A stretch of DNA of 64,000 bases from Lachnospiraceae bacterium. Its GTDB lineage: Bacteria; Bacillota; Clostridia; Lachnospirales; Lachnospiraceae. The notes below the pieces were generated by a model, which ran no database searches, had not been told where the DNA came from, and was given only the letters and a program-made list of their open reading frames with translations. This document shows, piece after piece, positions 1 through 64,000 of this stretch (within the stretch, counting starts at the first letter, position 1; each line of letters begins with the position of its first letter). The stretch lies in assembly GCA_024696005.1 (NCBI GenBank), contig JAILHF010000049.1, positions 1-64,000 of the forward strand, in the 5' to 3' direction. Made by a program: the position numbers and the translations under genes.

Positions 1-121
1 GAAAATACTCTTCCTACGAAAACTGTAAGCCGTCTTTTGGCTGTATACGGGTTATAATAAAGCATTTTGTGGTCGATCCAGCCAAAAGACGGCTTACAGT
101 TTTCGTAGGAAGAGTATTTTC
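1..121. repeat. Perfect 43-bp inverted repeat at the window edge
   Basis: Bases 1-43 are the exact reverse complement of 79-121, with a 35-nt loop between. The right arm and loop read as normal coding sequence of the leftward gene (ending near ...YYNPYT). The left arm is the same DNA turned around and stays open in that frame by chance. A perfect fold-back at the very first base is most simply an assembly or amplification chimera at a contig end. A true chromosomal palindrome cannot be excluded. Confidence 0.85.
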
Positions 122-917
122 GCTCCTTCATCTCTTCCAGACTTCTGTTATACAGACTATTTACATCTCTGTCCGTAGAAAAAGAATAAAGCGAAAAGTA
201 TCCGACCTCGGAGTTGTAATCAACACAAAAGCCGTTCGTTAACGTAAGGATATGGATGTATTCTTCCGGCATATGCGCATAATTCTCCCAGTTCCACTTC
301 AGTATCTCCTCTTTTACCGCCGGAGCATTTGTTTTGACATACCATTTTCCGTCCAGCTCTTTCAGTCTCCCGGAAAGATCCATGATCTTCTGAAATTTGC
401 ACATCGCAGAAGCGATCCGTTCCTCCGAAAGCTTTTTTTCCGGCTCCGGAGCCGTTGTCTTTTTCGGCGGAGCCTCTTCGATCCCCAGGCTTTTCTTATG
501 CTCCTCATAAAGTGCCTTGTATTTTTCAATGTATCCTATCATCGCCTTCTTATTCGCTTTTTGGATCCTCGACAGGATCTCCTTCTCATCCTTTTTATCC
601 CGGATCTTAATGATCAGTTCCTCTCCATTGTTAAAAACGACAAATACGACGGCAATATCTTCCCCGCCCATAGTCGTGGCTTCTCTTCCGCACGCCCAGA
701 AAACATCCTTATACTCAAAAAAAAGCGGCCCCGGTGTTCTCATCAAAGCATAGCTGCTTCCAAAGCCTGCAATTCCATAAAATTCTATCTCGTATTTAAG
801 CCCGCCTTCCACATCTTTTCTTACAGTTGCAAAATCAAGTCCTCTTTCCTCGACCTGTTTTTGTAATTTTTCTTCGATCGATGCCATGATCTCGGGATAT
901 TTTTGACTAAAAAACAT
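1..917 (-). CDS. SMI1/KNR4 (SUKH)-like protein, 3' end missing
   Basis: The frame is open from ATG 917 (AGGAGGAAGAGG just upstream) to the window edge, about 305 codons. The C-terminal third carries the SUKH-type pattern of a PEEYIHILTLTNGF segment followed by a beta-rich stretch. SUKH proteins are known as immunity proteins against contact-dependent and polymorphic toxins, though many have no known partner. The N-terminal half (residues 1-160) is not recognised; a proline- and lysine-rich linker joins the halves. The last ~14 codons come from the inverted repeat at 1-43 and are probably not native. No toxin gene is visible in the window, so an immunity role is only family-based inference. 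Confidence 0.6.
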   Translation of the reverse strand, partial: MFFSQKYPEIMASIEEKLQKQVEERGLDFATVRKDVEGGLKYEIEFYGIAGFGSSYALMRTPGPLFFEYKDVFWACGREATTMGGEDIAVVFVVFNNGEELIIKIRDKKDEKEILSRIQKANKKAMIGYIEKYKALYEEHKKSLGIEEAPPKKTTAPEPEKKLSEERIASAMCKFQKIMDLSGRLKELDGKWYVKTNAPAVKEEILKWNWENYAHMPEEYIHILTLTNGFCVDYNSEVGYFSLYSFSTDRDVNSLYNRSLEEMKERKYSSYENCKPSFGWIDHKMLYYNPYTAKRRLTVFVGRVF

Positions 918-941
918 TCCTCTTCCTCCTTTATAAGTATA

Positions 942-1015
942 GTAGACCAAGGGCTCACGCCCTTAGCCCCTCACAGATCCGTGCGTACGGCTTTTCCGCA
1001 CACGGCTCCTCACAG
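942..1015 (-). mobile_element. Group II intron 3' remnant (domains V and VI)
   Basis: On the minus strand, 1008-976 forms the domain V hairpin: GAGCCGTGTGCGG, an AAAA loop, then CCGTACGCACGGATC, with the conserved AGC triad position and GTACG return strand. Next, 975-943 can form a domain VI-like hairpin (CTAAGGGC/GCCCTTGG) ending in a pyrimidine-AC 3' boundary. No reverse transcriptase gene and no 5' domains are present, so this is a relic. It sits between the ATC-hydrolase gene and the ribosome-binding site of the SUKH-like gene. Confidence 0.65.
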
Positions 1016-1098
1016 TAACATTTCCTTTCCTGTTTTTTTATATATGCTGCTTTTTCCCTGTATAAATCCCGATCTGTCTTAGCCGGTTTTACTGTAAG

Positions 1099-1692
1099 TT
1101 ATCTTTTCTTATAGGAGTAATCACACATATTCCCACCATTTCCTATCTGTTGCGTATAAGTAAATTCCGCTCTCGGAAGATCGCTGTACAGAATATCATC
1201 AACCTTGCAGAACCTGGCTGTCATCTCCGGCATTCCGTACTTGGTGAAAAGCTGCTGATAAATACACTTATGCGTTATCATTGCAAATGTATCTGACGGA
1301 CATTTCGGAAACTCCACACTCCACCCATATCCGAGAGTCTTCTTGAATTTGATCGGCATAACAATTTTCAGGCATCTTACAAACCAACCGTGGCTGGCAA
1401 GCTTCTTCGTGGATATGATCTGAGGATTTATGAATTCATACATAGCTTCTGCAACTTCTTTTTCCGCTTCATCTCGTGTTTTTCCGTTCTTTTCAAGAAC
1501 CATTATCATTGCAATGGAAGTAAGCAGATTGCATAGATGTCTGTAATTATTTGAATCAGTATATTCCCGATTTTCTTCCAACAACAGGTTCATTTGAACA
1601 ATAAGTTGTTCCTTCTCACTCTCGTCCCAGGTCTCATAAAATGTGATAAATCTGCTTTGACGGATCATTTTGGCAGGAATGTACTTCAACAT
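1099..1692 (-). CDS. L-2-amino-thiazoline-4-carboxylic acid hydrolase-like protein
   Basis: A 197-residue protein matching the ATC hydrolase-like family in its C-terminal half: GWSVEFPKCP, then a YQQLFTKYGMPEMTARFCKVDD segment split by short variation, and the terminal GGNMCDYSY motif. Founding members open the thiazoline ring of ATC on the way to cysteine. Most clostridial members have never been tested and often sit alone, as here. The conserved Cys and Asp residues (FCKVDD, MCDY) are present. The intron relic lies immediately downstream. The substrate is not predictable from context. Confidence 0.7.
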   Translation of the reverse strand: MLKYIPAKMIRQSRFITFYETWDESEKEQLIVQMNLLLEENREYTDSNNYRHLCNLLTSIAMIMVLEKNGKTRDEAEKEVAEAMYEFINPQIISTKKLASHGWFVRCLKIVMPIKFKKTLGYGWSVEFPKCPSDTFAMITHKCIYQQLFTKYGMPEMTARFCKVDDILYSDLPRAEFTYTQQIGNGGNMCDYSYKKR

Positions 1693-1800
1693 AATACCGC
1701 TCTTTTTCTTTTATTCCATTCCGGAAACAGCAATTTTATCCAATTCCGCAGACTCTCCTTTTGATATCATCACATCATCAAACGAAAGGAGAATACCAAA

Positions 1801-2190
1801 ATGAATCTTGATGTATTTGAATCTTTTAACAACGGGCAGCTGCGTCTGCCGGACAAAACCATTTCATTCGCCGATATCGCATGGTCGAAGCATCCGGTCT
1901 TTGAAGGTGTTGAATTGAAACACATCATTACCTCCAAGGATACAAACGGCGAGTACAGTTATCATCTGGTCCGGATTGCACCTAACAAGAGCATTCTTGA
2001 TCACATTCATGAAACCCAGCTGGAAACCCATGAAGTGATCGCCGGAGAAGGCACCTGCATCAACGATGGCTATGAACTTGTCTATGAACCCGGGGTCATA
2101 TCTATAATGCCTAAAACCGTTCATCATGAAGTCCATGCCGGGAATGACGGATTATATCTGTTCGCCAAGTTCTTCTCTGCACTTTGTTAA
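1801..2190 (+). CDS. Cupin-domain protein
   Basis: A 129-residue single-domain protein preceded by AAAGGAG. The cupin barrel shows in the HIHETQLETHEVIAGEG stretch (metal-binding His/Glu of motif 1) and the PGVISIMPKTVHHEV stretch (motif 2 with His). Small cupins of this type bind a metal and small ligand or act as isomerases or dioxygenases; the substrate is unknown. It converges on the AraC-type remnant, whose stop codon overlaps its own. Confidence 0.75.
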   Translation: MNLDVFESFNNGQLRLPDKTISFADIAWSKHPVFEGVELKHIITSKDTNGEYSYHLVRIAPNKSILDHIHETQLETHEVIAGEGTCINDGYELVYEPGVISIMPKTVHHEVHAGNDGLYLFAKFFSALC

Positions 2191-2405
2191 TCGTTGTTTA
2201 TTACTGCATCCTGGTATTGACGGGGCGTCATGCCCACTATCTTCTGAAAGCATCTGTCCAGGTGGCTTTGATCGCAAAATCCTGCTTCATAAGCCACCTC
2301 CGGGATGCTTTTGGTTGTTTCAAGCAGTTTTTGCGCTTTTCTGACCTTACACTGTATCTGAAATTGATGCGGTGTCAGACCAAATGCTTTCCCCGTATCT
2401 ATTTC
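2187..2405 (-). pseudogene. AraC-family regulator remnant (C-terminal HTH only)
   Basis: The minus-strand frame from 2405 to the TAA at 2189-2187 encodes the second half of an AraC DNA-binding domain: GLTPHQFQIQCKVRKAQKLL, then IPEVAYEAGFCDQSHLDRCF and GMTPRQYQ. An in-frame stop at 2408-2406 blocks the frame upstream. Residual HTH-like codons (NTRLKHHKK) lie in another frame just before it. The first helix-turn-helix and the sensor domain are gone, so this is a decayed gene. Confidence 0.7.
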
Positions 2406-2538
2406 TTATGGTGCTTTAACCTGGTATTCATCTCACTGCCATGAATCAATGGATACACGATAATTATCTTTGATTCGCATATGCCAAAAAGGGCAGTATA
2501 TACCCACTTCCAGTTCTCAACAAAAATTTCCTTCTTGC

Positions 2539-2868
2539 TTACAACTCTGTAAACTCGTTGAGCTGTTTGTCAATATCTCTGCCGGAGTACATAACCCTGA
2601 TCACGGTTACCAAGGATTTCTCTTCATCAGGAATATAAAAAACAATGTAGTTATCTACCGGCACAACCCTGGTATTTCGACTTTTCCACGGCTCTCTGTC
2701 GTACCGGCGAAACTTTTCAGGATACTCTCCCAGAGAAAGAATCCTTTTTTCTATGCGATCAAGCTGGCCCACGGCATTCTCCGGCGAAAGTAATTCAAAT
2801 GCTATATATTCAAAGATACCACGCAGATCTTTTTCCGCCTGTTCCGTAAGAATAACATCATATTTCAT
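2539..2868 (-). CDS. RelE/ParE-superfamily toxin
   Basis: A 109-residue protein with the ParE/RelE pattern: VILTEQAEKDLRGIFEYIA at the start, a central basic YPEKFRRYD stretch and a C-terminal VIRVMYSGRDIDKQL. RelE-type toxins cleave mRNA on the ribosome and ParE types poison gyrase; sequence alone does not decide which. Its ATG overlaps the stop of the upstream antitoxin gene by ATGA, so the two are translationally coupled as in most type II pairs. Confidence 0.85.
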   Translation of the reverse strand: MKYDVILTEQAEKDLRGIFEYIAFELLSPENAVGQLDRIEKRILSLGEYPEKFRRYDREPWKSRNTRVVPVDNYIVFYIPDEEKSLVTVIRVMYSGRDIDKQLNEFTEL

Positions 2869-3173
2869 ATGTTATAATCCCTTCGGATATCTGCAAAAAC
2901 CTGAGTTGCCGGTTTAGTATTTCCCGCCTGCATATCCGCATATCCTTTTTCAAGTTCTGTATCCAGAGTCTCGGCACTCATTTTAGAAATGTCGGCAGGT
3001 CTGTTCGCAGGAATCTTAACCTCAAATGGCAGTCCCCTGTTTAAGATGATCTGCTTATAAAACATATTAATAGCATTTGATGCCGGTATTCCGAGTGTTG
3101 CCAGAATCTTCTCTGCCTGCTCTTTAACATCCGGCTCTATCCGTGCATATAGATTTGCTGATTTCATTGCCAT
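2865..3173 (-). CDS. RelB/DinJ-family antitoxin
   Basis: A 102-residue ribbon-helix-helix antitoxin. The start ATG at 3173 follows AAAGGAGGGTGG. The N-terminus ANLYARIEPDVKEQAEKIL and the GIPASNAINMFYKQI helix are the RelB/DinJ signature. The tail from about residue 60 is charged and probably flexible, fitting a toxin-wrapping role. Such antitoxins also repress their own operon as dimers. The promoter at 3201-3229 carries an imperfect dyad that may be the operator. Confidence 0.85.
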   Translation of the reverse strand: MAMKSANLYARIEPDVKEQAEKILATLGIPASNAINMFYKQIILNRGLPFEVKIPANRPADISKMSAETLDTELEKGYADMQAGNTKPATQVFADIRRDYNI

Positions 3174-3200
3174 ATGCCCACCCTCCTTTCGTTTGCTTAT

Positions 3201-3229
3201 ATTATATTTCGTTGTGCGTACAAACGCAA
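3201..3229 (-). promoter_or_regulatory. Promoter of the toxin-antitoxin pair
   Basis: Reading the minus strand, TTGCGT, a 17-nt spacer and TATAAT lie 28 nt before the antitoxin start. The spacer contains TTGTACGCACAA, an imperfect inverted repeat that could be the RelB-type operator (inference). Confidence 0.65.
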
Positions 3230-3286
3230 TACATATTCGGATAGTCTTCTTATCCCTAGAAAGATAAAAGGAAAAAAGAGATAAAT

Positions 3287-3325
3287 AGAAAAACCGCAAA
3301 CCCTTGTATCCCTTGGGTTTACGGT
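3287..3325 (-). terminator. Rho-independent terminator after tRNA-Pro
   Basis: On the minus strand, an 11-bp stem (ACCGTAAACCC with GGGTTTGCGGT, one G-T pair) with an 11-nt loop is followed by TTTTTC. It begins five bases past the tRNA 3' end. Confidence 0.85.
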
Positions 3326-3329
3326 CTCA

Positions 3330-3403
3330 TCGATGCGACAGGATTTGAACCTGCGGCCTCTGCGTCCCGAACGCAGCGCTCTACCAAACTGAGCCACGCA
3401 TCG
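3330..3403 (-). tRNA. tRNA-Pro (anticodon CGG)
   Basis: A 74-nt cloverleaf: acceptor CGATGCG/CGCATCG, D-arm GCTC...GAGC, anticodon stem CTGCG/CGCAG around loop TTCGGGA (anticodon CGG), T-arm GCAGG-TTCAAAT-CCTGT and discriminator A. CCA is not encoded. It has its own consensus promoter and terminator, so it is a monocistronic tRNA gene. Confidence 0.95.
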
Positions 3404-3454
3404 TCCTTTTTGTCATGCGTACCCGAAAAGGCGGGATTACCGCATAACAAAAAG

Positions 3455-3483
3455 ATTATAATGACTAATTTCGCATTTGTCAA
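3455..3483 (-). promoter_or_regulatory. Consensus SigA promoter for tRNA-Pro
   Basis: On the minus strand, TTGACA, a 17-nt spacer and TATAAT match the consensus exactly. The expected start site lies about 45 nt before the mature tRNA 5' end. Confidence 0.92.
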
Positions 3484-3510
3484 GAGTCGGGTCCGGCGGA
3501 CCGGATCCCG

Positions 3511-4263
3511 TCAGGTCAGACGGATCGGTTCCCGCTTCGGATCCGCTTCGAAGGAAAGCACGCAGAGCAGGCAAATGACCGCTGCCTGGACCCGGCATTC
3601 CGTATCCAGTGCCACGATGCCTTGTTCAAAACCGCCGTTAACGTAGCAGTTGGGGCAGTCACTTGTGTTGGAGATCTTCAGGGCGTCGATATCTGCATGC
3701 ATGACCTGCTTCACCTTTTTCTTGTCTACAAAGATGCTCCTTTTGTCCGTGATCGCGGTGAATTCCTTTCCCTTCGAGAAGATTCCCTTGTTCTCGTAAA
3801 GGATCACACGCTCTCCGGGATCCAGGATGGACGAGATCTGCGGCATGATGTTCTGAATGGCGTCTTCATGGGTCCCTTTGACCGCTATGTCATCGGGAAT
3901 GGAGAGCTTTCTGCAGATATAATTCTCGATCTCCTCAGAGGTGGTATAGTTTTTTATGATCTCTGCGATCGAACGGATGCAGCTGCCGGTCCGTTTCATT
4001 TCCAGGCTTTCGTCCAGATCCAGCTCCACGCGGAAGATCTGCGGATTTAAGAGAGAACCTTCGGAAGATGTGCCCACGGGGGTTTTGCCGACGCCGTTTT
4101 TGAAAAAGTCTACCTTGGATTTCGGCTTTGCGGCGCTCTCTTCCTGAGCGGGGGCAGGGATATCGCCCTCATAGCTCTGGCCGCAGAACCCACAGGTCCA
4201 CAGGTTTCTTACACGGTTGTATTCCAGATTGGCTCCGCATCCGGGGCAAGTTTTCTGTTGCAT
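3511..4263 (-). CDS. Zinc-ribbon protein of unknown function
   Basis: A 250-residue protein. The N-terminus has a zinc ribbon with two CxxC knuckles (CPGCG at residues 6-10 and CGFCG about 15 residues later). A proline/alanine/lysine linker follows (about 33-60). The middle section around 145-195 (ERVILYENKGIFSKGKEFTAITDKRSIFV) has the alternating pattern seen in bacterial PH-like domains. Another CPNC lies near 205, and the C-terminus holds a short hydrophobic cysteine-rich stretch. No enzymatic motif is visible. It may act as a scaffold or sensor; I do not recognise a named family. It lies upstream of tcdA on the same strand but with its own spacing. Confidence 0.55.
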   Translation of the reverse strand: MQQKTCPGCGANLEYNRVRNLWTCGFCGQSYEGDIPAPAQEESAAKPKSKVDFFKNGVGKTPVGTSSEGSLLNPQIFRVELDLDESLEMKRTGSCIRSIAEIIKNYTTSEEIENYICRKLSIPDDIAVKGTHEDAIQNIMPQISSILDPGERVILYENKGIFSKGKEFTAITDKRSIFVDKKKVKQVMHADIDALKISNTSDCPNCYVNGGFEQGIVALDTECRVQAAVICLLCVLSFEADPKREPIRLT

Positions 4264-4289
4264 GCAGTACCTCCTCCTATGTGTGTTTG

Positions 4290-4973
4290 TCAGTTTCCTG
4301 TTATCAGGTCTTTCACGATCTCGCCGGCCATCATCAGTCCCGCAACGGCCGGAACAAAAGCGAGGCTTCCGGGTTCCCGGAATTTCTGCGGTTCTTCTTC
4401 CGAGTATACCACTTTCAAGCTCTTTATGCCACGGTTTTTCAATTCCCGGCGCATCACACGGGCCAGGGGGCAGACCTTCGTTTTGTAGATGTCCGTCACC
4501 CGGAACGCCCCCGGATCCAGCTTGTTGCCGGCTCCCATCGCACTGATGACCGGAACCCCGGCTTCCTTCGCCTTCAGGATCAGCTCGATCTTGGCCGTGA
4601 CCGTGTCGATGGCATCCGCCACATAATCATATTCCGAAAAAGGCAGTTCCGAAGCATTTTCGGGCAGAAAGAACATCGGATAGCAGCGGATCTGCACATC
4701 CGGATTGATATCCAGGAGGCGTTCCCGCATCACCTCCACCTTGGGCCTTCCGACCGTGCTCTGCAGCGCTATGATCTGACGGTTCAGATTGGTGATGTCG
4801 ACCACATCCTTGTCGATGATATCCACACTGCCCACGCCGCTGCGGACCAGCGCCTCGCAGAGATGGCCGCCCACGCCGCCGATCCCGAAGACCGCAACCC
4901 GCGAATTTTTCAGCTTTTCCAGAGCTTGCGCGCCCAACAGGCGTTCCGTTCTGCAGAATATCCCTTCCGTCAT
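4290..4973 (-). CDS. tcdA: tRNA threonylcarbamoyladenosine dehydratase (TcdA/CsdL-like)
   Basis: A 227-residue E1-like (ThiF/MoeB superfamily) ATP-dependent dehydratase that cyclises t6A37 to ct6A in ANN-decoding tRNAs. Visible motifs: the Rossmann GxGGVG (VAVFGIGGVGGHLCEALVRS) near residue 25, IIDKDVVDITNLNRQ (adenylation loop with the N/R residues), the DAIDTVTAK Asp that positions the adenylate, and the GAGNKLDP segment typical of this family rather than ThiF. A longer reading upstream to 5198 lacks family similarity, so ATG 4973 is chosen, although its ribosome-binding site is weak. It is transcribed divergently from the DUF4230 genes. Confidence 0.9.
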   Translation of the reverse strand: MTEGIFCRTERLLGAQALEKLKNSRVAVFGIGGVGGHLCEALVRSGVGSVDIIDKDVVDITNLNRQIIALQSTVGRPKVEVMRERLLDINPDVQIRCYPMFFLPENASELPFSEYDYVADAIDTVTAKIELILKAKEAGVPVISAMGAGNKLDPGAFRVTDIYKTKVCPLARVMRRELKNRGIKSLKVVYSEEEPQKFREPGSLAFVPAVAGLMMAGEIVKDLITGN

Positions 4974-5023
4974 GCTTTTTCTCTTTCCCGCCCGGGCGCT
5001 TCCTGCACCCGCATCTGTCCTAC

Positions 5024-5053
5024 ATTTTACCACATCCCGGATCAATGGGGCAA
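5024..5053 (-). promoter_or_regulatory. Probable promoter of tcdA
   Basis: On the minus strand, TTGCCC, an 18-nt spacer and TAAAAT lie about 50 nt upstream of the tcdA start. It is back-to-back with the plus-strand promoter at 5064-5092. Confidence 0.5.
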
Positions 5054-5063
5054 TCGGAATCGC

Positions 5064-5092
5064 TTGAAACTGTACCGAACAACGATTATAAT
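5064..5092 (+). promoter_or_regulatory. Promoter overlapping the start of the DUF4230 gene
   Basis: TTGAAA, a 17-nt spacer and a perfect TATAAT. The -10 box overlaps the first possible ATG (5091), so transcription should begin near 5098-5100, at the third in-frame ATG. Confidence 0.7.
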
Positions 5093-5882
5093 GGAAATGA
5101 TGGGCAGAAAAGAAGACGAACTGAGAAAACTGGAACGCGAAGACCGGGAGATTTCCCGCAGAAGGGAAAAGATCGAAAGGGAGATCGCGGCCGAACACAG
5201 GCGCAGGAAACTGCGTCTGATCATCACGCTCAGTGTCGTTGCGGTCCTGATCGCTATCCCGCTGTTTTCCCTGCTCTTAAAGAGCTGCGGCAAAAAGGAG
5301 GAGGATCCGCCGATCGCCGAAAAGATCGAGGAAACGGTCAGCGATCTGATCCAGGGGGAAGAGGGCAAAGTAGAGCTCATCACTGAAAGCGTGCTGAAGG
5401 GTGCCGTCAAGGACGCTACCCTGTATACGGCTGTCTATCCCTATAACGGCGTGGCTCCGGTTTATGACGAGGACGGCGGCGGATTGAAGTATTACGTATC
5501 CTACAAAGGCACGATCAAAGCCGGGATCAACAGCAACAACATCCGCGTGGAGCTGGAGGAAGAAACAAACACCATACGCATCCTCCTGCCCGAGATCGAG
5601 ATTTTTGAGCCCTCCATCAGCGGGGAGTTCAACTATATTTTCATGGATGAGAAATATAATACCGGTGATACTTACAACGAGGCGTTCACGGCTGCAACCA
5701 CCGACCTGACCCGCCGGATCAAGATGGGGGATCTGGATGCCCTGAAACAGATGGCAACGGAATCCGCAAAGCTGACCGAGCGTGCCCTTGTGGAGCCTCT
5801 GGTAAACCAGGTGGATCCGGACAAGCATTACAAGGTAGAAGTGATCGAGTACAGCGGGGAGGAGAATGCAGATGAAGAATAA
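5091..5882 (+). CDS. DUF4230-family membrane-anchored protein
   Basis: About 260 residues. A highly charged cytoplasmic N-terminus (KLEREDREISRRREKIERE, probably a coiled coil) is followed by one membrane helix at residues ~42-65 (LIITLSVVAVLIAIPLFSLL). An extracytoplasmic domain follows, with the YNGVAPVYDEDGG and GTIKAGINSNNIRVELEE strands typical of DUF4230. The family function is unknown. Possible ATGs are 5091, 5097 and 5100. None has a ribosome-binding site and the promoter's -10 box covers the first, so the true start is probably 5100 on a nearly leaderless mRNA. It overlaps and is probably co-transcribed with the following lipoprotein gene. Confidence 0.7.
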   Translation: MEMMGRKEDELRKLEREDREISRRREKIEREIAAEHRRRKLRLIITLSVVAVLIAIPLFSLLLKSCGKKEEDPPIAEKIEETVSDLIQGEEGKVELITESVLKGAVKDATLYTAVYPYNGVAPVYDEDGGGLKYYVSYKGTIKAGINSNNIRVELEEETNTIRILLPEIEIFEPSISGEFNYIFMDEKYNTGDTYNEAFTAATTDLTRRIKMGDLDALKQMATESAKLTERALVEPLVNQVDPDKHYKVEVIEYSGEENADEE

Positions 5883-6522
5883 AAAACTGTTCGGCCTCCT
5901 GCTTCTTCCGCTCCTGTTTACCGCCTGCGGAAAAACGCCGGAAACACCGCCGGAGCCCGAAAGCGTTTCGGAATCCGTCACGGAGGAAGAAGCGATCAGC
6001 GTAAGCGAAAACCTCGCTCCTCCTTTTGTGCCCGAACTTGCCAGCGTGAAGGCGATCTGTGAGCTGTCCACATTAAAGTGCATCTACCACAATGTGGCTT
6101 CCGGGGTTCAGTATGCGGGCACCGGTCTGGCACATGCCGGTGAAAAAGACCGGAAATTCATGCAGGAATACGACTGCGAAGTGGAGATCAGTTATCCGGT
6201 AAACGAGATCAAAATGGAGCAGAACGAAAATGAGATACGCATTACTCTTCCGGAACCTGTGATCACAAGCCGCAAGCTGCCGGAGTCCATCAATGCGGAT
6301 TCCTACAAGGAAGAACCCGACCAGGCTCTTCAGAAGAACCCGATCCTGGCGGAAACGATCGGAAATGCCGTAAATACCGCCGATGCCGCAATGGAGGAAG
6401 AGATACGCAACAATTCCTCGCTTCTGCAGACCGCGGAAAACCAGGCAAGAAGCCTGATAGAAAATTACATCCGCCAGATCGGAAATCTGACGGATGTAGA
6501 ATACAGGATCATCTGGGAATGA
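5872..6522 (+). CDS. Lipoprotein related to DUF4230 proteins
   Basis: A 216-residue protein with a type II signal peptide: MKNKK, then a hydrophobic core and the lipobox LLFTAC (Cys at residue 19). A Pro/Glu/Ser-rich linker leads into a domain like that of the preceding gene (EVEISYPVNEIKMEQNENEI, compare GTIKAGINSNNIRVELEE), so the two are likely paralogues made as a membrane-protein/lipoprotein pair. ATG 5872 is chosen over 5866 because GGGGAGGAG is correctly spaced for it. The start lies inside the upstream gene, implying coupling. Function unknown. Confidence 0.7.
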   Translation: MKNKKLFGLLLLPLLFTACGKTPETPPEPESVSESVTEEEAISVSENLAPPFVPELASVKAICELSTLKCIYHNVASGVQYAGTGLAHAGEKDRKFMQEYDCEVEISYPVNEIKMEQNENEIRITLPEPVITSRKLPESINADSYKEEPDQALQKNPILAETIGNAVNTADAAMEEEIRNNSSLLQTAENQARSLIENYIRQIGNLTDVEYRIIWE

Positions 6523-6554
6523 ACTTCATCGGAATGATGAAGTTCATTTTTTTG
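6520..6554 (+). terminator. Rho-independent terminator after the DUF4230 pair
   Basis: A 10-bp stem GAACTTCATC/GATGAAGTTC with a 5-nt loop, followed by A and a run of seven T. It begins at the stop codon and ends a few bases before the converging gyrA stop. Confidence 0.9.
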
Positions 6555-6560
6555 TGAGGC

Positions 6561-9161
6561 TTACTCGTCCTCGTCTTCTTCCTTCGGGAAGATCAGCTTG
6601 TCGTCATCTTCATCCTCGCTGATCTCTCTCTCCGGGATGTTCTTCTTTTCCTCTTCCATGCGCTGCTCCGCTGCGGCAATGTCGTCAAACTCCTGGTTGC
6701 CGTCGCTGATCTTTTCGCGCACCTTCGCGATCTTTGCGATGCGGACGCCGCCTTCCACGTTCATCATCTTCACGCCCGAGGTGATGCGCCCGTGCACGGG
6801 GATCTCGCTCATGCGCACCTGGATGATGGTTCCGGCTGTCGTGATCATCATGATCTCGTGATCGTCGGTCACGGCTTTCACGCCTACCAGGTCTCCGGTA
6901 CGTTCCGTGATCTTGTAGCACTTCAGGCCCTTGCCGCCGCGGTTCTGCATGCGGAACTCTTCGAGGGACGAACGCTTGCCGATGCCGTTTTCGCTGACGA
7001 CCAGCAGGGAATCGCCCTGGTGATCGAGCTGCATGCCGATGATCTCGTCATCGTAATTCAGGTTCATGCCGATCACGCCCATGGCGCCGCGTCCCATCAC
7101 GCGCACATCCGTCTCACGGAAACGAATGCACATGCCATACTTCGTTACCAGGAAGATATGGGTATTCTCGTCTGTCTGCTTCACTTCGATCAGTTCATCA
7201 TCGTCACGAAGGGTAATGGCGTTCAGGCCGTTCTTCTTGATGTTCGCGAATTCCAGGATGCTCGTCTTTTTCACGATGCCCTTGCGCGTGACCATGAAGA
7301 GATTACGCCCTTCTTTATAATCCGAAACGGGGATCACCGCGCTGATCTTTTCCTCGGGCTGCAGCTGCAGCAGGTTTACGATCGCGGTGCCGCGCGCGTT
7401 CCTTCCGGCTTCCGGGATCTTGTAGGTCTTGAGCCGGTATACTCTTCCGCGGTTTGTGAAGAACATGATGTAATGATGCGTTGTCGTCATGAGCAGGTCT
7501 TCGATATAGTCGTCCTCTATCGTCGTCATGCCCTTGATGCCCTTGCCGCCGCGGCCCTGTGACTTGAAGTTGTCCACGGTCATTCGCTTGATGTAACCCA
7601 GGCTCGTCATCGCGACGACCGTATTCTCCAGAGGCACCATGTCCTCTTCATCGATATCGGAGCTGTCGTAGGTGATGGATGTGCGTCTGTCATCGCCGAA
7701 ACGCTCCGCCGTATCCAGAAGCTCGGTCCTGATCACACCAAGCAGCAGCTTTTCGTCTGCCAGGATCGCCTTCCAGTCGGCGATCTTCTTCAAAAGGTCT
7801 TCGTGCTCATCCTGCAGCTTCTGTCTTTCCAAACCGGTAAGAGCACGCAGGCGCATCTCCACGATGGCAGTCGTCTGCGCATCGGTCAGGCCGAAGCGCT
7901 CCTGCAGTCTTTCCTTTGCTTCCTGCGTTGTCTGGCTGCTGCGGATGATGTTGATCACTTCGTCGATGTGATCCAGTGCGATCAGCAGGCCCTGTATGAT
8001 GTGGTCGCGTTCCTCCGCCTTGTTCAGATCGTACTTTGTGCGTCTGGTGACCACATCTTTCTGATGCTTCAGGTATTCGGTCAGCATCTCCACAAGGTTC
8101 ATGACCTTGGGCTGGTTGTTCACCAGCGCGAGCATGATCACACCGAAGGTGTCCTGAAGCTGTGTATGCTTGTAAAGCTGGTTCAGGATCACATTCGCGT
8201 TTGCATCGCGCCGCACTTCGATCACGACACGCATGCCTTCGCGGTTGGATTCGTCACGGATGTCCGTGATCCCGTCGATCTTTTTGTCCTTGACCAATTC
8301 CGCGATCTTGAGGATCATGTTGGCCTTGTTGACCATGTAGGGAAGCTCGGTGATGATGATCTGCGACTTGCCGTTCGGCAGGGTCTCGATGTCGGACACG
8401 CCGCGCAGGCGGATCTTGCCGCGTCCCGTGCGGTAGCTTTCCGTGATCCCGTAGGTTCCCAGGATCTGGGCGCCCGTCGGAAAATCCGGACCCTTCACGA
8501 TCTGCAGCAGTTCATCGATCTCGGTCTCGCGGTCTTCTTCCACATAGTTGTCGATGATCTTGACCACGGCATTGGTCACTTCACGCAGATTATGAGGCGG
8601 GATGTTGGTGGCCATGCCCACGGCAATACCCGTGGTGCCGTTCACCAAAAGGTTCGGAAAACGGCTGGGAAGAACGGTAGGCTCCTGCTCGGTCTCGTCA
8701 AAGTTCGGAACGAAGTCCACGGTATCCTTGTTGATGTCTTCCAGAAGCTCCATCGAAACCTTGGAAAGACGGGCTTCCGTATATCGCATGGCCGCGGCGC
8801 CGTCGCCGTCCACCGATCCGAAATTTCCGTGACCGTCCACAAGGGGATAACGGAGATTCCAGTCCTGCGCCATGTTGACGAGGGATCCGTAGATCGAAGA
8901 ATCACCGTGGGGATGATATTTACCCATCGTATCGCCGACGATACGCGCACATTTACGGTGCGGCTTGTCGGGTTCGTTATGAAGCTCGATCATGGAGAAG
9001 AGGATGCGCCTCTGCACGGGCTTTAAGCCATCCCGCACATCCGGAAGCGCGCGGGAGGCGATGACGCTCATGGCGTAGTCGATATACGACTTTTCCATCG
9101 TCTGTTTCAGATCGACTTCATTGATCCGGTCAAATACTTTGTCGTCCATTTGTTCGCTCAT
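6561..9161 (-). CDS. gyrA: DNA gyrase subunit A
   Basis: An 866-residue catalytic subunit of gyrase, which breaks and rejoins DNA to add negative supercoils. The N-terminal winged-helix/tower region is complete ([20 protein letters not shown]). The active-site tyrosine lies in [12 protein letters not shown] near residue 125. The quinolone-resistance region [13 protein letters not shown] shows Ser at the usual position (no Ser-to-Leu type change). The C-terminal pinwheel includes the GyrA box QGRGGKG, which marks a gyrase rather than topoisomerase IV. The C-terminus ends in a long acidic tail. It is last in the leftward operon, 13 nt after a small membrane-protein gene. Confidence 0.97.
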
Positions 9162-9174
9162 TTTTCTGCCTTCC

Positions 9175-9582
9175 TTATCGTATTTCGTCCTCTTTTATCA
9201 TCGAACCGCCTTCCCCGATCGAAAGGATCAGGAAAACGATCAGCAGCATCGGAAGAAGATAAAACAGTATCATCTCGGCGGAGGATCCCTTAAACCCTTT
9301 TTCGGTAAAGATGCTCACGATCCCGAAGATCACCGCAATGCCGATCAATACCGGCTGCATGAAACGGTAACTCTTTTTTCCGGGCAGGTCCTTTTTTCCG
9401 AACAGAAACAGGATCAGGTCCGTCAGGGTGAGCAGCCAGCTTCCCGCTGTTTCCGCCATGATGCAGACATTCAGCATGATCACGACGTCGTAGTCCTTCG
9501 GAAGCATCAGGCTTGCTCCTGCCACTCCGATGAGCAGCAGACTCAAAAGAAAAGATACCAGTGCAAATCTTCTTACTTTCAT
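9175..9582 (-). CDS. Small membrane protein between gyrB and gyrA
   Basis: A 135-residue protein with four predicted membrane segments (around residues 5-27, 33-60, 74-94 and 105-125). The third-fourth region includes GIAVIFGIVSIFTEKG. Its ATG at 9582 overlaps the upstream stop codon (ATGA), so it is translationally coupled to the preceding membrane protein. No catalytic motif or named family is recognised. Its place inside the gyrase operon may simply give constitutive expression. Confidence 0.65.
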   Translation of the reverse strand: MKVRRFALVSFLLSLLLIGVAGASLMLPKDYDVVIMLNVCIMAETAGSWLLTLTDLILFLFGKKDLPGKKSYRFMQPVLIGIAVIFGIVSIFTEKGFKGSSAEMILFYLLPMLLIVFLILSIGEGGSMIKEDEIR

Positions 9583-10160
9583 CGTCTGTACTTCTTCATC
9601 AGCATTTTCATATACAGGGGCTGGAAAACAAAACTCATGATGTATCCGGCCACCAGACAGATCAGAAGGGATGAAAGAAACATCATCGCAAAGGGCGGAA
9701 AGGAAGCCTGTGCCGCCTGCTCCGCCGCAGCCACCGCTGCTTCCAGGCCTTCCTCCATTCCTACAAAGGCTTCCAGTCCTTCCGCGGGACCCTGAAAGGA
9801 ACGGCGCACGCCCATTCCAACAAAGAAGGGAACGGCCTTTCTGACCAGGATGATCATCGCAAGGGTGATCAGCGGCGTGTAGATCAGGTCCGAGATCAGC
9901 GCTTCCACACATCTTGCTTTCAATGATCCGGGTTTCATCTTTTTTGTTGCGGCTCTTCCCAGTTTACCCATGGGAATGACAAAGCCGATCAGCAGGCTGA
10001 TCAGAAAACTCACGGCAAAGGTAAGCAGCAGGACCGGAAGTACAAAATGTCCCGAATTGATGAATTCGATCACGGACATGATCACAGACATACAGATGCT
10101 GAGCGTTAAGCCCATCAGCAGATTCATCCGCATTCCGATCTTTCTTTCCGCTTCTCCCAT
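9579..10160 (-). CDS. Membrane protein, DUF2798-like N-terminal part
   Basis: A 193-residue protein starting at ATG 10160 after AAGGAGAAGG. Residues ~13-62 (MGLTLSICMSVIMSV, then VLLLTFAVSFLISLLIGFVIP) resemble the two-helix DUF2798 fold, ending in a positive GRAATKKMKPG loop. Two further hydrophobic segments follow (LIYTPLITLAMIILV and MMFLSSLLICLVAGYIMSFVF), separated by an alanine/glutamate-rich stretch. Function unknown. It is encoded between gyrB and the next small membrane gene and probably forms a two-gene unit with the latter. Confidence 0.65.
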   Translation of the reverse strand: MGEAERKIGMRMNLLMGLTLSICMSVIMSVIEFINSGHFVLPVLLLTFAVSFLISLLIGFVIPMGKLGRAATKKMKPGSLKARCVEALISDLIYTPLITLAMIILVRKAVPFFVGMGVRRSFQGPAEGLEAFVGMEEGLEAAVAAAEQAAQASFPPFAMMFLSSLLICLVAGYIMSFVFQPLYMKMLMKKYRR

Positions 10161-10206
10161 GCACCTTCTCCTTCGCTTTTTTTCATTTCGTGGATCTGCC
10201 TTCGAA

Positions 10207-13321
<3,115 letters not shown>

Positions 13322-13325
<4 letters not shown>

Positions 13326-13522
13326 GACTCTATCGTTACGGTCTTTCCCTGATAGGAAAACGTATCGCCGGGGTAAAGCTTCTTTCCCCTCTGCGTGCAG
13401 ATCTCGCCGTTCACCTTTACTTCTTCATTCAGGATGGCATACTTTGCCTCCACTCCCTCTGAAACAAGGGCAGCAAGCTTCATTGCCTGACCGAGTTTTA
13501 TGAATTCGTCTTTTATCTTCAT
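13322..13522 (-). CDS. yaaA: S4-domain RNA-binding protein YaaA
   Basis: A 66-residue S4 protein found between dnaN and recF in Firmicutes. Features: FIKLGQAMKLAALVSEG (first S4 helices), VKVNGE, and RGKKLYPGDTF (the RNA-contact loop). The cellular role is not firmly established; ribosome- or tRNA-associated binding is inferred from the fold. It shares one base with the dnaN stop (TGATG) and overlaps recF by four. Confidence 0.92.
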
Positions 13523-14622
13523 CAGCTGAGGTTGATCGGAAGGATCATGTACACATATCTTTCATTCTCGTCCTTGATGTAAAGAGGAGAACGGGGATTG
13601 ACGAGATACATGTCGATCTCATCCTCATCGATGGCTTTCATCGCATCCATCAGGAATTTGGGATTGAAACCGATCACGATGTCCTTGCCCTGTTTTGTCA
13701 CTTCGATGTTATCATCATAGCTTCCGAGGGAAGAATTGACCTTGAGCTTCAATTCACTGTCGCTGATGTCCAGGACAATGGGCTTTTTGTTACCTTCCTT
13801 CGAGAAGAGCATGGAGCAGTCAATGCAGTCATAAAAGGCTTTTTTGTTGATCGTTACCTTTGTTTCATAATCGGAACTCATCATCCGGTCCACATTGATG
13901 TAGTTTCCGTCGATCAGGCGGGACACTACCGTGGTCTTTTCAAATTCAAAGATCACGTGAGCATCGGAAAAATAGATCTCAACTTCTTCTTCGGAATCCG
14001 AAGGAAGGATCTTGCTGATCTCACTGAGGGTCTTGCCGGGAACGATGATCTCCTGCTCCGCATAGATGTTCTTCAGCTGAACCTTGCGGATGGACACACG
14101 ATGCCCATCCAGCGTGGTCACCTTCAGCTGATCGTTCTTGATCACCATGTCCACACCGCCCATTACTTTATTGATATCGCTGTTTCCGATCGAGAAGATC
14201 GTCTGACGGATGATATCCCTGAGTGTAAAGGTATAGATCTGGATGGAATCCTTTCTTTCCACCTTAGGAAGGAAGGTGAATTCGTCCCCGTTCTTTCCGT
14301 TTATCTTGAAGATCTTGCTGCCGCAGGTGATGTTTACCGAATAATCATCCTGGCTCTCGATCGTGATGTCGTCATCCGGAAGCTTCCTTACGACATCCTG
14401 CAGCATCTTGGCGTCAATTGCTATCATTCCGGCTATATCGATCATGCCGCCGATGGCAGTCTCTATTCCGAGTTCCATATTATTTGCCGTAAGACGGATC
14501 TCCCCGTTTCCGGCCTGCATCAGGATGCATTCAAGCAAAGACATGGTCGTGTTGGCAGGAACTGCTTTGGAAACGATATTCACGGCATTCATAAGGTCCT
14601 GTTTTGAACAAATGACTTTCAT
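13522..14622 (-). CDS. dnaN: DNA polymerase III beta subunit (sliding clamp)
   Basis: A 366-residue clamp made of three repeated domains that encircles DNA and binds polymerases through its hydrophobic cleft. The start MKVICSKQDLMNAVNIV is family-typical. Recognisable elements are NNMELGIETAIGG, the GHRVSIR turn of domain 2 and the C-terminal YMILPINLS, close to the usual M(L)P(MV)R-like terminus. ATG 14622 is chosen over the upstream codon at 14661; GGAGG lies 13 nt before it. It has its own promoter downstream of dnaA. Confidence 0.97.
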   Translation of the reverse strand: MKVICSKQDLMNAVNIVSKAVPANTTMSLLECILMQAGNGEIRLTANNMELGIETAIGGMIDIAGMIAIDAKMLQDVVRKLPDDDITIESQDDYSVNITCGSKIFKINGKNGDEFTFLPKVERKDSIQIYTFTLRDIIRQTIFSIGNSDINKVMGGVDMVIKNDQLKVTTLDGHRVSIRKVQLKNIYAEQEIIVPGKTLSEISKILPSDSEEEVEIYFSDAHVIFEFEKTTVVSRLIDGNYINVDRMMSSDYETKVTINKKAFYDCIDCSMLFSKEGNKKPIVLDISDSELKLKVNSSLGSYDDNIEVTKQGKDIVIGFNPKFLMDAMKAIDEDEIDMYLVNPRSPLYIKDENERYVYMILPINLS

Positions 14623-14874
14623 GATGATCAACAATCCTCCATTTCGCCAAACGGGTATCATACTATATTTAATAATCAGTAATAGTAGTAGGATACGTGC
14701 ATAAGTGTAAAACCTATACTATTATAATAGATTTCGGCCAAAATGAAAAGAAAAACTTGTGTATATGGGGGGATATTTATGAAGGTGTTTTTTTCCCGTT
14801 TTGGGGCAGAGAGAGGGCTTTTCCTCTCTCTTCCACAAATTATATGTGCCGGTAAACAGAATTATCCACTTTTA
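14623..14874 (-). promoter_or_regulatory. dnaA-dnaN intergenic region with a DnaA box
   Basis: A 252-nt non-coding spacer. It holds TTATCCACT at 14862-14870 (one mismatch to the DnaA box), a 7-bp hairpin AGAGAGG/CCTCTCT near 14810-14832 without a T-run, and the dnaN promoter at 14721-14749. In many Firmicutes this spacer is the second part of a bipartite origin; here only one convincing box is seen. Confidence 0.5.
14721..14749 (-). promoter_or_regulatory. Probable dnaN promoter
   Basis: On the minus strand, TTTTCA, a 17-nt spacer and a perfect TATAAT, about 100 nt before the dnaN start. Confidence 0.6.
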
Positions 14875-16230
14875 TCAGTAGGTTTTGATCTTGTTTTTGA
14901 TGGCTTCGATCGTTTCCATCATTTCCTTGTTGATCTTGACCTCTTCGCTGATCTTGTTGACGCCGTAAAGAACCGTGGAATGGTCCTTTTTGTCGAGAAG
15001 TGCGGCGATCCCCTTCAGCGTGGTGTCCGTCATTTCCCTGCAAAGATACATGAATACCTGCCTGGGAATGACAAATTCGGCATTGCGCTTCTTTGAGGTA
15101 ATGTCATCCGGATCTACTTTATAATATTCCGAGATCCCTTTGAGGATCAGGGAAGGGGTAACCACGGAAGGATTGTCGGAAGAGATCGTATCCTTCAGGA
15201 TATTCTTGGCGCTTTCGAGATTGACTTCTTCGCCGCTTTCTTCCAAAAGCTTTCCGAGGGCATAAACCTGCTTGTAGGCGCCTTCTAGCTCACGGACATT
15301 GGATTTGATGTGCTCGGCAATGTAATCCACGATCGTGTCAGGCACTTTGTAATCGAAGTTTTCCGCAAAGCGGCGCAGGATGGCCACCCTGGTCTCGTAG
15401 GCGGGAGGCTCGATGTCCACGGTCATACCGCTCATGAAACGGGTGCGCAGACGGTCATCCAGATCTTTGATGTGAGCCGGATGTTTATCGGAAGTGATCA
15501 CGATCTGCTTTCCGTTCTGTACCAGGGTATTGAAGGTATTGAAAAACTCATCCTGGGTTGCGGTCTTTCCGATGATGACCTGGATATCGTCGATCAGAAG
15601 CACATCCGTGTTGCGGTATTTCTCGCGCAGACGGATCTTTGCGGCTTCGTTGCTGTTCCTTATGGACTCTATCACTTCATTCAGAAATTCTTCGGATGTC
15701 ACATAAAGGACTTTCAGGTTCGTATTGGTTACGATATAATGTCCGATGGCCGTCATCAGATGGGTCTTTCCGAGTCCGGAACCCCCATGGATGAAAAGGG
15801 GATTGAATTCGGAACCGGGTGCTTCGGCAACGCGAAGGCATACGGAATGCGCCATCTTGTTGTTGGATCCGACGACGAAATTCTCGAAATGATACTTGGT
15901 GTTGAGGTTGGAACCCTTGTCATCGGCTTCGGTTTCTTCCGTTGCTGCAGCCGTTGCGGTGTTTCCTTTTCCTTCATCCAGAGTAAATTCGATCGTAAAG
16001 TTATCCTGGAGCATCTCACTGATGATCTCCTGGAAACATTTGGTATAATTGATCTTGATGTAATCAAGCATTTCCTGCTTGCCGTTTGGGATCAGGATCG
16101 TAACGATATGATCTTCACATTTCAGGAATTGAAGAGGGCTGACCCATATCTTGTAAGCAATATCGGTAATTTCATATTCCGTATGGATGATATCCTTGAT
16201 ATTATCCCATTGTTGTCTGATGATCTCCAT
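14875..16230 (-). CDS. dnaA: Chromosomal replication initiator DnaA
   Basis: A 451-residue AAA+ initiator. Domain I binds helicase partners (residues 1-80). Domain II is a short alanine/threonine/glutamate linker (to ~115). Domain III begins at YHFENFVVGSNNKMAH, with Walker A GGSGLGKTH, Walker B VLLIDDIQ and the arginine-finger region DDRLRTRFMSG. Domain IV carries the DnaA signature with DKKDHSTVLYGVNKI, which reads the DnaA boxes. The start follows AGGGGGCACTGA. It is transcribed away from oriC from the promoter at 16263-16291. Confidence 0.98.
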   Translation of the reverse strand: MEIIRQQWDNIKDIIHTEYEITDIAYKIWVSPLQFLKCEDHIVTILIPNGKQEMLDYIKINYTKCFQEIISEMLQDNFTIEFTLDEGKGNTATAAATEETEADDKGSNLNTKYHFENFVVGSNNKMAHSVCLRVAEAPGSEFNPLFIHGGSGLGKTHLMTAIGHYIVTNTNLKVLYVTSEEFLNEVIESIRNSNEAAKIRLREKYRNTDVLLIDDIQVIIGKTATQDEFFNTFNTLVQNGKQIVITSDKHPAHIKDLDDRLRTRFMSGMTVDIEPPAYETRVAILRRFAENFDYKVPDTIVDYIAEHIKSNVRELEGAYKQVYALGKLLEESGEEVNLESAKNILKDTISSDNPSVVTPSLILKGISEYYKVDPDDITSKKRNAEFVIPRQVFMYLCREMTDTTLKGIAALLDKKDHSTVLYGVNKISEEVKINKEMMETIEAIKNKIKTY

Positions 16231-16262
16231 TCAGTGCCCCCTAAACCAAGAATTGTCGATTT

Positions 16263-16291
16263 ATATTACAACAGAAGATTATAAATTTCAA
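16263..16291 (-). promoter_or_regulatory. dnaA promoter
   Basis: On the minus strand, TTGAAA, a 17-nt spacer and TAATAT lie about 35 nt before the dnaA start. DnaA-box-like sites upstream suggest autoregulation (inference). Confidence 0.7.
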
Positions 16292-16319
16292 ATGGGGGTA
16301 AATTCGGAATAAGTTTTTT

Positions 16320-16610
16320 ATTTTGTGGATATTCAGTTTACATAGTATGACGTAAATATTTTACGTTTTCCTGTGTGTGAATAAAATATCCCCACATGAA
16401 AATGGCGTATTTAAGCCTTTTTGGCTCTTTTTTTTTATATCCGGTTTATCTTATCAACATTTTTTCCACAAAAAGTGGAAAAGTTTATGTAAATGTGATG
16501 TGAAAAATCGAACGTATATTTGTATCCACATCTTGTGGACAAAATTTTTATAACTCTACAATATCTTGAATTATAAAAAAAATATAAAATTTCAGACTGT
16601 TGATAAAGAA
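16320..16610. other. Chromosomal replication origin (oriC)
   Basis: An AT-rich non-coding region between divergent dnaA and rpmH. DnaA-box-like 9-mers with one mismatch to TTATCCACA lie at 16324-16332 (minus), 16451-16459, 16462-16470, 16522-16530, 16534-16542 (minus) and 16599-16607 (minus). Several are head-to-head: TTTTCCAC/GTGGAAAA at 16462-16482 and TCCACA/TGTGGA at 16525-16539. AT-rich stretches at 16543-16590 could be the unwinding element. A perfect palindrome ACGTAAA-TAT-TTTACGT lies at 16350-16366. Confidence 0.85.
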
Positions 16611-16629
16611 AAATCCCTTATTTTAAGGC

Positions 16630-16658
16630 TTGACGGGGGGCTTTACATTCGTTATAAT
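16630..16658 (+). promoter_or_regulatory. rpmH operon promoter
   Basis: TTGACG, a 17-nt spacer and TATAAT, 70 nt before rpmH. It drives the rightward operon away from oriC. Confidence 0.85.
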
Positions 16659-16728
16659 CTCATTTGTGTTTTCCAAGTGATCGATTTTTGATTATCTTAT
16701 ATTTTGATGGGATGGGAGGTGTATAACT

Positions 16729-16863
16729 ATGAAGATGACATTTCAGCCTAAGAAGAGATCCAGATCTAAGGTTCATGGCTTCCGTGCAAGAATGAGTTCT
16801 CCCGGAGGACGCAAAGTTCTTTCCGCGAGAAGAAGAAAAGGAAGAAAAGTATTATCCGCATAA
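16729..16863 (+). CDS. rpmH: 50S ribosomal protein L34
   Basis: A 44-residue, strongly basic protein: [20 protein letters not shown], then the [19 protein letters not shown] motif that defines L34. The start is preceded by GGGAGGTGTATAACT. It is the first gene of the rpmH-rnpA-yidD-yidC-khpB block. Confidence 0.97.
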
Positions 16864-16890
16864 AGGTCGCTTTTGTGACCTTTTCTTCTT
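16862..16890 (+). terminator. Weak terminator or attenuator after rpmH
   Basis: AAAGGTC/GACCTTT with an 8-nt loop followed by TTCTTCTT. A leaky terminator here would let L34 be made in excess over RnpA, as known in other bacteria (inference). Confidence 0.5.
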
Positions 16891-16914
16891 ATACATTATA
16901 ATAAAGAAGAGATC

Positions 16915-17250
16915 ATGTTATTTTCGGGATCTTTAAAAAAGAATACAGACTTCCGGCGTGTGTATGAGCAAAAGCATTCTTTTGCCAATAAATATTTTAT
17001 AATGTATATTTCGGAAAACGCAACGGTTGGAAACCGCCTGGGAGTATCTGTAAGCAAAAAGGTCGGAAACAGTGTTGTGCGGCACAGGATAAAGAGACTG
17101 GTCCGTGAGAGCTACCGTTTAAATGAGAAGAAGTTCAATAGTGGTTTGGACATAGTTGTGGTAGCGAGAGGAAGTGCCGCCGGGATCGGATATGATGCAG
17201 CCGAAAGTGCGTTGCTGCATTTGGGAAGATTACACGGGATCCTGATTTGA
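16915..17250 (+). CDS. rnpA: Ribonuclease P protein component
   Basis: A 111-residue basic cofactor of the RNase P ribozyme, needed for tRNA 5' maturation. The family core is present: NRLGVSVSKKVGNSVVRHRI followed by KRLVRESYR, the conserved RNR-like motif that contacts pre-tRNA. It starts 51 nt after rpmH. Confidence 0.95.
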   Translation: MLFSGSLKKNTDFRRVYEQKHSFANKYFIMYISENATVGNRLGVSVSKKVGNSVVRHRIKRLVRESYRLNEKKFNSGLDIVVVARGSAAGIGYDAAESALLHLGRLHGILI

Positions 17251-17284
17251 GGATCATTCGCATACAGGCAATACTATAGAATTA

Positions 17285-17527
17285 ATGAGATCGTTTCTTA
17301 TATATTTGATAGGCTTGTATCAGAAATATATTTCTCCTTTGAAGAGCACGAAATGCCCCTACTACCCTTCCTGTTCCGCATATGCAAAGGAAGCGTTTGC
17401 CGGACACGGCGTGGTGGGAGGAGGTATTTTGACGTGCTGGAGAATCCTTCGTTGTAATCCTTTCTCCAAGGGTGGCTATGATCCGGTCCCCGATCTTCCC
17501 AAAATGAAATATCATAAGGTGAAATAA
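17285..17527 (+). CDS. yidD: Membrane protein insertion efficiency factor YidD
   Basis: An 80-residue protein with an amphipathic N-terminus (MRSFLIYLIGLYQKYISPLK) and the family cysteines in CPYYPSCSAYA, then GGILTCWRILRCNPFSKGG. YidD assists YidC-dependent insertion of inner-membrane proteins. Its stop lies 1 nt before yidC. Confidence 0.95.
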   Translation: MRSFLIYLIGLYQKYISPLKSTKCPYYPSCSAYAKEAFAGHGVVGGGILTCWRILRCNPFSKGGYDPVPDLPKMKYHKVK

Positions 17528-17528
17528 G

Positions 17529-18836
17529 ATGTTATTGACTCAAAATACGAACTTCATATTACGACCGTTTTCGATCGTAATGGGTTATATTCTGCAGGGA
17601 ATCTTCTGGGTGCTCGATCTTTTCATGGAGTATCCGAGCATCGGCATCGCGATCATTCTGTTCACGATCATCGTGTATGTGCTGATGCTCCCGCTTACCG
17701 TAAAGCAGCAGAAGTTTTCGAAGCTTTCCGGTAAGATGAATCCCGAGTTGCAGGAGATTCAGGCCAAGTACAAAGGAAAGACCGACCAGGAATCCATGCA
17801 GAAGATGAATCTGGAAACGCAGGCCGTGTATGCAAAATACGGCGTGAATCCTTCCGGAAGCTGTCTGCAGCTTTTGATACAGATGCCCATCCTTTTTGCT
17901 CTGTATCGTGTCATCTACAGCATTCCAGCTTATGTTCCCAGGATCAAGGAATCTTTCTTCCCGCTTGTGGATAAGCTTTCCGCAAAGATCGGCACCAACG
18001 GTTTTCTGGAGATGCTTCAGGGCTTTTCCGGCTATTCCCGCTATGTAAAGCAGGTAACCGGCGGCGATTTTGTTGCCGGAAGTGAAGCAGGAAAGAATAC
18101 GCTGATCGATCTGCTGAACAGCGCGAGCACGAAGGACTGGGATACCCTTCTGTCTACATATCCGGAGCTTGCCACGGATATCGGCAATACCCATAATGCC
18201 CTCGACATGTTTAACAGATTTCTTGGGCTGAACATCGCGGATTCCCCTTCTTTTGTGATCTCGACGCAGTGGAGCGGAGAGCGCAACATGCTGATGATCA
18301 TCGGCGTGCTGATGATCCCTCTTCTTGCAGCCGTTACGCAGTGGATCAATACAAAGCTGATCCCACAGACGGATAACGGGAAGAAGGAAGGCGAAGAAAA
18401 CGCCATGGTATCTTCCATGAAGACCATGAATACCGTAATGCCTCTGATGAGTGCATTCTTCTGTTTCACGTTGCCGATCGGTATCGGTATTTACTGGATC
18501 GCAGGTTCGGTCGTCCGCAGCATCATCCAGATCTGTGTGAACAAGCATCTGGACAAGATCGATGTGGATGAGATGATCAAGAACAATGTTGAAAAGAACA
18601 ATGAAAAGCGCCGCAAGCAGGGGCTTCCTCCCCAGCAGATCAGTACCAATGCGACGAGAAATACGAAGAGCGTGGAAGTGAAGAAAACCGAGCCTTCGAT
18701 CGCTGACAAGGAAAAGCTTGCGAAGAACGTGAAGGAATCCACGGAGTTTTACAACAAGAATTCTGAAAAGCCCGGCAGTCTGGCTTCAAAAGCTGCAATG
18801 GTAAAAGCGTTTAACGAAAAGAATAACAAGAATTAG
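17529..18836 (+). CDS. yidC: Membrane protein insertase YidC/SpoIIIJ
   Basis: A 435-residue YidC/Oxa1 insertase. N-terminal hydrophobic segments are followed by the conserved cytoplasmic hairpin (KFSKLSGKMNPELQEIQAKY) and LLIQMPILFALYRVI. The last membrane helices span MPLMSAFFCFTLPIGIGIYW. The loop between helices (residues ~155-245) is longer than in many SpoIIIJ proteins. The C-terminal tail is lysine-rich, as in proteins that bind ribosomes. No lipobox is seen at the N-terminus. It is directly followed by khpB. Confidence 0.95.
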   Translation: MLLTQNTNFILRPFSIVMGYILQGIFWVLDLFMEYPSIGIAIILFTIIVYVLMLPLTVKQQKFSKLSGKMNPELQEIQAKYKGKTDQESMQKMNLETQAVYAKYGVNPSGSCLQLLIQMPILFALYRVIYSIPAYVPRIKESFFPLVDKLSAKIGTNGFLEMLQGFSGYSRYVKQVTGGDFVAGSEAGKNTLIDLLNSASTKDWDTLLSTYPELATDIGNTHNALDMFNRFLGLNIADSPSFVISTQWSGERNMLMIIGVLMIPLLAAVTQWINTKLIPQTDNGKKEGEENAMVSSMKTMNTVMPLMSAFFCFTLPIGIGIYWIAGSVVRSIIQICVNKHLDKIDVDEMIKNNVEKNNEKRRKQGLPPQQISTNATRNTKSVEVKKTEPSIADKEKLAKNVKESTEFYNKNSEKPGSLASKAAMVKAFNEKNNKN

Positions 18837-18851
18837 TTCGGAGGTGGAAAA

Positions 18852-19859
18852 ATGGCGGAATACAGGGAGTTTTCTGCAAAGACGGTAAGTGACTGCATAA
18901 CGGATGCCTGCATGACTTTTTCGGTGACCAGTGATCGTCTTGATTATGAAGTTGTTTCGGAAGGTTCTTCCGGATTCATCGGACTGGGCGTGAAGCCTGC
19001 CGTGATCAAGGCTCGCATCAAAGAGGAATCTTTTGAGACTCTTGAGGCTGCACAGGCCGAGATCACTGCGGCTGAGGAAGCTGCCAGAAAAGAAAAGGAA
19101 GAGAAAGAAGCAGCGGAAAAGGCTGCAAAGAGAGAAGCGGAGCGCAAGGAAAATGCGGAGCGTGCTGCTGCGATCCGTGAACGCGAGGGAATTCCCACCG
19201 TTACGGAAGAAGATGAAAGAGCATTCCGTGAGCGCCGCCGCCAGGAACGCCGCGAGCGTGAGAACCGCGGACGCGGACGTCGTGACCGCGATGACCGCAG
19301 AAAAGACCGCGAGGAACGTTTCGAGCCCGCTCCGGTTGAGGAAGTAAGAGAAGAAAAGCCTGCAAAGCCGCTGCGCGAGATCCCCGAAGAGGAGAAGGCA
19401 CAGTTGATCGCACAGGCAGAGAGCTTTTTGAAGGATGTGTTTGCATCCATGAAGATCGAAGCTACGATCAGCAGCAGTTTTGGCGCCGACAACACGCTGA
19501 ATGTGGATCTGGCCGGCGAAGAGATGGGCATCCTGATCGGCAAGCGCGGACAGACGCTGGATTCCCTGCAGTATCTTACCTCTCTTGTTCTGAACAAGGG
19601 CACGGAAGATTACATTCGCATCAAGATCGATACCGAGAATTATCGTTCCAGAAGAAAGGAAACTCTCGAGAAGCTTGCGCGCAACATCGCATTCAAGGTA
19701 AAGCGCGGGCGCAGACCGGTTTCCCTGGAGCCGATGAATCCTTACGAGCGCCGCATCATCCACTCCGCTCTGCAGAGTGACCGCTATGTGACGACGCACT
19801 CCGAGGGTGAAGAGCCTTACCGCAAGGTAGTCGTAACCCTGAAGAATAACGGAAGATAA
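18852..19859 (+). CDS. khpB: RNA-binding protein KhpB (Jag/EloR)
   Basis: A 335-residue protein. The Jag-N domain is at residues 1-55 (YREFSAKTVSDCITDACMTF). A long Ala/Glu/Arg charged linker (about 60-165, coiled-coil-like and very arginine-rich) follows. The KH domain carries IGKRGQTLDSLQYL and the R3H domain has the ETLEKLAR and YERRIIHSALQS region. KhpB pairs with KhpA to bind RNA and affects cell elongation in streptococci. The extended charged linker is longer than in B. subtilis. A strong terminator follows. Confidence 0.93.
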   Translation: MAEYREFSAKTVSDCITDACMTFSVTSDRLDYEVVSEGSSGFIGLGVKPAVIKARIKEESFETLEAAQAEITAAEEAARKEKEEKEAAEKAAKREAERKENAERAAAIREREGIPTVTEEDERAFRERRRQERRERENRGRGRRDRDDRRKDREERFEPAPVEEVREEKPAKPLREIPEEEKAQLIAQAESFLKDVFASMKIEATISSSFGADNTLNVDLAGEEMGILIGKRGQTLDSLQYLTSLVLNKGTEDYIRIKIDTENYRSRRKETLEKLARNIAFKVKRGRRPVSLEPMNPYERRIIHSALQSDRYVTTHSEGEEPYRKVVVTLKNNGR

Positions 19860-19886
19860 GTTTCCGCCCGGAAAAACAAAATGTGA

Positions 19887-19918
19887 AAAACAGTGAGGTT
19901 TGTCCTCACTGTTTTTTT
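19887..19918 (+). terminator. Terminator of the rpmH-khpB operon
   Basis: A 10-bp stem AACAGTGAGG/CCTCACTGTT with a 5-nt loop, running into seven T. Confidence 0.95.
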
Positions 19919-19943
19919 GCGAGCAAAAACTGTTACGGCGTGG

Positions 19944-19949
19944 TATAAT
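19944..19949 (+). promoter_or_regulatory. Extended -10 promoter
   Basis: TGGTATAAT (TGn extended -10) lies 34 nt before the 19983 gene. No good -35 box is seen. Confidence 0.5.
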
Positions 19950-19982
19950 ACGTCTAAAACTTTGTGAAAAGGAGGATGACTC

Positions 19983-20498
19983 ATGGCGGAAGAAATTTTG
20001 ACACTGATGGCAGATCTGGATTTTGAAAACCAGGTCCGGATGTCCGGCTGGTATGATGCTTTGAAGATGGCGGGCTTTGGCGGTCAGCAGACCCCGGGTC
20101 TTCCTTATCATATCAGCATGGCTACGTTTTCCGTGGATAAGGAAGCGGAAGCAATCGAGATCACAAAGAAAGCTGCAGAGGAATTTTCTTCTTTTTCCCT
20201 GGACTTCAGTCATATCGGAATCTTTCCGGGAGGCAAGGTTCTGTTTTGCGCGCCGGAACGAAATGCGCAGATCGAAGCGCTTCATGAGGCCTGTGACCGG
20301 GAATCCATTCATCCTTTTCCCTGGACGCCGCATGCAACAATGCTGATCGATGAGCCGGATGTGATATGCGCTGCACTGCCGGTATTTCTGAAATCATTTT
20401 CTCCGTTTACCGCCAGGATCGCCAGACTGCATCTTTGTGCTTTCTGGCCAACGAGGGAAATACTGTCGCTGGATCTGAAAAAAACGGGCGGAAAATAA
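19983..20498 (+). CDS. 2'-5' RNA ligase/2H phosphoesterase-like protein
   Basis: A 171-residue two-histidine phosphoesterase. The paired motifs are YHISMAT near residue 43 and PHATMLI near residue 120, matching Hx(S/T)x. The family includes LigT-type ligases and cyclic phosphodiesterases acting on RNA 2',3'-cyclic ends or on cyclic oligonucleotides; the substrate here is unknown. It is preceded by AAAGGAGGATGACTC and likely co-transcribed with the following methyltransferase (11-nt gap). Confidence 0.75.
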   Translation: MAEEILTLMADLDFENQVRMSGWYDALKMAGFGGQQTPGLPYHISMATFSVDKEAEAIEITKKAAEEFSSFSLDFSHIGIFPGGKVLFCAPERNAQIEALHEACDRESIHPFPWTPHATMLIDEPDVICAALPVFLKSFSPFTARIARLHLCAFWPTREILSLDLKKTGGK

Positions 20499-20509
20499 GG
20501 AGAAAAATC

Positions 20510-21298
20510 ATGAACAGCAGAAAAGATATCGTAAGCGGATTTTATGATCAGATCGATGAAGACGGAAGGCTTCAGAGAACAAGACATGGCCAGCTGGAAT
20601 ATTTCACGACCATGCATTACATTCATCGCTATTTAAGCGAAGGAGCAAAGGTGCTTGAGGTTGGAGCGGGAACCGGAAGATATTCCATTGCTCTTGCAAA
20701 AGAAGGCTATGATGTGAGCTCTGTTGAACTGGTCGATCACAATCTTGAAATCCTCAGGGAAAACAGCAAAGAGATCGACAACATTTGTTCCTTTTCGGGA
20801 GATGCAACGGATCTGAGCAGATTTGCGGATGATTCCTTTGATGTGACGCTGGTTCTGGGACCGATGTATCATCTCTATGAACCGGAAGAAGTGAACCGTG
20901 CGATCGATGAAGCGATCCGCGTGACAAAAACCGGCGGAGTGATGCTCTTTGCATTCATCTCTATCTTTGCCATCATGTATGCAAACTATTTTTACGGAAA
21001 TTGGGCGGCAGGTGAGGAAGAAAACTTTACGGCCGATTACAAAGTAAGGCATTTCAAGGAGCAGCTCTTTACCGGATATGAGTTGGAGGAATTTGAAGGT
21101 CTGTTCCGGGAAAAGAAGGTGGAGTGGATCACGACCGCAGGTGTTGACGGTCTGCTGGAGCCTTTGGAGAAGCGTGAAGATTTTCGTTTTTCCGATGAGG
21201 ATTTCGAGGCGTTTGCGCGCTGGTATCTGCATTTTGCGGAGAAGCGGGATTTGCTGGGGATTACCAATCATTTGCTGTATATATGTCGGAAGGTTTAG
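20510..21298 (+). CDS. Class I SAM-dependent methyltransferase
   Basis: A 262-residue protein with the Rossmann methyltransferase motifs: VLEVGAGTGRYSIALA (motif I), SVELVDHN (acidic motif II), DATDLSRFADDSFDVTLVLG (motif III) and the TKTGGVMLFAFI loop. The N-terminus and the YHLYEPEEV segment resemble UbiE-like small-molecule methyltransferases. ATG 20510 follows AAGGAGAAAAATC. The substrate cannot be read from the sequence. Confidence 0.8.
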   Translation: MNSRKDIVSGFYDQIDEDGRLQRTRHGQLEYFTTMHYIHRYLSEGAKVLEVGAGTGRYSIALAKEGYDVSSVELVDHNLEILRENSKEIDNICSFSGDATDLSRFADDSFDVTLVLGPMYHLYEPEEVNRAIDEAIRVTKTGGVMLFAFISIFAIMYANYFYGNWAAGEEENFTADYKVRHFKEQLFTGYELEEFEGLFREKKVEWITTAGVDGLLEPLEKREDFRFSDEDFEAFARWYLHFAEKRDLLGITNHLLYICRKV

Positions 21299-21423
21299 GG
21301 AGATTCGCGGATTTCGGGAACGCCATGGTGTTCTCGAAACTGGCTCATAAAAAGAGCAGTTGTCATGGGTGAAGGGTATTCGCCTGATCCCTGCCGATCC
21401 CTTGCCGTGTAGTGAGCATGCGG

Positions 21424-21703
21424 CTTTGCGGGATGAGCAAAACAATAGGCGGAAAGAGCAGAAGACATAAGGGCCGGGCACGTCGCGGAGGAGCCCGTCA
21501 GCTCTTGGAGCTGCATGATGAGAATAGGGACGAGCCGCCATGGATGGCGGATCGAGCGAGAGCCAATACACGGAGGTATTGTCTCGAGCGGTCCCGGGCT
21601 GTACCCGGAATGAAAGCAGCGACTTAGAGCTGCGTGGCTCCGGAGTGGTGCCCGGACTTATGTACTTCTGCTCAGCACCATCCTCTATCCTCATCCCGCA
21701 AAG
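21424..21703 (+). ncRNA. Large structured RNA candidate (unassigned class)
   Basis: There is no convincing gene between 21299 and 21797. The stretch folds by nested perfect or near-perfect long-range stems. P1: 21424-21437 with 21690-21703 (14 bp, CTTTGCGGGATGAG). P2: 21456-21464 plus 21466-21471 with 21657-21662 plus 21665-21673 (15 bp, one internal loop). P3: 21474-21481 with 21648-21655 (8 bp). P4: 21490-21495 with 21636-21641. Inside are short hairpins at 21499-21513, 21535-21550 (CCGCC/GGCGG), 21564-21581 (CAATAC/GTATTG), ~21594-21608 and ~21617-21633. Nested closing of a ~280-nt multibranch is typical of ornate bacterial RNAs. I cannot assign a class; raiA-motif or HEARO-type RNAs are worth testing. 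The strand is inferred from its neighbours. Confidence 0.65.
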
Positions 21704-21727
21704 ACGGCTTGCGAACGAAACTATAGT

Positions 21728-21757
21728 TTGCTATTCTTTTAGAAGACTTGATATAAT
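21728..21757 (+). promoter_or_regulatory. mnmE promoter
   Basis: TTGCTA, an 18-nt spacer and TATAAT, about 40 nt before mnmE and just downstream of the structured RNA. Confidence 0.6.
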
Positions 21758-21797
21758 ACTGCATTCTTAACAAATACTTCTGTAACTCGGAGGGATC

Positions 21798-23201
21798 ATG
21801 AAACAGGATACCATTGCTGCGATTGCCACAGGGATGACTTCCGCCGGGATCGGGATCATCAGGGTGAGCGGCACGGAAGCCATAGATATTATAGATCGCA
21901 TATATCTTTCGAAGAACGGGAGAAAAGCATCGGAGCTTGAGGATCATAAGCTCTGCCTCGGAGATATCATGTCTCCGAAAGGCGAAAAGTTTGATGAAGT
22001 GCTTCTTTCCGTGATGCGTGCGCCGCATTCCTATACCGGAGAAAATACCGTCGAGATCAACTGTCACGGCGGGATTTATCTTTGCGCGAGAGTGCTTGCC
22101 CTGGTTCTTGCAAGCGGAGCAAGAATTGCGGAACCCGGCGAATTTACAAAGCGTGCTTTTTTGAACGGAAAAATGGACCTTTCGCAGGCGGAAGCCGTCA
22201 TGGATCTGATCCGCTCGGAAAACGATTTTGCAGCGAAAAATGCGCTCCGCCAGGTGGAAGGCGCGGTTTATGAGCGCATCAGTTCCCTGCGCGAAAAGAT
22301 CCTTCATGAACTTGCTTATATCGAAGCGGCTTTGGATGATCCCGAGCATTATGATCTTACGGATTATCCCGAGGAGCTGGATGGCAAGGTATGTGATTTC
22401 ATTGAGGAGATCGAGAAGATCCTTCTGGTTTCCAAAAACGGCAGGATACGGAAAGAGGGAATACGCACGGCGATACTCGGAAAACCGAATGCCGGAAAAT
22501 CTTCCGTTTTGAATCTTCTGGCCGGTCATGAAAGTGCGATCGTCACGGATATCGCGGGAACAACGCGCGATGCGATCGAGGAAAGTGTGCGCCTGGGAGA
22601 ATTGCAGTTAAACCTGATCGATACGGCAGGTATCAGAGATACGGAAGATAAAGTGGAGCAGATCGGTGTGGAAAAAGCAATACGGATCGCTGATGATGCG
22701 GATCTGATCTTTTTTGTGGCTGACAGTTCGGCTCCGATCGACGAAAACGACATACAGATAGCGGACAGGATAAAAGATAAGCGTATCATTCTGCTTTATA
22801 ACAAAACAGACCTGCACAGCTTGACCTCTCCGGAGGATATGTTACGACTATTTTCCGATAAAGCCGGGGAAGCCGGGAAGAGATACCCGCTGATCCCCAT
22901 TTCTGCCAAGAACGGCGAAGGTCTTGTTGACCTGCAGAGGACCCTGGAAGAGATGTTCCTTTCCTCGGTATCTTTCCTGAACGAAGATCTGATCCTGACC
23001 AATCTGAGGCAGCTGGAAGAATTACGTCTGGCAAAAGAAAGTCTTTATCTTGTTCTGAATGCGATCCGGAGTTTCATGACCGAAGACATTTTTGCGATCG
23101 ACTTATCAGATAGTTATAAACATCTTGGTTATATCATTGGGGAAGAAATGGGGGATGACCTGGCAGATAAGATCTTTTCCGAGTTCTGCATGGGCAAGTA
23201 G
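21798..23201 (+). CDS. mnmE: tRNA modification GTPase MnmE
   Basis: A 467-residue GTPase that works with MnmG to add the aminomethyl group to wobble U34. The N-terminal folate-binding domain begins MKQDTIAAIATGMTSAGIGI. The G domain, inserted in the helical domain, has GKPNAGKSS (P-loop), DIAGTTRDAI (switch I), DTAGIR (G3) and NKTD (G4). The C-terminus ends FCMGK, the variant of CIGK whose Cys is required. The start follows CGGAGGG. In many bacteria mnmG is next; here it lies 31 kb away. Confidence 0.96.
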   Translation: MKQDTIAAIATGMTSAGIGIIRVSGTEAIDIIDRIYLSKNGRKASELEDHKLCLGDIMSPKGEKFDEVLLSVMRAPHSYTGENTVEINCHGGIYLCARVLALVLASGARIAEPGEFTKRAFLNGKMDLSQAEAVMDLIRSENDFAAKNALRQVEGAVYERISSLREKILHELAYIEAALDDPEHYDLTDYPEELDGKVCDFIEEIEKILLVSKNGRIRKEGIRTAILGKPNAGKSSVLNLLAGHESAIVTDIAGTTRDAIEESVRLGELQLNLIDTAGIRDTEDKVEQIGVEKAIRIADDADLIFFVADSSAPIDENDIQIADRIKDKRIILLYNKTDLHSLTSPEDMLRLFSDKAGEAGKRYPLIPISAKNGEGLVDLQRTLEEMFLSSVSFLNEDLILTNLRQLEELRLAKESLYLVLNAIRSFMTEDIFAIDLSDSYKHLGYIIGEEMGDDLADKIFSEFCMGK

Positions 23202-23209
23202 TCCCCGAA

Positions 23210-23225
23210 TGTTCCACGTGAAACG
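23210..23225. promoter_or_regulatory. parS site 1
   Basis: TGTTCCACGTGAAACG differs from the ParB-binding consensus TGTTTCACGTGAAACA at two positions, keeping the CACGTG core. It starts 8 nt after the mnmE stop, near oriC, as expected for Spo0J/ParB centromeres. Confidence 0.85.
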
Positions 23226-23268
23226 AGTGGATGACATAAAATCGCAACCACAAAATATAGAAAAGGAA

Positions 23269-23284
23269 TGTTCCACGTGGAACA
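23269..23284. promoter_or_regulatory. parS site 2
   Basis: TGTTCCACGTGGAACA is a perfect 16-bp palindrome of the parS type, 59 nt from site 1. Paired sites would help nucleate ParB spreading and SMC loading. parA and parB themselves are not in the window. Confidence 0.88.
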
Positions 23285-23394
23285 TTATGTGGTGGTGATA
23301 AAACTGTAAAATGTGAAACATTTCAATTTTTTGAACGATGGGCTTTTGTACCCGTCTGAGGGCCGGATCGGTCCGGCCGGGTTTGAGGATAAAA

Positions 23395-23820
23395 ATGGAA
23401 AAATACCTGATCCTGATCATACCGCTCTCGATCGTTTTAGCCCTGGCATTCATGTGGCTGATCCAGAGCATTCTTAATCAGAGACACAAACCGTACCTGG
23501 ACGAAAACTGCAGGAACACGAATCTGGAAAAAGTATATATCTACCAGAGAGGAAGAGCTCCGGGTTCCTACACTTGCTTTTCTTTCAAAAATGAGGGAGG
23601 CCGCTGGCATTACGTTCCGGACAAGACTTATATCGGGACCTGGATCCTGAGCTATGTGGTCACGATCGCGATCTGCATATTTGTTTTCTGGAAGACGCAG
23701 ATCCTTTCGTTCAAGCTTTTGATCCTGGTGATCCCGGGCGGCGCTGCATTATTCGCAGTGCTGATAGCGGCTGAGATATTTCTTTCCTATCGGACATTGA
23801 TCCGATTGTTGAAAGAATGA
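23395..23820 (+). CDS. Membrane protein of unknown function
   Basis: A 141-residue protein with an N-terminal helix (YLILIIPLSIVLALAFMWLI), a soluble middle section (YIYQRGRAPGSYTCFSFKN, a possible beta domain) and two C-terminal helices (residues ~80-98 and 106-130). It starts at ATG 23395 behind GAGGAT. The GC-rich hairpin GGCCGG/CCGGCC at 23361-23378 lies before it. I do not recognise the family. Confidence 0.6.
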   Translation: MEKYLILIIPLSIVLALAFMWLIQSILNQRHKPYLDENCRNTNLEKVYIYQRGRAPGSYTCFSFKNEGGRWHYVPDKTYIGTWILSYVVTIAICIFVFWKTQILSFKLLILVIPGGAALFAVLIAAEIFLSYRTLIRLLKE

Positions 23821-23841
23821 GCGGTTTTGCAGGAGAAAAGA

Positions 23842-24360
23842 ATGATTATTATTATCACAGGAGCATCTCATGTCGGCAAAACGGTTCTGTCACAGAGAAT
23901 GCTTGAAAAATACAAATACCCGTATCTTTCCTTAGACCATCTGAAAATGGGATTGATACGAAGCGGCAATACGGAACTGACACCGGAAGATGATGATAAG
24001 CTTACGGAATATCTGTGGCCCATAACCCGTGAGATGATAAAAACCGCAATAGAGAATGAGCAGAATCTGATCGTGGAAGGCTGCTATGTTCCATATGACT
24101 GGAGATCGGATTTTGATGATCGGTATTTAGGGTCGATCAGGTTTATCTGTCTTGCCATGTCAGATGAGTATATTGATTCTCATTTCGAAGCGATCAGATC
24201 GCATGAATCCGATATTGAAACAAGATTCGATGATTCTTGTACGATTGAGCAGATGAAGATCGATAATCGTAAAATGACAGAAGGATTCCGTAACAGCGGC
24301 GAGCATGTTACTATGATCACAGGAAATTATGAGGATACCATAAAAGGTCTGTTGGATTAA
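23842..24360 (+). CDS. P-loop kinase-like protein
   Basis: A 172-residue small P-loop NTPase: Walker A GASHVGKT at residues 7-14, and a short DHLKMGLIRSG region as in adenylate/shikimate-kinase-like or zeta-toxin-like folds. ENEQNLIVEGCYVPYDW fits the Walker B strand and substrate loop. ATG 23842 follows GCAGGAG; an upstream TTG at 23827 is less likely. The substrate is unknown; nucleoside or antibiotic kinases share this build. Confidence 0.65.
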   Translation: MIIIITGASHVGKTVLSQRMLEKYKYPYLSLDHLKMGLIRSGNTELTPEDDDKLTEYLWPITREMIKTAIENEQNLIVEGCYVPYDWRSDFDDRYLGSIRFICLAMSDEYIDSHFEAIRSHESDIETRFDDSCTIEQMKIDNRKMTEGFRNSGEHVTMITGNYEDTIKGLLD

Positions 24361-24372
24361 CGGGGAAACAAT

Positions 24373-24927
24373 ATGGAACTGGACGAAAAATGGATCAGGG
24401 AACATCTTCCGGAAGACTGCAGAAACGAATCGCTTGACTGGTTCGGCGGACTCTATCTTGACGGTCTCAAGGTAATGTCGGAAGGAGAACGCGGCGATCC
24501 GGACAAGCTCCGCTATGAGGCAAAGAATGAAGAGGATCTGAAATGGTGGCAGTTGGATGTCATCTGCAATTTTGTCGGCAAGGCTGACAGTTCCAAAACC
24601 TGGCGCTGGTACAGGGATCATGCAGAAAACGGAGAATGGTATTATGTCGAATACAGAAATTATGACTATGATGCCATTGAAGATCACCGTCTGCCGGGAT
24701 TTGAAAGATATCTCAGGAACCTGAAGCATGCCTTCCCGGAAGATTACTTTCGAAAAAAGGTTGAGGAATACACTGGCCTCATGAACCGCTGGTTTCTGAT
24801 CCCTCACTGGGGATATGATTTTGAGAAGCTGTGTTTTATCGAGATCAGTCATTCAAGGGAATACAGCAGTGATACTGATAAATCGGAAGAAATAAAAGAG
24901 TATAACATCATCCGGATAGAAGACTGA
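24373..24927 (+). CDS. Hypothetical protein
   Basis: A 184-residue soluble protein rich in Trp, Tyr and acidic residues (WRWYRDHAENGEWYYVEYRN). No signal peptide, helix or catalytic motif is seen. It follows the kinase-like gene by 12 nt and probably belongs to the same transcript. The composition resembles small immunity-type proteins, but no family is claimed. Confidence 0.55.
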   Translation: MELDEKWIREHLPEDCRNESLDWFGGLYLDGLKVMSEGERGDPDKLRYEAKNEEDLKWWQLDVICNFVGKADSSKTWRWYRDHAENGEWYYVEYRNYDYDAIEDHRLPGFERYLRNLKHAFPEDYFRKKVEEYTGLMNRWFLIPHWGYDFEKLCFIEISHSREYSSDTDKSEEIKEYNIIRIED

Positions 24928-24952
24928 CGAATACCGGATAGAAAGCAGGATA

Positions 24953-25510
24953 ATGATTGAGATCACATATTTACAACTGTTTCTGTTCATTACGTTCCTA
25001 TGGATCGCTGCCCGTTTTGCGGTAGCGGTGAAAACGAAGACATTCTCTGCAAAGCAAGAGCTTAAGATGCTTTTGGTATATATCTGCATCGTTGTCATTT
25101 GCAGATTCGTGTATTTCGGATTTCATCTGGAAGACGGAAAGATACCGACATTAAAGTTCGGACTTGAAGAAGATCTTCACGACATGATCAGCCTGATCCC
25201 GTTCTACTTTCTGACTGACCGCTATGACGGCTGGCAGATGAACATCATCGGGAACATTGCCATGTTCATACCGGTGGGGATCGTGTGGCCGGTCTGTTTC
25301 GGAAAATTAGATACGATCCTGAAAGCGATCATAGCAGGAGCCGGGTTTTCATTGTTCATCGAAGTGAGCCAGCTGGTTTGCATCGGAAGACATACGGATA
25401 TCGATGATCTGATCTTAAACTCGACCGGTGCGGCGATCGGCGTGTGCATTGTGTTTCTGATCCGCCGAATAAAAAAGGGCTTCGGTCAGAAAAAGGAAAC
25501 AGGCGAATGA
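24953..25510 (+). CDS. VanZ-family membrane protein
   Basis: A 185-residue protein with four to five membrane helices. VanZ features are DMISLIPFYFLTDRYDGWQ, NIIGNIAMFIPVGI, the FIEVSQL helix and RHTDIDDLILNSTGAAIG. VanZ of enterococci gives low-level teicoplanin resistance, while most clostridial homologues have unknown envelope roles. Its stop overlaps the azlC start (ATGA). Confidence 0.88.
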   Translation: MIEITYLQLFLFITFLWIAARFAVAVKTKTFSAKQELKMLLVYICIVVICRFVYFGFHLEDGKIPTLKFGLEEDLHDMISLIPFYFLTDRYDGWQMNIIGNIAMFIPVGIVWPVCFGKLDTILKAIIAGAGFSLFIEVSQLVCIGRHTDIDDLILNSTGAAIGVCIVFLIRRIKKGFGQKKETGE

Positions 25511-26187
25511 AAGAGATCAAAAAAGCATTTTACCGGTCCTTGCCTGTCATGGCAGGTTATGTAGTGCTCGGGACCGGTTTCGGAATACTGCTTCATAATG
25601 CGGGTTATGGTGTATTATGGGCGCTTGCGATGAGCGTATTTATCTATGCGGGATCGATGCAGTATTTGGGCATCAGTCTTCTGACGGGAGGCGCCTCCGT
25701 GATCACCACTGTCATCACAACGATCATGGTTAATGCCAGACATCTGTTTTACAGCATATCCATGATCGATAAGTACAAGAAGACGGGAAAGTACAAGCCG
25801 TACCTGATCTTTGCACTGACGGATGAGACCTATTCGCTTCTATGCGATGACGACGACCATCCCGGGGAAAACTTCAACCGCTATCGTTTTTACGTTTCGT
25901 TTTTCAACCAGTGTTACTGGGTAGCGGGAAGTGTGATCGGTAGTCTGCTGGGAGCGGTGATCCCGTTTTCGACGGAGGGGATCGAATTCTCCATGACGGC
26001 GCTGTTCATTGCATCGTTTACGGAACAATGGATCAATTCGAAAGATCATGTTCCGGCGCTGACGGGACTTGCCTGCACAACGGCATGTCTGATCGTGTTC
26101 GGGCCTGAGAGATTCCTGATCCCTGCGATGCTGCTGATCACCCTGGTACTGACCCTGCTCCGGAAAAGAGAGGAGAAGAAGGTATGA
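25507..26187 (+). CDS. azlC: AzlC-family branched-chain amino acid exporter subunit
   Basis: A 226-residue membrane protein. The N-terminus RSLPVMAGYVVLGTGFGILL and the YAGSMQYLGISLL plus NARHLFYSISM segments are diagnostic of AzlC/YgaZ. It works with AzlD/YgaH to export branched-chain amino acids or analogues. The ATG overlaps VanZ; the azlD ATG overlaps its stop. Confidence 0.93.
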   Translation: MKEIKKAFYRSLPVMAGYVVLGTGFGILLHNAGYGVLWALAMSVFIYAGSMQYLGISLLTGGASVITTVITTIMVNARHLFYSISMIDKYKKTGKYKPYLIFALTDETYSLLCDDDDHPGENFNRYRFYVSFFNQCYWVAGSVIGSLLGAVIPFSTEGIEFSMTALFIASFTEQWINSKDHVPALTGLACTTACLIVFGPERFLIPAMLLITLVLTLLRKREEKKV

Positions 26188-26492
26188 GGGCGGCGATCCT
26201 GATCGCGCTTATGGCGCTCACGACCATGGCACTGCGTTTTCTTCCCTTTCTGGTCTTCGGAAAGAAGACGCCGAAATACATATCCTATCTCGGAAAAGTA
26301 CTCCCGCAGGCGATCATAGCGTTGCTGATCGTTTATTGCCTGAAGGATGTTTCGCTCACGACCCATCCTTTCGGGATCCCCGAGCTGCTTGCGGGCATCT
26401 CGGTTGTCGTGATGCAGGTGTGGAAAAGAAACGCAGTCCTGAGCATCCTGCTGGGAACGGCTTTCTATATGCTGCTGATCAGAGTGATCTGA
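26184..26492 (+). CDS. azlD: AzlD-family exporter subunit
   Basis: A 102-residue partner of AzlC with three to four helices. RFLPFLVFGKKTPKYISYLG and LPQAIIALLIVYCLKD are family hallmarks. It is translationally coupled to azlC (ATGA overlap). No AzlB-type regulator is nearby. Confidence 0.92.
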   Translation: MRAAILIALMALTTMALRFLPFLVFGKKTPKYISYLGKVLPQAIIALLIVYCLKDVSLTTHPFGIPELLAGISVVVMQVWKRNAVLSILLGTAFYMLLIRVI

Positions 26493-26520
26493 GGAAAAAA
26501 AAGTAAAGAGGAGTTGTGTA

Positions 26521-27894
26521 ATGGAAGAGACATTAAAGAACATAAGCACATGTTATTCTATATTGTTTTCCGTTTTTCTTTCCGTTCTTCTGTATCTTTC
26601 ATTGAAAAAATGTTTTCTGAAAGAAGGACAGAGCAGGGGAAAGCTTTTTTTCAGGACGCTTCTCACTAATCCCATACCGGTCTATTATATATTGGTCTTT
26701 AGCACTGCGGTAATGGCTGGGGTCGTCATAATGTTTTTCAAGGTTGTAAAGGGCGAAGATCCGAATATGATCGTTGCCCTGTCGGAAGATAAACCCATCA
26801 TCTATCTTCCATCAATCCTGCTGAGCACTATCCTGTTCGTGTTTATGATGATCCTGTTTGCGCGCTCTATCGGGAAGAAAATGAAAGTGCCCAATCTGTC
26901 TCTGGTCACTTACGTGTATCTGATCTTTTCGGTGGTCTTCATACTCAGCGAGGGAGGAACGTTCAAAGAAACGGACGGAAGCTTAGTGTTCTTCTATTCC
27001 GTCGGGATCGCAAAGACTACCGTCTTGTTCATAGCAACGCTGCTCATATACCTGCTTGTGATAAGAGCGCTTTCGGAGCTGACGGACAGGAAAAGGGAGA
27101 TCAATTGGAAGCTGTTTGTGATTTCTCCCAGTGTTTTTATACCGGTCTACACAGTGGTGGATTATGTTTCCTATATGTACGGCGGCGAAAAGGTCTACAT
27201 CGCGAGTCAGTTTTTTTCGACGGTCATCCTTTTTCTGTTCATATGGGCGTTTTACATAATCATCAAAAACATCAATGCGACGAACGAAGCGATCGATGCA
27301 AGGGAAACGATAAAAACGCTTTCCGTTGAAGTCATGGAAGCACTTGCGCACACGATCGACGCGAAGGATAAATACACGAACGGCCATTCCATCCGGGTTG
27401 CAAAATACTCCCGGATGATAGCCGAAAAAATGGGACTGGACGCGGGGACCTGTGAGAACATATACTATATGGGTCTGCTGCATGATATCGGAAAGATCGG
27501 TGTGTCGAACGAGATCATCAACAAACCGAGCCGGCTTACCGAAGCCGAATACGACATCATCAAGACGCATCCGGGGATCGGATATAACATACTGTTTGAG
27601 ATCAAGAGCAATCCTGCCCTCGCGATCGGAGCGCACTGGCATCACGAACGTTACGACGGGAAGGGTTATCCCGACGGGATCGCGGGAGAAGACATACCGT
27701 TGGAAGCAAGGATCATCGCCGTTGCAGACAGTTACGACGCCATGACCTCCAACCGCAGCTACCGGAATTATCTGCCGCAGGAAAAAGTCCGGGAAGAGAT
27801 CGAGAAAAACATCGGAACGCAGTTTGATCCCGAAGCGGCAAAATGCATGCTTGCGATCATGGAAGAGGACCGGGAGTACAGACTGCACGAATAA
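26521..27894 (+). CDS. Membrane HD-GYP domain phosphodiesterase
   Basis: A 457-residue protein. Residues ~10-250 hold about seven membrane helices acting as a sensor. The C-terminus is a full HD-GYP domain: ALAHTIDAKDKYTNGHS, LLHDIGKIG (HD), HPGIGYNIL, and HHERYDGKGYPDG (GYP) with downstream ADSYDAMTSNR. HD-GYP enzymes hydrolyse c-di-GMP to GMP, and the metal ligands all appear present. It starts behind AAAGAGGAGTTGTGTA and is followed 11 nt later by a second HD-type protein. Confidence 0.92.
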   Translation: MEETLKNISTCYSILFSVFLSVLLYLSLKKCFLKEGQSRGKLFFRTLLTNPIPVYYILVFSTAVMAGVVIMFFKVVKGEDPNMIVALSEDKPIIYLPSILLSTILFVFMMILFARSIGKKMKVPNLSLVTYVYLIFSVVFILSEGGTFKETDGSLVFFYSVGIAKTTVLFIATLLIYLLVIRALSELTDRKREINWKLFVISPSVFIPVYTVVDYVSYMYGGEKVYIASQFFSTVILFLFIWAFYIIIKNINATNEAIDARETIKTLSVEVMEALAHTIDAKDKYTNGHSIRVAKYSRMIAEKMGLDAGTCENIYYMGLLHDIGKIGVSNEIINKPSRLTEAEYDIIKTHPGIGYNILFEIKSNPALAIGAHWHHERYDGKGYPDGIAGEDIPLEARIIAVADSYDAMTSNRSYRNYLPQEKVREEIEKNIGTQFDPEAAKCMLAIMEEDREYRLHE

Positions 27895-27905
27895 AAGGAA
27901 AAGCT

Positions 27906-29846
27906 ATGCAGAAGCTGAATAGAGAAGAGATCAAAAAAGAGTTTCAATCCTATGCAGAACGGCTGCGAGAAGTCCGCAAGCTTTCGGCTCCTTCGATGGA
28001 GGAGGTGAAGAATGCGGATGATTACAGCCGCGTTCTGCTTTATAATTTCCGAAAGATCGGAGAACTGGCCGGAGAAAATGCGGAAATGCTGGACCGCATC
28101 CTGATGCCGATGCTTCAGGGCAGTGAGCCCCTGGACGAAGAAACGGCGGAGGAGCTGGACGCGCTTAACGGACTTTTATTGGATGCAACGCATACCGACG
28201 TGATGGACGGCTGTCTTGCCGAGATGATCGATGAGCGTTTGAGCAGCACCAAAGAGGAGCTGCCGGAAGAGGAAGATAATACGGATACGGACCCTGAAAA
28301 AAAGGTCCGCAGGCTGGACCGCGCGATCGACATGGCTTATGAGCATATAAACAGGAGTTACCGCAGCGATGATGAAGAGGAGGTGCTCAGGGCTGTCCGG
28401 AAGGGAAGCGCGGATTATCGTGAGATGCTGACATTTCTGGATAAAAAACGATTTTCCGGACTGTCTCCGGAGGCGAAAAAAACAGTACTTGTAGCTGCGA
28501 GATTCGGAGCGTGTCTGTATGAGCTCACTGACCCGGCCGAGATGATCCGATGTCTGAACGAAGTGCGGGAGATCCTGAAGGATCCGTTCTACCGGGAAGC
28601 CTTATCGGACAAGGAATTTGACGAACATAACTTTTTGATCTGCGAATATATCGCCGAAATGGCATATACGGATGATCGGCCGGAGGAGATCTACCGGGCG
28701 GCTTTTGATGCAGGCTGTGAGTGTGAAAGGCTGGTGGAACAGGGCAATACGGGAAATATGGAAAAGCATCTCGGAGAGGAACATATCCGGACGCTGATGC
28801 TGATCGCGGCCGGAAGGATCCTGGATCCGTCTCTGGAAAGACGCCTGTCCGAGTTGATCGAACTCTATGAAAAACGGGATAAAGAAGATTATTCGCGCCC
28901 CGGAACAAATGTAAATTTAAGCAGTGCGCTGGTGATCTTTTCGATGATCAATGTCCTGCGGGAAAAGAAGGGAGCTGAGGTTCCGGAGAAGCTCCTTGCC
29001 CTGCAAAGGCGGATCCCGTACGAGATGATGCGCTACTATTCCCTGGCCCGCTCCGGTGAAATGGTCACGGCGTTTTCTGCGCATCTCAATAATTTCCTGG
29101 ATGATTTCCGTGAGATCCCCGGAGGGATCCGTTTCAGCGAGCTCAGCATGCGGGCATTGATGGCGATCCATCCGCCTACCTATGTTCACTCCAACATGGT
29201 GGCCAAGCTGAGCCTCTGCCTTGCCAGGCATCTGCTTGCGGTACAGCCCGAACGTTTTGTCGGTTTTCCGGGCTGCAGCAGTGTGGAAGACGTGAAGGCT
29301 TCCCGTGACCGCATCCAGGATTACGTGTATCATGCCGCGCTTTATCACGACATCGGGAAGCTCACGATCATCGATACGATCGCGATGTACGGCCGCAGGC
29401 TCCTGGATGCGGAATTTCTGATGCTGAAAAAACATCCCGACAACGGCGCAAGGATGGCGGAGCGTTTTGAATCCATCAGGGAGTATGCGGATGTGATCCG
29501 GGGTCATCACCTGTGGTACGACGGAAGCGCCGGATACCCCACGGATTTCAAAACAGCAGACAGTCCCTACAAGACCGTGATCGACATCGTTCAGGTCGCG
29601 GATTGCATGGATGCTGCAACGGACCGGGTAGGCCGCAGCTACAGCCGCGGAAAGACCGTGGACGAATTCATAAACGAGGTTTCGGAAGGCGCCGGAACAC
29701 GCTATGCGCCGTATGTGGCCGGGATCCTGAAGGATCCCGCAACGCATGATGACATCATGTACCTGTTGGATGAAGGACGGAGCCGGATCTACAGAGATAC
29801 CTACAGGCTATTGGCTGAACTGCTCCAAAAGGGCCGGAAGGAATGA
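27906..29846 (+). CDS. Soluble HD-GYP-like signalling protein
   Basis: A 646-residue protein without membrane helices. Residues 1-420 are mostly helical, acidic and unrecognised (possibly a TPR-like or four-helix scaffold). Residues ~470-620 form the HD-GYP-like domain: YHAALYHDIGKLTIID, LKKHPDNGARMAERF, and HHLWYDGSAGYP with the GYP triplet kept, then VADCMDAATDRVGRSY. The order of metal ligands is preserved, so activity is plausible. It follows the membrane HD-GYP gene in one operon, so the two may act in sequence or form a complex (inference). Confidence 0.8.
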   Translation: MQKLNREEIKKEFQSYAERLREVRKLSAPSMEEVKNADDYSRVLLYNFRKIGELAGENAEMLDRILMPMLQGSEPLDEETAEELDALNGLLLDATHTDVMDGCLAEMIDERLSSTKEELPEEEDNTDTDPEKKVRRLDRAIDMAYEHINRSYRSDDEEEVLRAVRKGSADYREMLTFLDKKRFSGLSPEAKKTVLVAARFGACLYELTDPAEMIRCLNEVREILKDPFYREALSDKEFDEHNFLICEYIAEMAYTDDRPEEIYRAAFDAGCECERLVEQGNTGNMEKHLGEEHIRTLMLIAAGRILDPSLERRLSELIELYEKRDKEDYSRPGTNVNLSSALVIFSMINVLREKKGAEVPEKLLALQRRIPYEMMRYYSLARSGEMVTAFSAHLNNFLDDFREIPGGIRFSELSMRALMAIHPPTYVHSNMVAKLSLCLARHLLAVQPERFVGFPGCSSVEDVKASRDRIQDYVYHAALYHDIGKLTIIDTIAMYGRRLLDAEFLMLKKHPDNGARMAERFESIREYADVIRGHHLWYDGSAGYPTDFKTADSPYKTVIDIVQVADCMDAATDRVGRSYSRGKTVDEFINEVSEGAGTRYAPYVAGILKDPATHDDIMYLLDEGRSRIYRDTYRLLAELLQKGRKE

Positions 29847-29876
29847 TAATGTTGCCAGGCAATTTTCCGAAGAGAC

Positions 29877-29904
29877 TTGAAAAAAACACGATATCCTATA
29901 AAAT
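29877..29904 (+). promoter_or_regulatory. Putative promoter
   Basis: TTGAAA, a 16-nt spacer and TAAAAT precede the small gene at 29986. A hairpin, roughly TCGCAAAGG/CCTTTTGCGA (29923-29946), lies in the leader. Confidence 0.45.
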
Positions 29905-29985
29905 GATTTCAGGGTGGTCGCAAAGGATATGCATAGCCTTTTGCGATCTTGGGACCCGAAAAAAATGAAAAATGGAGGGATCTTC

Positions 29986-30180
29986 ATGGATAAGGGAACC
30001 TATATCGATAAGGTGACAATGGATTTTGCAACCTACTATCTTGAGACGATCAAGTTATACCGCTTTCCCGCCGAGACCATGGAGCGGGATGTCGATGCGG
30101 CCGTCTACAGGATGTGCCAGATGACAACGGTATTATATAAAGCGCTTCAGAACCACAAGGACGAGCTGCCGTTTGATTAA
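29986..30180 (+). CDS. Small hypothetical protein
   Basis: A 64-residue soluble protein starting at ATG 29986 after GGAGGGATCTTC. It is mostly helical (FATYYLETIKLYRFPAETME, AVYRMCQMTTVLYKALQN). No family is recognised. A strong terminator follows, so it forms a single-gene unit. Confidence 0.55.
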   Translation: MDKGTYIDKVTMDFATYYLETIKLYRFPAETMERDVDAAVYRMCQMTTVLYKALQNHKDELPFD

Positions 30181-30250
30181 TGCCGGGATCTTCGGATCAG
30201 GGAAATAACCCCGGTTTATCCGATTCCTCCTATTGATAAACTGATAATAA

Positions 30251-30305
30251 ACAAAAAGCTGCGGCATCCGTCGCCGGTCGATGACGGCGGATCGCCGCAC
30301 TTTTA
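30251..30305 (+). terminator. Long GC-rich terminator
   Basis: TGCGGC/GCCGCA outer stem and ATCCG..CCG/CGGCGGAT inner stem, with flanking A-run and T-run, in the gap between 30180 and 30424. The A-run on the other side makes it possibly bidirectional. Confidence 0.8.
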
Positions 30306-30358
30306 TACGCATCCCGGCATCCTGGTAGTGCGCTTTGTACCGCTTGGTTCCGGAGATA

Positions 30359-30387
30359 TTGCCGCCCCGGAAACTGCCTGTTAAGAT
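30359..30387 (+). promoter_or_regulatory. Putative promoter of the DUF7010-like operon
   Basis: TTGCCG, a 17-nt spacer and TAAGAT, 37 nt before the start at 30424. Confidence 0.4.
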
Positions 30388-30423
30388 GGATTCATAACAA
30401 AAAACCCCTTGGAGGAATGGACA

Positions 30424-30999
30424 ATGAATATGAATCCCGCTAACATGACAGTCAGTATCGAACACCTGAAGGCGCTGAAGAGCGATGCGCAGAAGATGCA
30501 GAAAAAAGGCCTGCCGTTCATGATGGCATCAGTCATCATCTGGACATTGATCCTGCTGGTGCAGTTTTCCGGCAAAGCGGTGGTCACGAAAAATCTGTAT
30601 ACTTTCATGTGCTCCTGTTTTCTGATGCCGCTGGCCTTTCTGTTTTCAAAGATCATCGGAGCCGATATCTTCAGAAAGACGCAGAACCCGATCAACAAAC
30701 TTGGATTATTGTGCACCATGAACCAGATGCTCTACCTTCTGATCGTGATGTGGGCCTACAGCCGGAAACCCGAAGCCATGCTGATGCTGTACGCAATGGT
30801 ATTTGCCGGACACCTGCTTCCTTACGGCTGGGTGTATGACAGCAAAACGTATACGGTCTTTTCGGTGGCGGAAACGATCGGAGCGCTGGCAGTCAGCCTC
30901 ATTCTGGGAAATGTAGCGACGGCAGTATTCATGATCGCCATGCAGTGCGCAGTCTGCATTCTCCTCTTCGCAGAAGTGAGAAAGGAACAGAAGGAATAA
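30424..30999 (+). CDS. DUF7010-like membrane protein
   Basis: A 191-residue protein with a short charged N-terminus and about six membrane helices (first at FMMASVIIWTLILLVQF). The segments MPLAFLFSKIIGADIF, NKLGLLCTMNQMLYLL and GHLLPYGWVYDSKTYTV are those I associate with DUF7010. Function unknown. ATG 30424 is chosen with GGAGG ten bases upstream. It abuts the LytTR gene. Confidence 0.65.
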   Translation: MNMNPANMTVSIEHLKALKSDAQKMQKKGLPFMMASVIIWTLILLVQFSGKAVVTKNLYTFMCSCFLMPLAFLFSKIIGADIFRKTQNPINKLGLLCTMNQMLYLLIVMWAYSRKPEAMLMLYAMVFAGHLLPYGWVYDSKTYTVFSVAETIGALAVSLILGNVATAVFMIAMQCAVCILLFAEVRKEQKE

Positions 31000-31443
31000 T
31001 TGAACGTTGAGATCACGCAGGACGAAAAGTTTCTGGTCACCGCAGTGGAGATCCGCTGCAGGGAAAAAACAAAGGAAGTCCTGAAGCTGAAAAAGTATAT
31101 CGAGAATTACCGGGCCGGGATCGTGGCTGACGAAGACGGGGAAAAGCTGATCGTCGGTGCCGACAAGATCCTCTACATCGAATCCGTGGACAAAAAGACC
31201 TTTCTGTACACGGAGGACAAGGTCCTGAGTACGGACAAGCGTCTTTACGAGCTGGAAGAGATCCTGGACCGGGCGGATTTCTTCCGCTGCTCCAAATCGG
31301 TGATCGTCAACCTGAACAAGATCACCAGACTGAAACCGGAGATCACAAGGAACATCCTTGCAACTCTTTCCAACGGCGAGGTGGTGGTGGTTTCCAGAAG
31401 ATACGCATCGGAACTGAAGAAAAAACTCGGGATAGGAGACTGA
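31000..31443 (+). CDS. LytTR-family transcriptional regulator
   Basis: A 147-residue protein whose C-terminal ~95 residues form a LytTR DNA-binding domain (KILYIESVDKKTFLYTEDKV, then FFRCSKSVIVNLNKITRLKP and VVVSRRYASELKKKLG). There is no receiver domain. The best start is TTG 31000, directly after the upstream stop, with GAAGGA five bases before it. Paired LytTR/DUF3021 genes are common in Firmicutes, where the membrane partner is thought to modulate the regulator. Confidence 0.85.
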   Translation: MNVEITQDEKFLVTAVEIRCREKTKEVLKLKKYIENYRAGIVADEDGEKLIVGADKILYIESVDKKTFLYTEDKVLSTDKRLYELEEILDRADFFRCSKSVIVNLNKITRLKPEITRNILATLSNGEVVVVSRRYASELKKKLGIGD

Positions 31444-31446
31444 ACG

Positions 31447-31878
31447 ATGGGAGAATTTTTGAAAAACATGAGAAACGGCCTGGCGTTTTCGTATTCCTGG
31501 CTGGTGCTCTGCTGCGTGATCGTTTCGCTGATCAACGGAAGCGGGACGATATCCGTCCTCTTTCTGGTCAAGCTGTTTGTGCTCTGCTTATGGGGTGCGG
31601 CTGCGTTCACACTGTGTTTCCTGAACGGGCGTGTTCAGAAAAAGGGCTTCCTTTTCTGTCTGAGCCTGTTCTATCTTCTGTTCATTCCGGCCGAGATCGG
31701 GATGTTTTATCTGATGGGCCTGTTTACATCTGCGGGCAGCAGGCTCCAATGGATCCTGCTGGGAGCCATCGTTATCGTCTGTTATCTGGGCTGTCTTCTG
31801 ATCGATGCCCTGATCATGAAACGCAGGGCCGTTCTGTATACCGAGAAGATGAAAGAGTACCTTTCGACGAAGGAATGA
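31447..31878 (+). CDS. DUF3021-family membrane protein
   Basis: A 143-residue protein with four membrane helices (residues ~15-35, 40-60, 68-92 and 100-122) and a basic C-terminus. It starts 3 nt after the LytTR gene. DUF3021 proteins habitually follow LytTR regulators and probably control them at the membrane (family inference). Confidence 0.8.
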   Translation: MGEFLKNMRNGLAFSYSWLVLCCVIVSLINGSGTISVLFLVKLFVLCLWGAAAFTLCFLNGRVQKKGFLFCLSLFYLLFIPAEIGMFYLMGLFTSAGSRLQWILLGAIVIVCYLGCLLIDALIMKRRAVLYTEKMKEYLSTKE

Positions 31879-31907
31879 AATTTTTTGAAAAAAGTTGAAA
31901 ATGTGTA

Positions 31908-31956
31908 TTGACAAGTTTGGTTTATAGTTGTAAACTACAATCAGTTTATAGCTATA
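31908..31956 (+). promoter_or_regulatory. Promoter and BlaI-type operators
   Basis: TTGACA, a 17-nt spacer and TAAACT (31908-31936). The -10 region is embedded in the perfect inverted repeat TTGTA-AAC-TACAA (31928-31940), close to the TACA/TGTA operators of BlaI/MecI. A second palindrome TATAGCTATA (31947-31956) follows. GTTTATAG is directly repeated at 31920 and 31944. Autorepression by the following gene is likely. Confidence 0.75.
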
Positions 31957-31999
31957 GACCAAATTATGTTTTGGAAAGGAGAAAAGAGGAAAAAAAGTT

Positions 32000-32365
32000 A
32001 TGGATGATTTATTGTTATGTGAGAGCGAATATAAGATGATGGATGTGATCTGGGACAACGCCCCGGTCGAATCGGGAAAGCTCGTAAAGCTCTGTGAGAG
32101 CAGGCTGTCCTGGAAAAAATCCACGACTTATACGATGCTCCGGAAGCTGTGTGAGAAAAACATCGTGAAGAATGAGGATTCCCTGGTCACGGTACTCGTC
32201 GAGCGGAAAGACATCCAGTCGCATGAAAGCGAACATGTGGTGAAAAGAAGCTTCGGCGGATCCCTGCCGGCGTTCGTGAACGCTTTCCTGGGTAACGGAA
32301 AGCTGAGCAAAGAGGAGGCGAACGAGCTCATCAGCATGATCGAAAACCACACAGACGAACAATGA
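32000..32365 (+). CDS. BlaI/MecI-family repressor
   Basis: A 121-residue winged-helix repressor: LCESEYKMMDVIWDNAPV, then WKKSTTYTMLRKLCEKNIVK (recognition helix) and a C-terminal dimerisation part (LSKEEANELISMIE). BlaI repressors are inactivated by proteolysis when a partner M56 protease senses its signal. Its partner is the next gene. The usual VTP-rich cleavage region is poorly conserved. Confidence 0.9.
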   Translation: MDDLLLCESEYKMMDVIWDNAPVESGKLVKLCESRLSWKKSTTYTMLRKLCEKNIVKNEDSLVTVLVERKDIQSHESEHVVKRSFGGSLPAFVNAFLGNGKLSKEEANELISMIENHTDEQ

Positions 32366-32391
32366 TCATTGCAGAAGTATAGGGGATTTTT

Positions 32392-33987
32392 ATGGATAAA
32401 ATATTCCAACAGGTTTTACAAATGAGTACCTACGGAAGCTTGGCGATCATCGCCGTTCTGATCCTGCGGAAATGCTTCGCAAAGCTGCCCAAGAGGATCA
32501 GCGCTCTGTTCTGGATCGCGGCCGGCCTTCGGCTGCTGTGCCCGGTCAATATCGGCACAGCGCTCAGCCCGATGAACCTTTTCGGAAAGGCGAACGAGGC
32601 GCCGGCACCGGTCCGGACGGAAGCGGTACGGCAGACCGTGAACGCCCTGGCACTTCAGGGAGCAAAAAAGACAGCGGCCGTAGCGGCACAACCGGTCGTA
32701 CATGCAGCGACCATGGACTGGAAAGCGCTCATTCCCATCATCTGGCTCGCGGGCATCGCGATCGCATTCATCTATCTTACGGTGAAAACGATACGCCTGC
32801 ACGCAATGCTCCGGAAAGCGAAGAGACAGCCCGACGGAAGCTATTACGAATCGGACGCCATCGATACCTCATTTGTACTGGGGATCATGAGACCCAGGAT
32901 CTATATGCAGACAGGCTTGTCGGAACAGGAAAAGGCCTATGTGTTGCTGCATGAAAAGACTCATATAGAGAAAGCAGATCATATAACAAGATTGATCGGC
33001 GTGCTGACGTTGTGCCTGCACTGGTTTAATCCGATCGTATGGATCGGTTTCGCGGAGATGTGCTCCGACCTGGAGATGCGCTGCGACGAAGCGGTCATCG
33101 ACAAGATGGGCAACGGGATCAAGCGGTCGTACTGCAGATCCATCGTGGAACTGGCACTGGATCGTGAAAGCGTGCATAGCGGGCTGTACGCGGCATTCGC
33201 CGGCGATAATTACAGCGGAAAGGAGATAAAAAAGAGAGTGAAAAACATCATCGATTATAAACAGATTTCAAGAATTGCAGGAGCTATCATTATCGTATTC
33301 GCACTGGGGATCGCGATCGTGCTGTCCTCCAAGGCGATGGACAAGGAGGAGCAGGACGCAGGGCCCGCAACGGTAAAGGAAGAACGGGAGCAGCTCGCAG
33401 TGATGAATGCCGGGAATGCTGAGGAGACCGTTCAGACCATTGACGCAGAAGATGACGAAGAAGAGCCTGTCGGTCATCCGGTAGGTGATCCCAACGTGAC
33501 CAGCCTGGATCTTACAGAAGAAGAATGCATCGAAACCTACGGACTGCAGGGCAAAGAGATTCCCGACGACGTGATCTACAGCGATGAAGGCAGACCTTTC
33601 AGCAAGACCTGGGATTACAGACAGGATCCTGTTCTGAGCAAGATGGCAGCCCGTTTGGAGAAGGAAGGCTGGACCCTCCTGTCGCCGGATGAGGAGTATC
33701 TCGACCAGGACGGAAACGTTCAGACCGGAAGAGAGCTCTACCGTTTCGCAGCCGAGATCGGGGAATACAACCTGGTGAATGTGCTCCGGGTGTCGGAGGA
33801 GTATGCGAACGAAAGCTTTGATTCCCCTGAAATAAGGGATGGCATCTGGTATGCGTCCATCGGAAGTGTGGAGGACGGCTGGATCATGGAGCGCATGTAC
33901 GATCCCGAGTCCGGTGTCATGATCTACTTCGACGGTGATGAGGCGGTCGACTGGGAAGCATTGGGACTGTTTGACGCGATCCGCTGA
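32392..33987 (+). CDS. M56 (BlaR1/MecR1-like) membrane metalloprotease sensor
   Basis: A 531-residue protein. Three to four N-terminal helices (first MSTYGSLAIIAVLILRKCF) surround an M56 domain with the zinc motif HEKTH in LLHEKTHIEKADH and the downstream LEMRCDEAVI glutamate. A later helix (AGAIIIVFALGIAIVLSS, ~residues 296-313) leads to an extracellular domain of ~210 residues. This sensor has no penicillin-binding SxxK/SxN/KTG set, so it is not a beta-lactam sensor. It contains an acidic linker and a domain starting TSLDLTEEECIETYGL that I do not recognise. It pairs with the BlaI-like gene. Confidence 0.85.
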   Translation: MDKIFQQVLQMSTYGSLAIIAVLILRKCFAKLPKRISALFWIAAGLRLLCPVNIGTALSPMNLFGKANEAPAPVRTEAVRQTVNALALQGAKKTAAVAAQPVVHAATMDWKALIPIIWLAGIAIAFIYLTVKTIRLHAMLRKAKRQPDGSYYESDAIDTSFVLGIMRPRIYMQTGLSEQEKAYVLLHEKTHIEKADHITRLIGVLTLCLHWFNPIVWIGFAEMCSDLEMRCDEAVIDKMGNGIKRSYCRSIVELALDRESVHSGLYAAFAGDNYSGKEIKKRVKNIIDYKQISRIAGAIIIVFALGIAIVLSSKAMDKEEQDAGPATVKEEREQLAVMNAGNAEETVQTIDAEDDEEEPVGHPVGDPNVTSLDLTEEECIETYGLQGKEIPDDVIYSDEGRPFSKTWDYRQDPVLSKMAARLEKEGWTLLSPDEEYLDQDGNVQTGRELYRFAAEIGEYNLVNVLRVSEEYANESFDSPEIRDGIWYASIGSVEDGWIMERMYDPESGVMIYFDGDEAVDWEALGLFDAIR

Positions 33988-34056
33988 GAAGGAAGCGCCA
34001 AAATCCGTACTCTGCCGCATGGATCCGTACGGCAGTTGATAATAGATAGCAAGTAT

Positions 34057-34082
34057 GGGGGGCCGGCCGGCCCCCTTTTTTT
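34057..34082 (+). terminator. Terminator after the M56 gene
   Basis: A G6CCGGCCGGC5-type self-complementary stem (34057-34075) running into seven T. Confidence 0.9.
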
Positions 34083-34107
34083 GTGGCAAAACCCGGTAAA
34101 AAATCTC

Positions 34108-34136
34108 TTGACATATCCGATAATATTTGCTAAATA
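34108..34136 (+). promoter_or_regulatory. Promoter with repeated ATAATATT motifs
   Basis: TTGACA, a 17-nt spacer and TAAATA. ATAATATT occurs at 34120-34127, 34134-34141 and 34165-34172, with a near match in between on the other strand. The repeats cover the spacer, the -10 box and the early leader, as an operator would. Confidence 0.65.
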
Positions 34137-34196
34137 ATATTTAAAAGCATATATTATTTACGGGATAATATTCCAACATATTTTAAGGAGGTTAAT

Positions 34197-34916
34197 ATGG
34201 CGAGAAAAAAGGCAGAAAACGAAGCGCCGCGTCCCATTACCGTGGCGGATCATCAGGAACTCAACCGCAAAAACAACAAACAGAACCGCTCAGCCGTTAA
34301 CGATGCCCTGAAATTCCCGCAGGGAGAGCAATTCGATCAGGATCTGACCGAGATCCTGGAAGGCGATTCCGAGGAAAAGGGCGAGACCGTCGTTATCGCC
34401 CTGATCGACTGTGATTGCTTCATGGCGGTCAACAAGGAATTCGGCTCCGAAGAAGGGGACCGTTTCCTGATCGAAACCGGGAAATTCATTGAAAAGAATG
34501 CCCCGAAGAACGCCTCCGTCTACCGCATAGGCGGAGACGAGTTCGGGCTGATCTTCAAGGGTGACATGGAAAGGGAGGAGATCTTCCTCTTCCTGAACGA
34601 TCTGCGGAACAATTATGATGTATCAACGCCGGATGGCAGGAAGCACACGATCACCATCGGCATGGCCACCGCTTTTGTGGACGCATCCCGCTGCGCGGAG
34701 CTCATCCGGAAAGCCGACGGCGCCCTGTTCCGTGCCAAAGCCGGCGGAGGCAACCGGGTCATCATGGCAAGGGAGGAAAAAATGATCCCCAAGACCAGTC
34801 ACTATACCCAGGATCAGCTCCTTCGCCTCAACAAACTGGCGACCCGCGAAGGGATCGGGGAAGCGATCCTCCTGCGCGAAGCGCTGGACATGCTGTTGAA
34901 GAAATATGATGTATGA
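34197..34916 (+). CDS. Soluble GGDEF protein with a ribbon-helix-helix-like tail
   Basis: A 239-residue cytoplasmic protein. The GGDEF domain (~60-190) has ALIDCDCFMAVNKEFGSEEG (metal/nucleotide site), an intact YRIGGDEFGLIF near residue 112 and KADGALFRAKAGGGNRV. The upstream I-site RxxD is absent. Residues ~203-238 (YTQDQLLRLNKLATREGI, then LLREALDMLLKKYDV) have the pattern of a ribbon-helix-helix DNA-binding domain. A diguanylate cyclase-like domain joined to an RHH domain is unusual. The promoter repeats above may be its own operator (inference). Confidence 0.75.
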   Translation: MARKKAENEAPRPITVADHQELNRKNNKQNRSAVNDALKFPQGEQFDQDLTEILEGDSEEKGETVVIALIDCDCFMAVNKEFGSEEGDRFLIETGKFIEKNAPKNASVYRIGGDEFGLIFKGDMEREEIFLFLNDLRNNYDVSTPDGRKHTITIGMATAFVDASRCAELIRKADGALFRAKAGGGNRVIMAREEKMIPKTSHYTQDQLLRLNKLATREGIGEAILLREALDMLLKKYDV

Positions 34917-34927
34917 ACAATTCTTCC

Positions 34928-34955
34928 AAAAGCCCCCTTATAGGGGGCTTTTTTA
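34928..34955 (+). terminator. Terminator after the GGDEF gene
   Basis: AAAGCCCCC/GGGGGCTTT stem with a 5-nt loop and a T-run. It overlaps closely with the next promoter. Confidence 0.93.
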
Positions 34956-34983
34956 TTGATAAGATGGGAAAATGCGGTATAAT
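34956..34983 (+). promoter_or_regulatory. Promoter of the giant secreted protein
   Basis: TTGATA, a 16-nt spacer and TATAAT, about 45 nt before the start codon. Confidence 0.75.
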
Positions 34984-35027
34984 TTTAGGTAATGCAAAAA
35001 ACTTATGCCAAAAGGAGGGGTATTGGG

Positions 35028-38000
35028 ATGAAAAGAAAGCTTTATCGGTTTCTGAGTTCCATGCTGACAGCGAGCATGCTGCTGTCGGATTTCGGGACCA
35101 TGGCGGTGAGCGCGGCTCCGGAAACGGCCGTAGTGGCGGAAGCTGAAACGGAAGCGTCCGGGGAAGAGAGCGAACCCGAAAAGGAGACGGCATCCGGAAA
35201 CGGAAGTGTGTCGTCGGACCGGCCGAAGGCCACGAACGAGGAAACAGAGATCCCGGAAGTGGATGGCGACGAGATCGCATACCTGGTAAATACGGAACCG
35301 GGCCACTTTGGTACCAGATTTGGCGTGACACTGAGCGGCCTGGGGGAGGAAGAAACTGCCGATGTATATCTTCTCCTGACGGATGACGAGACTGTAGATC
35401 TTACGGAAGGGACGGGTACCGTGTCCGAGAACATGATGCCCTACCTTTATGATGGTCATCTGGTGAATGTGAGGGAAAACGATACCTCCTGGATCAACCT
35501 GGGTATGGAAGGGGCTATGCTGAAACCCGGGACCACATACTATTACCGTCTGCTCCGGAAGGACGGGGATCAATATCGTTATCTGGATACAACGTTCGAC
35601 ACGTTTCAGACGATGCCGCTGAGTTCCATATCGATACAGAAAACAGGGGAGTACGAAACGTATACCTCCGTCCGCCTGTATTGGAGTTTCAGCGGTTTTT
35701 GCTGGGATGACGAATATTTTTCGCAGATCCGTTTCTTTGCCGATAAGTCGGAGAATACCGAATGGACGGAAACCCTTGCCAACAATACGGTAAGCATAAA
35801 TGCATCGAAACTTGCCGGTGTTCTGAGCAGTAATGAGGTCTATGGCCAGAACGGGGATACGGCTACGGATTTCCCTGCAGGTGAAGCAGAGCTGGAGCCC
35901 GGTACGGAATATACCGGTGTCTTGCTCCTGTGCGCGGATAATGGCAGCGACGATGTTTACTACGTGCTCGGTGAACCCACAACGATCGAAACGAAATCGA
36001 CGGGTACGGTGAGCGCCAATGCTTCCGCAAACAGCTATACGGCAAACATCAAGGCGGTCTTTGGCGGGGAAGATGAGTATGATGAATATGATCCGCTAAA
36101 CATACCTTATGAGTTGATGGCAAAATATTACGGGATGGAAACCTTCCTGATCTATACTGCGGATGCGGAGAAGGACCTGTTCGAAGGAAAAGCCTGTGCG
36201 GATTCTCTCGAGGGTTATGAAACCTGCACTTCCATGGTAAAAGACAGAAAGCTCAAAAAGAACAAGCAGATGTATATGCGCTTGATGAGTCAATACTCTC
36301 TTGGTTATGACAGCGCCCTGAAGCCCGCTACAACGTATCGTTACCGCATAGCTGTTCCGGATGGTGAGCGTTACTGGTTCGTGACACCCGAACAGAGCTT
36401 TACCACCGGTGCCGCCGTAACGCAGAGCCGTGTGAACATCGACTCGGTATCGCTTCGCCAGTATGGTTTTGAAGCCGAGCGTATCGGTTTCCGCCTTAAT
36501 AACTGGGGTGAAGAAGAGATCATCGGAATGGAATTGGTGGACGAAAACGGCAATGTTCTTAAAAGACCGGCAACGGACGATGAGGACGAGCCCTCCACGT
36601 TTTGGACCGATGACGATGGGGAGGTGGAAGAAGATGAAGAGGGCTTTGTCACCTGGTATGGCGGGCTTTTCTCCACTTCCGCAAACAGCGCGACGATCCG
36701 CATCATCGTTTATACCGGTGAAAACGGCGAAAAGACGAACATTGATTATCCCCTGTCTGCAGAAGCGTACAAAAGAAGGGATCCGGCAGAACGAAAGATC
36801 AGCGTGAGTGTGGATGCTCTTACAAACGCACTGAAAGCAGAGCTTGAGCTTGAGCCGTATTATGGGATAGATTACTATGAGGCCACTCTTTACTATAAGC
36901 TCAGCACGGATGCTGAATATATTTCCGAAACACGCGAGTTTGATTCGGATGATGATGACGAAACGCTTGTCAGCAATTGCCGCCTGGATTTGAACGGTCT
37001 TTCCCAGAATGCAAGCTACGATTACTATCTGACGGTTACCAGCCGTTGGGATCCCGACAGAGTGATCCTGAGTTACGGAAGCGCAACCGAGCCGAAGAAG
37101 ATCAACACGGGAACCGTTTCGGAATATAGCAGGGACGATTTCAAGGACAAGGCGCTGTATGATGAACTGGTAAGGCAGGGCTATACCATGACGAACGAGA
37201 CTCTGGAAGGCCTGGTAGATCTGTCAATTTTTTCTGTTTTCGGTGATACCCCCATCGTGTCCCTGGAGGATCTGCCGGAGAAGATGCCGAGTCTGACCTC
37301 GGTACGCATCTATAGTCATGACATAAAGGATATCTCGCCTCTTTTGAAATTGAAAAAACTGAAGACGGTCGATCTGGACTTCAACGAGGTCGAGACATTG
37401 CCCGATCTGTCCGGCGTCAGCTGGAGATATCTGTCCCTGGCCGGAAACTACGTCCAGTACGAAGCTGCAGGGAATGCAGGCTACCATTCGGGAGAATGGC
37501 ATGCTTCTTACAGGCGGACGAAGGAGCTCGGGACGGAAAAGACCGCCTATATCGACCGGAACGGAAAGTATCCGCTGCTGTTTAATTTCCCCGGAAAAGC
37601 CGACAGCAGAACCTGGACCATGACCGTGAGCATGAATGGCGTCAGCAGGACCTATGATTCGACCCAGACCGATAAAGTCGTATGCTCAGGCAGCGAATGG
37701 ACGGGAAAAGCGGCCTTTATCGTGCCGGATGCGAAGAGCGATTTCTCCCTTGAAAAGGGACAGGAATATACCTTTAATGTGAGCATCAGCGATCCGTATC
37801 ACGAGCAGCCGATCGTCAGCGGAAGCTGCAGCATCCGCTTTGCGGATACGGACTACGATCTGCCGGACCAGTACCTGGCGCCGACAGACAAGCTGGTTTA
37901 CATCGAGCAGAGCATCTCGATGGACGCGATCGAAAGAGGCGTGTATTCTGCCGAGGTGAGGAAGGGTGACACGGTCTATCTGAAAAATAAGGCTGAACTC

Positions 38001-41000
38001 GGAGCCTGCGAGGATACGAAAGCGTACAAACTGTATCCTTCCATGGAGATTCCCGGGGATAACGGATTGGATTACTCGATCACCTCGGTCTATGGAAAAT
38101 TCACCGCGTGCCGCATCCTTTCTGCCGGTGATTATGATCTGCATTGCTTTAACGAAGCCGGTGAAGAGGTTTCGGTGATCCGGAACAAGATCCATGTGAC
38201 AAACGATCCCGTTGTCCTTTACGATGAAGGCCTGTGGGCAGATGCAGGCTGTGAAGGCAGGTATGTTTATGCCACCGTATACGGTTATAACCTGGATCTT
38301 TCCACGCCGCCGGTGATCACGGACGGAACGACCGAGTATACCAATGCGGTATCGATCAAGCAGTATGCCCATTCCATTGATGAAGAATACTACGATGAGG
38401 AAGAGGAAGAGAATAGCAGGTATACTGATTACTATTACTACTACGCGAACGAATATGTCTTCAAACTGGAAAAGAACGCAAACTGGGACAAGATCCTGAA
38501 GGCGGATCCCGCAACGGTATACTATATTGAGTTCAAGGGCAAGAATGTCAAGGACCTGCGCACGGACGGGATCGAAGGAAAGAGCTGGACAGCAAAGGAG
38601 CTTTGGGATCTGGATGCGTACGCAAACAGCTCCTGGTTTGAAGTGGAGTCGGTGGTCTATAACTGGAAAACGGATTATTTCGAGCTCAGGGTTGATACCA
38701 CTTCCGCAAACCAGCTGCTGAATGTCGAGATCGGCCGTTACGACTACAGTGATGAAGAGGACGAAGAATACGTACTTTACGGTACCGCGAGCGGCAGGCC
38801 GGACGCAAAGGGCAATATGAAACTGCGCTTTAAAAAGCCTGACGGGAGCCCTTATGTCCCGACCGACGGTGAAAATGTATATCTGAACTTCTATTCGGAC
38901 AAGCATGAATATCTGGGCGATTACGACATGCGTGTGGAGTATTATAACTATCCCAATGAAACCTACGGAGGTTATTCATCAGCGTCCAAGATGAGTCTGC
39001 TTCCTGACCGCTGGTATTATCAGGAGGGTTCGGTAACACTGAATCTGACCGCTTCCGGATTGCCGGAGGCACACAAGACCGACAAGCTGTTTGTGAACGT
39101 CCTTGCCGTATCACTGGAGTACGACGAAGAATACCATTATTACCGCTACGTATATAACAAAGTAACCACGATCTCCCTGAACAAAGCCAAGTCCAAGGAC
39201 GGAAAGGATTACTTTACGGTAACGGGCTGGAAGCCGGATAACAATTTCCCTGTGGGCGATTATAATCTGGGATTGTTCGAGACGGTGGACGGAAAAGATG
39301 TCAATATCGCATCTTCGATCACGATCCATGTGGTGAAAGAGCGCTATACCATGACGGCACAGTCCCTGACCTGGTTTGATGACGGCACGGGCGCAAAGCT
39401 GTATGCCAGCGCACCGCTCCTGACCGACAAAACCCTTTCGGACCAGAAGGAACGGGATAAGTTTGTGGCGGACAACGGTCTGGCTGTCCATGTCTATGAC
39501 AGCAACAAAAAGCCGGTGGCCGTCGAGACCAGTCTGATCCAGCTGACCTGGCCGGATGGGCGCATGATCTGGGATGTGAAGGGCCTGGATCCCGAGGAAT
39601 ACGGCTACTACTTCGCGATCACCGTTAACGGGCAGTGTCCGAAGAGTGACGGTGGGTCCGATTACTATGACTCACAGTACGGCGAGTGGTATGACAAGAG
39701 TTACTATTGCTATTATCACAGCGCGAAGGGCGGTATTTACGGCATGACCGTGAGCGATGAGCAGTATGCCGTGCCTTATACCGTGCGTTTTTACAAGTAC
39801 AGCGACCCGCGTTCCATGGTAAAGAGCATCACGCTGAAGTCGACTTCGATCTATTATTTCACGCCGGAGGACATGGAGGGGATCGATTCCGATACGATCT
39901 ATACGGTAAATGTGATCAATAAATACGGCGAGATAATCGACAACACGATAGGTTATTTCTGGAGCAATCCGGAGGCCTTCCGTGACAAGTCCAAGAATGT
40001 CGCGCTCAAGAGCCTGGCGATCACCCGGGCGAGAGCCATGGAGGTGGGTGAGAGCCTGCAGCTTTCGGTGGAGTTCACGCCTTCGGATGTGACGAACAAG
40101 ACCGTGTACTGGAGCAGCTCCGATACGGATGTGGCAGTCATCTCCTCTTACGGCATGGTTACGGCAAAGAAGCTCGGTACCACCACGATCACGCTGAAAT
40201 CGTCCGACGGCAAGAAGACCGCCCACTTTGTTCTGAATGTCATTGACAAGAGCAAGAGCCTTTATGTGGAATTTGAGAAAGAAGAGCGTTACGTATATAC
40301 CGGTGAAAAGATCACCCCGGCCGTAGCGGTTTATTCCGGCGGCAGGAAGCTGATGGAGGGTACGGATTACAAGGTAAGCTACAGCAACAATCTGAATGCT
40401 TCCTCTGCGGCAAAGGTAACCGTTACCGGCGTAACGGTGCCCGGAAAAGTGGTCAGGACCTTTACCATCAACCGCAGGCCCCTGGATGATGAGGAAGTGA
40501 CGGCAGCAGAGCTGATCGTGGCCAGCGGAAAGTCGGCTAACCCGGTGCTTTACCTGGGCAAATACAAGCTGTCAAGCAAGGATTTCTCTTTCGACAGCAA
40601 AAAGAAGTTTACGGCGAACGGAACCCTGACTCTCAGCGGACAAGGAAACTTCATGGGCACAAGGGTGCTGGATGTGACGGTCGGTACCGCGAAGACTTTG
40701 AAGGTGAAGAGCTTTAGTCCCGTTTCCCGAACCTATGACGGCACGGAGCAGCGCCTTGGCGCGAAGGAACTTGTGGTTGTGGATTCAAAGAGCGGGGCAG
40801 AACTGAAAGAGGGCGTGGATTATGTCCTGTCCTATCAGGATGATATCACGTCGGCAGGTGTCGTGAAGGTTAGGATCCTCGGGATGGGCCTCTACAATAG
40901 CTCGGTCGCGAAGAGCTACAAGATCCAGGCGCTTAAGGCTAGTGGTGTAAGCGTAAACGTCGCGGCGGAAGTAAACTATGATCCGAACGGTGCTAAGCCT

Positions 41001-41753
41001 TCCGTAGAGGTACTCTATAAGAACCGGACGTTGACGGCCGGTAAGGATTATAAAGTGAGCTTTAAGAAGAACAAGGAAGCGGGAAAAGCAGAAGCGAAGG
41101 TCACTTTCCTCGGCAATTACAAGGGAACATCCGGTCAGATCAAGAACTTCCATGTCAAAGCGATATCCCTGAGTGCCAACAGCGTGAGCATCAACTGCCC
41201 GGATATGGCCTGGTATAAGGATGCCAAGCTGCTTTCAACACCTTATGTGACGCTGAACGGAATGGAGATAACGAAGGCCAATTACACGCCCACCTACTTC
41301 ATCAACGGAAAAGAGATCACGACACGGAAGGTTACCCAGGCCGATTTCGGAAAGGAAAACAGTGTTACCGTGACGGTGAAGCTGGAAGCAAAGGGTAAGA
41401 ATGTTAAGGGTACTGCTACCGCAAGCTATGTGATCACAAAGTGTACCCAGTCCGGTGATCTGTCCAAGGCAAAAGTGGAGATCAAGAAGCAGAACGGCAA
41501 GACCGTAAGCAGCATTCCGTTTACCGGGTCCCCCATCGAGATGAAGGGTGAATACAAGCTGGTAGTGACACTGGACGGAACCGTGCTGACGGAGGGCAAG
41601 GATTACACGGTCAGTTACGCAAACAACATCTACAAAGGCAAAGCATATGTCATCGTGAACGGACTGGGAGACAACAGTACCGAGAAAACGAAGTACTACG
41701 GCAGCAAGACCAAGAACTTTACCATTACCACGGGTACGTTGAACTGGTTCTGA
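35028..41753 (+). CDS. Giant secreted multidomain repeat protein (2241 aa)
   Basis: ATG 35028 follows AGGAGGGG. The Sec signal peptide is at residues 1-30 (MKRKLYRFLSSMLTASMLLS..., cleavage near VSAAP). An acidic low-complexity linker follows to ~85. Three Fn3-like modules have LKPGTTYYYRLL, LEPGTEYTGVLLL and LKPATTYRYRIA edges. A short leucine-rich-repeat segment lies around 740-810 (LKKLKTVDLDFNEVETLPDL). Many Tyr/Asp-rich beta domains follow. A Big_2 (Ig-like) domain lies at ~1655-1740. Four or so C-terminal modules share the pattern Y-x-G ... L-x-x-G-x-DY-x-VSY (about 1750-2240). No LPxTG, SLH or other cell-wall anchor is seen, and it ends ...TGTLNWF. A secreted adhesin or binding protein is likely. 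It is monocistronic. Confidence 0.8.
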   Translation: MKRKLYRFLSSMLTASMLLSDFGTMAVSAAPETAVVAEAETEASGEESEPEKETASGNGSVSSDRPKATNEETEIPEVDGDEIAYLVNTEPGHFGTRFGVTLSGLGEEETADVYLLLTDDETVDLTEGTGTVSENMMPYLYDGHLVNVRENDTSWINLGMEGAMLKPGTTYYYRLLRKDGDQYRYLDTTFDTFQTMPLSSISIQKTGEYETYTSVRLYWSFSGFCWDDEYFSQIRFFADKSENTEWTETLANNTVSINASKLAGVLSSNEVYGQNGDTATDFPAGEAELEPGTEYTGVLLLCADNGSDDVYYVLGEPTTIETKSTGTVSANASANSYTANIKAVFGGEDEYDEYDPLNIPYELMAKYYGMETFLIYTADAEKDLFEGKACADSLEGYETCTSMVKDRKLKKNKQMYMRLMSQYSLGYDSALKPATTYRYRIAVPDGERYWFVTPEQSFTTGAAVTQSRVNIDSVSLRQYGFEAERIGFRLNNWGEEEIIGMELVDENGNVLKRPATDDEDEPSTFWTDDDGEVEEDEEGFVTWYGGLFSTSANSATIRIIVYTGENGEKTNIDYPLSAEAYKRRDPAERKISVSVDALTNALKAELELEPYYGIDYYEATLYYKLSTDAEYISETREFDSDDDDETLVSNCRLDLNGLSQNASYDYYLTVTSRWDPDRVILSYGSATEPKKINTGTVSEYSRDDFKDKALYDELVRQGYTMTNETLEGLVDLSIFSVFGDTPIVSLEDLPEKMPSLTSVRIYSHDIKDISPLLKLKKLKTVDLDFNEVETLPDLSGVSWRYLSLAGNYVQYEAAGNAGYHSGEWHASYRRTKELGTEKTAYIDRNGKYPLLFNFPGKADSRTWTMTVSMNGVSRTYDSTQTDKVVCSGSEWTGKAAFIVPDAKSDFSLEKGQEYTFNVSISDPYHEQPIVSGSCSIRFADTDYDLPDQYLAPTDKLVYIEQSISMDAIERGVYSAEVRKGDTVYLKNKAELGACEDTKAYKLYPSMEIPGDNGLDYSITSVYGKFTACRILSAGDYDLHCFNEAGEEVSVIRNKIHVTNDPVVLYDEGLWADAGCEGRYVYATVYGYNLDLSTPPVITDGTTEYTNAVSIKQYAHSIDEEYYDEEEEENSRYTDYYYYYANEYVFKLEKNANWDKILKADPATVYYIEFKGKNVKDLRTDGIEGKSWTAKELWDLDAYANSSWFEVESVVYNWKTDYFELRVDTTSANQLLNVEIGRYDYSDEEDEEYVLYGTASGRPDAKGNMKLRFKKPDGSPYVPTDGENVYLNFYSDKHEYLGDYDMRVEYYNYPNETYGGYSSASKMSLLPDRWYYQEGSVTLNLTASGLPEAHKTDKLFVNVLAVSLEYDEEYHYYRYVYNKVTTISLNKAKSKDGKDYFTVTGWKPDNNFPVGDYNLGLFETVDGKDVNIASSITIHVVKERYTMTAQSLTWFDDGTGAKLYASAPLLTDKTLSDQKERDKFVADNGLAVHVYDSNKKPVAVETSLIQLTWPDGRMIWDVKGLDPEEYGYYFAITVNGQCPKSDGGSDYYDSQYGEWYDKSYYCYYHSAKGGIYGMTVSDEQYAVPYTVRFYKYSDPRSMVKSITLKSTSIYYFTPEDMEGIDSDTIYTVNVINKYGEIIDNTIGYFWSNPEAFRDKSKNVALKSLAITRARAMEVGESLQLSVEFTPSDVTNKTVYWSSSDTDVAVISSYGMVTAKKLGTTTITLKSSDGKKTAHFVLNVIDKSKSLYVEFEKEERYVYTGEKITPAVAVYSGGRKLMEGTDYKVSYSNNLNASSAAKVTVTGVTVPGKVVRTFTINRRPLDDEEVTAAELIVASGKSANPVLYLGKYKLSSKDFSFDSKKKFTANGTLTLSGQGNFMGTRVLDVTVGTAKTLKVKSFSPVSRTYDGTEQRLGAKELVVVDSKSGAELKEGVDYVLSYQDDITSAGVVKVRILGMGLYNSSVAKSYKIQALKASGVSVNVAAEVNYDPNGAKPSVEVLYKNRTLTAGKDYKVSFKKNKEAGKAEAKVTFLGNYKGTSGQIKNFHVKAISLSANSVSINCPDMAWYKDAKLLSTPYVTLNGMEITKANYTPTYFINGKEITTRKVTQADFGKENSVTVTVKLEAKGKNVKGTATASYVITKCTQSGDLSKAKVEIKKQNGKTVSSIPFTGSPIEMKGEYKLVVTLDGTVLTEGKDYTVSYANNIYKGKAYVIVNGLGDNSTEKTKYYGSKTKNFTITTGTLNWF

Positions 41754-41772
41754 GTAGTCAAAACAGAAAATG

Positions 41773-41801
41773 CTTGACATTGCTTTGTGAAAAGAGTAAT
41801 C
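41773..41801 (+). promoter_or_regulatory. Promoter upstream of the phosphatase-family gene
   Basis: TTGACA, a 17-nt spacer and TAATCT. It implies a ~240-nt leader before the start at 42046. Confidence 0.65.
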
Positions 41802-41855
41802 TTAGCGCAATATCATTCATGAGTTAACAGCAAAGCATACAGGAGTGTATTTCCT

Positions 41856-41966
41856 TTGAGAAGAAACGGATACGAAAACGCAGATACCATCATCAACATC
41901 GTACGCATGGATTATGTGTATGACATGCGTGACGTACGCGGATTTTCGGATCAAAGGGAAGAATAG
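41856..41966 (+). CDS. Possible short leader ORF
   Basis: TTG-initiated, 36 codons, preceded by CAGGAGTG, between promoter 41773-41801 and terminator 41997-42031. The product would begin MRRNGYENADTIINIVRMD. Its position suggests transcription attenuation of the downstream gene, but the start codon and spacing are weak, so the ORF may be chance. Confidence 0.3.
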   Translation: MRRNGYENADTIINIVRMDYVYDMRDVRGFSDQREE

Positions 41967-41996
41967 CATTTCAGGATCAAAGAGTATTTTCACTGA

Positions 41997-42031
41997 CCGC
42001 CTGTTCTTCCGGAACAGGCGGTTATTTTTTT
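41997..42031 (+). terminator. Leader terminator (attenuator candidate)
   Basis: CCGCCTGTTC/GAACAGGCGG with a 5-nt loop, followed by TTATTTTTTT, ending only ~3 nt before the ribosome-binding site AGGAGG of the phosphatase-family gene. It lies downstream of that gene's only clear promoter, so it can act as an attenuator. Confidence 0.85.
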
Positions 42032-42045
42032 CAGGAGGAAACAGC

Positions 42046-43158
42046 ATGAAAAAGGAAATCATATGGCCCGATCACAAAAACTGCATCGCGAATCTTCCGA
42101 ACTCGCTGCTGAAGCATTACGGCATCGCGCCGAAGGGAGACAGCCTTCCGCTTTTGGATGCACGTCTTGCGAGGGACTACAAAAACATCGTCGTGCTGCT
42201 TCTGGACGGGATGGGCAAAGTGATCCTGGAGCGTCACCTGCAGGAAGACGGTGCTTTTCGTTCGCATCTGGCCGGGATCTATGAGTCGGTCTTTCTTTCG
42301 ACCACCGTGGCTGCGACTACATCGGTCCTCTCCGGGCTGGAGCCCTGCGAACACGCGTGGCTCGGCTGGGATAACTACTATCCGCAGATCGACAAAAACG
42401 TCACGGTGTTTCTGAACACGATACAGGGAACGGATGAACCCGCAGCGCCTTATAACGTGGCGCAGACCTTTACACCGTACGAGAGCGTGCCGGAGCTGAT
42501 CGGAAAAAGCGGCATAGAGACACACATGGTTGCCACCTTTCTGGATAAAGAGCTGGAGAGCATCGACGACATCTGCGCAAAGATCAAAGAGCATTGCGAG
42601 GGCGCGGGCCGCCATTTCATCTATGCCTACGACAAGGATCCGGACGGCCTGCTTCACAGAAACGGCTGCGGATCACAGGAGGTTCACGAAGAGCTTGTCC
42701 GCATGGAGGCAGCAGTCGGGCGGCTTTCGAAGGAACTGGAGGATGCGCTGATCATCGTGACGGCGGACCACGGACATATCGATACGCGGGGCTGCGTCAT
42801 CAAAGATTACCCGAAGATCAGTGACTGCCTGCTGCGCATGCCTTCGCTGGAACCGCGCGTGCTGAACCTTTTCATCAAAGAGGGAAAGAAGGAGATCTTC
42901 CGGGAGGAATTTGAGCGGGAGTTTGGCGAAGATTTCCTGCTGATGCCGATGGAAGAGGTGCTGGAGAAAAAGCTTCTCGGGACCGGAACGCCGCACAGGG
43001 AATTCCGCGGCATGCTGGGCGATTTCCTGGCGATCGCGACCGGTGATCTGGGGATCTACAACGATGAGGAAAAATGGGTATCGCTGCACGGAAGCCTGAC
43101 GGCGGACGAAATGCTGATCCCGCTGATCGTATTTGACACAAAGGAACACAAAGGCTGA
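42046..43158 (+). CDS. Alkaline phosphatase-superfamily hydrolase
   Basis: A 370-residue type I phosphodiesterase/nucleotide pyrophosphatase-like protein. VVLLLDGMGK provides the first metal Asp, SVFLSTTVAATTSVLSG the nucleophile Thr/Ser loop, and IIVTADHGHID the second metal site (DHGH). Relatives include PglZ-like and phosphonoacetate-hydrolase-type enzymes. There is no signal peptide, so it acts in the cytoplasm. The substrate is unknown. Its leader carries a promoter, a possible short ORF and a terminator. Confidence 0.8.
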   Translation: MKKEIIWPDHKNCIANLPNSLLKHYGIAPKGDSLPLLDARLARDYKNIVVLLLDGMGKVILERHLQEDGAFRSHLAGIYESVFLSTTVAATTSVLSGLEPCEHAWLGWDNYYPQIDKNVTVFLNTIQGTDEPAAPYNVAQTFTPYESVPELIGKSGIETHMVATFLDKELESIDDICAKIKEHCEGAGRHFIYAYDKDPDGLLHRNGCGSQEVHEELVRMEAAVGRLSKELEDALIIVTADHGHIDTRGCVIKDYPKISDCLLRMPSLEPRVLNLFIKEGKKEIFREEFEREFGEDFLLMPMEEVLEKKLLGTGTPHREFRGMLGDFLAIATGDLGIYNDEEKWVSLHGSLTADEMLIPLIVFDTKEHKG

Positions 43159-43174
43159 AGGGAGGAGGAGAAAA

Positions 43175-44227
43175 ATGGACCTGGTATTATTGATCGGAAG
43201 CGGAGCCGTCGGGAAGATGACGGTCGGACAGGAATTGATGAAGATCACGGATTTCAGGCTCTTTCACAATCACATGACGATCGAGCCCGTGATCGAGATC
43301 TTCGGCTATTTCAACGGGGCGCTGGTAAACAAGCTCCGAGAGGACATCTTTGAGGAGTTTCTGCGTTCGGAGCAAAAGGGAATGATCTTTACCTACATGT
43401 GGGCGTTTGACCTGCAGTCCGACTGGGATTTCATCAAAGGGGTCACGGACCGTTTTGAAGCAACGGGCGGGACCGTATACTATGTCGAGCTCGTGGCAGA
43501 TCAGGCAGTCCGGCTGGAGCGCAACAAAACGGAAAACCGTCTGCGGAACAAGGCATCCAAGCGTGACCTGCAGATCTCCGAAGACCGGCTGAAAAACGAG
43601 GACAGCCATTACCGTCTGGAGAGCAGGGAGGGAGAGCTGCCCTTTGCGAACTACTTTAAGATCGACAACACAAAGCTGGAGCCGGATGAGGTCGCGAGGA
43701 TGATAAAGGAACACTTCGGCTTTCCGGACCGCGGAGCCGACGAGCTGATGAACCGCATCAAATTAAAGAAGGTGGCAGAAGAGGATCTGGAGCTGCTTCA
43801 TGAGATGCAGGTGGAGAGCTTCATGCCGTTGTACGAGAAGTACCATGATGAGATCTCGCCGGCGATCGAGCCCATCGAGCGCATAAAAGGGCGTTTCGCG
43901 CAGCCGAACAGAAGCTACTTCTTCATCGAAAAGGACGGCGCCAAAGTGGGTGTGATCAATGTGGGACACAGGGATCCGGATGAAAAGGAGATTTCGTTCA
44001 TCAGCCCGATCTTCATCCTTCCGAAATACCAGGGACAGGGGATCGGATACGCCGTGATCATGAAAGTGTTTAGCATGTATCCGCAGGTAAAGACCTGGAA
44101 GCTCGATACGATACTCGAAGAGAAGGGCAACTGTCATCTGTATGAAAAATGCGGTTTCGTGCGGATCGGCGAAGCGCGGAAGATCAATGAAAAGATGACG
44201 ATCGTCGATTACGAGAGAAGGTGCTGA
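43175..44227 (+). CDS. P-loop kinase-GNAT acetyltransferase fusion
   Basis: A 350-residue two-domain protein. Residues 1-190: a small-molecule kinase-like fold with Walker A GSGAVGKMT, a FHNHMTIEPV segment, and EEFLRSEQKGMIFTYMWAFD. Residues ~193-350: a GNAT acetyltransferase (IKLKKVAEEDLELLHEMQV, acetyl-CoA loop PKYQGQGIGYAVI, and YEKCGFVRIGEARKIN). Such fusions recall bifunctional aminoglycoside-modifying or self-modifying enzymes, but the substrate is unknown. It follows the phosphatase gene by 16 nt. Confidence 0.8.
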   Translation: MDLVLLIGSGAVGKMTVGQELMKITDFRLFHNHMTIEPVIEIFGYFNGALVNKLREDIFEEFLRSEQKGMIFTYMWAFDLQSDWDFIKGVTDRFEATGGTVYYVELVADQAVRLERNKTENRLRNKASKRDLQISEDRLKNEDSHYRLESREGELPFANYFKIDNTKLEPDEVARMIKEHFGFPDRGADELMNRIKLKKVAEEDLELLHEMQVESFMPLYEKYHDEISPAIEPIERIKGRFAQPNRSYFFIEKDGAKVGVINVGHRDPDEKEISFISPIFILPKYQGQGIGYAVIMKVFSMYPQVKTWKLDTILEEKGNCHLYEKCGFVRIGEARKINEKMTIVDYERRC

Positions 44228-44272
44228 AGGGCGGATCCTTAAGGGCTGCGGACCGAGCGCCCGAAAAAAGCG

Positions 44273-44301
44273 TTGACAAGAATGATCTGCTTTGTTATGA
44301 T
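44273..44301 (+). promoter_or_regulatory. Promoter of the methyltransferase-rsgA unit
   Basis: TTGACA, a 17-nt spacer and TATGAT. It implies a long leader (about 280 nt) containing a short ORF and a terminator. Confidence 0.8.
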
Positions 44302-44337
44302 GTGCAGGAAATAAATCTTAAAGAAAGCGAGGTAAGC

Positions 44338-44406
44338 ATGATGGAAGTAATGAAGAATGAGATTGCAATTGCATACAGCGTGAAGACCTCGGTTTGTGCA
44401 TATTGA
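44338..44406 (+). CDS. Putative 22-residue leader peptide
   Basis: ATG 44338 with GCGAGG upstream encodes MMEVMKNEIAIAYSVKTSVC then AY and stop. It lies between a consensus promoter and an intrinsic terminator, before a methyltransferase and the ribosome-associated GTPase RsgA. This arrangement matches leader-peptide attenuators of ribosome-targeting resistance genes, where stalling on the leader prevents terminator formation. That mechanism is inferred, not shown. Confidence 0.55.
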   Translation: MMEVMKNEIAIAYSVKTSVCAY

Positions 44407-44438
44407 TCCGATAAGGATCATCCGGATGTTTCTGTTCT

Positions 44439-44467
44439 GACCGTGGCATGTGTCACGGTCTTTTTTT
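44439..44467 (+). terminator. Leader terminator/attenuator before the methyltransferase
   Basis: GACCGTG/CACGGTC with an 8-nt loop, followed by seven T. It lies 32 nt after the leader stop codon and 118 nt before the methyltransferase. Upstream complementary segments (ATCCG...CGGAT, 44406-44427) could form an alternative hairpin. A second stem, GTGACT/AGTCAC, lies at ~44542-44560. Confidence 0.88.
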
Positions 44468-44585
44468 GCCCGTTTGTCCCGGGATCTCCCATGCTGTAAC
44501 AAAAACTTTGCGTCCGAAAGGACAGCAGCTTTTATCATTTGTGTGACTGTAAAAAAGTCACGGATCAATTCATGTGGAGGAAAAA

Positions 44586-45419
44586 ATGAGTTATAACTGG
44601 ATCAATGCAAAAGATTACACGATGAACAGCTTCCTGCTGTTCGACCGCTGGGCACTTCAGTGGATCTTTACGGATTGCAGCGTTTATGACTGGTTCCCGT
44701 CCGAAGGCCGGGATTACAAGCTGGACATGGCAAAGGCGCTTTTCCGGTATCCGCATGTTGTCTGGTATGTGCGCAACAAAGCGCCGGAATGCGCGCCGTT
44801 CCTTGATGAAGTGCAGGCGATCCCCGGCGAAAACTGGACAGAGGAGGAGATGAGAGAAGCCGAGACCGCGATCCTGCAGGCGCACGAGACTTTTGTCGTT
44901 TATGCATTTCCGAAGGTCATGGAACAGGTGAACTATATCCGTAACTGGGATGAAAAATATCTTCATGAACTGGTCGATCTGAAGGACAAGCTGGTTCTGG
45001 ATGTCGGTTCCGGTACCGGAAGGCTTGCCTTTGCCGCGGCGAAGAAAGCAAGGCGCGTCTATGCCAGCGAACCCTGTGACTGTCTGCGGGAATACATGCG
45101 GGACAGGATCAAAGCAGAGGGGATAAGCAACGTCCGGGTCCTGGATGGAGAAGTGTTAAGCCTTCCGTATGAAGATGACAGCTTTGATGTTGTCATGAGC
45201 GGACACGTGATCGGGGATCATTATGAAGAAGAGATCGCGGAAATCACACGGATCACCAAAGACGCCGGATGGCTGGTGATATGCAACGGCGATGACGAAA
45301 CCAGGCGAACTGCGCCTGACCCGGAGCTGGTATCAAGAGGCTTTGAATGGTTCCGTCATGAAAGCGTGGAAGGCGGCATCATCTATAATTACAGAAAGCA
45401 GGTAAAAAAGAATGAATAA
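44586..45419 (+). CDS. Class I SAM-dependent methyltransferase
   Basis: A 277-residue protein. The N-terminal ~130 residues are an alpha-helical domain without recognised family (WFPSEGRDYKLDMAKALFRY). The methyltransferase core has LVLDVGSGTGRLAFAAAK (motif I), VYASEPCD, VLDGEVLSLPYEDDSFDVVM and a glycine/aspartate loop. ATG 44586 follows GGAGG. The attenuated leader and the overlapping rsgA gene hint at a role around the ribosome or antibiotic stress, but the target could also be a small molecule. Confidence 0.78.
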   Translation: MSYNWINAKDYTMNSFLLFDRWALQWIFTDCSVYDWFPSEGRDYKLDMAKALFRYPHVVWYVRNKAPECAPFLDEVQAIPGENWTEEEMREAETAILQAHETFVVYAFPKVMEQVNYIRNWDEKYLHELVDLKDKLVLDVGSGTGRLAFAAAKKARRVYASEPCDCLREYMRDRIKAEGISNVRVLDGEVLSLPYEDDSFDVVMSGHVIGDHYEEEIAEITRITKDAGWLVICNGDDETRRTAPDPELVSRGFEWFRHESVEGGIIYNYRKQVKKNE

Positions 45420-46440
45420 TAATACAATGATAAAAAAAGAAATACAAAACGACCGTCATGATACGAAAACCGGAAGGATATGCGAGGTTCAGAAGAACAG
45501 CTATGCGATAAAGTTTATGGGGCAGGAGCTTCCGGCCACGCTGAACCGGCATTTTTATGAAGAAGAGGCCGATAAGCTTCCGGTGGTCGGTGACTATGTG
45601 ACATTCCGGCATAACCCGGACGGTGACAGCATAATTCTTTCCGTCTGTGAAAGAAAGAACTTTTTGCAGAGGCCGGATCAGTCCAAGACGGGCGTGATGC
45701 AGTACATGGTGGCGAACGTGGACTATTGCTTCATCGTCACTTCCCTGAATGACGACTACAGTTATAACCGCATAGGAAGATATGCAAGTGTAGCGCTGCA
45801 GGGAGGCGCGATACCGGTTGCCATCCTGACAAAAGCGGATCTTTGCACAAACGTCGGCCGTTATGTGAGTGAGGTGGAGACCATATCGGACAAGATCAGG
45901 GTACATGCGATCTCGGCACTGTATGATATAGGCATGGACGAACTGAAAGAGTATCTTGTACCCGGCACGACCATCTGTCTGATGGGATCCTCCGGTGCAG
46001 GCAAGTCGACACTGCTTAATTCGCTTACAGGTGAAGAGACCATGAAAACCTCGGCGATCAGGGAAAGCGATTCCAAGGGACGTCATACCACGACCTGCCG
46101 GCATCTGATCGAGCTTGAAAACGGCGTGTCGATCATTGATACGCCGGGGATGAGGGAGATCGGAATGGCACAGACCGAAGAAGCCATAGACGATATTTTT
46201 TCGGATATCATGGAACTGGAGAGCCGTTGCAAATTCAGCGATTGCAGGCATGATACCGAACCGGGCTGTGCGATCAAGAAAGCGCTGGAAGACGGAAGTC
46301 TTTCCATGGAGAGGTACATGCTGTATCAAAACCTGGGTGCGGAGAATCAAAGGAACTACGCCAAGAAAAAGCAGATCTCGATATTGGTCAAGCAGCGGAG
46401 GAAGTATGGGTTGGAATCGGGGGGACGGTTCTTCGGTTGA
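45412..46440 (+). CDS. rsgA: Ribosome small subunit-dependent GTPase RsgA-like
   Basis: A 342-residue circularly permuted GTPase. An OB-fold is at residues ~10-75 (GRICEVQKNSYAIKF). The motif order is G4 (TKADL), G1 (GSSGAGKSTLLNSL), G2/G3 (DSKGRHTTT, DTPGMREIG). A zinc knuckle follows (CKFSDCRHDTEPGCAIKKA). RsgA checks 30S maturation and binds stalled subunits. Because it lies in an accessory context behind an attenuated leader, it may be a second copy. The last residues (GGRFFG) are encoded by a REP-like repeat, so the native C-terminus may have been altered. Confidence 0.88.
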   Translation: MNNNTMIKKEIQNDRHDTKTGRICEVQKNSYAIKFMGQELPATLNRHFYEEEADKLPVVGDYVTFRHNPDGDSIILSVCERKNFLQRPDQSKTGVMQYMVANVDYCFIVTSLNDDYSYNRIGRYASVALQGGAIPVAILTKADLCTNVGRYVSEVETISDKIRVHAISALYDIGMDELKEYLVPGTTICLMGSSGAGKSTLLNSLTGEETMKTSAIRESDSKGRHTTTCRHLIELENGVSIIDTPGMREIGMAQTEEAIDDIFSDIMELESRCKFSDCRHDTEPGCAIKKALEDGSLSMERYMLYQNLGAENQRNYAKKKQISILVKQRRKYGLESGGRFFG

Positions 46441-46442
46441 CA
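46420..46442 (+). repeat. REP-like element, copy 1
   Basis: GGGGGACGGTTCTTCGGTTG plus ACA. A near-identical copy is at 48349-48371 (one mismatch, T to G). Short GGGGACGGTTCT elements are familiar as RAYT/IS200-associated repeats in clostridia. This copy overlaps the end of rsgA and supplies its stop codon. Confidence 0.7.
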
Positions 46443-46527
46443 TCGCAAGGAATCCCCCAACATTCGTGGGTCCCCCCTTGCGAATATCCTAAGGAATCCT
46501 CCCGCTTCGCGGGCCCCTCCTTAGGAT
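46443..46527. repeat. Two tandem imperfect hairpins
   Basis: 46443-46483 (TCGCAAGG/CCTTGCGA outer stem) and 46486-46527 (ATCCTAAGG/CCTTAGGAT outer stem; inner CCCGC-TTC-GCGGG) share the same layout, including AAGGAATCC after the first arm and CCCC before the second. They look like two members of one palindromic repeat family. The lack of a T-run argues against simple terminators. Confidence 0.7.
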
Positions 46528-46554
46528 CGAGTTTGTTTAGAAACATTCTTGAGC

Positions 46555-46583
46555 TTGCGTGGCGCGAAAGGCTTTTGTATAAT
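46555..46583 (+). promoter_or_regulatory. Promoter of the CD3324-like/DUF1062 operon
   Basis: TTGCGT, a 17-nt spacer and TATAAT, giving a ~145-nt leader. Confidence 0.7.
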
Positions 46584-46620
46584 CGAAACAGATAGTTGGT
46601 TTGTCAATCAGGAAAGGAGC

Positions 46621-46659
46621 ATGGATTTTATGACCCGCAAATTTATTATCGCTCAGTAG
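46621..46659 (+). CDS. Putative 12-residue leader peptide
   Basis: MDFMTRKFIIAQ and a TAG stop, with AGGAAAGGAGC directly before the ATG: a much stronger ribosome-binding site than chance ORFs show. It is followed immediately by a 10-bp hairpin, then by a second hairpin that overlaps the ribosome-binding site of the next gene. The layout is that of erm-type translational attenuators. Confidence 0.55.
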   Translation: MDFMTRKFIIAQ

Positions 46660-46732
46660 TCTGAGCTTAAATAAAAAACGAATCGTTCTAAGCTCAGACG
46701 AATCCTAAGGTAATAATTTTAGGAGGAGCAAA
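46660..46732 (+). promoter_or_regulatory. Leader hairpins that can mask the next start site
   Basis: Hairpin 1: TCTGAGCTTA (46660-46669) with TAAGCTCAGA (46689-46698). Hairpin 2: TCCTAA (46703-46708) with TTAGGA (46719-46724), which takes in part of the GGAGGAG ribosome-binding site (46722-46728) of the gene at 46733. There is no T-run, so control would be at translation rather than transcription (inference). Confidence 0.5.
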
Positions 46733-47023
46733 ATGAGCTATATCAAGGCAGAGACCATTCTGCCCAAAGAATTAATAGAAGCGATTCAGCAATATGTAGA
46801 AGGAAAATCAATTTATATACCATCAAAAGAAAAACAGGAATGGGGAAGCAATACCGCTGCAAAAGCGTATTTTCGTGAACGCAACGAGAAGATATACGAA
46901 ACCTATCAGGCAGGCCGGAGCTTAAAAGAACTGGCACAGAGTTTTTCTTTATCCGAAAAAAGCATTCAGAGGATCCTGCGGGATCAGCGCGTGGCTTTGC
47001 AGGAACGCGTTGAGGCAGTCTGA
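46733..47023 (+). CDS. CD3324-like helix-turn-helix protein
   Basis: A 96-residue protein of a clostridial family: MSYIKAETILPKELIEAIQQ, a YIPSKEKQEW segment, then a Mor/resolvase-like HTH (YQAGRSLKELAQSFSLSEKS and IQRILRDQ). Probably a small DNA-binding regulator. It overlaps the DUF1062 gene by 14 nt and lies behind a possible leader-peptide attenuator. Confidence 0.8.
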   Translation: MSYIKAETILPKELIEAIQQYVEGKSIYIPSKEKQEWGSNTAAKAYFRERNEKIYETYQAGRSLKELAQSFSLSEKSIQRILRDQRVALQERVEAV

Positions 47024-47324
47024 ATCCGCGGCGATCCGGATTTATCATAAATGCGGAGGCTGCGGGAAGAAACAGGAATTTGTGAATTCCGGAAGATTCC
47101 GGGTAAATGCGAACGGCAGCAGTGTGGATGTGTGGTTGATCTACCGTTGCAAAAAATGCAAGCATTCCTGGAATCTCACGATCTACGAAAGGACAAGGCC
47201 GGGAAAGATCCCGACGGATCTGTTTGAAGCTTTTCAGGCGAATGATGAGGATACTGCCTTTGATTATGGCAGGGATATTGATTTTTTAAAAAGGAATAAT
47301 GCTGAACTGTTTAGAATACCGTGA
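47010..47324 (+). CDS. DUF1062 zinc-ribbon protein
   Basis: A 104-residue protein starting at TTG 47010 with AGGAA upstream, inside the previous gene. It has two CxxC pairs (KCGGCGKK and RCKKCKHSW) and the DUF1062 signature GRFRVNANGSSVDVWLIYR. CD3324-like and DUF1062 genes are regularly adjacent or fused in clostridia, so a functional pair is likely. Role unknown. Confidence 0.75.
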   Translation: MRQSESAAIRIYHKCGGCGKKQEFVNSGRFRVNANGSSVDVWLIYRCKKCKHSWNLTIYERTRPGKIPTDLFEAFQANDEDTAFDYGRDIDFLKRNNAELFRIP

Positions 47325-47447
47325 GGGTGAGCTTGCGAATCACGAGTTTTACAGCGATTTGTTCTGAATAGATACTAATGCTGAATTTGTGAAGGGCCGG
47401 TTGTAAGATGCCGGCTCTTTCTTATAAGGATACTCCATATGCCTTTT

Positions 47448-47770
47448 GGCTAACACAAGTATCGAAAAAGCTGAAAGTGTTAGCCGGAAGCCGGAAGAAC
47501 AGGCCTGAAAGTATAGGGTACGGCTAACACAAGAGCCGAAAAAGCAGAATATGTTAGCCGGAAGCCGGAAGAACAGGCCTGAAAGCATAGGGTACGGCTA
47601 ACACAAGAGCCGAAAAAGCAGAATATGTTAGCCGGAAGCCGGAAGAACAGGCCTGAAAGCATAGGGTACGGCTAACACAAGAGCTGAAAAAGCAGAATGT
47701 GTTAGCTGAGGGAGTAAGAAATCAAGGATGGCGGCTAACATAAGTACTGAAAGAGTCGAAAGTGTTAGCC
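47448..47770. repeat. Array A: five hairpins, 74-bp tandem repeat
   Basis: Five 38-nt palindromes of the form GGCTAACAC-N20-GTGTTAGCC lie at 47448-47485, 47522-47559, 47596-47633, 47670-47707 and 47733-47770. The first four are exactly 74 bp apart because the 36-nt linker (GGAAGCCGGAAGAACAGGCC...) is also repeated; the fifth has a different linker. The stems are conserved while loops vary at a few positions. The array fills the gap between the DUF1062 gene and the DUF2441-like gene. Confidence 0.9.
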
Positions 47771-47792
47771 AAAGAAAGAGAGGTAAGGTAAA

Positions 47793-48341
47793 ATGGAAAA
47801 GATATATTATCACGTTATATCGGATATTCCCAAGATGGCGGGAGAGCATGTTCTGTTGGATAAAGATCATCCGAACGGTGTTCATAAACGCGTATATGAA
47901 CAAATGGAGACGGTTGAGGATATCTACCGGGATCCGGATAAGTATAAAAATACGGAATTGAGCCATGCGGTGGATGTAGCGTTAAGGGAACTGACGCTGG
48001 AGAAAGTTCGGAAAGAAAAGTATCCGCAATACCCGTCGCGTCTGGCTTCTTTATATGTGTCAAAGACCTTTGAGGAAGCAGATCGCTGGGGAGAGTATTT
48101 TGCAAAACTGGGTCGCCCGACTTATGGAATTGCAAAGATAAAAGTTGCTGGTCGTTGTTACGAAGGCGATGCGTATAAGTGTTTTGACGGCTGTATCTCT
48201 GAAGAAGAGAACCTGCGCATGGCGGAGATATACTGGCAGAACGGTGCAAATGAAGACGGAAGCGATCCGATCGTTGAGATCCTGGTGGATGGGGATATCG
48301 AGATCCTGGAGATTGTTAAAGAGATCAATGCAAATATTTGA
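47793..48341 (+). CDS. DUF2441-like protein
   Basis: A 182-residue protein. YYHVISDIPKMAGEHVLLD, then HPNGVHKRVYEQM at the start and RLASLYVSKTFEEADRWGEY in the middle fit DUF2441, whose fold is ADP-ribosyltransferase-like in some descriptions (not verified here). No signal peptide. It lies between hairpin arrays A and B. Base use resembles the neighbours only in part (more AT-rich). Function unknown. Confidence 0.65.
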   Translation: MEKIYYHVISDIPKMAGEHVLLDKDHPNGVHKRVYEQMETVEDIYRDPDKYKNTELSHAVDVALRELTLEKVRKEKYPQYPSRLASLYVSKTFEEADRWGEYFAKLGRPTYGIAKIKVAGRCYEGDAYKCFDGCISEEENLRMAEIYWQNGANEDGSDPIVEILVDGDIEILEIVKEINANI

Positions 48342-48348
48342 CCGATCA

Positions 48349-48371
48349 GGGGGACGGTTCTGCGGTTGACA
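48349..48371 (+). repeat. REP-like element, copy 2
   Basis: GGGGGACGGTTCTGCGGTTG plus ACA, 8 nt after the stop of the DUF2441-like gene; one mismatch to copy 1 at 46420-46442. Confidence 0.7.
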
Positions 48372-48402
48372 GGAATCTATAAGGATATTCAACATGGCTT
48401 GC

Positions 48403-48681
48403 GGCTAACACAAGTGTTGAATGCGCCGGATGTGTTAGCCAAAAACCGGAAGACCGGGCATGGAATCAGGGAAGGCAGCTAACAAAAGTACTCGAAAGAG
48501 TCGGCTGTGTTAGCCGAGAGAAAGAGAAGAAGGCAAGAAACCAAGGAAGGCAGCTAACACAAGTATTCGAAAGAGCTGGCTGTGTTAGCCGAGAGAAAGA
48601 GAAGAAGGCAAGAAACCGGGGAAGGCAAGAAACCGGGGAAGGCAGCTAACACAAGTGCCGGAAAAGTTCAGTGTGTTAGCC
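48403..48681. repeat. Array B: four hairpins of the same family
   Basis: Palindromes at 48403-48440, 48477-48515, 48552-48590 and 48644-48681 use the same (G/A)GCTAACA...TGTTAGCC arms as array A. The middle two add an inner stem (ACTC-GAAA-GAGT in the second). Linkers are purine-rich and partly duplicated (AGGCAAGAAACCGGGGA twice at 48607-48640). The array ends 20 nt before the serine hydrolase gene. Confidence 0.88.
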
Positions 48682-48700
48682 GGAGAAAAAGGAAGAGATT

Positions 48701-50131
48701 ATGGATAAGAGAATTTTAATGGAAAAATTAGTGAAAGAGGCAAATGAGAAAGGCGCGTTTAACGGCACCTGGCTGTATGCCGAAAAAGGAAAGATCATCA
48801 GCAAGGGAGCAGTCGGCTTCCGGGATTTTGAAGACAGGCTGCCGATGAGGGAAGACAGCATTTTCCAGCTGGCGTCGATCACCAAGCAGTTTACGGCAGC
48901 AGCGGTGATGCTTCTGGTAAGGGAAGGGCTTTTAAGCCTTGAAGATGAAGTAACGAAATTCTATCCGCAGATCCCTTATCCCGGCGTAACGATAAAGCAT
49001 CTTCTGACACACACCGGCGGCATTCCGGAAACCTATGATGAAGACAACTGGATCATCCGCAAATGGAAGGAAGAGAAGAAAGTGCCGGGCAGCGACTGTG
49101 TCATTGCGTTTCTGACGGAGAGCGGGGAAGAAGCGCGCTTTGCCCCGGGGGACGCATTCGAGTACACCAACGGGGGCTATAATCTGCTGGCCGAGATCGT
49201 CGCAAAGGCAGCAGGCGTCCCGTTTGAAGAATACCTGAAAAAGAAGATATTTGAGCCGGCAGGGATGTACCATACCGGCGTGCATCACATTTGGACCGAA
49301 GGGATCCCGCACGATAATACCGCCCGCAACATGGTAGTCAAGAACAGCGGGCATGTTCCCGGGACGGAATCGGCAGGAAGAGAAGAGATCGCTCTCGATC
49401 GTCCGGACGGCGGACACATTCCCGTGGCGGAATCGGCCGACCGGGATGTGATCGCGTTCGACGGACTGAACGGCGACGATTATGTATATACCGACATCTT
49501 CGACATGTTCATCTGGGACAGAGCGCTCAGGGAAGAAAAAGTACTCACCCTTGAAGAGCAGAAGCTGATGTACAGCACGGTGAAACTGAATGACGGAAGC
49601 ATATCCGGAGCGGATGATGACCGTGACGGCTACGGCTTCGGCTGGGACATCAAAAATGATGAGGAATTCGGACTGATCGTGAAGCACGGCGGCGGCATGC
49701 CCGGACTGAATACCTGGTATGAGCGTTTTATGGATGCCGACCGGGTGCTTGTGTTCATGGGCTGCCGCGAGCCGGAGGATGTGCGTGCCGAGGCCGCTTT
49801 CTGGAACGGGATGCGCGCGATCGCGATGGACCGGAAACCCGGGCCGGTGGAGACCATTGAAGATCAGGCGATAAAGGATCCCGACCGATCCGGGTGGGAG
49901 GCGTTCTGCGGCAGCTACGATCATCCGGATGAGGCCGAACAGCACATTGATGAAGTGTTCCTGAAAGAAGGGGAGCTCTATGCCCGCGGCGTGGATGAGG
50001 ACGGAAGAGACTATACTTCGAAGCTTTATCCGATCGGGGAAAACACGTTCAGCAGGAAGAGAGGCTGGACGCATTTCATTTTTTCTGAAAACGAACTGAC
50101 ATTTGATGGTATAATATGTAAAAAGCTTTGA
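48701..50131 (+). CDS. Serine hydrolase of the beta-lactamase/DD-peptidase superfamily
   Basis: A 476-residue protein. SITK (SxxK nucleophile) is near residue 53, YTNGGYN (YxN) near 151, and KHGGGMPG (HGG, replacing KTG) near 328. This is the class C/esterase-like S12 arrangement. No signal peptide, so probably cytoplasmic. Residues ~216-258 hold a tandem duplication (GHVPGTESAGREEIALDRPD / GHIPVAESADRDVIAFDGLN). The C-terminal ~100 residues form a beta-rich domain of the type that follows S12 catalytic domains. Confidence 0.85.
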   Translation: MDKRILMEKLVKEANEKGAFNGTWLYAEKGKIISKGAVGFRDFEDRLPMREDSIFQLASITKQFTAAAVMLLVREGLLSLEDEVTKFYPQIPYPGVTIKHLLTHTGGIPETYDEDNWIIRKWKEEKKVPGSDCVIAFLTESGEEARFAPGDAFEYTNGGYNLLAEIVAKAAGVPFEEYLKKKIFEPAGMYHTGVHHIWTEGIPHDNTARNMVVKNSGHVPGTESAGREEIALDRPDGGHIPVAESADRDVIAFDGLNGDDYVYTDIFDMFIWDRALREEKVLTLEEQKLMYSTVKLNDGSISGADDDRDGYGFGWDIKNDEEFGLIVKHGGGMPGLNTWYERFMDADRVLVFMGCREPEDVRAEAAFWNGMRAIAMDRKPGPVETIEDQAIKDPDRSGWEAFCGSYDHPDEAEQHIDEVFLKEGELYARGVDEDGRDYTSKLYPIGENTFSRKRGWTHFIFSENELTFDGIICKKL

Positions 50132-50161
50132 CTGGTGACACCGGCAGGAGGGAGGGTGGAC

Positions 50162-51112
50162 ATGAAATACATATCGGTCATCCTGGTGTTGATCGCGCTG
50201 ATACTGACAGCCTGTACCAGAGAGGAAGACCCACCCGAAAATGTGAGAGGTGATGACGTGAGAGGCGGAACAACAAAGACGCAGGACGAAAACGCACCGA
50301 AGACGATCGAGTCGCACGACCTTGTTTCCCTGGATTGCATGGTTTCGACCGTCAGCATGGTCTATGATGACGACACTCTCGACTGCGGAAAGTTTTATTT
50401 CTCCTGCAGCCTGGATGAAAGCAGCGGGACGGTGACGGGCAGCTACCGCTTTGAGGAGCACTACGACCGCTATCCGCAGGTCGAATTTCCCTTCACGGCG
50501 GACAAGGCTTTCCTGACGGAGCTGGATCAGATCATCGTGGACAGCGGGATCGCGAGATGGAACGGCAGAGTTTCCGTGACAAACGGCATTCCGGATGATT
50601 TCGGTTATTCCTTCCGTGCCGTCTACGCCTCCGGGGAAAAGATCTACTGCAGGAACAACCAGTCGACGGAGATACCGCTCGCGACCATACACGACCTGAA
50701 CGCCCTCTTTTACGAAAAGAGCGGGGCGAAAGCATACTACGATACCGATGAGCCCCTGAGCATGTATTTTACCTTCTACGGCGGGGACGATTACACGTTT
50801 ACGGCAAGCGCCTGCAAAAAGCCGGACGGGACCTATGTGCTGGAAGCGACCGAAAACGACGGCAGCGGGAAGAAGAAATTCGGGGAAAAGGAAACGGACA
50901 AGGCGTTCATGGACAAAGTGAGTGCCGCATATGAGGCTGCGGTCGCGGGAGGCTCGCAGGGAACATCCTCCGGCAACGCAAAAGGGAGCATCGAGCTGAA
51001 TCTGAAATTCGGAAAGAAGGAACAGAGCCTGCGTTCCGACGAAAGGAGCGGTGCCGGGTACCGCGAGACGCTTGAGGGCATCCGGGACCTGATCCTGGAG
51101 GAGTACAACTGA
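50162..51112 (+). CDS. Lipoprotein of unknown function
   Basis: A 316-residue protein with a type II signal peptide (MKYISVILVLIALILTAC; lipobox LTAC). A charged linker precedes a beta-rich domain of ~240 residues (GKFYFSCSLDESSGTVTGSY, then SMYFTFYGGDDYTFTASA). The last 50 residues are Gly/Ser/Lys-rich. ATG 50162 follows GGAGGGTGG. It is probably co-transcribed with the serine hydrolase 30 nt upstream. No family recognised. Confidence 0.65.
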   Translation: MKYISVILVLIALILTACTREEDPPENVRGDDVRGGTTKTQDENAPKTIESHDLVSLDCMVSTVSMVYDDDTLDCGKFYFSCSLDESSGTVTGSYRFEEHYDRYPQVEFPFTADKAFLTELDQIIVDSGIARWNGRVSVTNGIPDDFGYSFRAVYASGEKIYCRNNQSTEIPLATIHDLNALFYEKSGAKAYYDTDEPLSMYFTFYGGDDYTFTASACKKPDGTYVLEATENDGSGKKKFGEKETDKAFMDKVSAAYEAAVAGGSQGTSSGNAKGSIELNLKFGKKEQSLRSDERSGAGYRETLEGIRDLILEEYN

Positions 51113-51148
51113 ACGCCACGGACTATTTCTGCCTGCAGAACGAGTCAG

Positions 51149-52024
51149 TTACTGCCTTATCACCGTAAACACCATGTCGATGGAATGGCGCACGTCCTCG
51201 CGGTAGTATTTCGCGATGTGATCCAGCATTTCCGAAACATTTCCCGACTGTTCCCCGGTCCGCAGGCTGTTGATCAGATCGTGGGGAAAGATCCCCTGCA
51301 TCTGAAGCGCGTCGGAAAGGGGATTTCCCTCCGCCACCCAGTCGGCGGCTCTCCGGATCTTGTTCTGCAGGGCTGCGTGACGCAGGGTCTTTAAGCTGTA
51401 TCGCAGTCCCTGTTCCACCGGCATTCCGCAGTCGTAAAAGGCGGACATGTTGCTCGCGAAATCCGCGAGCTCGGTTTTTTTCAGGAGCTTTCCGATGACG
51501 GGAAGACCCAGCACGAAGCGGCCTGCCAGGTCGCTTTTTTGGCTCAGGGCCGCTCCGCCGCTGCGAAGAAAGATGATCCCGACCAGCACCAGGATGATCC
51601 CTGCAACGATCGCGATGGCCTGGGGCAGGAAGTGCCACACATAAGCAACCGCCATCAGCGCGCCGACAAAAACGATCAGCACGATGGACGGGTAAAGGGC
51701 GGCCTGACGGATCTTGCGCTGTATCGTCATCCGCTCGTCAAAGATCACGGCCATGCGGCTGAAGGCCTTTTCGATGTGGCCGGTCTGCTCCGTCACAAAA
51801 ACGCAGTTTACCAGCTCGGGGGTGAAGATCTCTTCGTCAGGACGCATCGCACTGCTTAAGGCTGTCCCCCGGCTCACTTTGCCCAGGGTGCGCTTGATGG
51901 CGCCGCCGAGCGGTCCGTGGGTATCGTCCTGCATGATGATCAGGGCCCGCTCGATATCGAAACCGGCCCGCAGGGCATTCGTCATCTTATGGCAAAAGAC
52001 CGCAAGTTCTCTCAGATCGGCCAT
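51149..52024 (-). CDS. Orphan type II secretion system F-domain protein
   Basis: A 291-residue membrane protein with one T2SSF unit at ~1-115 (FCHKMTNALRAGFDIERALI), helices at ~112-155 (SIVLIVFVGALMAVAYVW and IAIVAGIILVLVGIIFL) and a second unit (FASNMSAFYDCGMPVEQGL, then LRTGEQSGNVSEMLDHIA). GspF/PilC-like proteins form the inner-membrane platform of pilus and secretion machines. No GspE ATPase, pilin or prepilin peptidase is in the window. ATG 52024 follows AAGGA. Confidence 0.82.
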   Translation of the reverse strand: MADLRELAVFCHKMTNALRAGFDIERALIIMQDDTHGPLGGAIKRTLGKVSRGTALSSAMRPDEEIFTPELVNCVFVTEQTGHIEKAFSRMAVIFDERMTIQRKIRQAALYPSIVLIVFVGALMAVAYVWHFLPQAIAIVAGIILVLVGIIFLRSGGAALSQKSDLAGRFVLGLPVIGKLLKKTELADFASNMSAFYDCGMPVEQGLRYSLKTLRHAALQNKIRRAADWVAEGNPLSDALQMQGIFPHDLINSLRTGEQSGNVSEMLDHIAKYYREDVRHSIDMVFTVIRQ

Positions 52025-52207
52025 GGCATTTTCCTTTCTTTTTAACCAAAGTATACGATAAAGAAAGTGCGATAACAAGGCTGTATTTCCGTCCGGCGGC
52101 CGGCCGATCTCGCGGCATTTTACTTTCACCGCCTTTTGATGTATTATCAGATGTACGAAAACAAGACCCGCATGAAAAAGCAGGAAAACGGGGGGAAAGC
52201 CTGAGTC

Positions 52208-54244
52208 ATGGTAAGACAAAAAGAAAAAGATTTCCGGAAACTGAAAAAGGGCCAATCCTGGCTGTCCGTGGTTTCCTTTGTGATCAGTTATCTCTGCTTC
52301 ACGATCGTCCTCGGCGCGATCGTGGTCGTGTTCTTCATTTACATGCAGAGCACCAAGCTGAATGAGGAAAGCAGCAACATCAATCAGATGGCGGAGCTGT
52401 ACCGGCTGGCCACGACAACGGATAACGAAGGGATCATGGACTACCTGAAGGAAGAAGGCCGATCCTTCATCGTGCGGGACGTGAGAGGAAAGACCTTATT
52501 CCGGCAGGGCGAAGATACCATCAGCAACCGGAGGATCTATTTCACCGGCGCGGATGAGAGCATACGCTATAACATCTTTGCCGATACCGAAAGCGTCGAT
52601 TTCTTTGAGGATCAGAACAACAGCGGCCTGAAAGGGCTGGTCAATTATTTCTCCCTCCACATGACGGAGAAGAATGCGGGCAGAGGGGATGACGAGGATG
52701 ATGATGACGGCATCGTTGTCGAAAGCCTGGTAATCCCTTACTGGATCTCGGTCTATCTGGAGGATGGCAGCAGCTTCATCGGAAAGTGCAACCTGCAGGT
52801 GGAAAAAGAAGATGTGGTCGTGATCACAACCTTCCTGCTCGGAATGATGGTCATGCTGATCGTCATCTTCATCGGACTGATCTCGGGCATCATCCGCAAC
52901 ATCGGCTATCAGACAAAGCTGACGGATTTCTTCCTGACCGATGAAGTGACGCTGGGAAACAACTGGATGGCTTATCTGATCAAGGGCGAAGCGCTGCTGA
53001 AAAAGATGCGCAACGCCGGAAAGCGTTATGCGGTCCTGAACCTTGTGATCGTCAAATACCGCAATTACTGTCTCTGCCATTCGCTCGAAGAAGGCGAGCT
53101 CATGCTCCGCAAGATCTCGAAGATCATCGACGCGAACATCCAGCCTAAGAGGGAGCTGAACGCGCATGTCAGTTCCTCCAGCTTTGCTCTGCTTCTGGAG
53201 CTTACGGGCGAGGATACCCTGAAGCACCGCATCACGGCACTGACGGAGGAGCTGCAGAAAGCCGATCCCGAACACGTCTTCCAGTTCCAGGTGGGCGTGG
53301 CCCTGGTGGAAGCATCCATTCACAACGGCAAAGCGGTGATGCGCCGGAACCCGCAGCTGGAGCAGCTTTACAACAATGCCTGCACCGCAAGGACCACGCT
53401 GGAAAAAGCAGACGACAGCGGCATCGCGTTTTTCAACAAGGATCTGGTGGAAGAACAGAAATGGATCAACACCGTGCAGGAGCGGCAGCAGCAGGCTCTG
53501 GAGCGCGAAGAGTTCGTGGTCTATTACCAGCCCAAGTATTCGCCCGATGAATCCAAGATCAGCGGCGCCGAAGCGCTGATCCGCTGGCAGTCGCCGGAAT
53601 TCGGCCTGGTTGCGCCGGGACGCATCATTCCGATCTTTGAGAACAACGGCTTCATAACCGAGATCGATCATTACATGATACGTCATGTGGCAAGGGACCA
53701 GAAAGCCTGGCTGGACCAGGGGCTGGAGTGCGTACCCATCTCGGTGAACGTTTCCCGCGCGCATTTCGCGGAAGAGGACCTGGCGGAGCAGATCCGTGAC
53801 ATGGTGGATGAAGCGGGAACGCCCCACCACCTGATCGAGATCGAGCTGACCGAGAGTGCGTTCTTTGATGACAAGAACGCGCTGATCACGACGATCGAAC
53901 GGCTCAAGTCCTATGGCTTCAGCGTGTCCATGGACGATTTCGGCGCGGGCTATTCCTCGCTGAATTCGCTGAAGGACATGGCGCTGGATGTGCTGAAGCT
54001 GGATGCCGAGTTTTTCCGCGGCGATGCGGAACAGGACCGGAAAGAGATCGTGGTGGGCGAGGCGATCCGTCTGGCCCGCAGCCTGAACATGCGCACGGTG
54101 GCCGAGGGCGTCGAGGAAAAGGACCAGGTGGAATTCCTTGCACAGCAGGGCTGTGACATGATACAGGGATTCATTTACGCGGAGCCGATGCCGAAGGAAG
54201 AGTACGAAGAACGGATCCGCGAGATCTATCATAACATAGAGTAG
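52208..54244 (+). CDS. Membrane GGDEF-EAL protein with degenerate GGDEF
   Basis: A 678-residue protein. Membrane helices lie at ~19-45 and ~204-230, enclosing an extracytoplasmic sensor of ~155 residues with an Asp-rich loop. The GGDEF-like domain (~235-420) has lost its motif ([10 protein letters not shown] at the expected place). The EAL domain (~435-678) is complete: [47 protein letters not shown] and VAEGVEE, so c-di-GMP hydrolysis is expected. The stop lies 4 nt before mnmG. Confidence 0.9.
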
Positions 54245-54248
54245 AGAC

Positions 54249-56255
54249 ATGGGATTAACGGATAAAAATACGATACACGAAATAACGGATGTGTGCGTGA
54301 TCGGCGCCGGCCATGCGGGGTGCGAGGCGGCGCTGGCATGCGCGGGACTGGGACTGGAAACGGTTCTTTTTACGGTGAGCGTGGACTCGATCGCGCTGAT
54401 GCCCTGCAACCCGAACGTCGGAGGCTCTTCCAAAGGGCATCTGGTGCGGGAGCTCGATGCGCTGGGCGGCGAGATGGGCAAGGTCATCGACAGGACCTTC
54501 ATCCAGTCGAAGATGCTGAACCTCTCGAAGGGACCGGCGGTGCATTCCCTGCGGGCGCAGGCCGACAAAGCCGAGTATTCGCGGGAGATGCGAAAGCACC
54601 TGGAAGCGAAGGAACACCTGCGGATCAAGCAGGGAGAAGTGTGCGAGATCGTTACGAAGGAAGATGCGAAGGGGCAGACGATCTGCGGTGTGCGCAGCTA
54701 TACCGGCGCCTTTTACGAATGCAAGGCGCTGATCATCGCGACCGGAACCTATCTGAACGCACGCTGCCTGTCCGGGGAAGCGATCACCCATACCGGTCCG
54801 AACGGACTGCAGGCCGCAACGCATCTGTCGGATTCGCTGCGGGAGCACGGTGTGGTGCTGCGCCGCTTCAAGACCGGGACCCCTGCCCGCATGGACGGAA
54901 GCAGCCTGGATTATTCGAAGATGGAACCGCAGCACGGGGATGAGCGCGTGGTGCCGTTCTCGTTTTCCACGGATCCGGAAAGCGTGCAGATCGAGCAGGC
55001 AGACTGCTATCTTACTTATACAAACGAAGAAACGCATCGCATCATACGGGAGAACCTGGACCGCTCGCCGCTTTTCGCGGGTGTGATCGAAGGGACCGGC
55101 CCGCGCTATTGCCCTTCGATCGAGGACAAGGTGGTGCGTTTTCCCGAGAAGGAAAGACATCAGGTCTTCATTGAACCCGAAGGACTGCATACGGGCGAGA
55201 TGTATGTCGGCGGCATGAGCAGCTCGCTGCCGGAGGACGTGCAGCTTGCGATGTACAGGACGGTTCCCGGACTGGAGAACTGCCGCATCGTGCGCAATGC
55301 CTATGCGATCGAATACGACTGCCTGGGACCCGGCCAGCTGAAGCTGTCCCTGGAGCTCAAGGCGATAGGCGGCGTTTTCTGCGCCGGACAGTTTAACGGA
55401 AGCAGCGGCTATGAAGAAGCGGCGGCGCAGGGACTGATCGCGGGGATCAACGCGGCCTGCAGGATCAAGGGCCGCGAACCGCTGGTGCTGGATCGTTCGG
55501 AAGCCTACATCGGCGTTCTGATCGACGACCTCGTGAACAAGGAAAACAACGAGCCCTACCGCATGATGACTTCGCGGGCGGAGTACCGTCTGCTGCTGCG
55601 GCAGGACAACGCGGATCTGCGCCTCAGACATTACGGATATGAGCTGGGCCTGGTGAGCCGCGAACAGATGGAATACGTGGAAAAGAAGCAGCGCCTGATC
55701 GACGCGGAGTGCGCGCGTCTGCACCGCCATTACGTGGGAGCGAACGAAAGGGTGCAGGCCTTCCTTGAAGAAAAAGGAACGGCGCCGATCCGCAAAGCCA
55801 CGACCCTGGCGGAACTGATCAGCAGACCCGAGCTGGATTACGATATCGTTTCCGAGCTGGAGAGCATTCCGGGCCTGGTTCATCTTTCGAATGAGGAGCC
55901 GGGAAAAGAAGAGGAAAAGGAAAAAGAAGAGTCGGCGCTGCAGGAAGCAGAGGGCGATGCGCGTCTGCGTGCGGATGTCGTGGAGCAGATCAACATCAAC
56001 ATCAAATACGAAGGCTATATCCGGCGGCAGCAGGCTCAGGTGGAGGCTTTCAAGAAAACGGAGAGCCGCCGCATTCCGGAAGACATCGATTACGACGACG
56101 TGAAAAGCCTGCGTCTGGAAGCGCGTCAGAAGCTGAAGATGTTCCGCCCCGAAAGCGTCGGACAGGCATCGCGCATCAGCGGTGTGAGCCCCGCGGATGT
56201 AACGGTCCTGCTGGTTTATCTCGAGCAAAACAAGCGCAGGCAGACGGAGCAATAG
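54249..56255 (+). CDS. mnmG: tRNA U34 carboxymethylaminomethyl synthase MnmG (GidA)
   Basis: A 668-residue FAD enzyme, partner of MnmE in cmnm5U34 synthesis. The N-terminal dinucleotide motif is [19 protein letters not shown]. Other marks: [20 protein letters not shown], the [11 protein letters not shown] region and [20 protein letters not shown], with catalytic-region cysteines present. Around residues 548-578 there is a Glu/Lys-rich insertion ([19 protein letters not shown]) before the conserved [14 protein letters not shown]. It is longer than the usual ~620-630 residues because of this. It is probably transcribed with the GGDEF-EAL gene. Confidence 0.95.
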
Positions 56256-56340
56256 CGGGTCTTTCTCCCCGCATCCACACCAATACGGGGTTTGGACTCA
56301 AAAAAACCGCTGAAAACGCGTAAAAAAGTGCATTTTCCTA

Positions 56341-56369
56341 TTGTCACACCACATATTTTGTGCTAATAT
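56341..56369 (+). promoter_or_regulatory. hup promoter
   Basis: TTGTCA, a 17-nt spacer and TAATAT, 43 nt before the HU start. Confidence 0.75.
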
Positions 56370-56412
56370 GCGTTTGTTACAAAAAATTCCACTATATATG
56401 GAGGGGAATAAC

Positions 56413-56697
56413 ATGAACAGAGCAGAATTGGTTGATGCAATTGCAAAGGAAGCCAAGCTCAGCAAGGCTGATGCGGACAGAGCTCTCAAGGCTTTCACCG
56501 GCACGGTTTCCAAGGAGCTGAAGAAGAAGGGTAAGGTTCAGCTGGTAGGCTTCGGTACTTTCGAGACCTCCAAGCGTGCAGCCCGCAAGGGTAAGAACCC
56601 TCAGACCGGCGAGGCTATTAAGATCCCCGCTGCTACGGTTCCTAAGTTCAAGGCAGGCAAGGCTCTCAAGGATCTTGTGAACGGCAACAAGAAATAA
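56413..56697 (+). CDS. hup: DNA-binding protein HU
   Basis: A 94-residue histone-like protein. MNRAELVDAIAKEAKLSKAD (dimerisation helices), VQLVGFGTFETSKRAARKGK with NPQTGE in the DNA-binding arm, and PKFKAGKALKDLVN at the end. It bends and compacts DNA. ATG 56413 follows GGAGGGGAATAAC. Monocistronic with its own promoter and terminator. Confidence 0.96.
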   Translation: MNRAELVDAIAKEAKLSKADADRALKAFTGTVSKELKKKGKVQLVGFGTFETSKRAARKGKNPQTGEAIKIPAATVPKFKAGKALKDLVNGNKK

Positions 56698-56714
56698 GTC
56701 GAACGCAAAAAAAG

Positions 56715-56747
56715 AACGCGGGGCATTTCGCCCCGCGCTTTTTTTAT
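56715..56747 (+). terminator. hup terminator
   Basis: GCGGGGC-ATTTC-GCCCCGC followed by GC and seven T. Confidence 0.95.
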
Positions 56748-56787
56748 TTCTGCGCAGGAGGATTTTTCATCCCCCTGCTCGATTCAA

Positions 56788-57612
56788 TCAGTTCTTATAG
56801 CTGCGTCCGTAGCCGGATCCGTTAACCGTTATGCTTCCCGCGTCGGTGGAAAGATCGAAGCGGGTATCGTTGAGGTCACTCTTCACATTGATCGAACCCA
56901 GGTCGCAGTCCGCTTCCAGTTTGGAATAGCGGCCGTTCACGTTGATGCTTCCCATTTCCGAAGAGCAGTCTGCGGAATCGAAGTTGCAGCTCTCCAGGCT
57001 GATGCTTCCCATGCTTGCTTCAAAGTTCCCCGTGGTAAAGTCGCAGTCCTTCAGGGAGACGGAACCCATCTTTGCGTCGATGTTGACTTTGTCAAACTTG
57101 CAGTCCTTGAAAGAGGCTCCGCCCAGCTTCAGATCGATCTTCAGATCATCGATGCTGAGTTCTTTCGCTTCGAGTTCACCGAGATTGAGCTTGAGATCGG
57201 CTTTATTGAGTGCGCCGTCATCCGGGATCGTAACGATCACCTGACAGTTTTTGAACGCGCCGTTGTTTTTCCAGTTGTTGCTCTTGCTCTTCTGTTTGAT
57301 CACCAGCTTGTCGTTCTTAAGCTCGATCTCGGGAGTAGCGTTGGCAGGGTAATCCTTGATCTCGTAGGAATACTCATCTCCGTACTGAAGGATCAGGTTG
57401 CCGAGATCCATGTCACAGCTGACCTCGGTGAAGATCCCGGTCGTGGAGGAAGCGGAACTGCTCGTTTCCGAACTGCCGACGTTGCGGACAAAGCCAAAGA
57501 GCAGGCCGCCTCCTATGTGGATGAAGCATCCGATGAGGATGCAGATCACGGTGATGAAGTTCAGTGTTTTTACGTAACGTGCTTTCCATCTGGTATCGCT
57601 TGTTGAACTCAT
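56788..57612 (-). CDS. DUF4097-like membrane-anchored beta-helix protein
   Basis: A 274-residue protein with one membrane helix (FITVICILIGCFIHIGGGLLF, ~20-42; shown in parts) and a long outside domain of repeating ~10-residue strands (KMGSVSLKDCDF, SMGSISLESCNF, EMGSINVNGRYS), the parallel-beta pattern of DUF4097. ATG 57612 follows AAGGAGG. DUF4097 proteins with PadR and DUF1700 partners are linked to envelope stress; the exact role is unknown. Last gene of the PadR operon. Confidence 0.8.
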   Translation of the reverse strand: MSSTSDTRWKARYVKTLNFITVICILIGCFIHIGGGLLFGFVRNVGSSETSSSASSTTGIFTEVSCDMDLGNLILQYGDEYSYEIKDYPANATPEIELKNDKLVIKQKSKSNNWKNNGAFKNCQVIVTIPDDGALNKADLKLNLGELEAKELSIDDLKIDLKLGGASFKDCKFDKVNIDAKMGSVSLKDCDFTTGNFEASMGSISLESCNFDSADCSSEMGSINVNGRYSKLEADCDLGSINVKSDLNDTRFDLSTDAGSITVNGSGYGRSYKN

Positions 57613-57625
57613 TTCTTTATCCTCC

Positions 57626-58615
57626 TTATGCCTGATCGGTCGATTTGTCACGCAGCAGGCTGCTTATGATGGCGTAGGTGATGCCCGCCACCGGCCAGAT
57701 GATCCAGGTCTTCCACCACTGGAAGGTCAGGAAGCTCCAGATCAGGTAAATGCTGCGCACGGTAGGCCAGTAGATGCTGATGATGCGCTCGCCGCTCTTG
57801 CCGTTGTAGTGCGGAACGGCGTTTTCGTTGTAGCTGCCGCTCACGGTCTCGCGGTCGTTTACTTTCAGCAGAAGGTTCAGGCTGTTCATGATCGTGCCGG
57901 CGTGAACAAAGAGGTAAACGCCCACGGCTACCATGATGAGCAGGACCACGATGCCGACGGTGGGACCGAGCGAAGTCGAAGGGATGCTGCTCAGGACCAG
58001 GACGGGGATCCAGCTGGCTGCGCAGAGCAGCACGCCGACCGTGATCTTCGCGACATAGGAGCTGCGGAACTGTTCCTTGGCTTCGCTGATGTAGTTCGAA
58101 GTCGCGAAATCGATGTTGCAGGGCTCCTTGCTGATGTAGTCCCATTTCTGCGAATTGAAGGCGATGATGATGAAGATCGCCACGGCAGTCAGGATCAGCA
58201 GGAACATGAGCGCAACGCCGACCGCGGTCATGTGGATCGCATCGAAAAGGATCGGAGCGTTCACGCTCAGGATGATGAGTGCCACCCCCAGAGCCAGGCC
58301 GTTTGCGCGGGTTACGCAAAAAGCCAGGAAGTCCTTTACCTCATCGAGGATCAGTGTGCGGCGGGGAGCGCTTTCCACCAGAGAGTGCTCCTGCTCGATC
58401 TCCTGATGGATGTTCAGCACATCGGCAAGCTCATCCAGGTTTCCGAACTCGGAGATCACGGTGCCGACTGCCTCGTTTTCCGTTTTGCCTTCGCTGATCA
58501 GTTCGTTGTATTTGTCTTCCATCATCTGCAGAAGTTCCTGCTTTGCCCGGAGCACTTCAGGTGTGCGGGGCATGTTCGCAAACATCTGTTCAAGATAATT
58601 TTTGATCGTTTCCAT
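57626..58615 (-). CDS. DUF1700/permease-prefix membrane protein
   Basis: A 329-residue protein. Residues 1-70 are the helical prefix (IKNYLEQMFANMPRTPEVLR, then YNELISEGKTENEAVGTVIS and EFGNLDELADVL) common to DUF1700 proteins. About six membrane helices follow from residue ~100 on. It starts within the padR gene (26-nt overlap), so translation is coupled. It is thought to work with the DUF4097 partner at the membrane (context inference). Confidence 0.82.
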   Translation of the reverse strand: METIKNYLEQMFANMPRTPEVLRAKQELLQMMEDKYNELISEGKTENEAVGTVISEFGNLDELADVLNIHQEIEQEHSLVESAPRRTLILDEVKDFLAFCVTRANGLALGVALIILSVNAPILFDAIHMTAVGVALMFLLILTAVAIFIIIAFNSQKWDYISKEPCNIDFATSNYISEAKEQFRSSYVAKITVGVLLCAASWIPVLVLSSIPSTSLGPTVGIVVLLIMVAVGVYLFVHAGTIMNSLNLLLKVNDRETVSGSYNENAVPHYNGKSGERIISIYWPTVRSIYLIWSFLTFQWWKTWIIWPVAGITYAIISSLLRDKSTDQA

Positions 58616-58964
58616 GTTCTCCTCCTTCTATGAAGCGCTGTACCACATCCTTGGTCAGCTCCCATTCCGCGCATTTTTCGTTGTAGTATCGCTGTCCTTC
58701 CTCGGTGATCCGGTAGTAGGTGCGCTTCTTGCCTCCGGTATCTCCGCTGTCCTCGTAAGACCGGATGTAGTTGTTTTTTTCCATCCGTGTGAATGCGGAG
58801 TAGAGGGTGGTTTCCTTGATGATGTATTTGTCCTCGGTGATGCTGCGGATCCGTTTGGAGATCTCGTATCCGTAGGAGGGCCCCTGCCTGAGGATGTGCA
58901 GGATCATCGTGTCGTTGTAGCCGCGGATCACATCGCTGCTGATCGCGGTATTGTTTTCGGGCAT
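58590..58964 (-). CDS. PadR-family transcriptional regulator
   Basis: A 124-residue winged-helix repressor: GYNDTMILHILRQGPSYGYE, ISKRIRSITE, KETTLYSAFTRMEKNNYIRS (recognition helix) and KKRTYYRITEEGQRYY (wing). PadR proteins release their palindromic operators on stress signals. The promoter region upstream carries four 15-nt-spaced palindromes that fit autoregulation. Confidence 0.92.
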   Translation of the reverse strand: MPENNTAISSDVIRGYNDTMILHILRQGPSYGYEISKRIRSITEDKYIIKETTLYSAFTRMEKNNYIRSYEDSGDTGGKKRTYYRITEEGQRYYNEKCAEWELTKDVVQRFIEGGEHGNDQKLS

Positions 58965-59014
58965 TTGCCGTCACCTCCCTTTTATGTTACCTCGACTGAC
59001 GTTCCTATGCCAGT

Positions 59015-59071
59015 CGTAGCTACGTCTGTCGTAACTACGGCTATCGTACTACGACTGACATAGTATGTCAA
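59015..59071 (-). promoter_or_regulatory. PadR operon promoter with tandem palindromes
   Basis: On the minus strand, TTGACA (59071-59066), a 17-nt spacer and TACGAT (59048-59043). Palindromes CGTAGCTACG (59015-59024), CGTAACTACG (59030-59039), CGTACTACG (59045-59053) and TGACATAGTATGTCA (59057-59071) recur every ~15 nt and cover the whole promoter. Confidence 0.75.
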
Positions 59072-59202
59072 GAGCTTTTTGAAATTTTTCTCGGGAAGTT
59101 CGGAAAAGCAGGCAGATATAAGTCCGTGGCAACCTATGGAGGAGCTTAGCCACTCCCGAAACTGCATGAACCAACAGGAACGCGACGAGCAAGGAATGAG
59201 AA

Positions 59203-59231
59203 TTGTAAAAATGCGCGATTCCATATATAAT
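59203..59231 (+). promoter_or_regulatory. Promoter of the YbjN-like/AAA protease operon
   Basis: TTGTAA, a 17-nt spacer and TATAAT, 35 nt before the YbjN-like gene. Confidence 0.75.
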
Positions 59232-59266
59232 AGCTAATCATATCCCAAAATAAGGAGGGTACCATT

Positions 59267-59689
59267 ATGGCTAACATGTTAACGAAACTGGCGGCAGCAT
59301 ATTTCGATACCAAGGGTATCAAATACGACCTCAGAGGGGACAACGAAGAAGCGATCGTCACGGGATTTCGTCTGGATAACAAGGACAGCCAGCGCATCGT
59401 GATCGTTTTCTATCCCGAAGAGAACGAGAGCTGCTCGATCAAGGGCTACGAAGTGGTCAAGGTTCCGAAGGAAAAGATCGGTGACGTCCTGATCGCGCTC
59501 AATCATCTGAATAACCAGTTCCGCTGGATCAAGTTCAGCCTTGATGAAGAAGATCTGACCGTGAACGCTTCGGACGACTGCGTTCTGACCCCGGATACCT
59601 GCGGTGAGGAAGTATACCGTTGCTGCATGCAGATGGTTTCGATCATCGATGAGGCATATCCCATCATCATGAAGGCAATGTGGGGATGA
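59267..59689 (+). CDS. YbjN-domain-like protein
   Basis: A 140-residue soluble protein with the alpha/beta pattern of YbjN/secretion-chaperone-like folds: AAYFDTKGIKYDLRGDNEEA, VIVFYPEENESCSIKGYEVV, then IGDVLIALNHLNNQFRW and a final helix with EVYRCCMQMVSIIDEAYP. Such proteins often act as small chaperones or adaptors. It starts after AAGGAGGGTACCATT, and the AAA protease gene follows 6 nt later, so an adaptor role for that protease is a reasonable guess. Confidence 0.65.
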   Translation: MANMLTKLAAAYFDTKGIKYDLRGDNEEAIVTGFRLDNKDSQRIVIVFYPEENESCSIKGYEVVKVPKEKIGDVLIALNHLNNQFRWIKFSLDEEDLTVNASDDCVLTPDTCGEEVYRCCMQMVSIIDEAYPIIMKAMWG

Positions 59690-59695
59690 TCCGCC

Positions 59696-62600
59696 ATGGA
59701 AGAAAACAGACTGTACAGTTACCTTGAGGAACTGGCCGAGAAGAAGTTCAAGGTGGATAAACTGACCCCGCTGCAGCTTCTCTATGCGTATGCGTCGGTC
59801 GCTTCCATGAACGACAGCGTGATCAACGTCTATTTCTCGGACGAGAAGGACCGCGAGGAGATCATCCACATCCGTGAAGAGATCGAAAGGCAGGGCCTGG
59901 ACACGACGCTGCTGAAGACGGCGATCCCGCTGATCGACGGCAAGGAAGGCGTGGAGACCCAGACCAGGCAGGTCGACAACATCCGCGAAAAAGCGGAAAA
60001 GGATCACTCGGATGTATTTGCCCTGACGGTACTGCAGAACCTGATCCTTCTCGAGATCCCGGAGCTCCCGCTGATGAAGAAAGGGCGCGAGCTGAAGGAT
60101 ATCTTTGCCTATATCAATCACGACGACGCGGCAAAACCCGCAGCAAAGGAAGTAACAAAGGAAAAGGAAGAGAGCGGGCCGGAGAGCGGGAGCGCGACGA
60201 TGTTTTCCGGCAAGGAGATCTTCGGAAAGAAAGATGAGGCGGACGCCGAAAATGAAGACGGCGAAGCTGAAACCGAAGAAGCTTCGGAAGAAGACGGAAC
60301 GGAGAATCTTTCCCAGAGGGAGCGCCTCGAGATCCTTTTGAACAAAACGAAGCAGCTCTACGAGTATCTGAACGAGAAGAATCCCGGGCAGATGGAGGCT
60401 GTGCACGGCTTTGTCCAGAACTACTTCCGCAGCGAGCTGCTCTGCGATTCGGAGAATATCCGCAAGGGCGTGAGCGGCATCATGCTGCTGTCGGGCCCCC
60501 GCGAAGTGAACAAGCCGGGTCTGCTGCATCAGGCGGCGGAATTCCTGAAGATGCCGATCCTGAACATGGACAACATCGGCAGCGAAAAGGAACCGGTGAA
60601 AGCTCTTTTCGAATTTGTCGACCATAATCCGCGCTGCTTCATCCTGGCGAGCGAAATGGAACTCGTCACGCCCAGCATGGTCAGCCTTCTGTGCGACATC
60701 ATAGACGGCGATCTGAAGGCGGAGCGCAAGGACGGGAAGAAGGTGGACTTCAAAAAGGCCGTCATGGTTTGCACGACGGACGTGGGACGCGAGCTGTACG
60801 AAGACCGCAGTCAGCGTTTTTCCAGGGCAGGATTTGCAGTGATCCTGGATGCGCTGAAGGAAGACATGCTTTCTTCCGATAAGAAAAAACCCGTGCCGGA
60901 ATCCTGGACAGAGCGTTTTCTGTCGAATTTCTCCGGCGAGAACACGATACTCTTTGACAGGCTGGACGCATTCACCCTTTACGACGTGATCCGCAAGGAT
61001 CTGGACAAGGGCGCGGCTGCCATTATGGAGACATACGGGCTGCACACGGAGATCGATCCGAAGCTTGCGCAGCTCTTGCTTTACAAGAACAACTGGATCA
61101 CCGGCGCGGACGAGATCCGGGCACAGAGCGAGTCGCTGGTCAAGGACGAGCTCTTCGATCTGGGGCGTCACATGAACGACCTGCGCAGCAGCCTTCCGAA
61201 GCTGGAAAACCTGCGCATGGTGCTGGAATACGATGACGACGGAGAGGATGTCCGGGAGCTGTTCGAGAATCCGGACGGCCTTCATGCCCTTTATCTCGGA
61301 GATGAGCTGGATCCGAAGGAATATTGCCTGCCGGAGAATTACCGCATCACCTATTGCGATGATGAGGAAAAGGCAAAGAAGATCGCCATCGAAGAGGACA
61401 TCGACATCGTTCTGATCGACCCCCTGTTCGGGGAACAGGACAATACGGGATATCTGAGCATCGATGACCGCAAATCCATGGGAATACGGGTGTTTGAAGA
61501 ACTCACCCGCCGCCTGACACAGGTGCCGGTCTATCTGGTGGAGAAGAAGGAACTCCCGCTGCACGAAGAGATCGAGCTTCGGGAAAAGGGTGCCTGGGGA
61601 GCCCTGAGCCTGCAGGATCCTCTTGCTTTTTCCAACAGGCTGGTACAGATCGGCAACATGCTCTATACCCGCAAAAAGGTAAACGAGCTTTACGCCAAGG
61701 CAAAGACCCTGGAATACAATTCCGCGCAGAAGATCAGCGATGACGGAAAGACGGCCGAGATCCACATCTACGACCTGGCAATCCGCAAGCAGATGATCTC
61801 GGACCCGCAGCACATGATGCTGGCGGCAGGGGATCGTCCGAAGGAGCGTTTTGCGGATGTGATCGGCGCGGAGGACGCAAAGGAAGAGCTGCAGATCTTC
61901 ATCAATTACATGAAGAATCCCAGGCCGTTCATGATGAACAGCACGCAGCCGCCCAAGGGCATCCTGCTCTACGGACCTCCGGGAACCGGCAAGACCATGC
62001 TGGCGCGTGCGATGGCCGGTGAGTCCGATGCAAGCTACTTTGCGGTGACCGGCAACAGCTTCGCCGACAAATTCTACGGTGAGAGCGAAAAGAGCATCCG
62101 CAGGCTGTTCATGACGGCACGCCGATGCGCACCGAGCATCATCTTCATCGACGAGATCGATTCGATCGGCAAGAAGCGTACCGGCAGCTTTAACGAAGCG
62201 CGCGAGAGCGATCTGAACACACTGATCGCCGAGATGGACGGTTTCCATCAGGATCCGACCCGTCCGGTCTTCGTGATCGCCGCGACCAACTACGGCATAG
62301 GAAAGAACAACGACGGCGGCTCGATGCAGCTGGATGAAGCGCTGACGAGACGTTTTGCCCGTGCCATCAAGGTGGACCTGCCCAAGCAGGACGAGCGCGT
62401 CCGTTTCCTGAAGATGCAGATCGGAAAACTGCAGAAATCGGATGTCAGCGATGATGCAATCAAGACGCTGGCCGACCGTACCACCGGAGAAAGCCTGGCC
62501 ATTCTGAAGAACATCCTGGATACGGCCCTGCGCCGCTCATCGGTCAGCGGGGAACCCGTAAACGACGAGATGCTTCTGGCGGCCATGGAGGAATACCGCT

Positions 62601-63178
62601 TCGGCGAAAAGAAGGAATGGAATCCCGAGACCACGCGTGCGACGGCGATACACGAGTCCGGCCATACGTATATCAGCGTGCTCTCCGGCGAAAAGCCTCC
62701 GTATGTGACCATCGTTTCCCGCGGCAATTTCGGCGGATACATGGCACACGAGGTCCGCGAGGATGTCATGGACCACACAAAGGAAGACCTTTTGTGGCAG
62801 ATCCGGAGCGGGCTTGCGGGACGCGCGGCCGAGCAGCTGTTCTACAATGACAGATCGGGAACGAATACCGGGGCATCCTCGGATCTGCGCCAGGCAACGA
62901 ATGTGGCGCTGGAGATGATCTGCCTGTACGGCATGGATGAAAACCGTCTCTACAGCATCGATCCGGCCCGTGCGATGCAGAGCCCCATGGCAGGGGAGCT
63001 GCTGCAGCAGGTCAACGTGCTGATGCGTCAGGAGATGGAAGTCACGAAGCGCCTGGTAGAGGAAGGGAAGGAGTACATCGAAAAGATGGCCGACTTCCTC
63101 GTCAAGAACAACGAAGCCACGACCGAGGACATCATGAGCGTCATGGGCGAATGCCTCGGGAAGGGAAGAACGGCTTGA
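59696..63178 (+). CDS. Large soluble FtsH-like AAA+ metalloprotease
   Basis: A 1160-residue protein without membrane helices. Residues 1-150 are helical, then an acidic linker (~155-220). A degenerate AAA-like module follows (~225-420; LLSGPREVNKPGLLHQA at the Walker A position lacks GKT). A receiver-like alpha/beta stretch is at ~505-660 (MVLEYDDDGEDV, EDIDIVLIDPLFG). The FtsH-type AAA domain (~710-940) has GPPGTGKTMLARA, IIFIDEIDSIG and TRRFAR. The M41 protease domain has HESGH (~985) and GASSDLRQATNVA with the third zinc ligand. FtsH is normally a membrane protein of ~600-700 residues, so this is a divergent cytoplasmic relative. Confidence 0.85.
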   Translation: MEENRLYSYLEELAEKKFKVDKLTPLQLLYAYASVASMNDSVINVYFSDEKDREEIIHIREEIERQGLDTTLLKTAIPLIDGKEGVETQTRQVDNIREKAEKDHSDVFALTVLQNLILLEIPELPLMKKGRELKDIFAYINHDDAAKPAAKEVTKEKEESGPESGSATMFSGKEIFGKKDEADAENEDGEAETEEASEEDGTENLSQRERLEILLNKTKQLYEYLNEKNPGQMEAVHGFVQNYFRSELLCDSENIRKGVSGIMLLSGPREVNKPGLLHQAAEFLKMPILNMDNIGSEKEPVKALFEFVDHNPRCFILASEMELVTPSMVSLLCDIIDGDLKAERKDGKKVDFKKAVMVCTTDVGRELYEDRSQRFSRAGFAVILDALKEDMLSSDKKKPVPESWTERFLSNFSGENTILFDRLDAFTLYDVIRKDLDKGAAAIMETYGLHTEIDPKLAQLLLYKNNWITGADEIRAQSESLVKDELFDLGRHMNDLRSSLPKLENLRMVLEYDDDGEDVRELFENPDGLHALYLGDELDPKEYCLPENYRITYCDDEEKAKKIAIEEDIDIVLIDPLFGEQDNTGYLSIDDRKSMGIRVFEELTRRLTQVPVYLVEKKELPLHEEIELREKGAWGALSLQDPLAFSNRLVQIGNMLYTRKKVNELYAKAKTLEYNSAQKISDDGKTAEIHIYDLAIRKQMISDPQHMMLAAGDRPKERFADVIGAEDAKEELQIFINYMKNPRPFMMNSTQPPKGILLYGPPGTGKTMLARAMAGESDASYFAVTGNSFADKFYGESEKSIRRLFMTARRCAPSIIFIDEIDSIGKKRTGSFNEARESDLNTLIAEMDGFHQDPTRPVFVIAATNYGIGKNNDGGSMQLDEALTRRFARAIKVDLPKQDERVRFLKMQIGKLQKSDVSDDAIKTLADRTTGESLAILKNILDTALRRSSVSGEPVNDEMLLAAMEEYRFGEKKEWNPETTRATAIHESGHTYISVLSGEKPPYVTIVSRGNFGGYMAHEVREDVMDHTKEDLLWQIRSGLAGRAAEQLFYNDRSGTNTGASSDLRQATNVALEMICLYGMDENRLYSIDPARAMQSPMAGELLQQVNVLMRQEMEVTKRLVEEGKEYIEKMADFLVKNNEATTEDIMSVMGECLGKGRTA

Positions 63179-63201
63179 GTTAAATTCATAAATGCATGAG
63201 G

Positions 63202-63236
63202 TCCGGTTTCCGATCTCCGGAGGCCGGATTTTTTTG
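63202..63236 (+). terminator. Terminator after the AAA protease gene
   Basis: TCCGG...CCGGA stem, with a further CCGGAG/CTCCGG possibility inside, followed by seven T. Confidence 0.75.
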
Positions 63237-63249
63237 TCGGGTATTTATC

Positions 63250-63750
63250 ATGAACATCGTACTGCATGAGCCGGAGATACCGGCCAATACCGGAAACATA
63301 GGGCGCAGTTGCGTCGCGACGGGAACGAAGCTGCATCTGATCGAGCCGCTGGGCTTCCGCCTGACGGAAAATGCGCTGAAGCGGGCGGGCATGGACTACT
63401 GGCCGCAGCTGGATTACGCGCGTTACATCAATTATGCGGATTTTCTGGAGAAAAACCCCGGTGCCCGCATCTTTTTTGCCACGACGAAGGCCAGACAGCG
63501 CTATTCGGATGTGGAATACCGGCCGGACGATTTCATCATGTTCGGCAAGGAGAGCGCGGGCATTCCCGAGGAGATCCTGGTGGAGCACGAGGAGCATTGC
63601 ATCCGCATCCCCATGCTGCCCGGGACTCGCTCCCTGAACCTTTCGAACGCGGTGAACATCGTGCTCTTTGAGGCCCTTCGGCAGCAGGGTTTTCCGGGGC
63701 TGGAGAGCGAAGGGGAGCTGCATCGCCTGCAGTGGAAGGGCGCAGAATAA
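63250..63750 (+). CDS. trmL: tRNA (cytidine/uridine-2'-O)-methyltransferase TrmL
   Basis: A 166-residue SPOUT enzyme that methylates the ribose of tRNA-Leu wobble residue 34. Motifs: MNIVLHEPEIPANTGNIGRS (motif 1 with catalytic Arg), FGKESAGIPEEIL (motif 2) and IPMLPGTRSLNLSNAV (motif 3, trefoil knot). ATG 63250 lacks an obvious ribosome-binding site but is the family start. Its stop overlaps the trmO start (TAATG). Confidence 0.94.
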   Translation: MNIVLHEPEIPANTGNIGRSCVATGTKLHLIEPLGFRLTENALKRAGMDYWPQLDYARYINYADFLEKNPGARIFFATTKARQRYSDVEYRPDDFIMFGKESAGIPEEILVEHEEHCIRIPMLPGTRSLNLSNAVNIVLFEALRQQGFPGLESEGELHRLQWKGAE

Positions 63751-64000
63751 TGGAAATCGAAGCGATCGCACACATTCATACCGGCTTTCCGGAGAAATTC
63801 GGGATCCCGCGGCAGAGCGGCCTGGTGGAAGAAGCCGAGGGCCGCATCGTTTTCGTGCCGAAATACCGCCAGCCCGATGCGCTGCGGGGCATACGCGAAT
63901 ATGACTATCTGTGGCTGATCTGGGACTTTTCCGAAAACCACCGCACGGAATGGTGCGCAACTGTTGCGCCGCCCAGGCTGGGCGGAAGGGAGCGTGTCGG
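63750..64000 (+). CDS. trmO: tRNA (N6-threonylcarbamoyladenosine-N6)-methyltransferase TrmO-like, 3' end outside
   Basis: The first 84 codons of a TsaA/TrmO-type protein: IAHIHTGFPEKFGIPRQSGL, GRIVFVPKYR, LRGIREYDYLWLIWDFSEN and PPRLGGRERVG. The family uses SAM to make m6t6A37 in tRNA-Thr. It overlaps the trmL stop by one base, so the two tRNA methylases are coupled. The window ends inside the gene. Confidence 0.88.
   Translation, partial: MEIEAIAHIHTGFPEKFGIPRQSGLVEEAEGRIVFVPKYRQPDALRGIREYDYLWLIWDFSENHRTEWCATVAPPRLGGRERV

Follow-up and report, generated by a model that had tools for sequence, protein, structure and literature searches.

A dispersed, multi-copy TwoAYGGAY RNA of Lachnospiraceae as a candidate CsrA sponge

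What is the gene-free stretch of about 500 nt that precedes mnmE on a Lachnospiraceae contig (JAILHF010000049.1), and does its position there matter? It occupies positions 21299-21797 of the window, by which we mean the whole stretch of 64,000 nucleotides that was analysed. An earlier note, made from the letters alone, had described it as a large multibranched structured RNA upstream of mnmE that could be placed in no known class. We propose that it is one copy of a dispersed, multi-copy, repeat-like RNA that binds CsrA and probably serves as a sponge for it, a reading to which we give a probability of roughly 0.55 on the sequence patterns described below.

Identity and architecture of the RNA

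Folding bore out the claim of a large structured RNA. The whole stretch reaches -213.9 kcal/mol (z -7.1; none of 100 shuffles folded as stably), 21426-21706 reaches -143.7 kcal/mol (z -9.1, 0 of 200 shuffles), and 21405-21718, which forms a long nested rod, reaches -159.1 kcal/mol (z -9.4, 0 of 100 shuffles). All four nested long-range stems were located where they had been placed, with lengths of 14, 9+7, 8 and 6 bp (Table 1). Inward of the 6 bp stem the rod continues with further helices of 7 and 5 bp, and two hairpins stand at its end. For the 5' flank, the minimum-energy fold predicts local hairpins at 21308-21342, 21343-21357 and 21367-21385, outside the conserved element.

The proposed comparison with Rfam by cmscan identified the RNA. 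The region 21483-21648 matches RF01731, TwoAYGGAY, over the complete model of 168 positions, scoring 87.6 bits where the gathering threshold is 43 (E 1e-13). The RNA is a real member of this known family and not a new class, contrary to the first assessment. The ornate RNAs suggested for comparison (raiA, HEARO, ROOL and GOLLD) were ruled out by absent Rfam matches: none reached its gathering score in the window, and none appeared up to E 10 in 21280-21830. Clan CL00106 we take to be a grouping of CsrA-binding RNAs.

The window copy resembles the family in being full-length and in presenting two AYGGAY-type hairpin loops in a three-way junction. It differs in its second loop: loop 1 (AUGGAU) matches AYGGAY, whereas loop 2 (ACGGAG) is AYGGA ending in G; ANGGAN is satisfied by both. 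GGA occurs nine times in the core, in both loops and also outside them. A second difference is length, since the element is about 70-75 nt longer on each side in the form of long paired arms. The Rfam model covers the inner part only, and the arms (21424-21481 and 21648-21703) lie outside it save for one base. The ends of the whole element were judged visually by comparison with the genome's other copies of subfamily A (11 copies aligned), whose flanks differ outside it. A third difference, dispersal in many copies, is described here.

TwoAYGGAY was described by Weinberg et al. 2010 (PMC2864571) and proposed in 2014 as a CsrA-binding sRNA of Clostridia (PMC4333381); additional covarying pairs have been reported (PMC7657543, PMC11701678), and the RNA is mentioned in PMC11661157. 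In the open-licence literature searched, we found neither a proven function of TwoAYGGAY nor a report of its many-copy dispersal and of its match to flagellin leaders.

Table 1. Features of the window copy and the adjacent promoter-like site
Feature	Position	Strand	Basis or remark
Whole element, subfamily A, ~315 nt	21407..21721	+	5' end GTGTAGTGAGCATGCGG, 3' end TTGCGAACGAAAC
TwoAYGGAY core, RF01731	21483..21648	+	cmscan 87.6 bits, model 1-168
Outermost long arm, 14 bp	21424..21437 / 21690..21703	+	fold; 90.8% paired in 11 copies
Second arm, 9+7 bp with one bulge (15 bp in the earlier note)	21456..21471 / 21657..21673	+	fold, 11-copy alignment
Third arm, 8 bp	21474..21481 / 21648..21655	+	fold, 11-copy alignment
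Fourth arm, 6 bp	21490..21495 / 21636..21641	+	fold, 11-copy alignment
Terminal hairpin 1, GCC[AUGGAU]GGC, CsrA-type loop, closing C-G	21537..21548	+	Rfam alignment, covariation, 118 cores
Terminal hairpin 2, CAAUAC[ACGGAG]GUAUUG, CsrA-type ANGGAN loop	21564..21581	+	Rfam alignment, fold, family pattern
Promoter-like site before mnmE, TTGCTA, 18 nt, TATAAT	21728..21757	+	10/12 consensus matches; downstream of the RNA

Copies and their genomic surroundings

The core ends 149 nt before mnmE and Rfam types the family as Cis-reg, both of which would suit a leader that regulates mnmE. The relatives speak against such a leader: mnmE was matched in 19 of the 30 genus genomes, the window's own included, and the RNA lay within the fetched 1.5 kb of mnmE at none of the 18 other loci. 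In 17 of these 18, jag was the closest on the upstream side among the five genes tested (about 1.3 kb separate jag and mnmE at L115 and L125), and at L128 a partial methyltransferase match was found instead. In addition, the promoter-like site lies between the RNA and mnmE. Because the 24 copies of this genome stand in varied gene contexts and 0 of 18 loci carry the RNA, the position upstream of mnmE is a coincidence, and we regard the probability of an mnmE leader as practically negligible. Between jag and mnmE the window's genome has what is presumably a LigT-like gene and a methyltransferase, followed by the RNA (names partly assigned by eye); 17 of the 18 relatives examined did not show these two genes (19983-21298) at that place.

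All 24 copies of the window's genome (3.75 Mb in 74 contigs) are full-length and above the cut-off, and they form two main subfamilies with different arms. The window's contig holds a second, divergent copy (G000:C68:66911-67071), about 2.9 kb past where the window ends. The genus sample contained 21 carriers among 30 genomes, and the relatives are often multi-copy too. For the wider samples, in which stricter filters were used and at most 17 (family) or 7 (class) candidates were scored per genome, carrier and copy counts are lower bounds: at least 21 of 150 family genomes carry the RNA, seven of them with 17 scored candidates, and in the class sample at least 36 of 391 genomes do so at E 0.001 and at least 27 above the cut-off. 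A pattern derived from one subfamily was found in 40 contig stretches, all of them from MAGs, of which 39 belong to Lachnospiraceae and one is titled "bacterium".

The genes next to the 24 copies, called with a purpose-written gene caller whose frames overlap the core in three cases, are arranged as (+,+) in 12, (+,-) in 4, (-,-) in 4 and (-,+) in 3, with one copy lacking a called upstream gene. Accordingly placed behind a same-strand gene are 16 of the 23 copies with a called one, the core sometimes lying only 12-70 nt after it. This would be expected of a cis-acting element, with each copy controlling or stabilising its own transcript through CsrA or another GGA-binding protein instead of acting as a sponge. 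However, the downstream gene is on the opposite strand in 9 of the 24 copies, 12 of the 24 are followed by a promoter-like site (at least 9/12; expectation from shuffles 2.1), and the bias is unmatched in a wider set of 149 distinct copies. There, the orientation relative to the upstream gene was the same in 36, opposite in 30 and unclear or too short to judge in 83, and relative to the downstream gene the same in 25, opposite in 33 and unclear or too short in 91. An orientation bias towards the neighbours was rejected on these counts, and a cis-acting role appears improbable. Promoters before the element gave a weak signal (4 of 24 window-genome copies, 1.6 expected), and no terminator run was seen by eye after it.

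Close pairs of copies (gap below 1 kb), counted by eye among the matches listed, comprised 13 divergent, 2 tandem and no convergent ones (divergent against convergent 13:0, p 2.4e-4; 12:0, p 4.9e-4, without the near-identical second pair of G166). The divergent pairs, arranged 5' end to 5' end, were seen in G086, G166, G168, G174, G037 and G008 (L091-L102) and in G355. They suit separate transcription or a larger palindrome.

MITE, ERIC and BIME elements are dispersed, mostly intergenic, long imperfect palindromes. TwoAYGGAY copies are likewise dispersed, mostly intergenic and palindromic, and one subfamily (G156/G160/G164/G167) is bounded by terminal inverted repeats some 26 nt long (GGATTCGGGTGTCAAAAGGTACCTTT); its copies are near-alike, with mostly unrelated flanks and a few sites shared between species. 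In the window's subfamily the ends show the paired arms only, with no separate terminal repeat. These likenesses, together with the number of copies, their unrelated flanks, the random-looking orientation in the 149 copies and positions that vary between species, argue for a selfish palindromic intergenic repeat of the MITE or ERIC type without any CsrA role, the loops and arms of which would be kept for its own copying, for example for recognition by a transposase. Against this, no target-site duplication was seen at the sites viewed, and the three viewed of 36 flagged rows included no clean pre-insertion site: the clearest presence/absence site is a deletion between short repeats that left the 3' end, not an insertion, and the second candidate empty site proved to be another spacer within a tandem run of paralogues. 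A plasmid or phage origin was rejected for the window copy, which gave no such match by blastn. Since stem covariation with persistent GGA loops and a G-U strand bias, described in the next section, also set the element apart from such repeats and point to selection at the RNA level, we consider a purely selfish repeat rather unlikely.

Pairing and loops across copies

Pairing in the nested stems reaches 96.3% among the 11 copies of subfamily A in the window's genome, compared to 34-45% after sliding by 1-3 columns. Because these copies are alike, their shuffles are still 95.1% paired, and the informative measure is double-sided change: six pairs changed on both sides, against 1.7 in shuffles. 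In the outermost arm three pairs changed on both sides, and its innermost pair is formed in only 4 of the 11 copies. For the three-way domain we used 28 diverse sequences picked by hand. Here pairing was 89.1% (58.3% shuffled, 32-46% slid), 163 cells were changed on both sides against 53, and the covariation score was 0.705 against 0.181 in shuffles. The hairpin stems covary strongly between copies. In all 28, GA in both loops and the C-G pair that closes loop 1 are invariant.

The arms were compared by their longest uninterrupted helix in 70 copies from 28 genomes, at most four per genome. The median was 17.5 for a copy's own arms and 8 for swapped arms, and 35 of the 70 copies lay above the 99th percentile of the swaps. 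In G086, own arms form uninterrupted helices of 21-30 bp (G-U allowed) in 10 of 10 copies examined, against at most 16 bp (median 8) when arms are swapped between copies of the same genome, and all 10 exceed every swap. The long-arm loci of this genome are L091-L094, L040 and L060. The helix measure replaced a gapped pairing over 110 nt because swapped arms scored high there too (up to 129, exceeded by 8 of 120 copies), which made that control uninformative.

G-U pairs outnumber A-C mismatches by 15:2 in the hairpins (p 0.002), 27:13 in the inner arms (p 0.04) and 102:77 in the outer arms (p 0.07), p values that are optimistic because the copies are related. This excess favours an RNA of the + strand, most clearly in the hairpins. 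Taken together, stem covariation, persistent GGA loops and G-U strand bias point to selection on an RNA.

The loops were surveyed in 120 copies from 28 genomes, namely all 24 from the window's genome, all listed copies of G168, G174, G156, G161, G176, G152 and G166, and some others; the set excludes L045 and L088 (repeats of fetched copies) and L047-L052 (G116, G034, G083, G023, G049, G134). After two repeated cores had been dropped, 118 distinct cores were counted, with stem pairs 1-3 paired by construction and some loops mis-assigned. Of these, 95 have GGA in the first loop and 103 in the second; the complete ANGGAN motif is present in 68 first loops and 90 second loops, and the closing pair is C-G in 113 (hairpin 1) and 102 (hairpin 2). 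The 24 copies of the window's genome split evenly at loop 1, with ANGGAN in 12 and a loop of five bases of the CGGA type in the other 12. Loss of GGA follows clades. All 4 G008 copies examined (of 7 listed) and the sole G096 copy have lost it in both loops; loss in loop 1 is seen in G022, G160 (5/5), G164 (1/1), G156 (3/4) and G167 (6/7), the remaining copy of the last two being unassignable in each case. The loops of these GGA-less copies (G008, G096, G022 and the G156/G160/G164/G167 subfamily) are altered to the CGA type. Structure, covariation, GGA loops and the spread of copies are all in silico observations.

CsrA as the candidate partner

The C[ANGGAN]G hairpin is a reported type of CsrA site, and it is found in the organism's flagellin leader and in most of the relatives' leaders examined. 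In the window's genome this leader carries the hairpin GCGGC[AAGGAU]GUCGC at -38, followed by another ANGGA at -15. ANGGAN hairpins with four or more pairs occur in 7 of 9 flagellin leaders, compared to 3 of 101 other genes of the window's genome near the start, where the nine leaders were listed at three or more pairs and read to +60, and the control genes at four or more pairs to +12. Leaving out G037, in which the hairpin lies past the called start, gives 6 of 9 (p 3.1e-6). The three control hairpins are all ATG-GAT at the called start, and one falls within a copy of the RNA. A later set added 17 distinct leaders, 13 of which have the ANGGAN hairpin at -34 to -39 (7 of the 20 loci had no flagellin match, and 2 of the 19 rows repeat a leader). 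This layout, an AAGGAU-type site plus a second GGA site, agrees with that of B. subtilis hag, which has two CsrA sites in its leader, and with the predicted one of C. difficile fliC, where TGACAAGGATGT is predicted as one site (PMC8523840). Unlike those mRNA targets, the RNA studied here is dispersed.

One csrA above the cut-off is present in the window's genome (91.5 bits, on C6), adjoining fliW and other flagellar genes. We take the row to be flgL-fliW-csrA-flaG, with flgL and flaG as putative assignments. A csrA gene at the motility locus is also described for Eubacterium and Roseburia genomes in PMC3720852. Across the family sample, CsrA was found in 21 of 21 carriers, a lower bound for carriers, and in 59 of 129 non-carriers (p 4.7e-7, which is optimistic because the genomes are related). 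At genus level there is no link, with CsrA in 17 of 21 carriers and 8 of 9 non-carriers (p 1.0). G143 has a divergent CsrA only (56.3 bits), and G150 was counted as positive through a 20-position fragment only. Divergent CsrA genes (about 89-109 aa) lie directly upstream of flagellin at six of eight loci (L103, L104, L106, L107, L109, L110); the other two had no flagellin match.

A CsrA match is missing in four carriers, G168 (100% complete, 11 copies), G174 (97%), G156 (88%) and G161 (92%), all of which have flagellin. Of these, G168 and G174 possess a FliW gene, next to which csrA was not seen, and lack an flgL match, G156 has neither a FliW nor an flgL match, and G161 has an flgL match and no FliW. 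G168 and G174 keep GGA in the RNA loops as well as ANGGAN hairpins in a flagellin leader, and therefore a CsrA may have been overlooked in them. The FliW genes without adjacent csrA at L170-L172 (G150, G168, G174) stand next to a gene that by eye looks von Willebrand-type. Carriers that keep GGA loops without a CsrA match could also be explained by a different protein that recognises GGA hairpins and binds the loops. The presence of CsrA in every carrier of the family sample and of the same hairpin type in flagellin leaders argues against such a protein, which we judge very unlikely.

The reading of the RNA as a CsrA-binding element has evidence against it as well: 4 of 21 genus carriers have no CsrA match, GGA is lost clade by clade, half of the window-genome copies have the five-base CGGA type as loop 1, and there is no evident promoter ahead of the element. 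The flagellin leaders found in G008, G022, G164 and G167 keep GGA though the RNA copies of these genomes lose it.

In the CsrA sponge that we propose, the RNA would form a long rod that ends in a three-way junction bearing two hairpins, the loops of which usually contain GGA, often as C[ANGGAN]G. We infer from these sequence patterns that the copies are transcribed, bind CsrA and titrate it. One CsrA dimer would grip both loops, and the pool of copies would titrate CsrA, so that flagellin and other CsrA-bound mRNAs would be freed for translation. The rod arms would serve as a scaffold in which pairing is conserved more than sequence, and the element may spread or duplicate like a palindromic intergenic repeat. 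CsrB/CsrC and RsmX/Y/Z are products of dedicated genes, one or a few in number, and each carries many loops. In contrast, the element here is dispersed, each copy has two main loops, and 24 copies are present in the window's genome; it shares with those sponges (named in PMC4333381) several GGA hairpin loops and the proposed titration of CsrA. A more far-reaching version is possible and, in our view, doubtful: a self-spreading, genome-wide CsrA sponge of Lachnospiraceae, in which the RNA would mimic the flagellin leader, copy number would set the CsrA threshold of the flagellar checkpoint, and the arms would drift while keeping their complementarity within each copy.

TwoAYGGAY emerges here as a high-copy dispersed element with a concrete candidate partner, CsrA; the CsrA idea itself was published in 2014 (PMC4333381). 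The copy number, the match to flagellin leaders, the link to CsrA with its exceptions and the GGA-less copies make this idea directly testable. Lachnospiraceae include common gut bacteria, and their flagellin is an immune signal. If the sponge reading is true, a repeat family would act by dosage on a global regulator in these bacteria.
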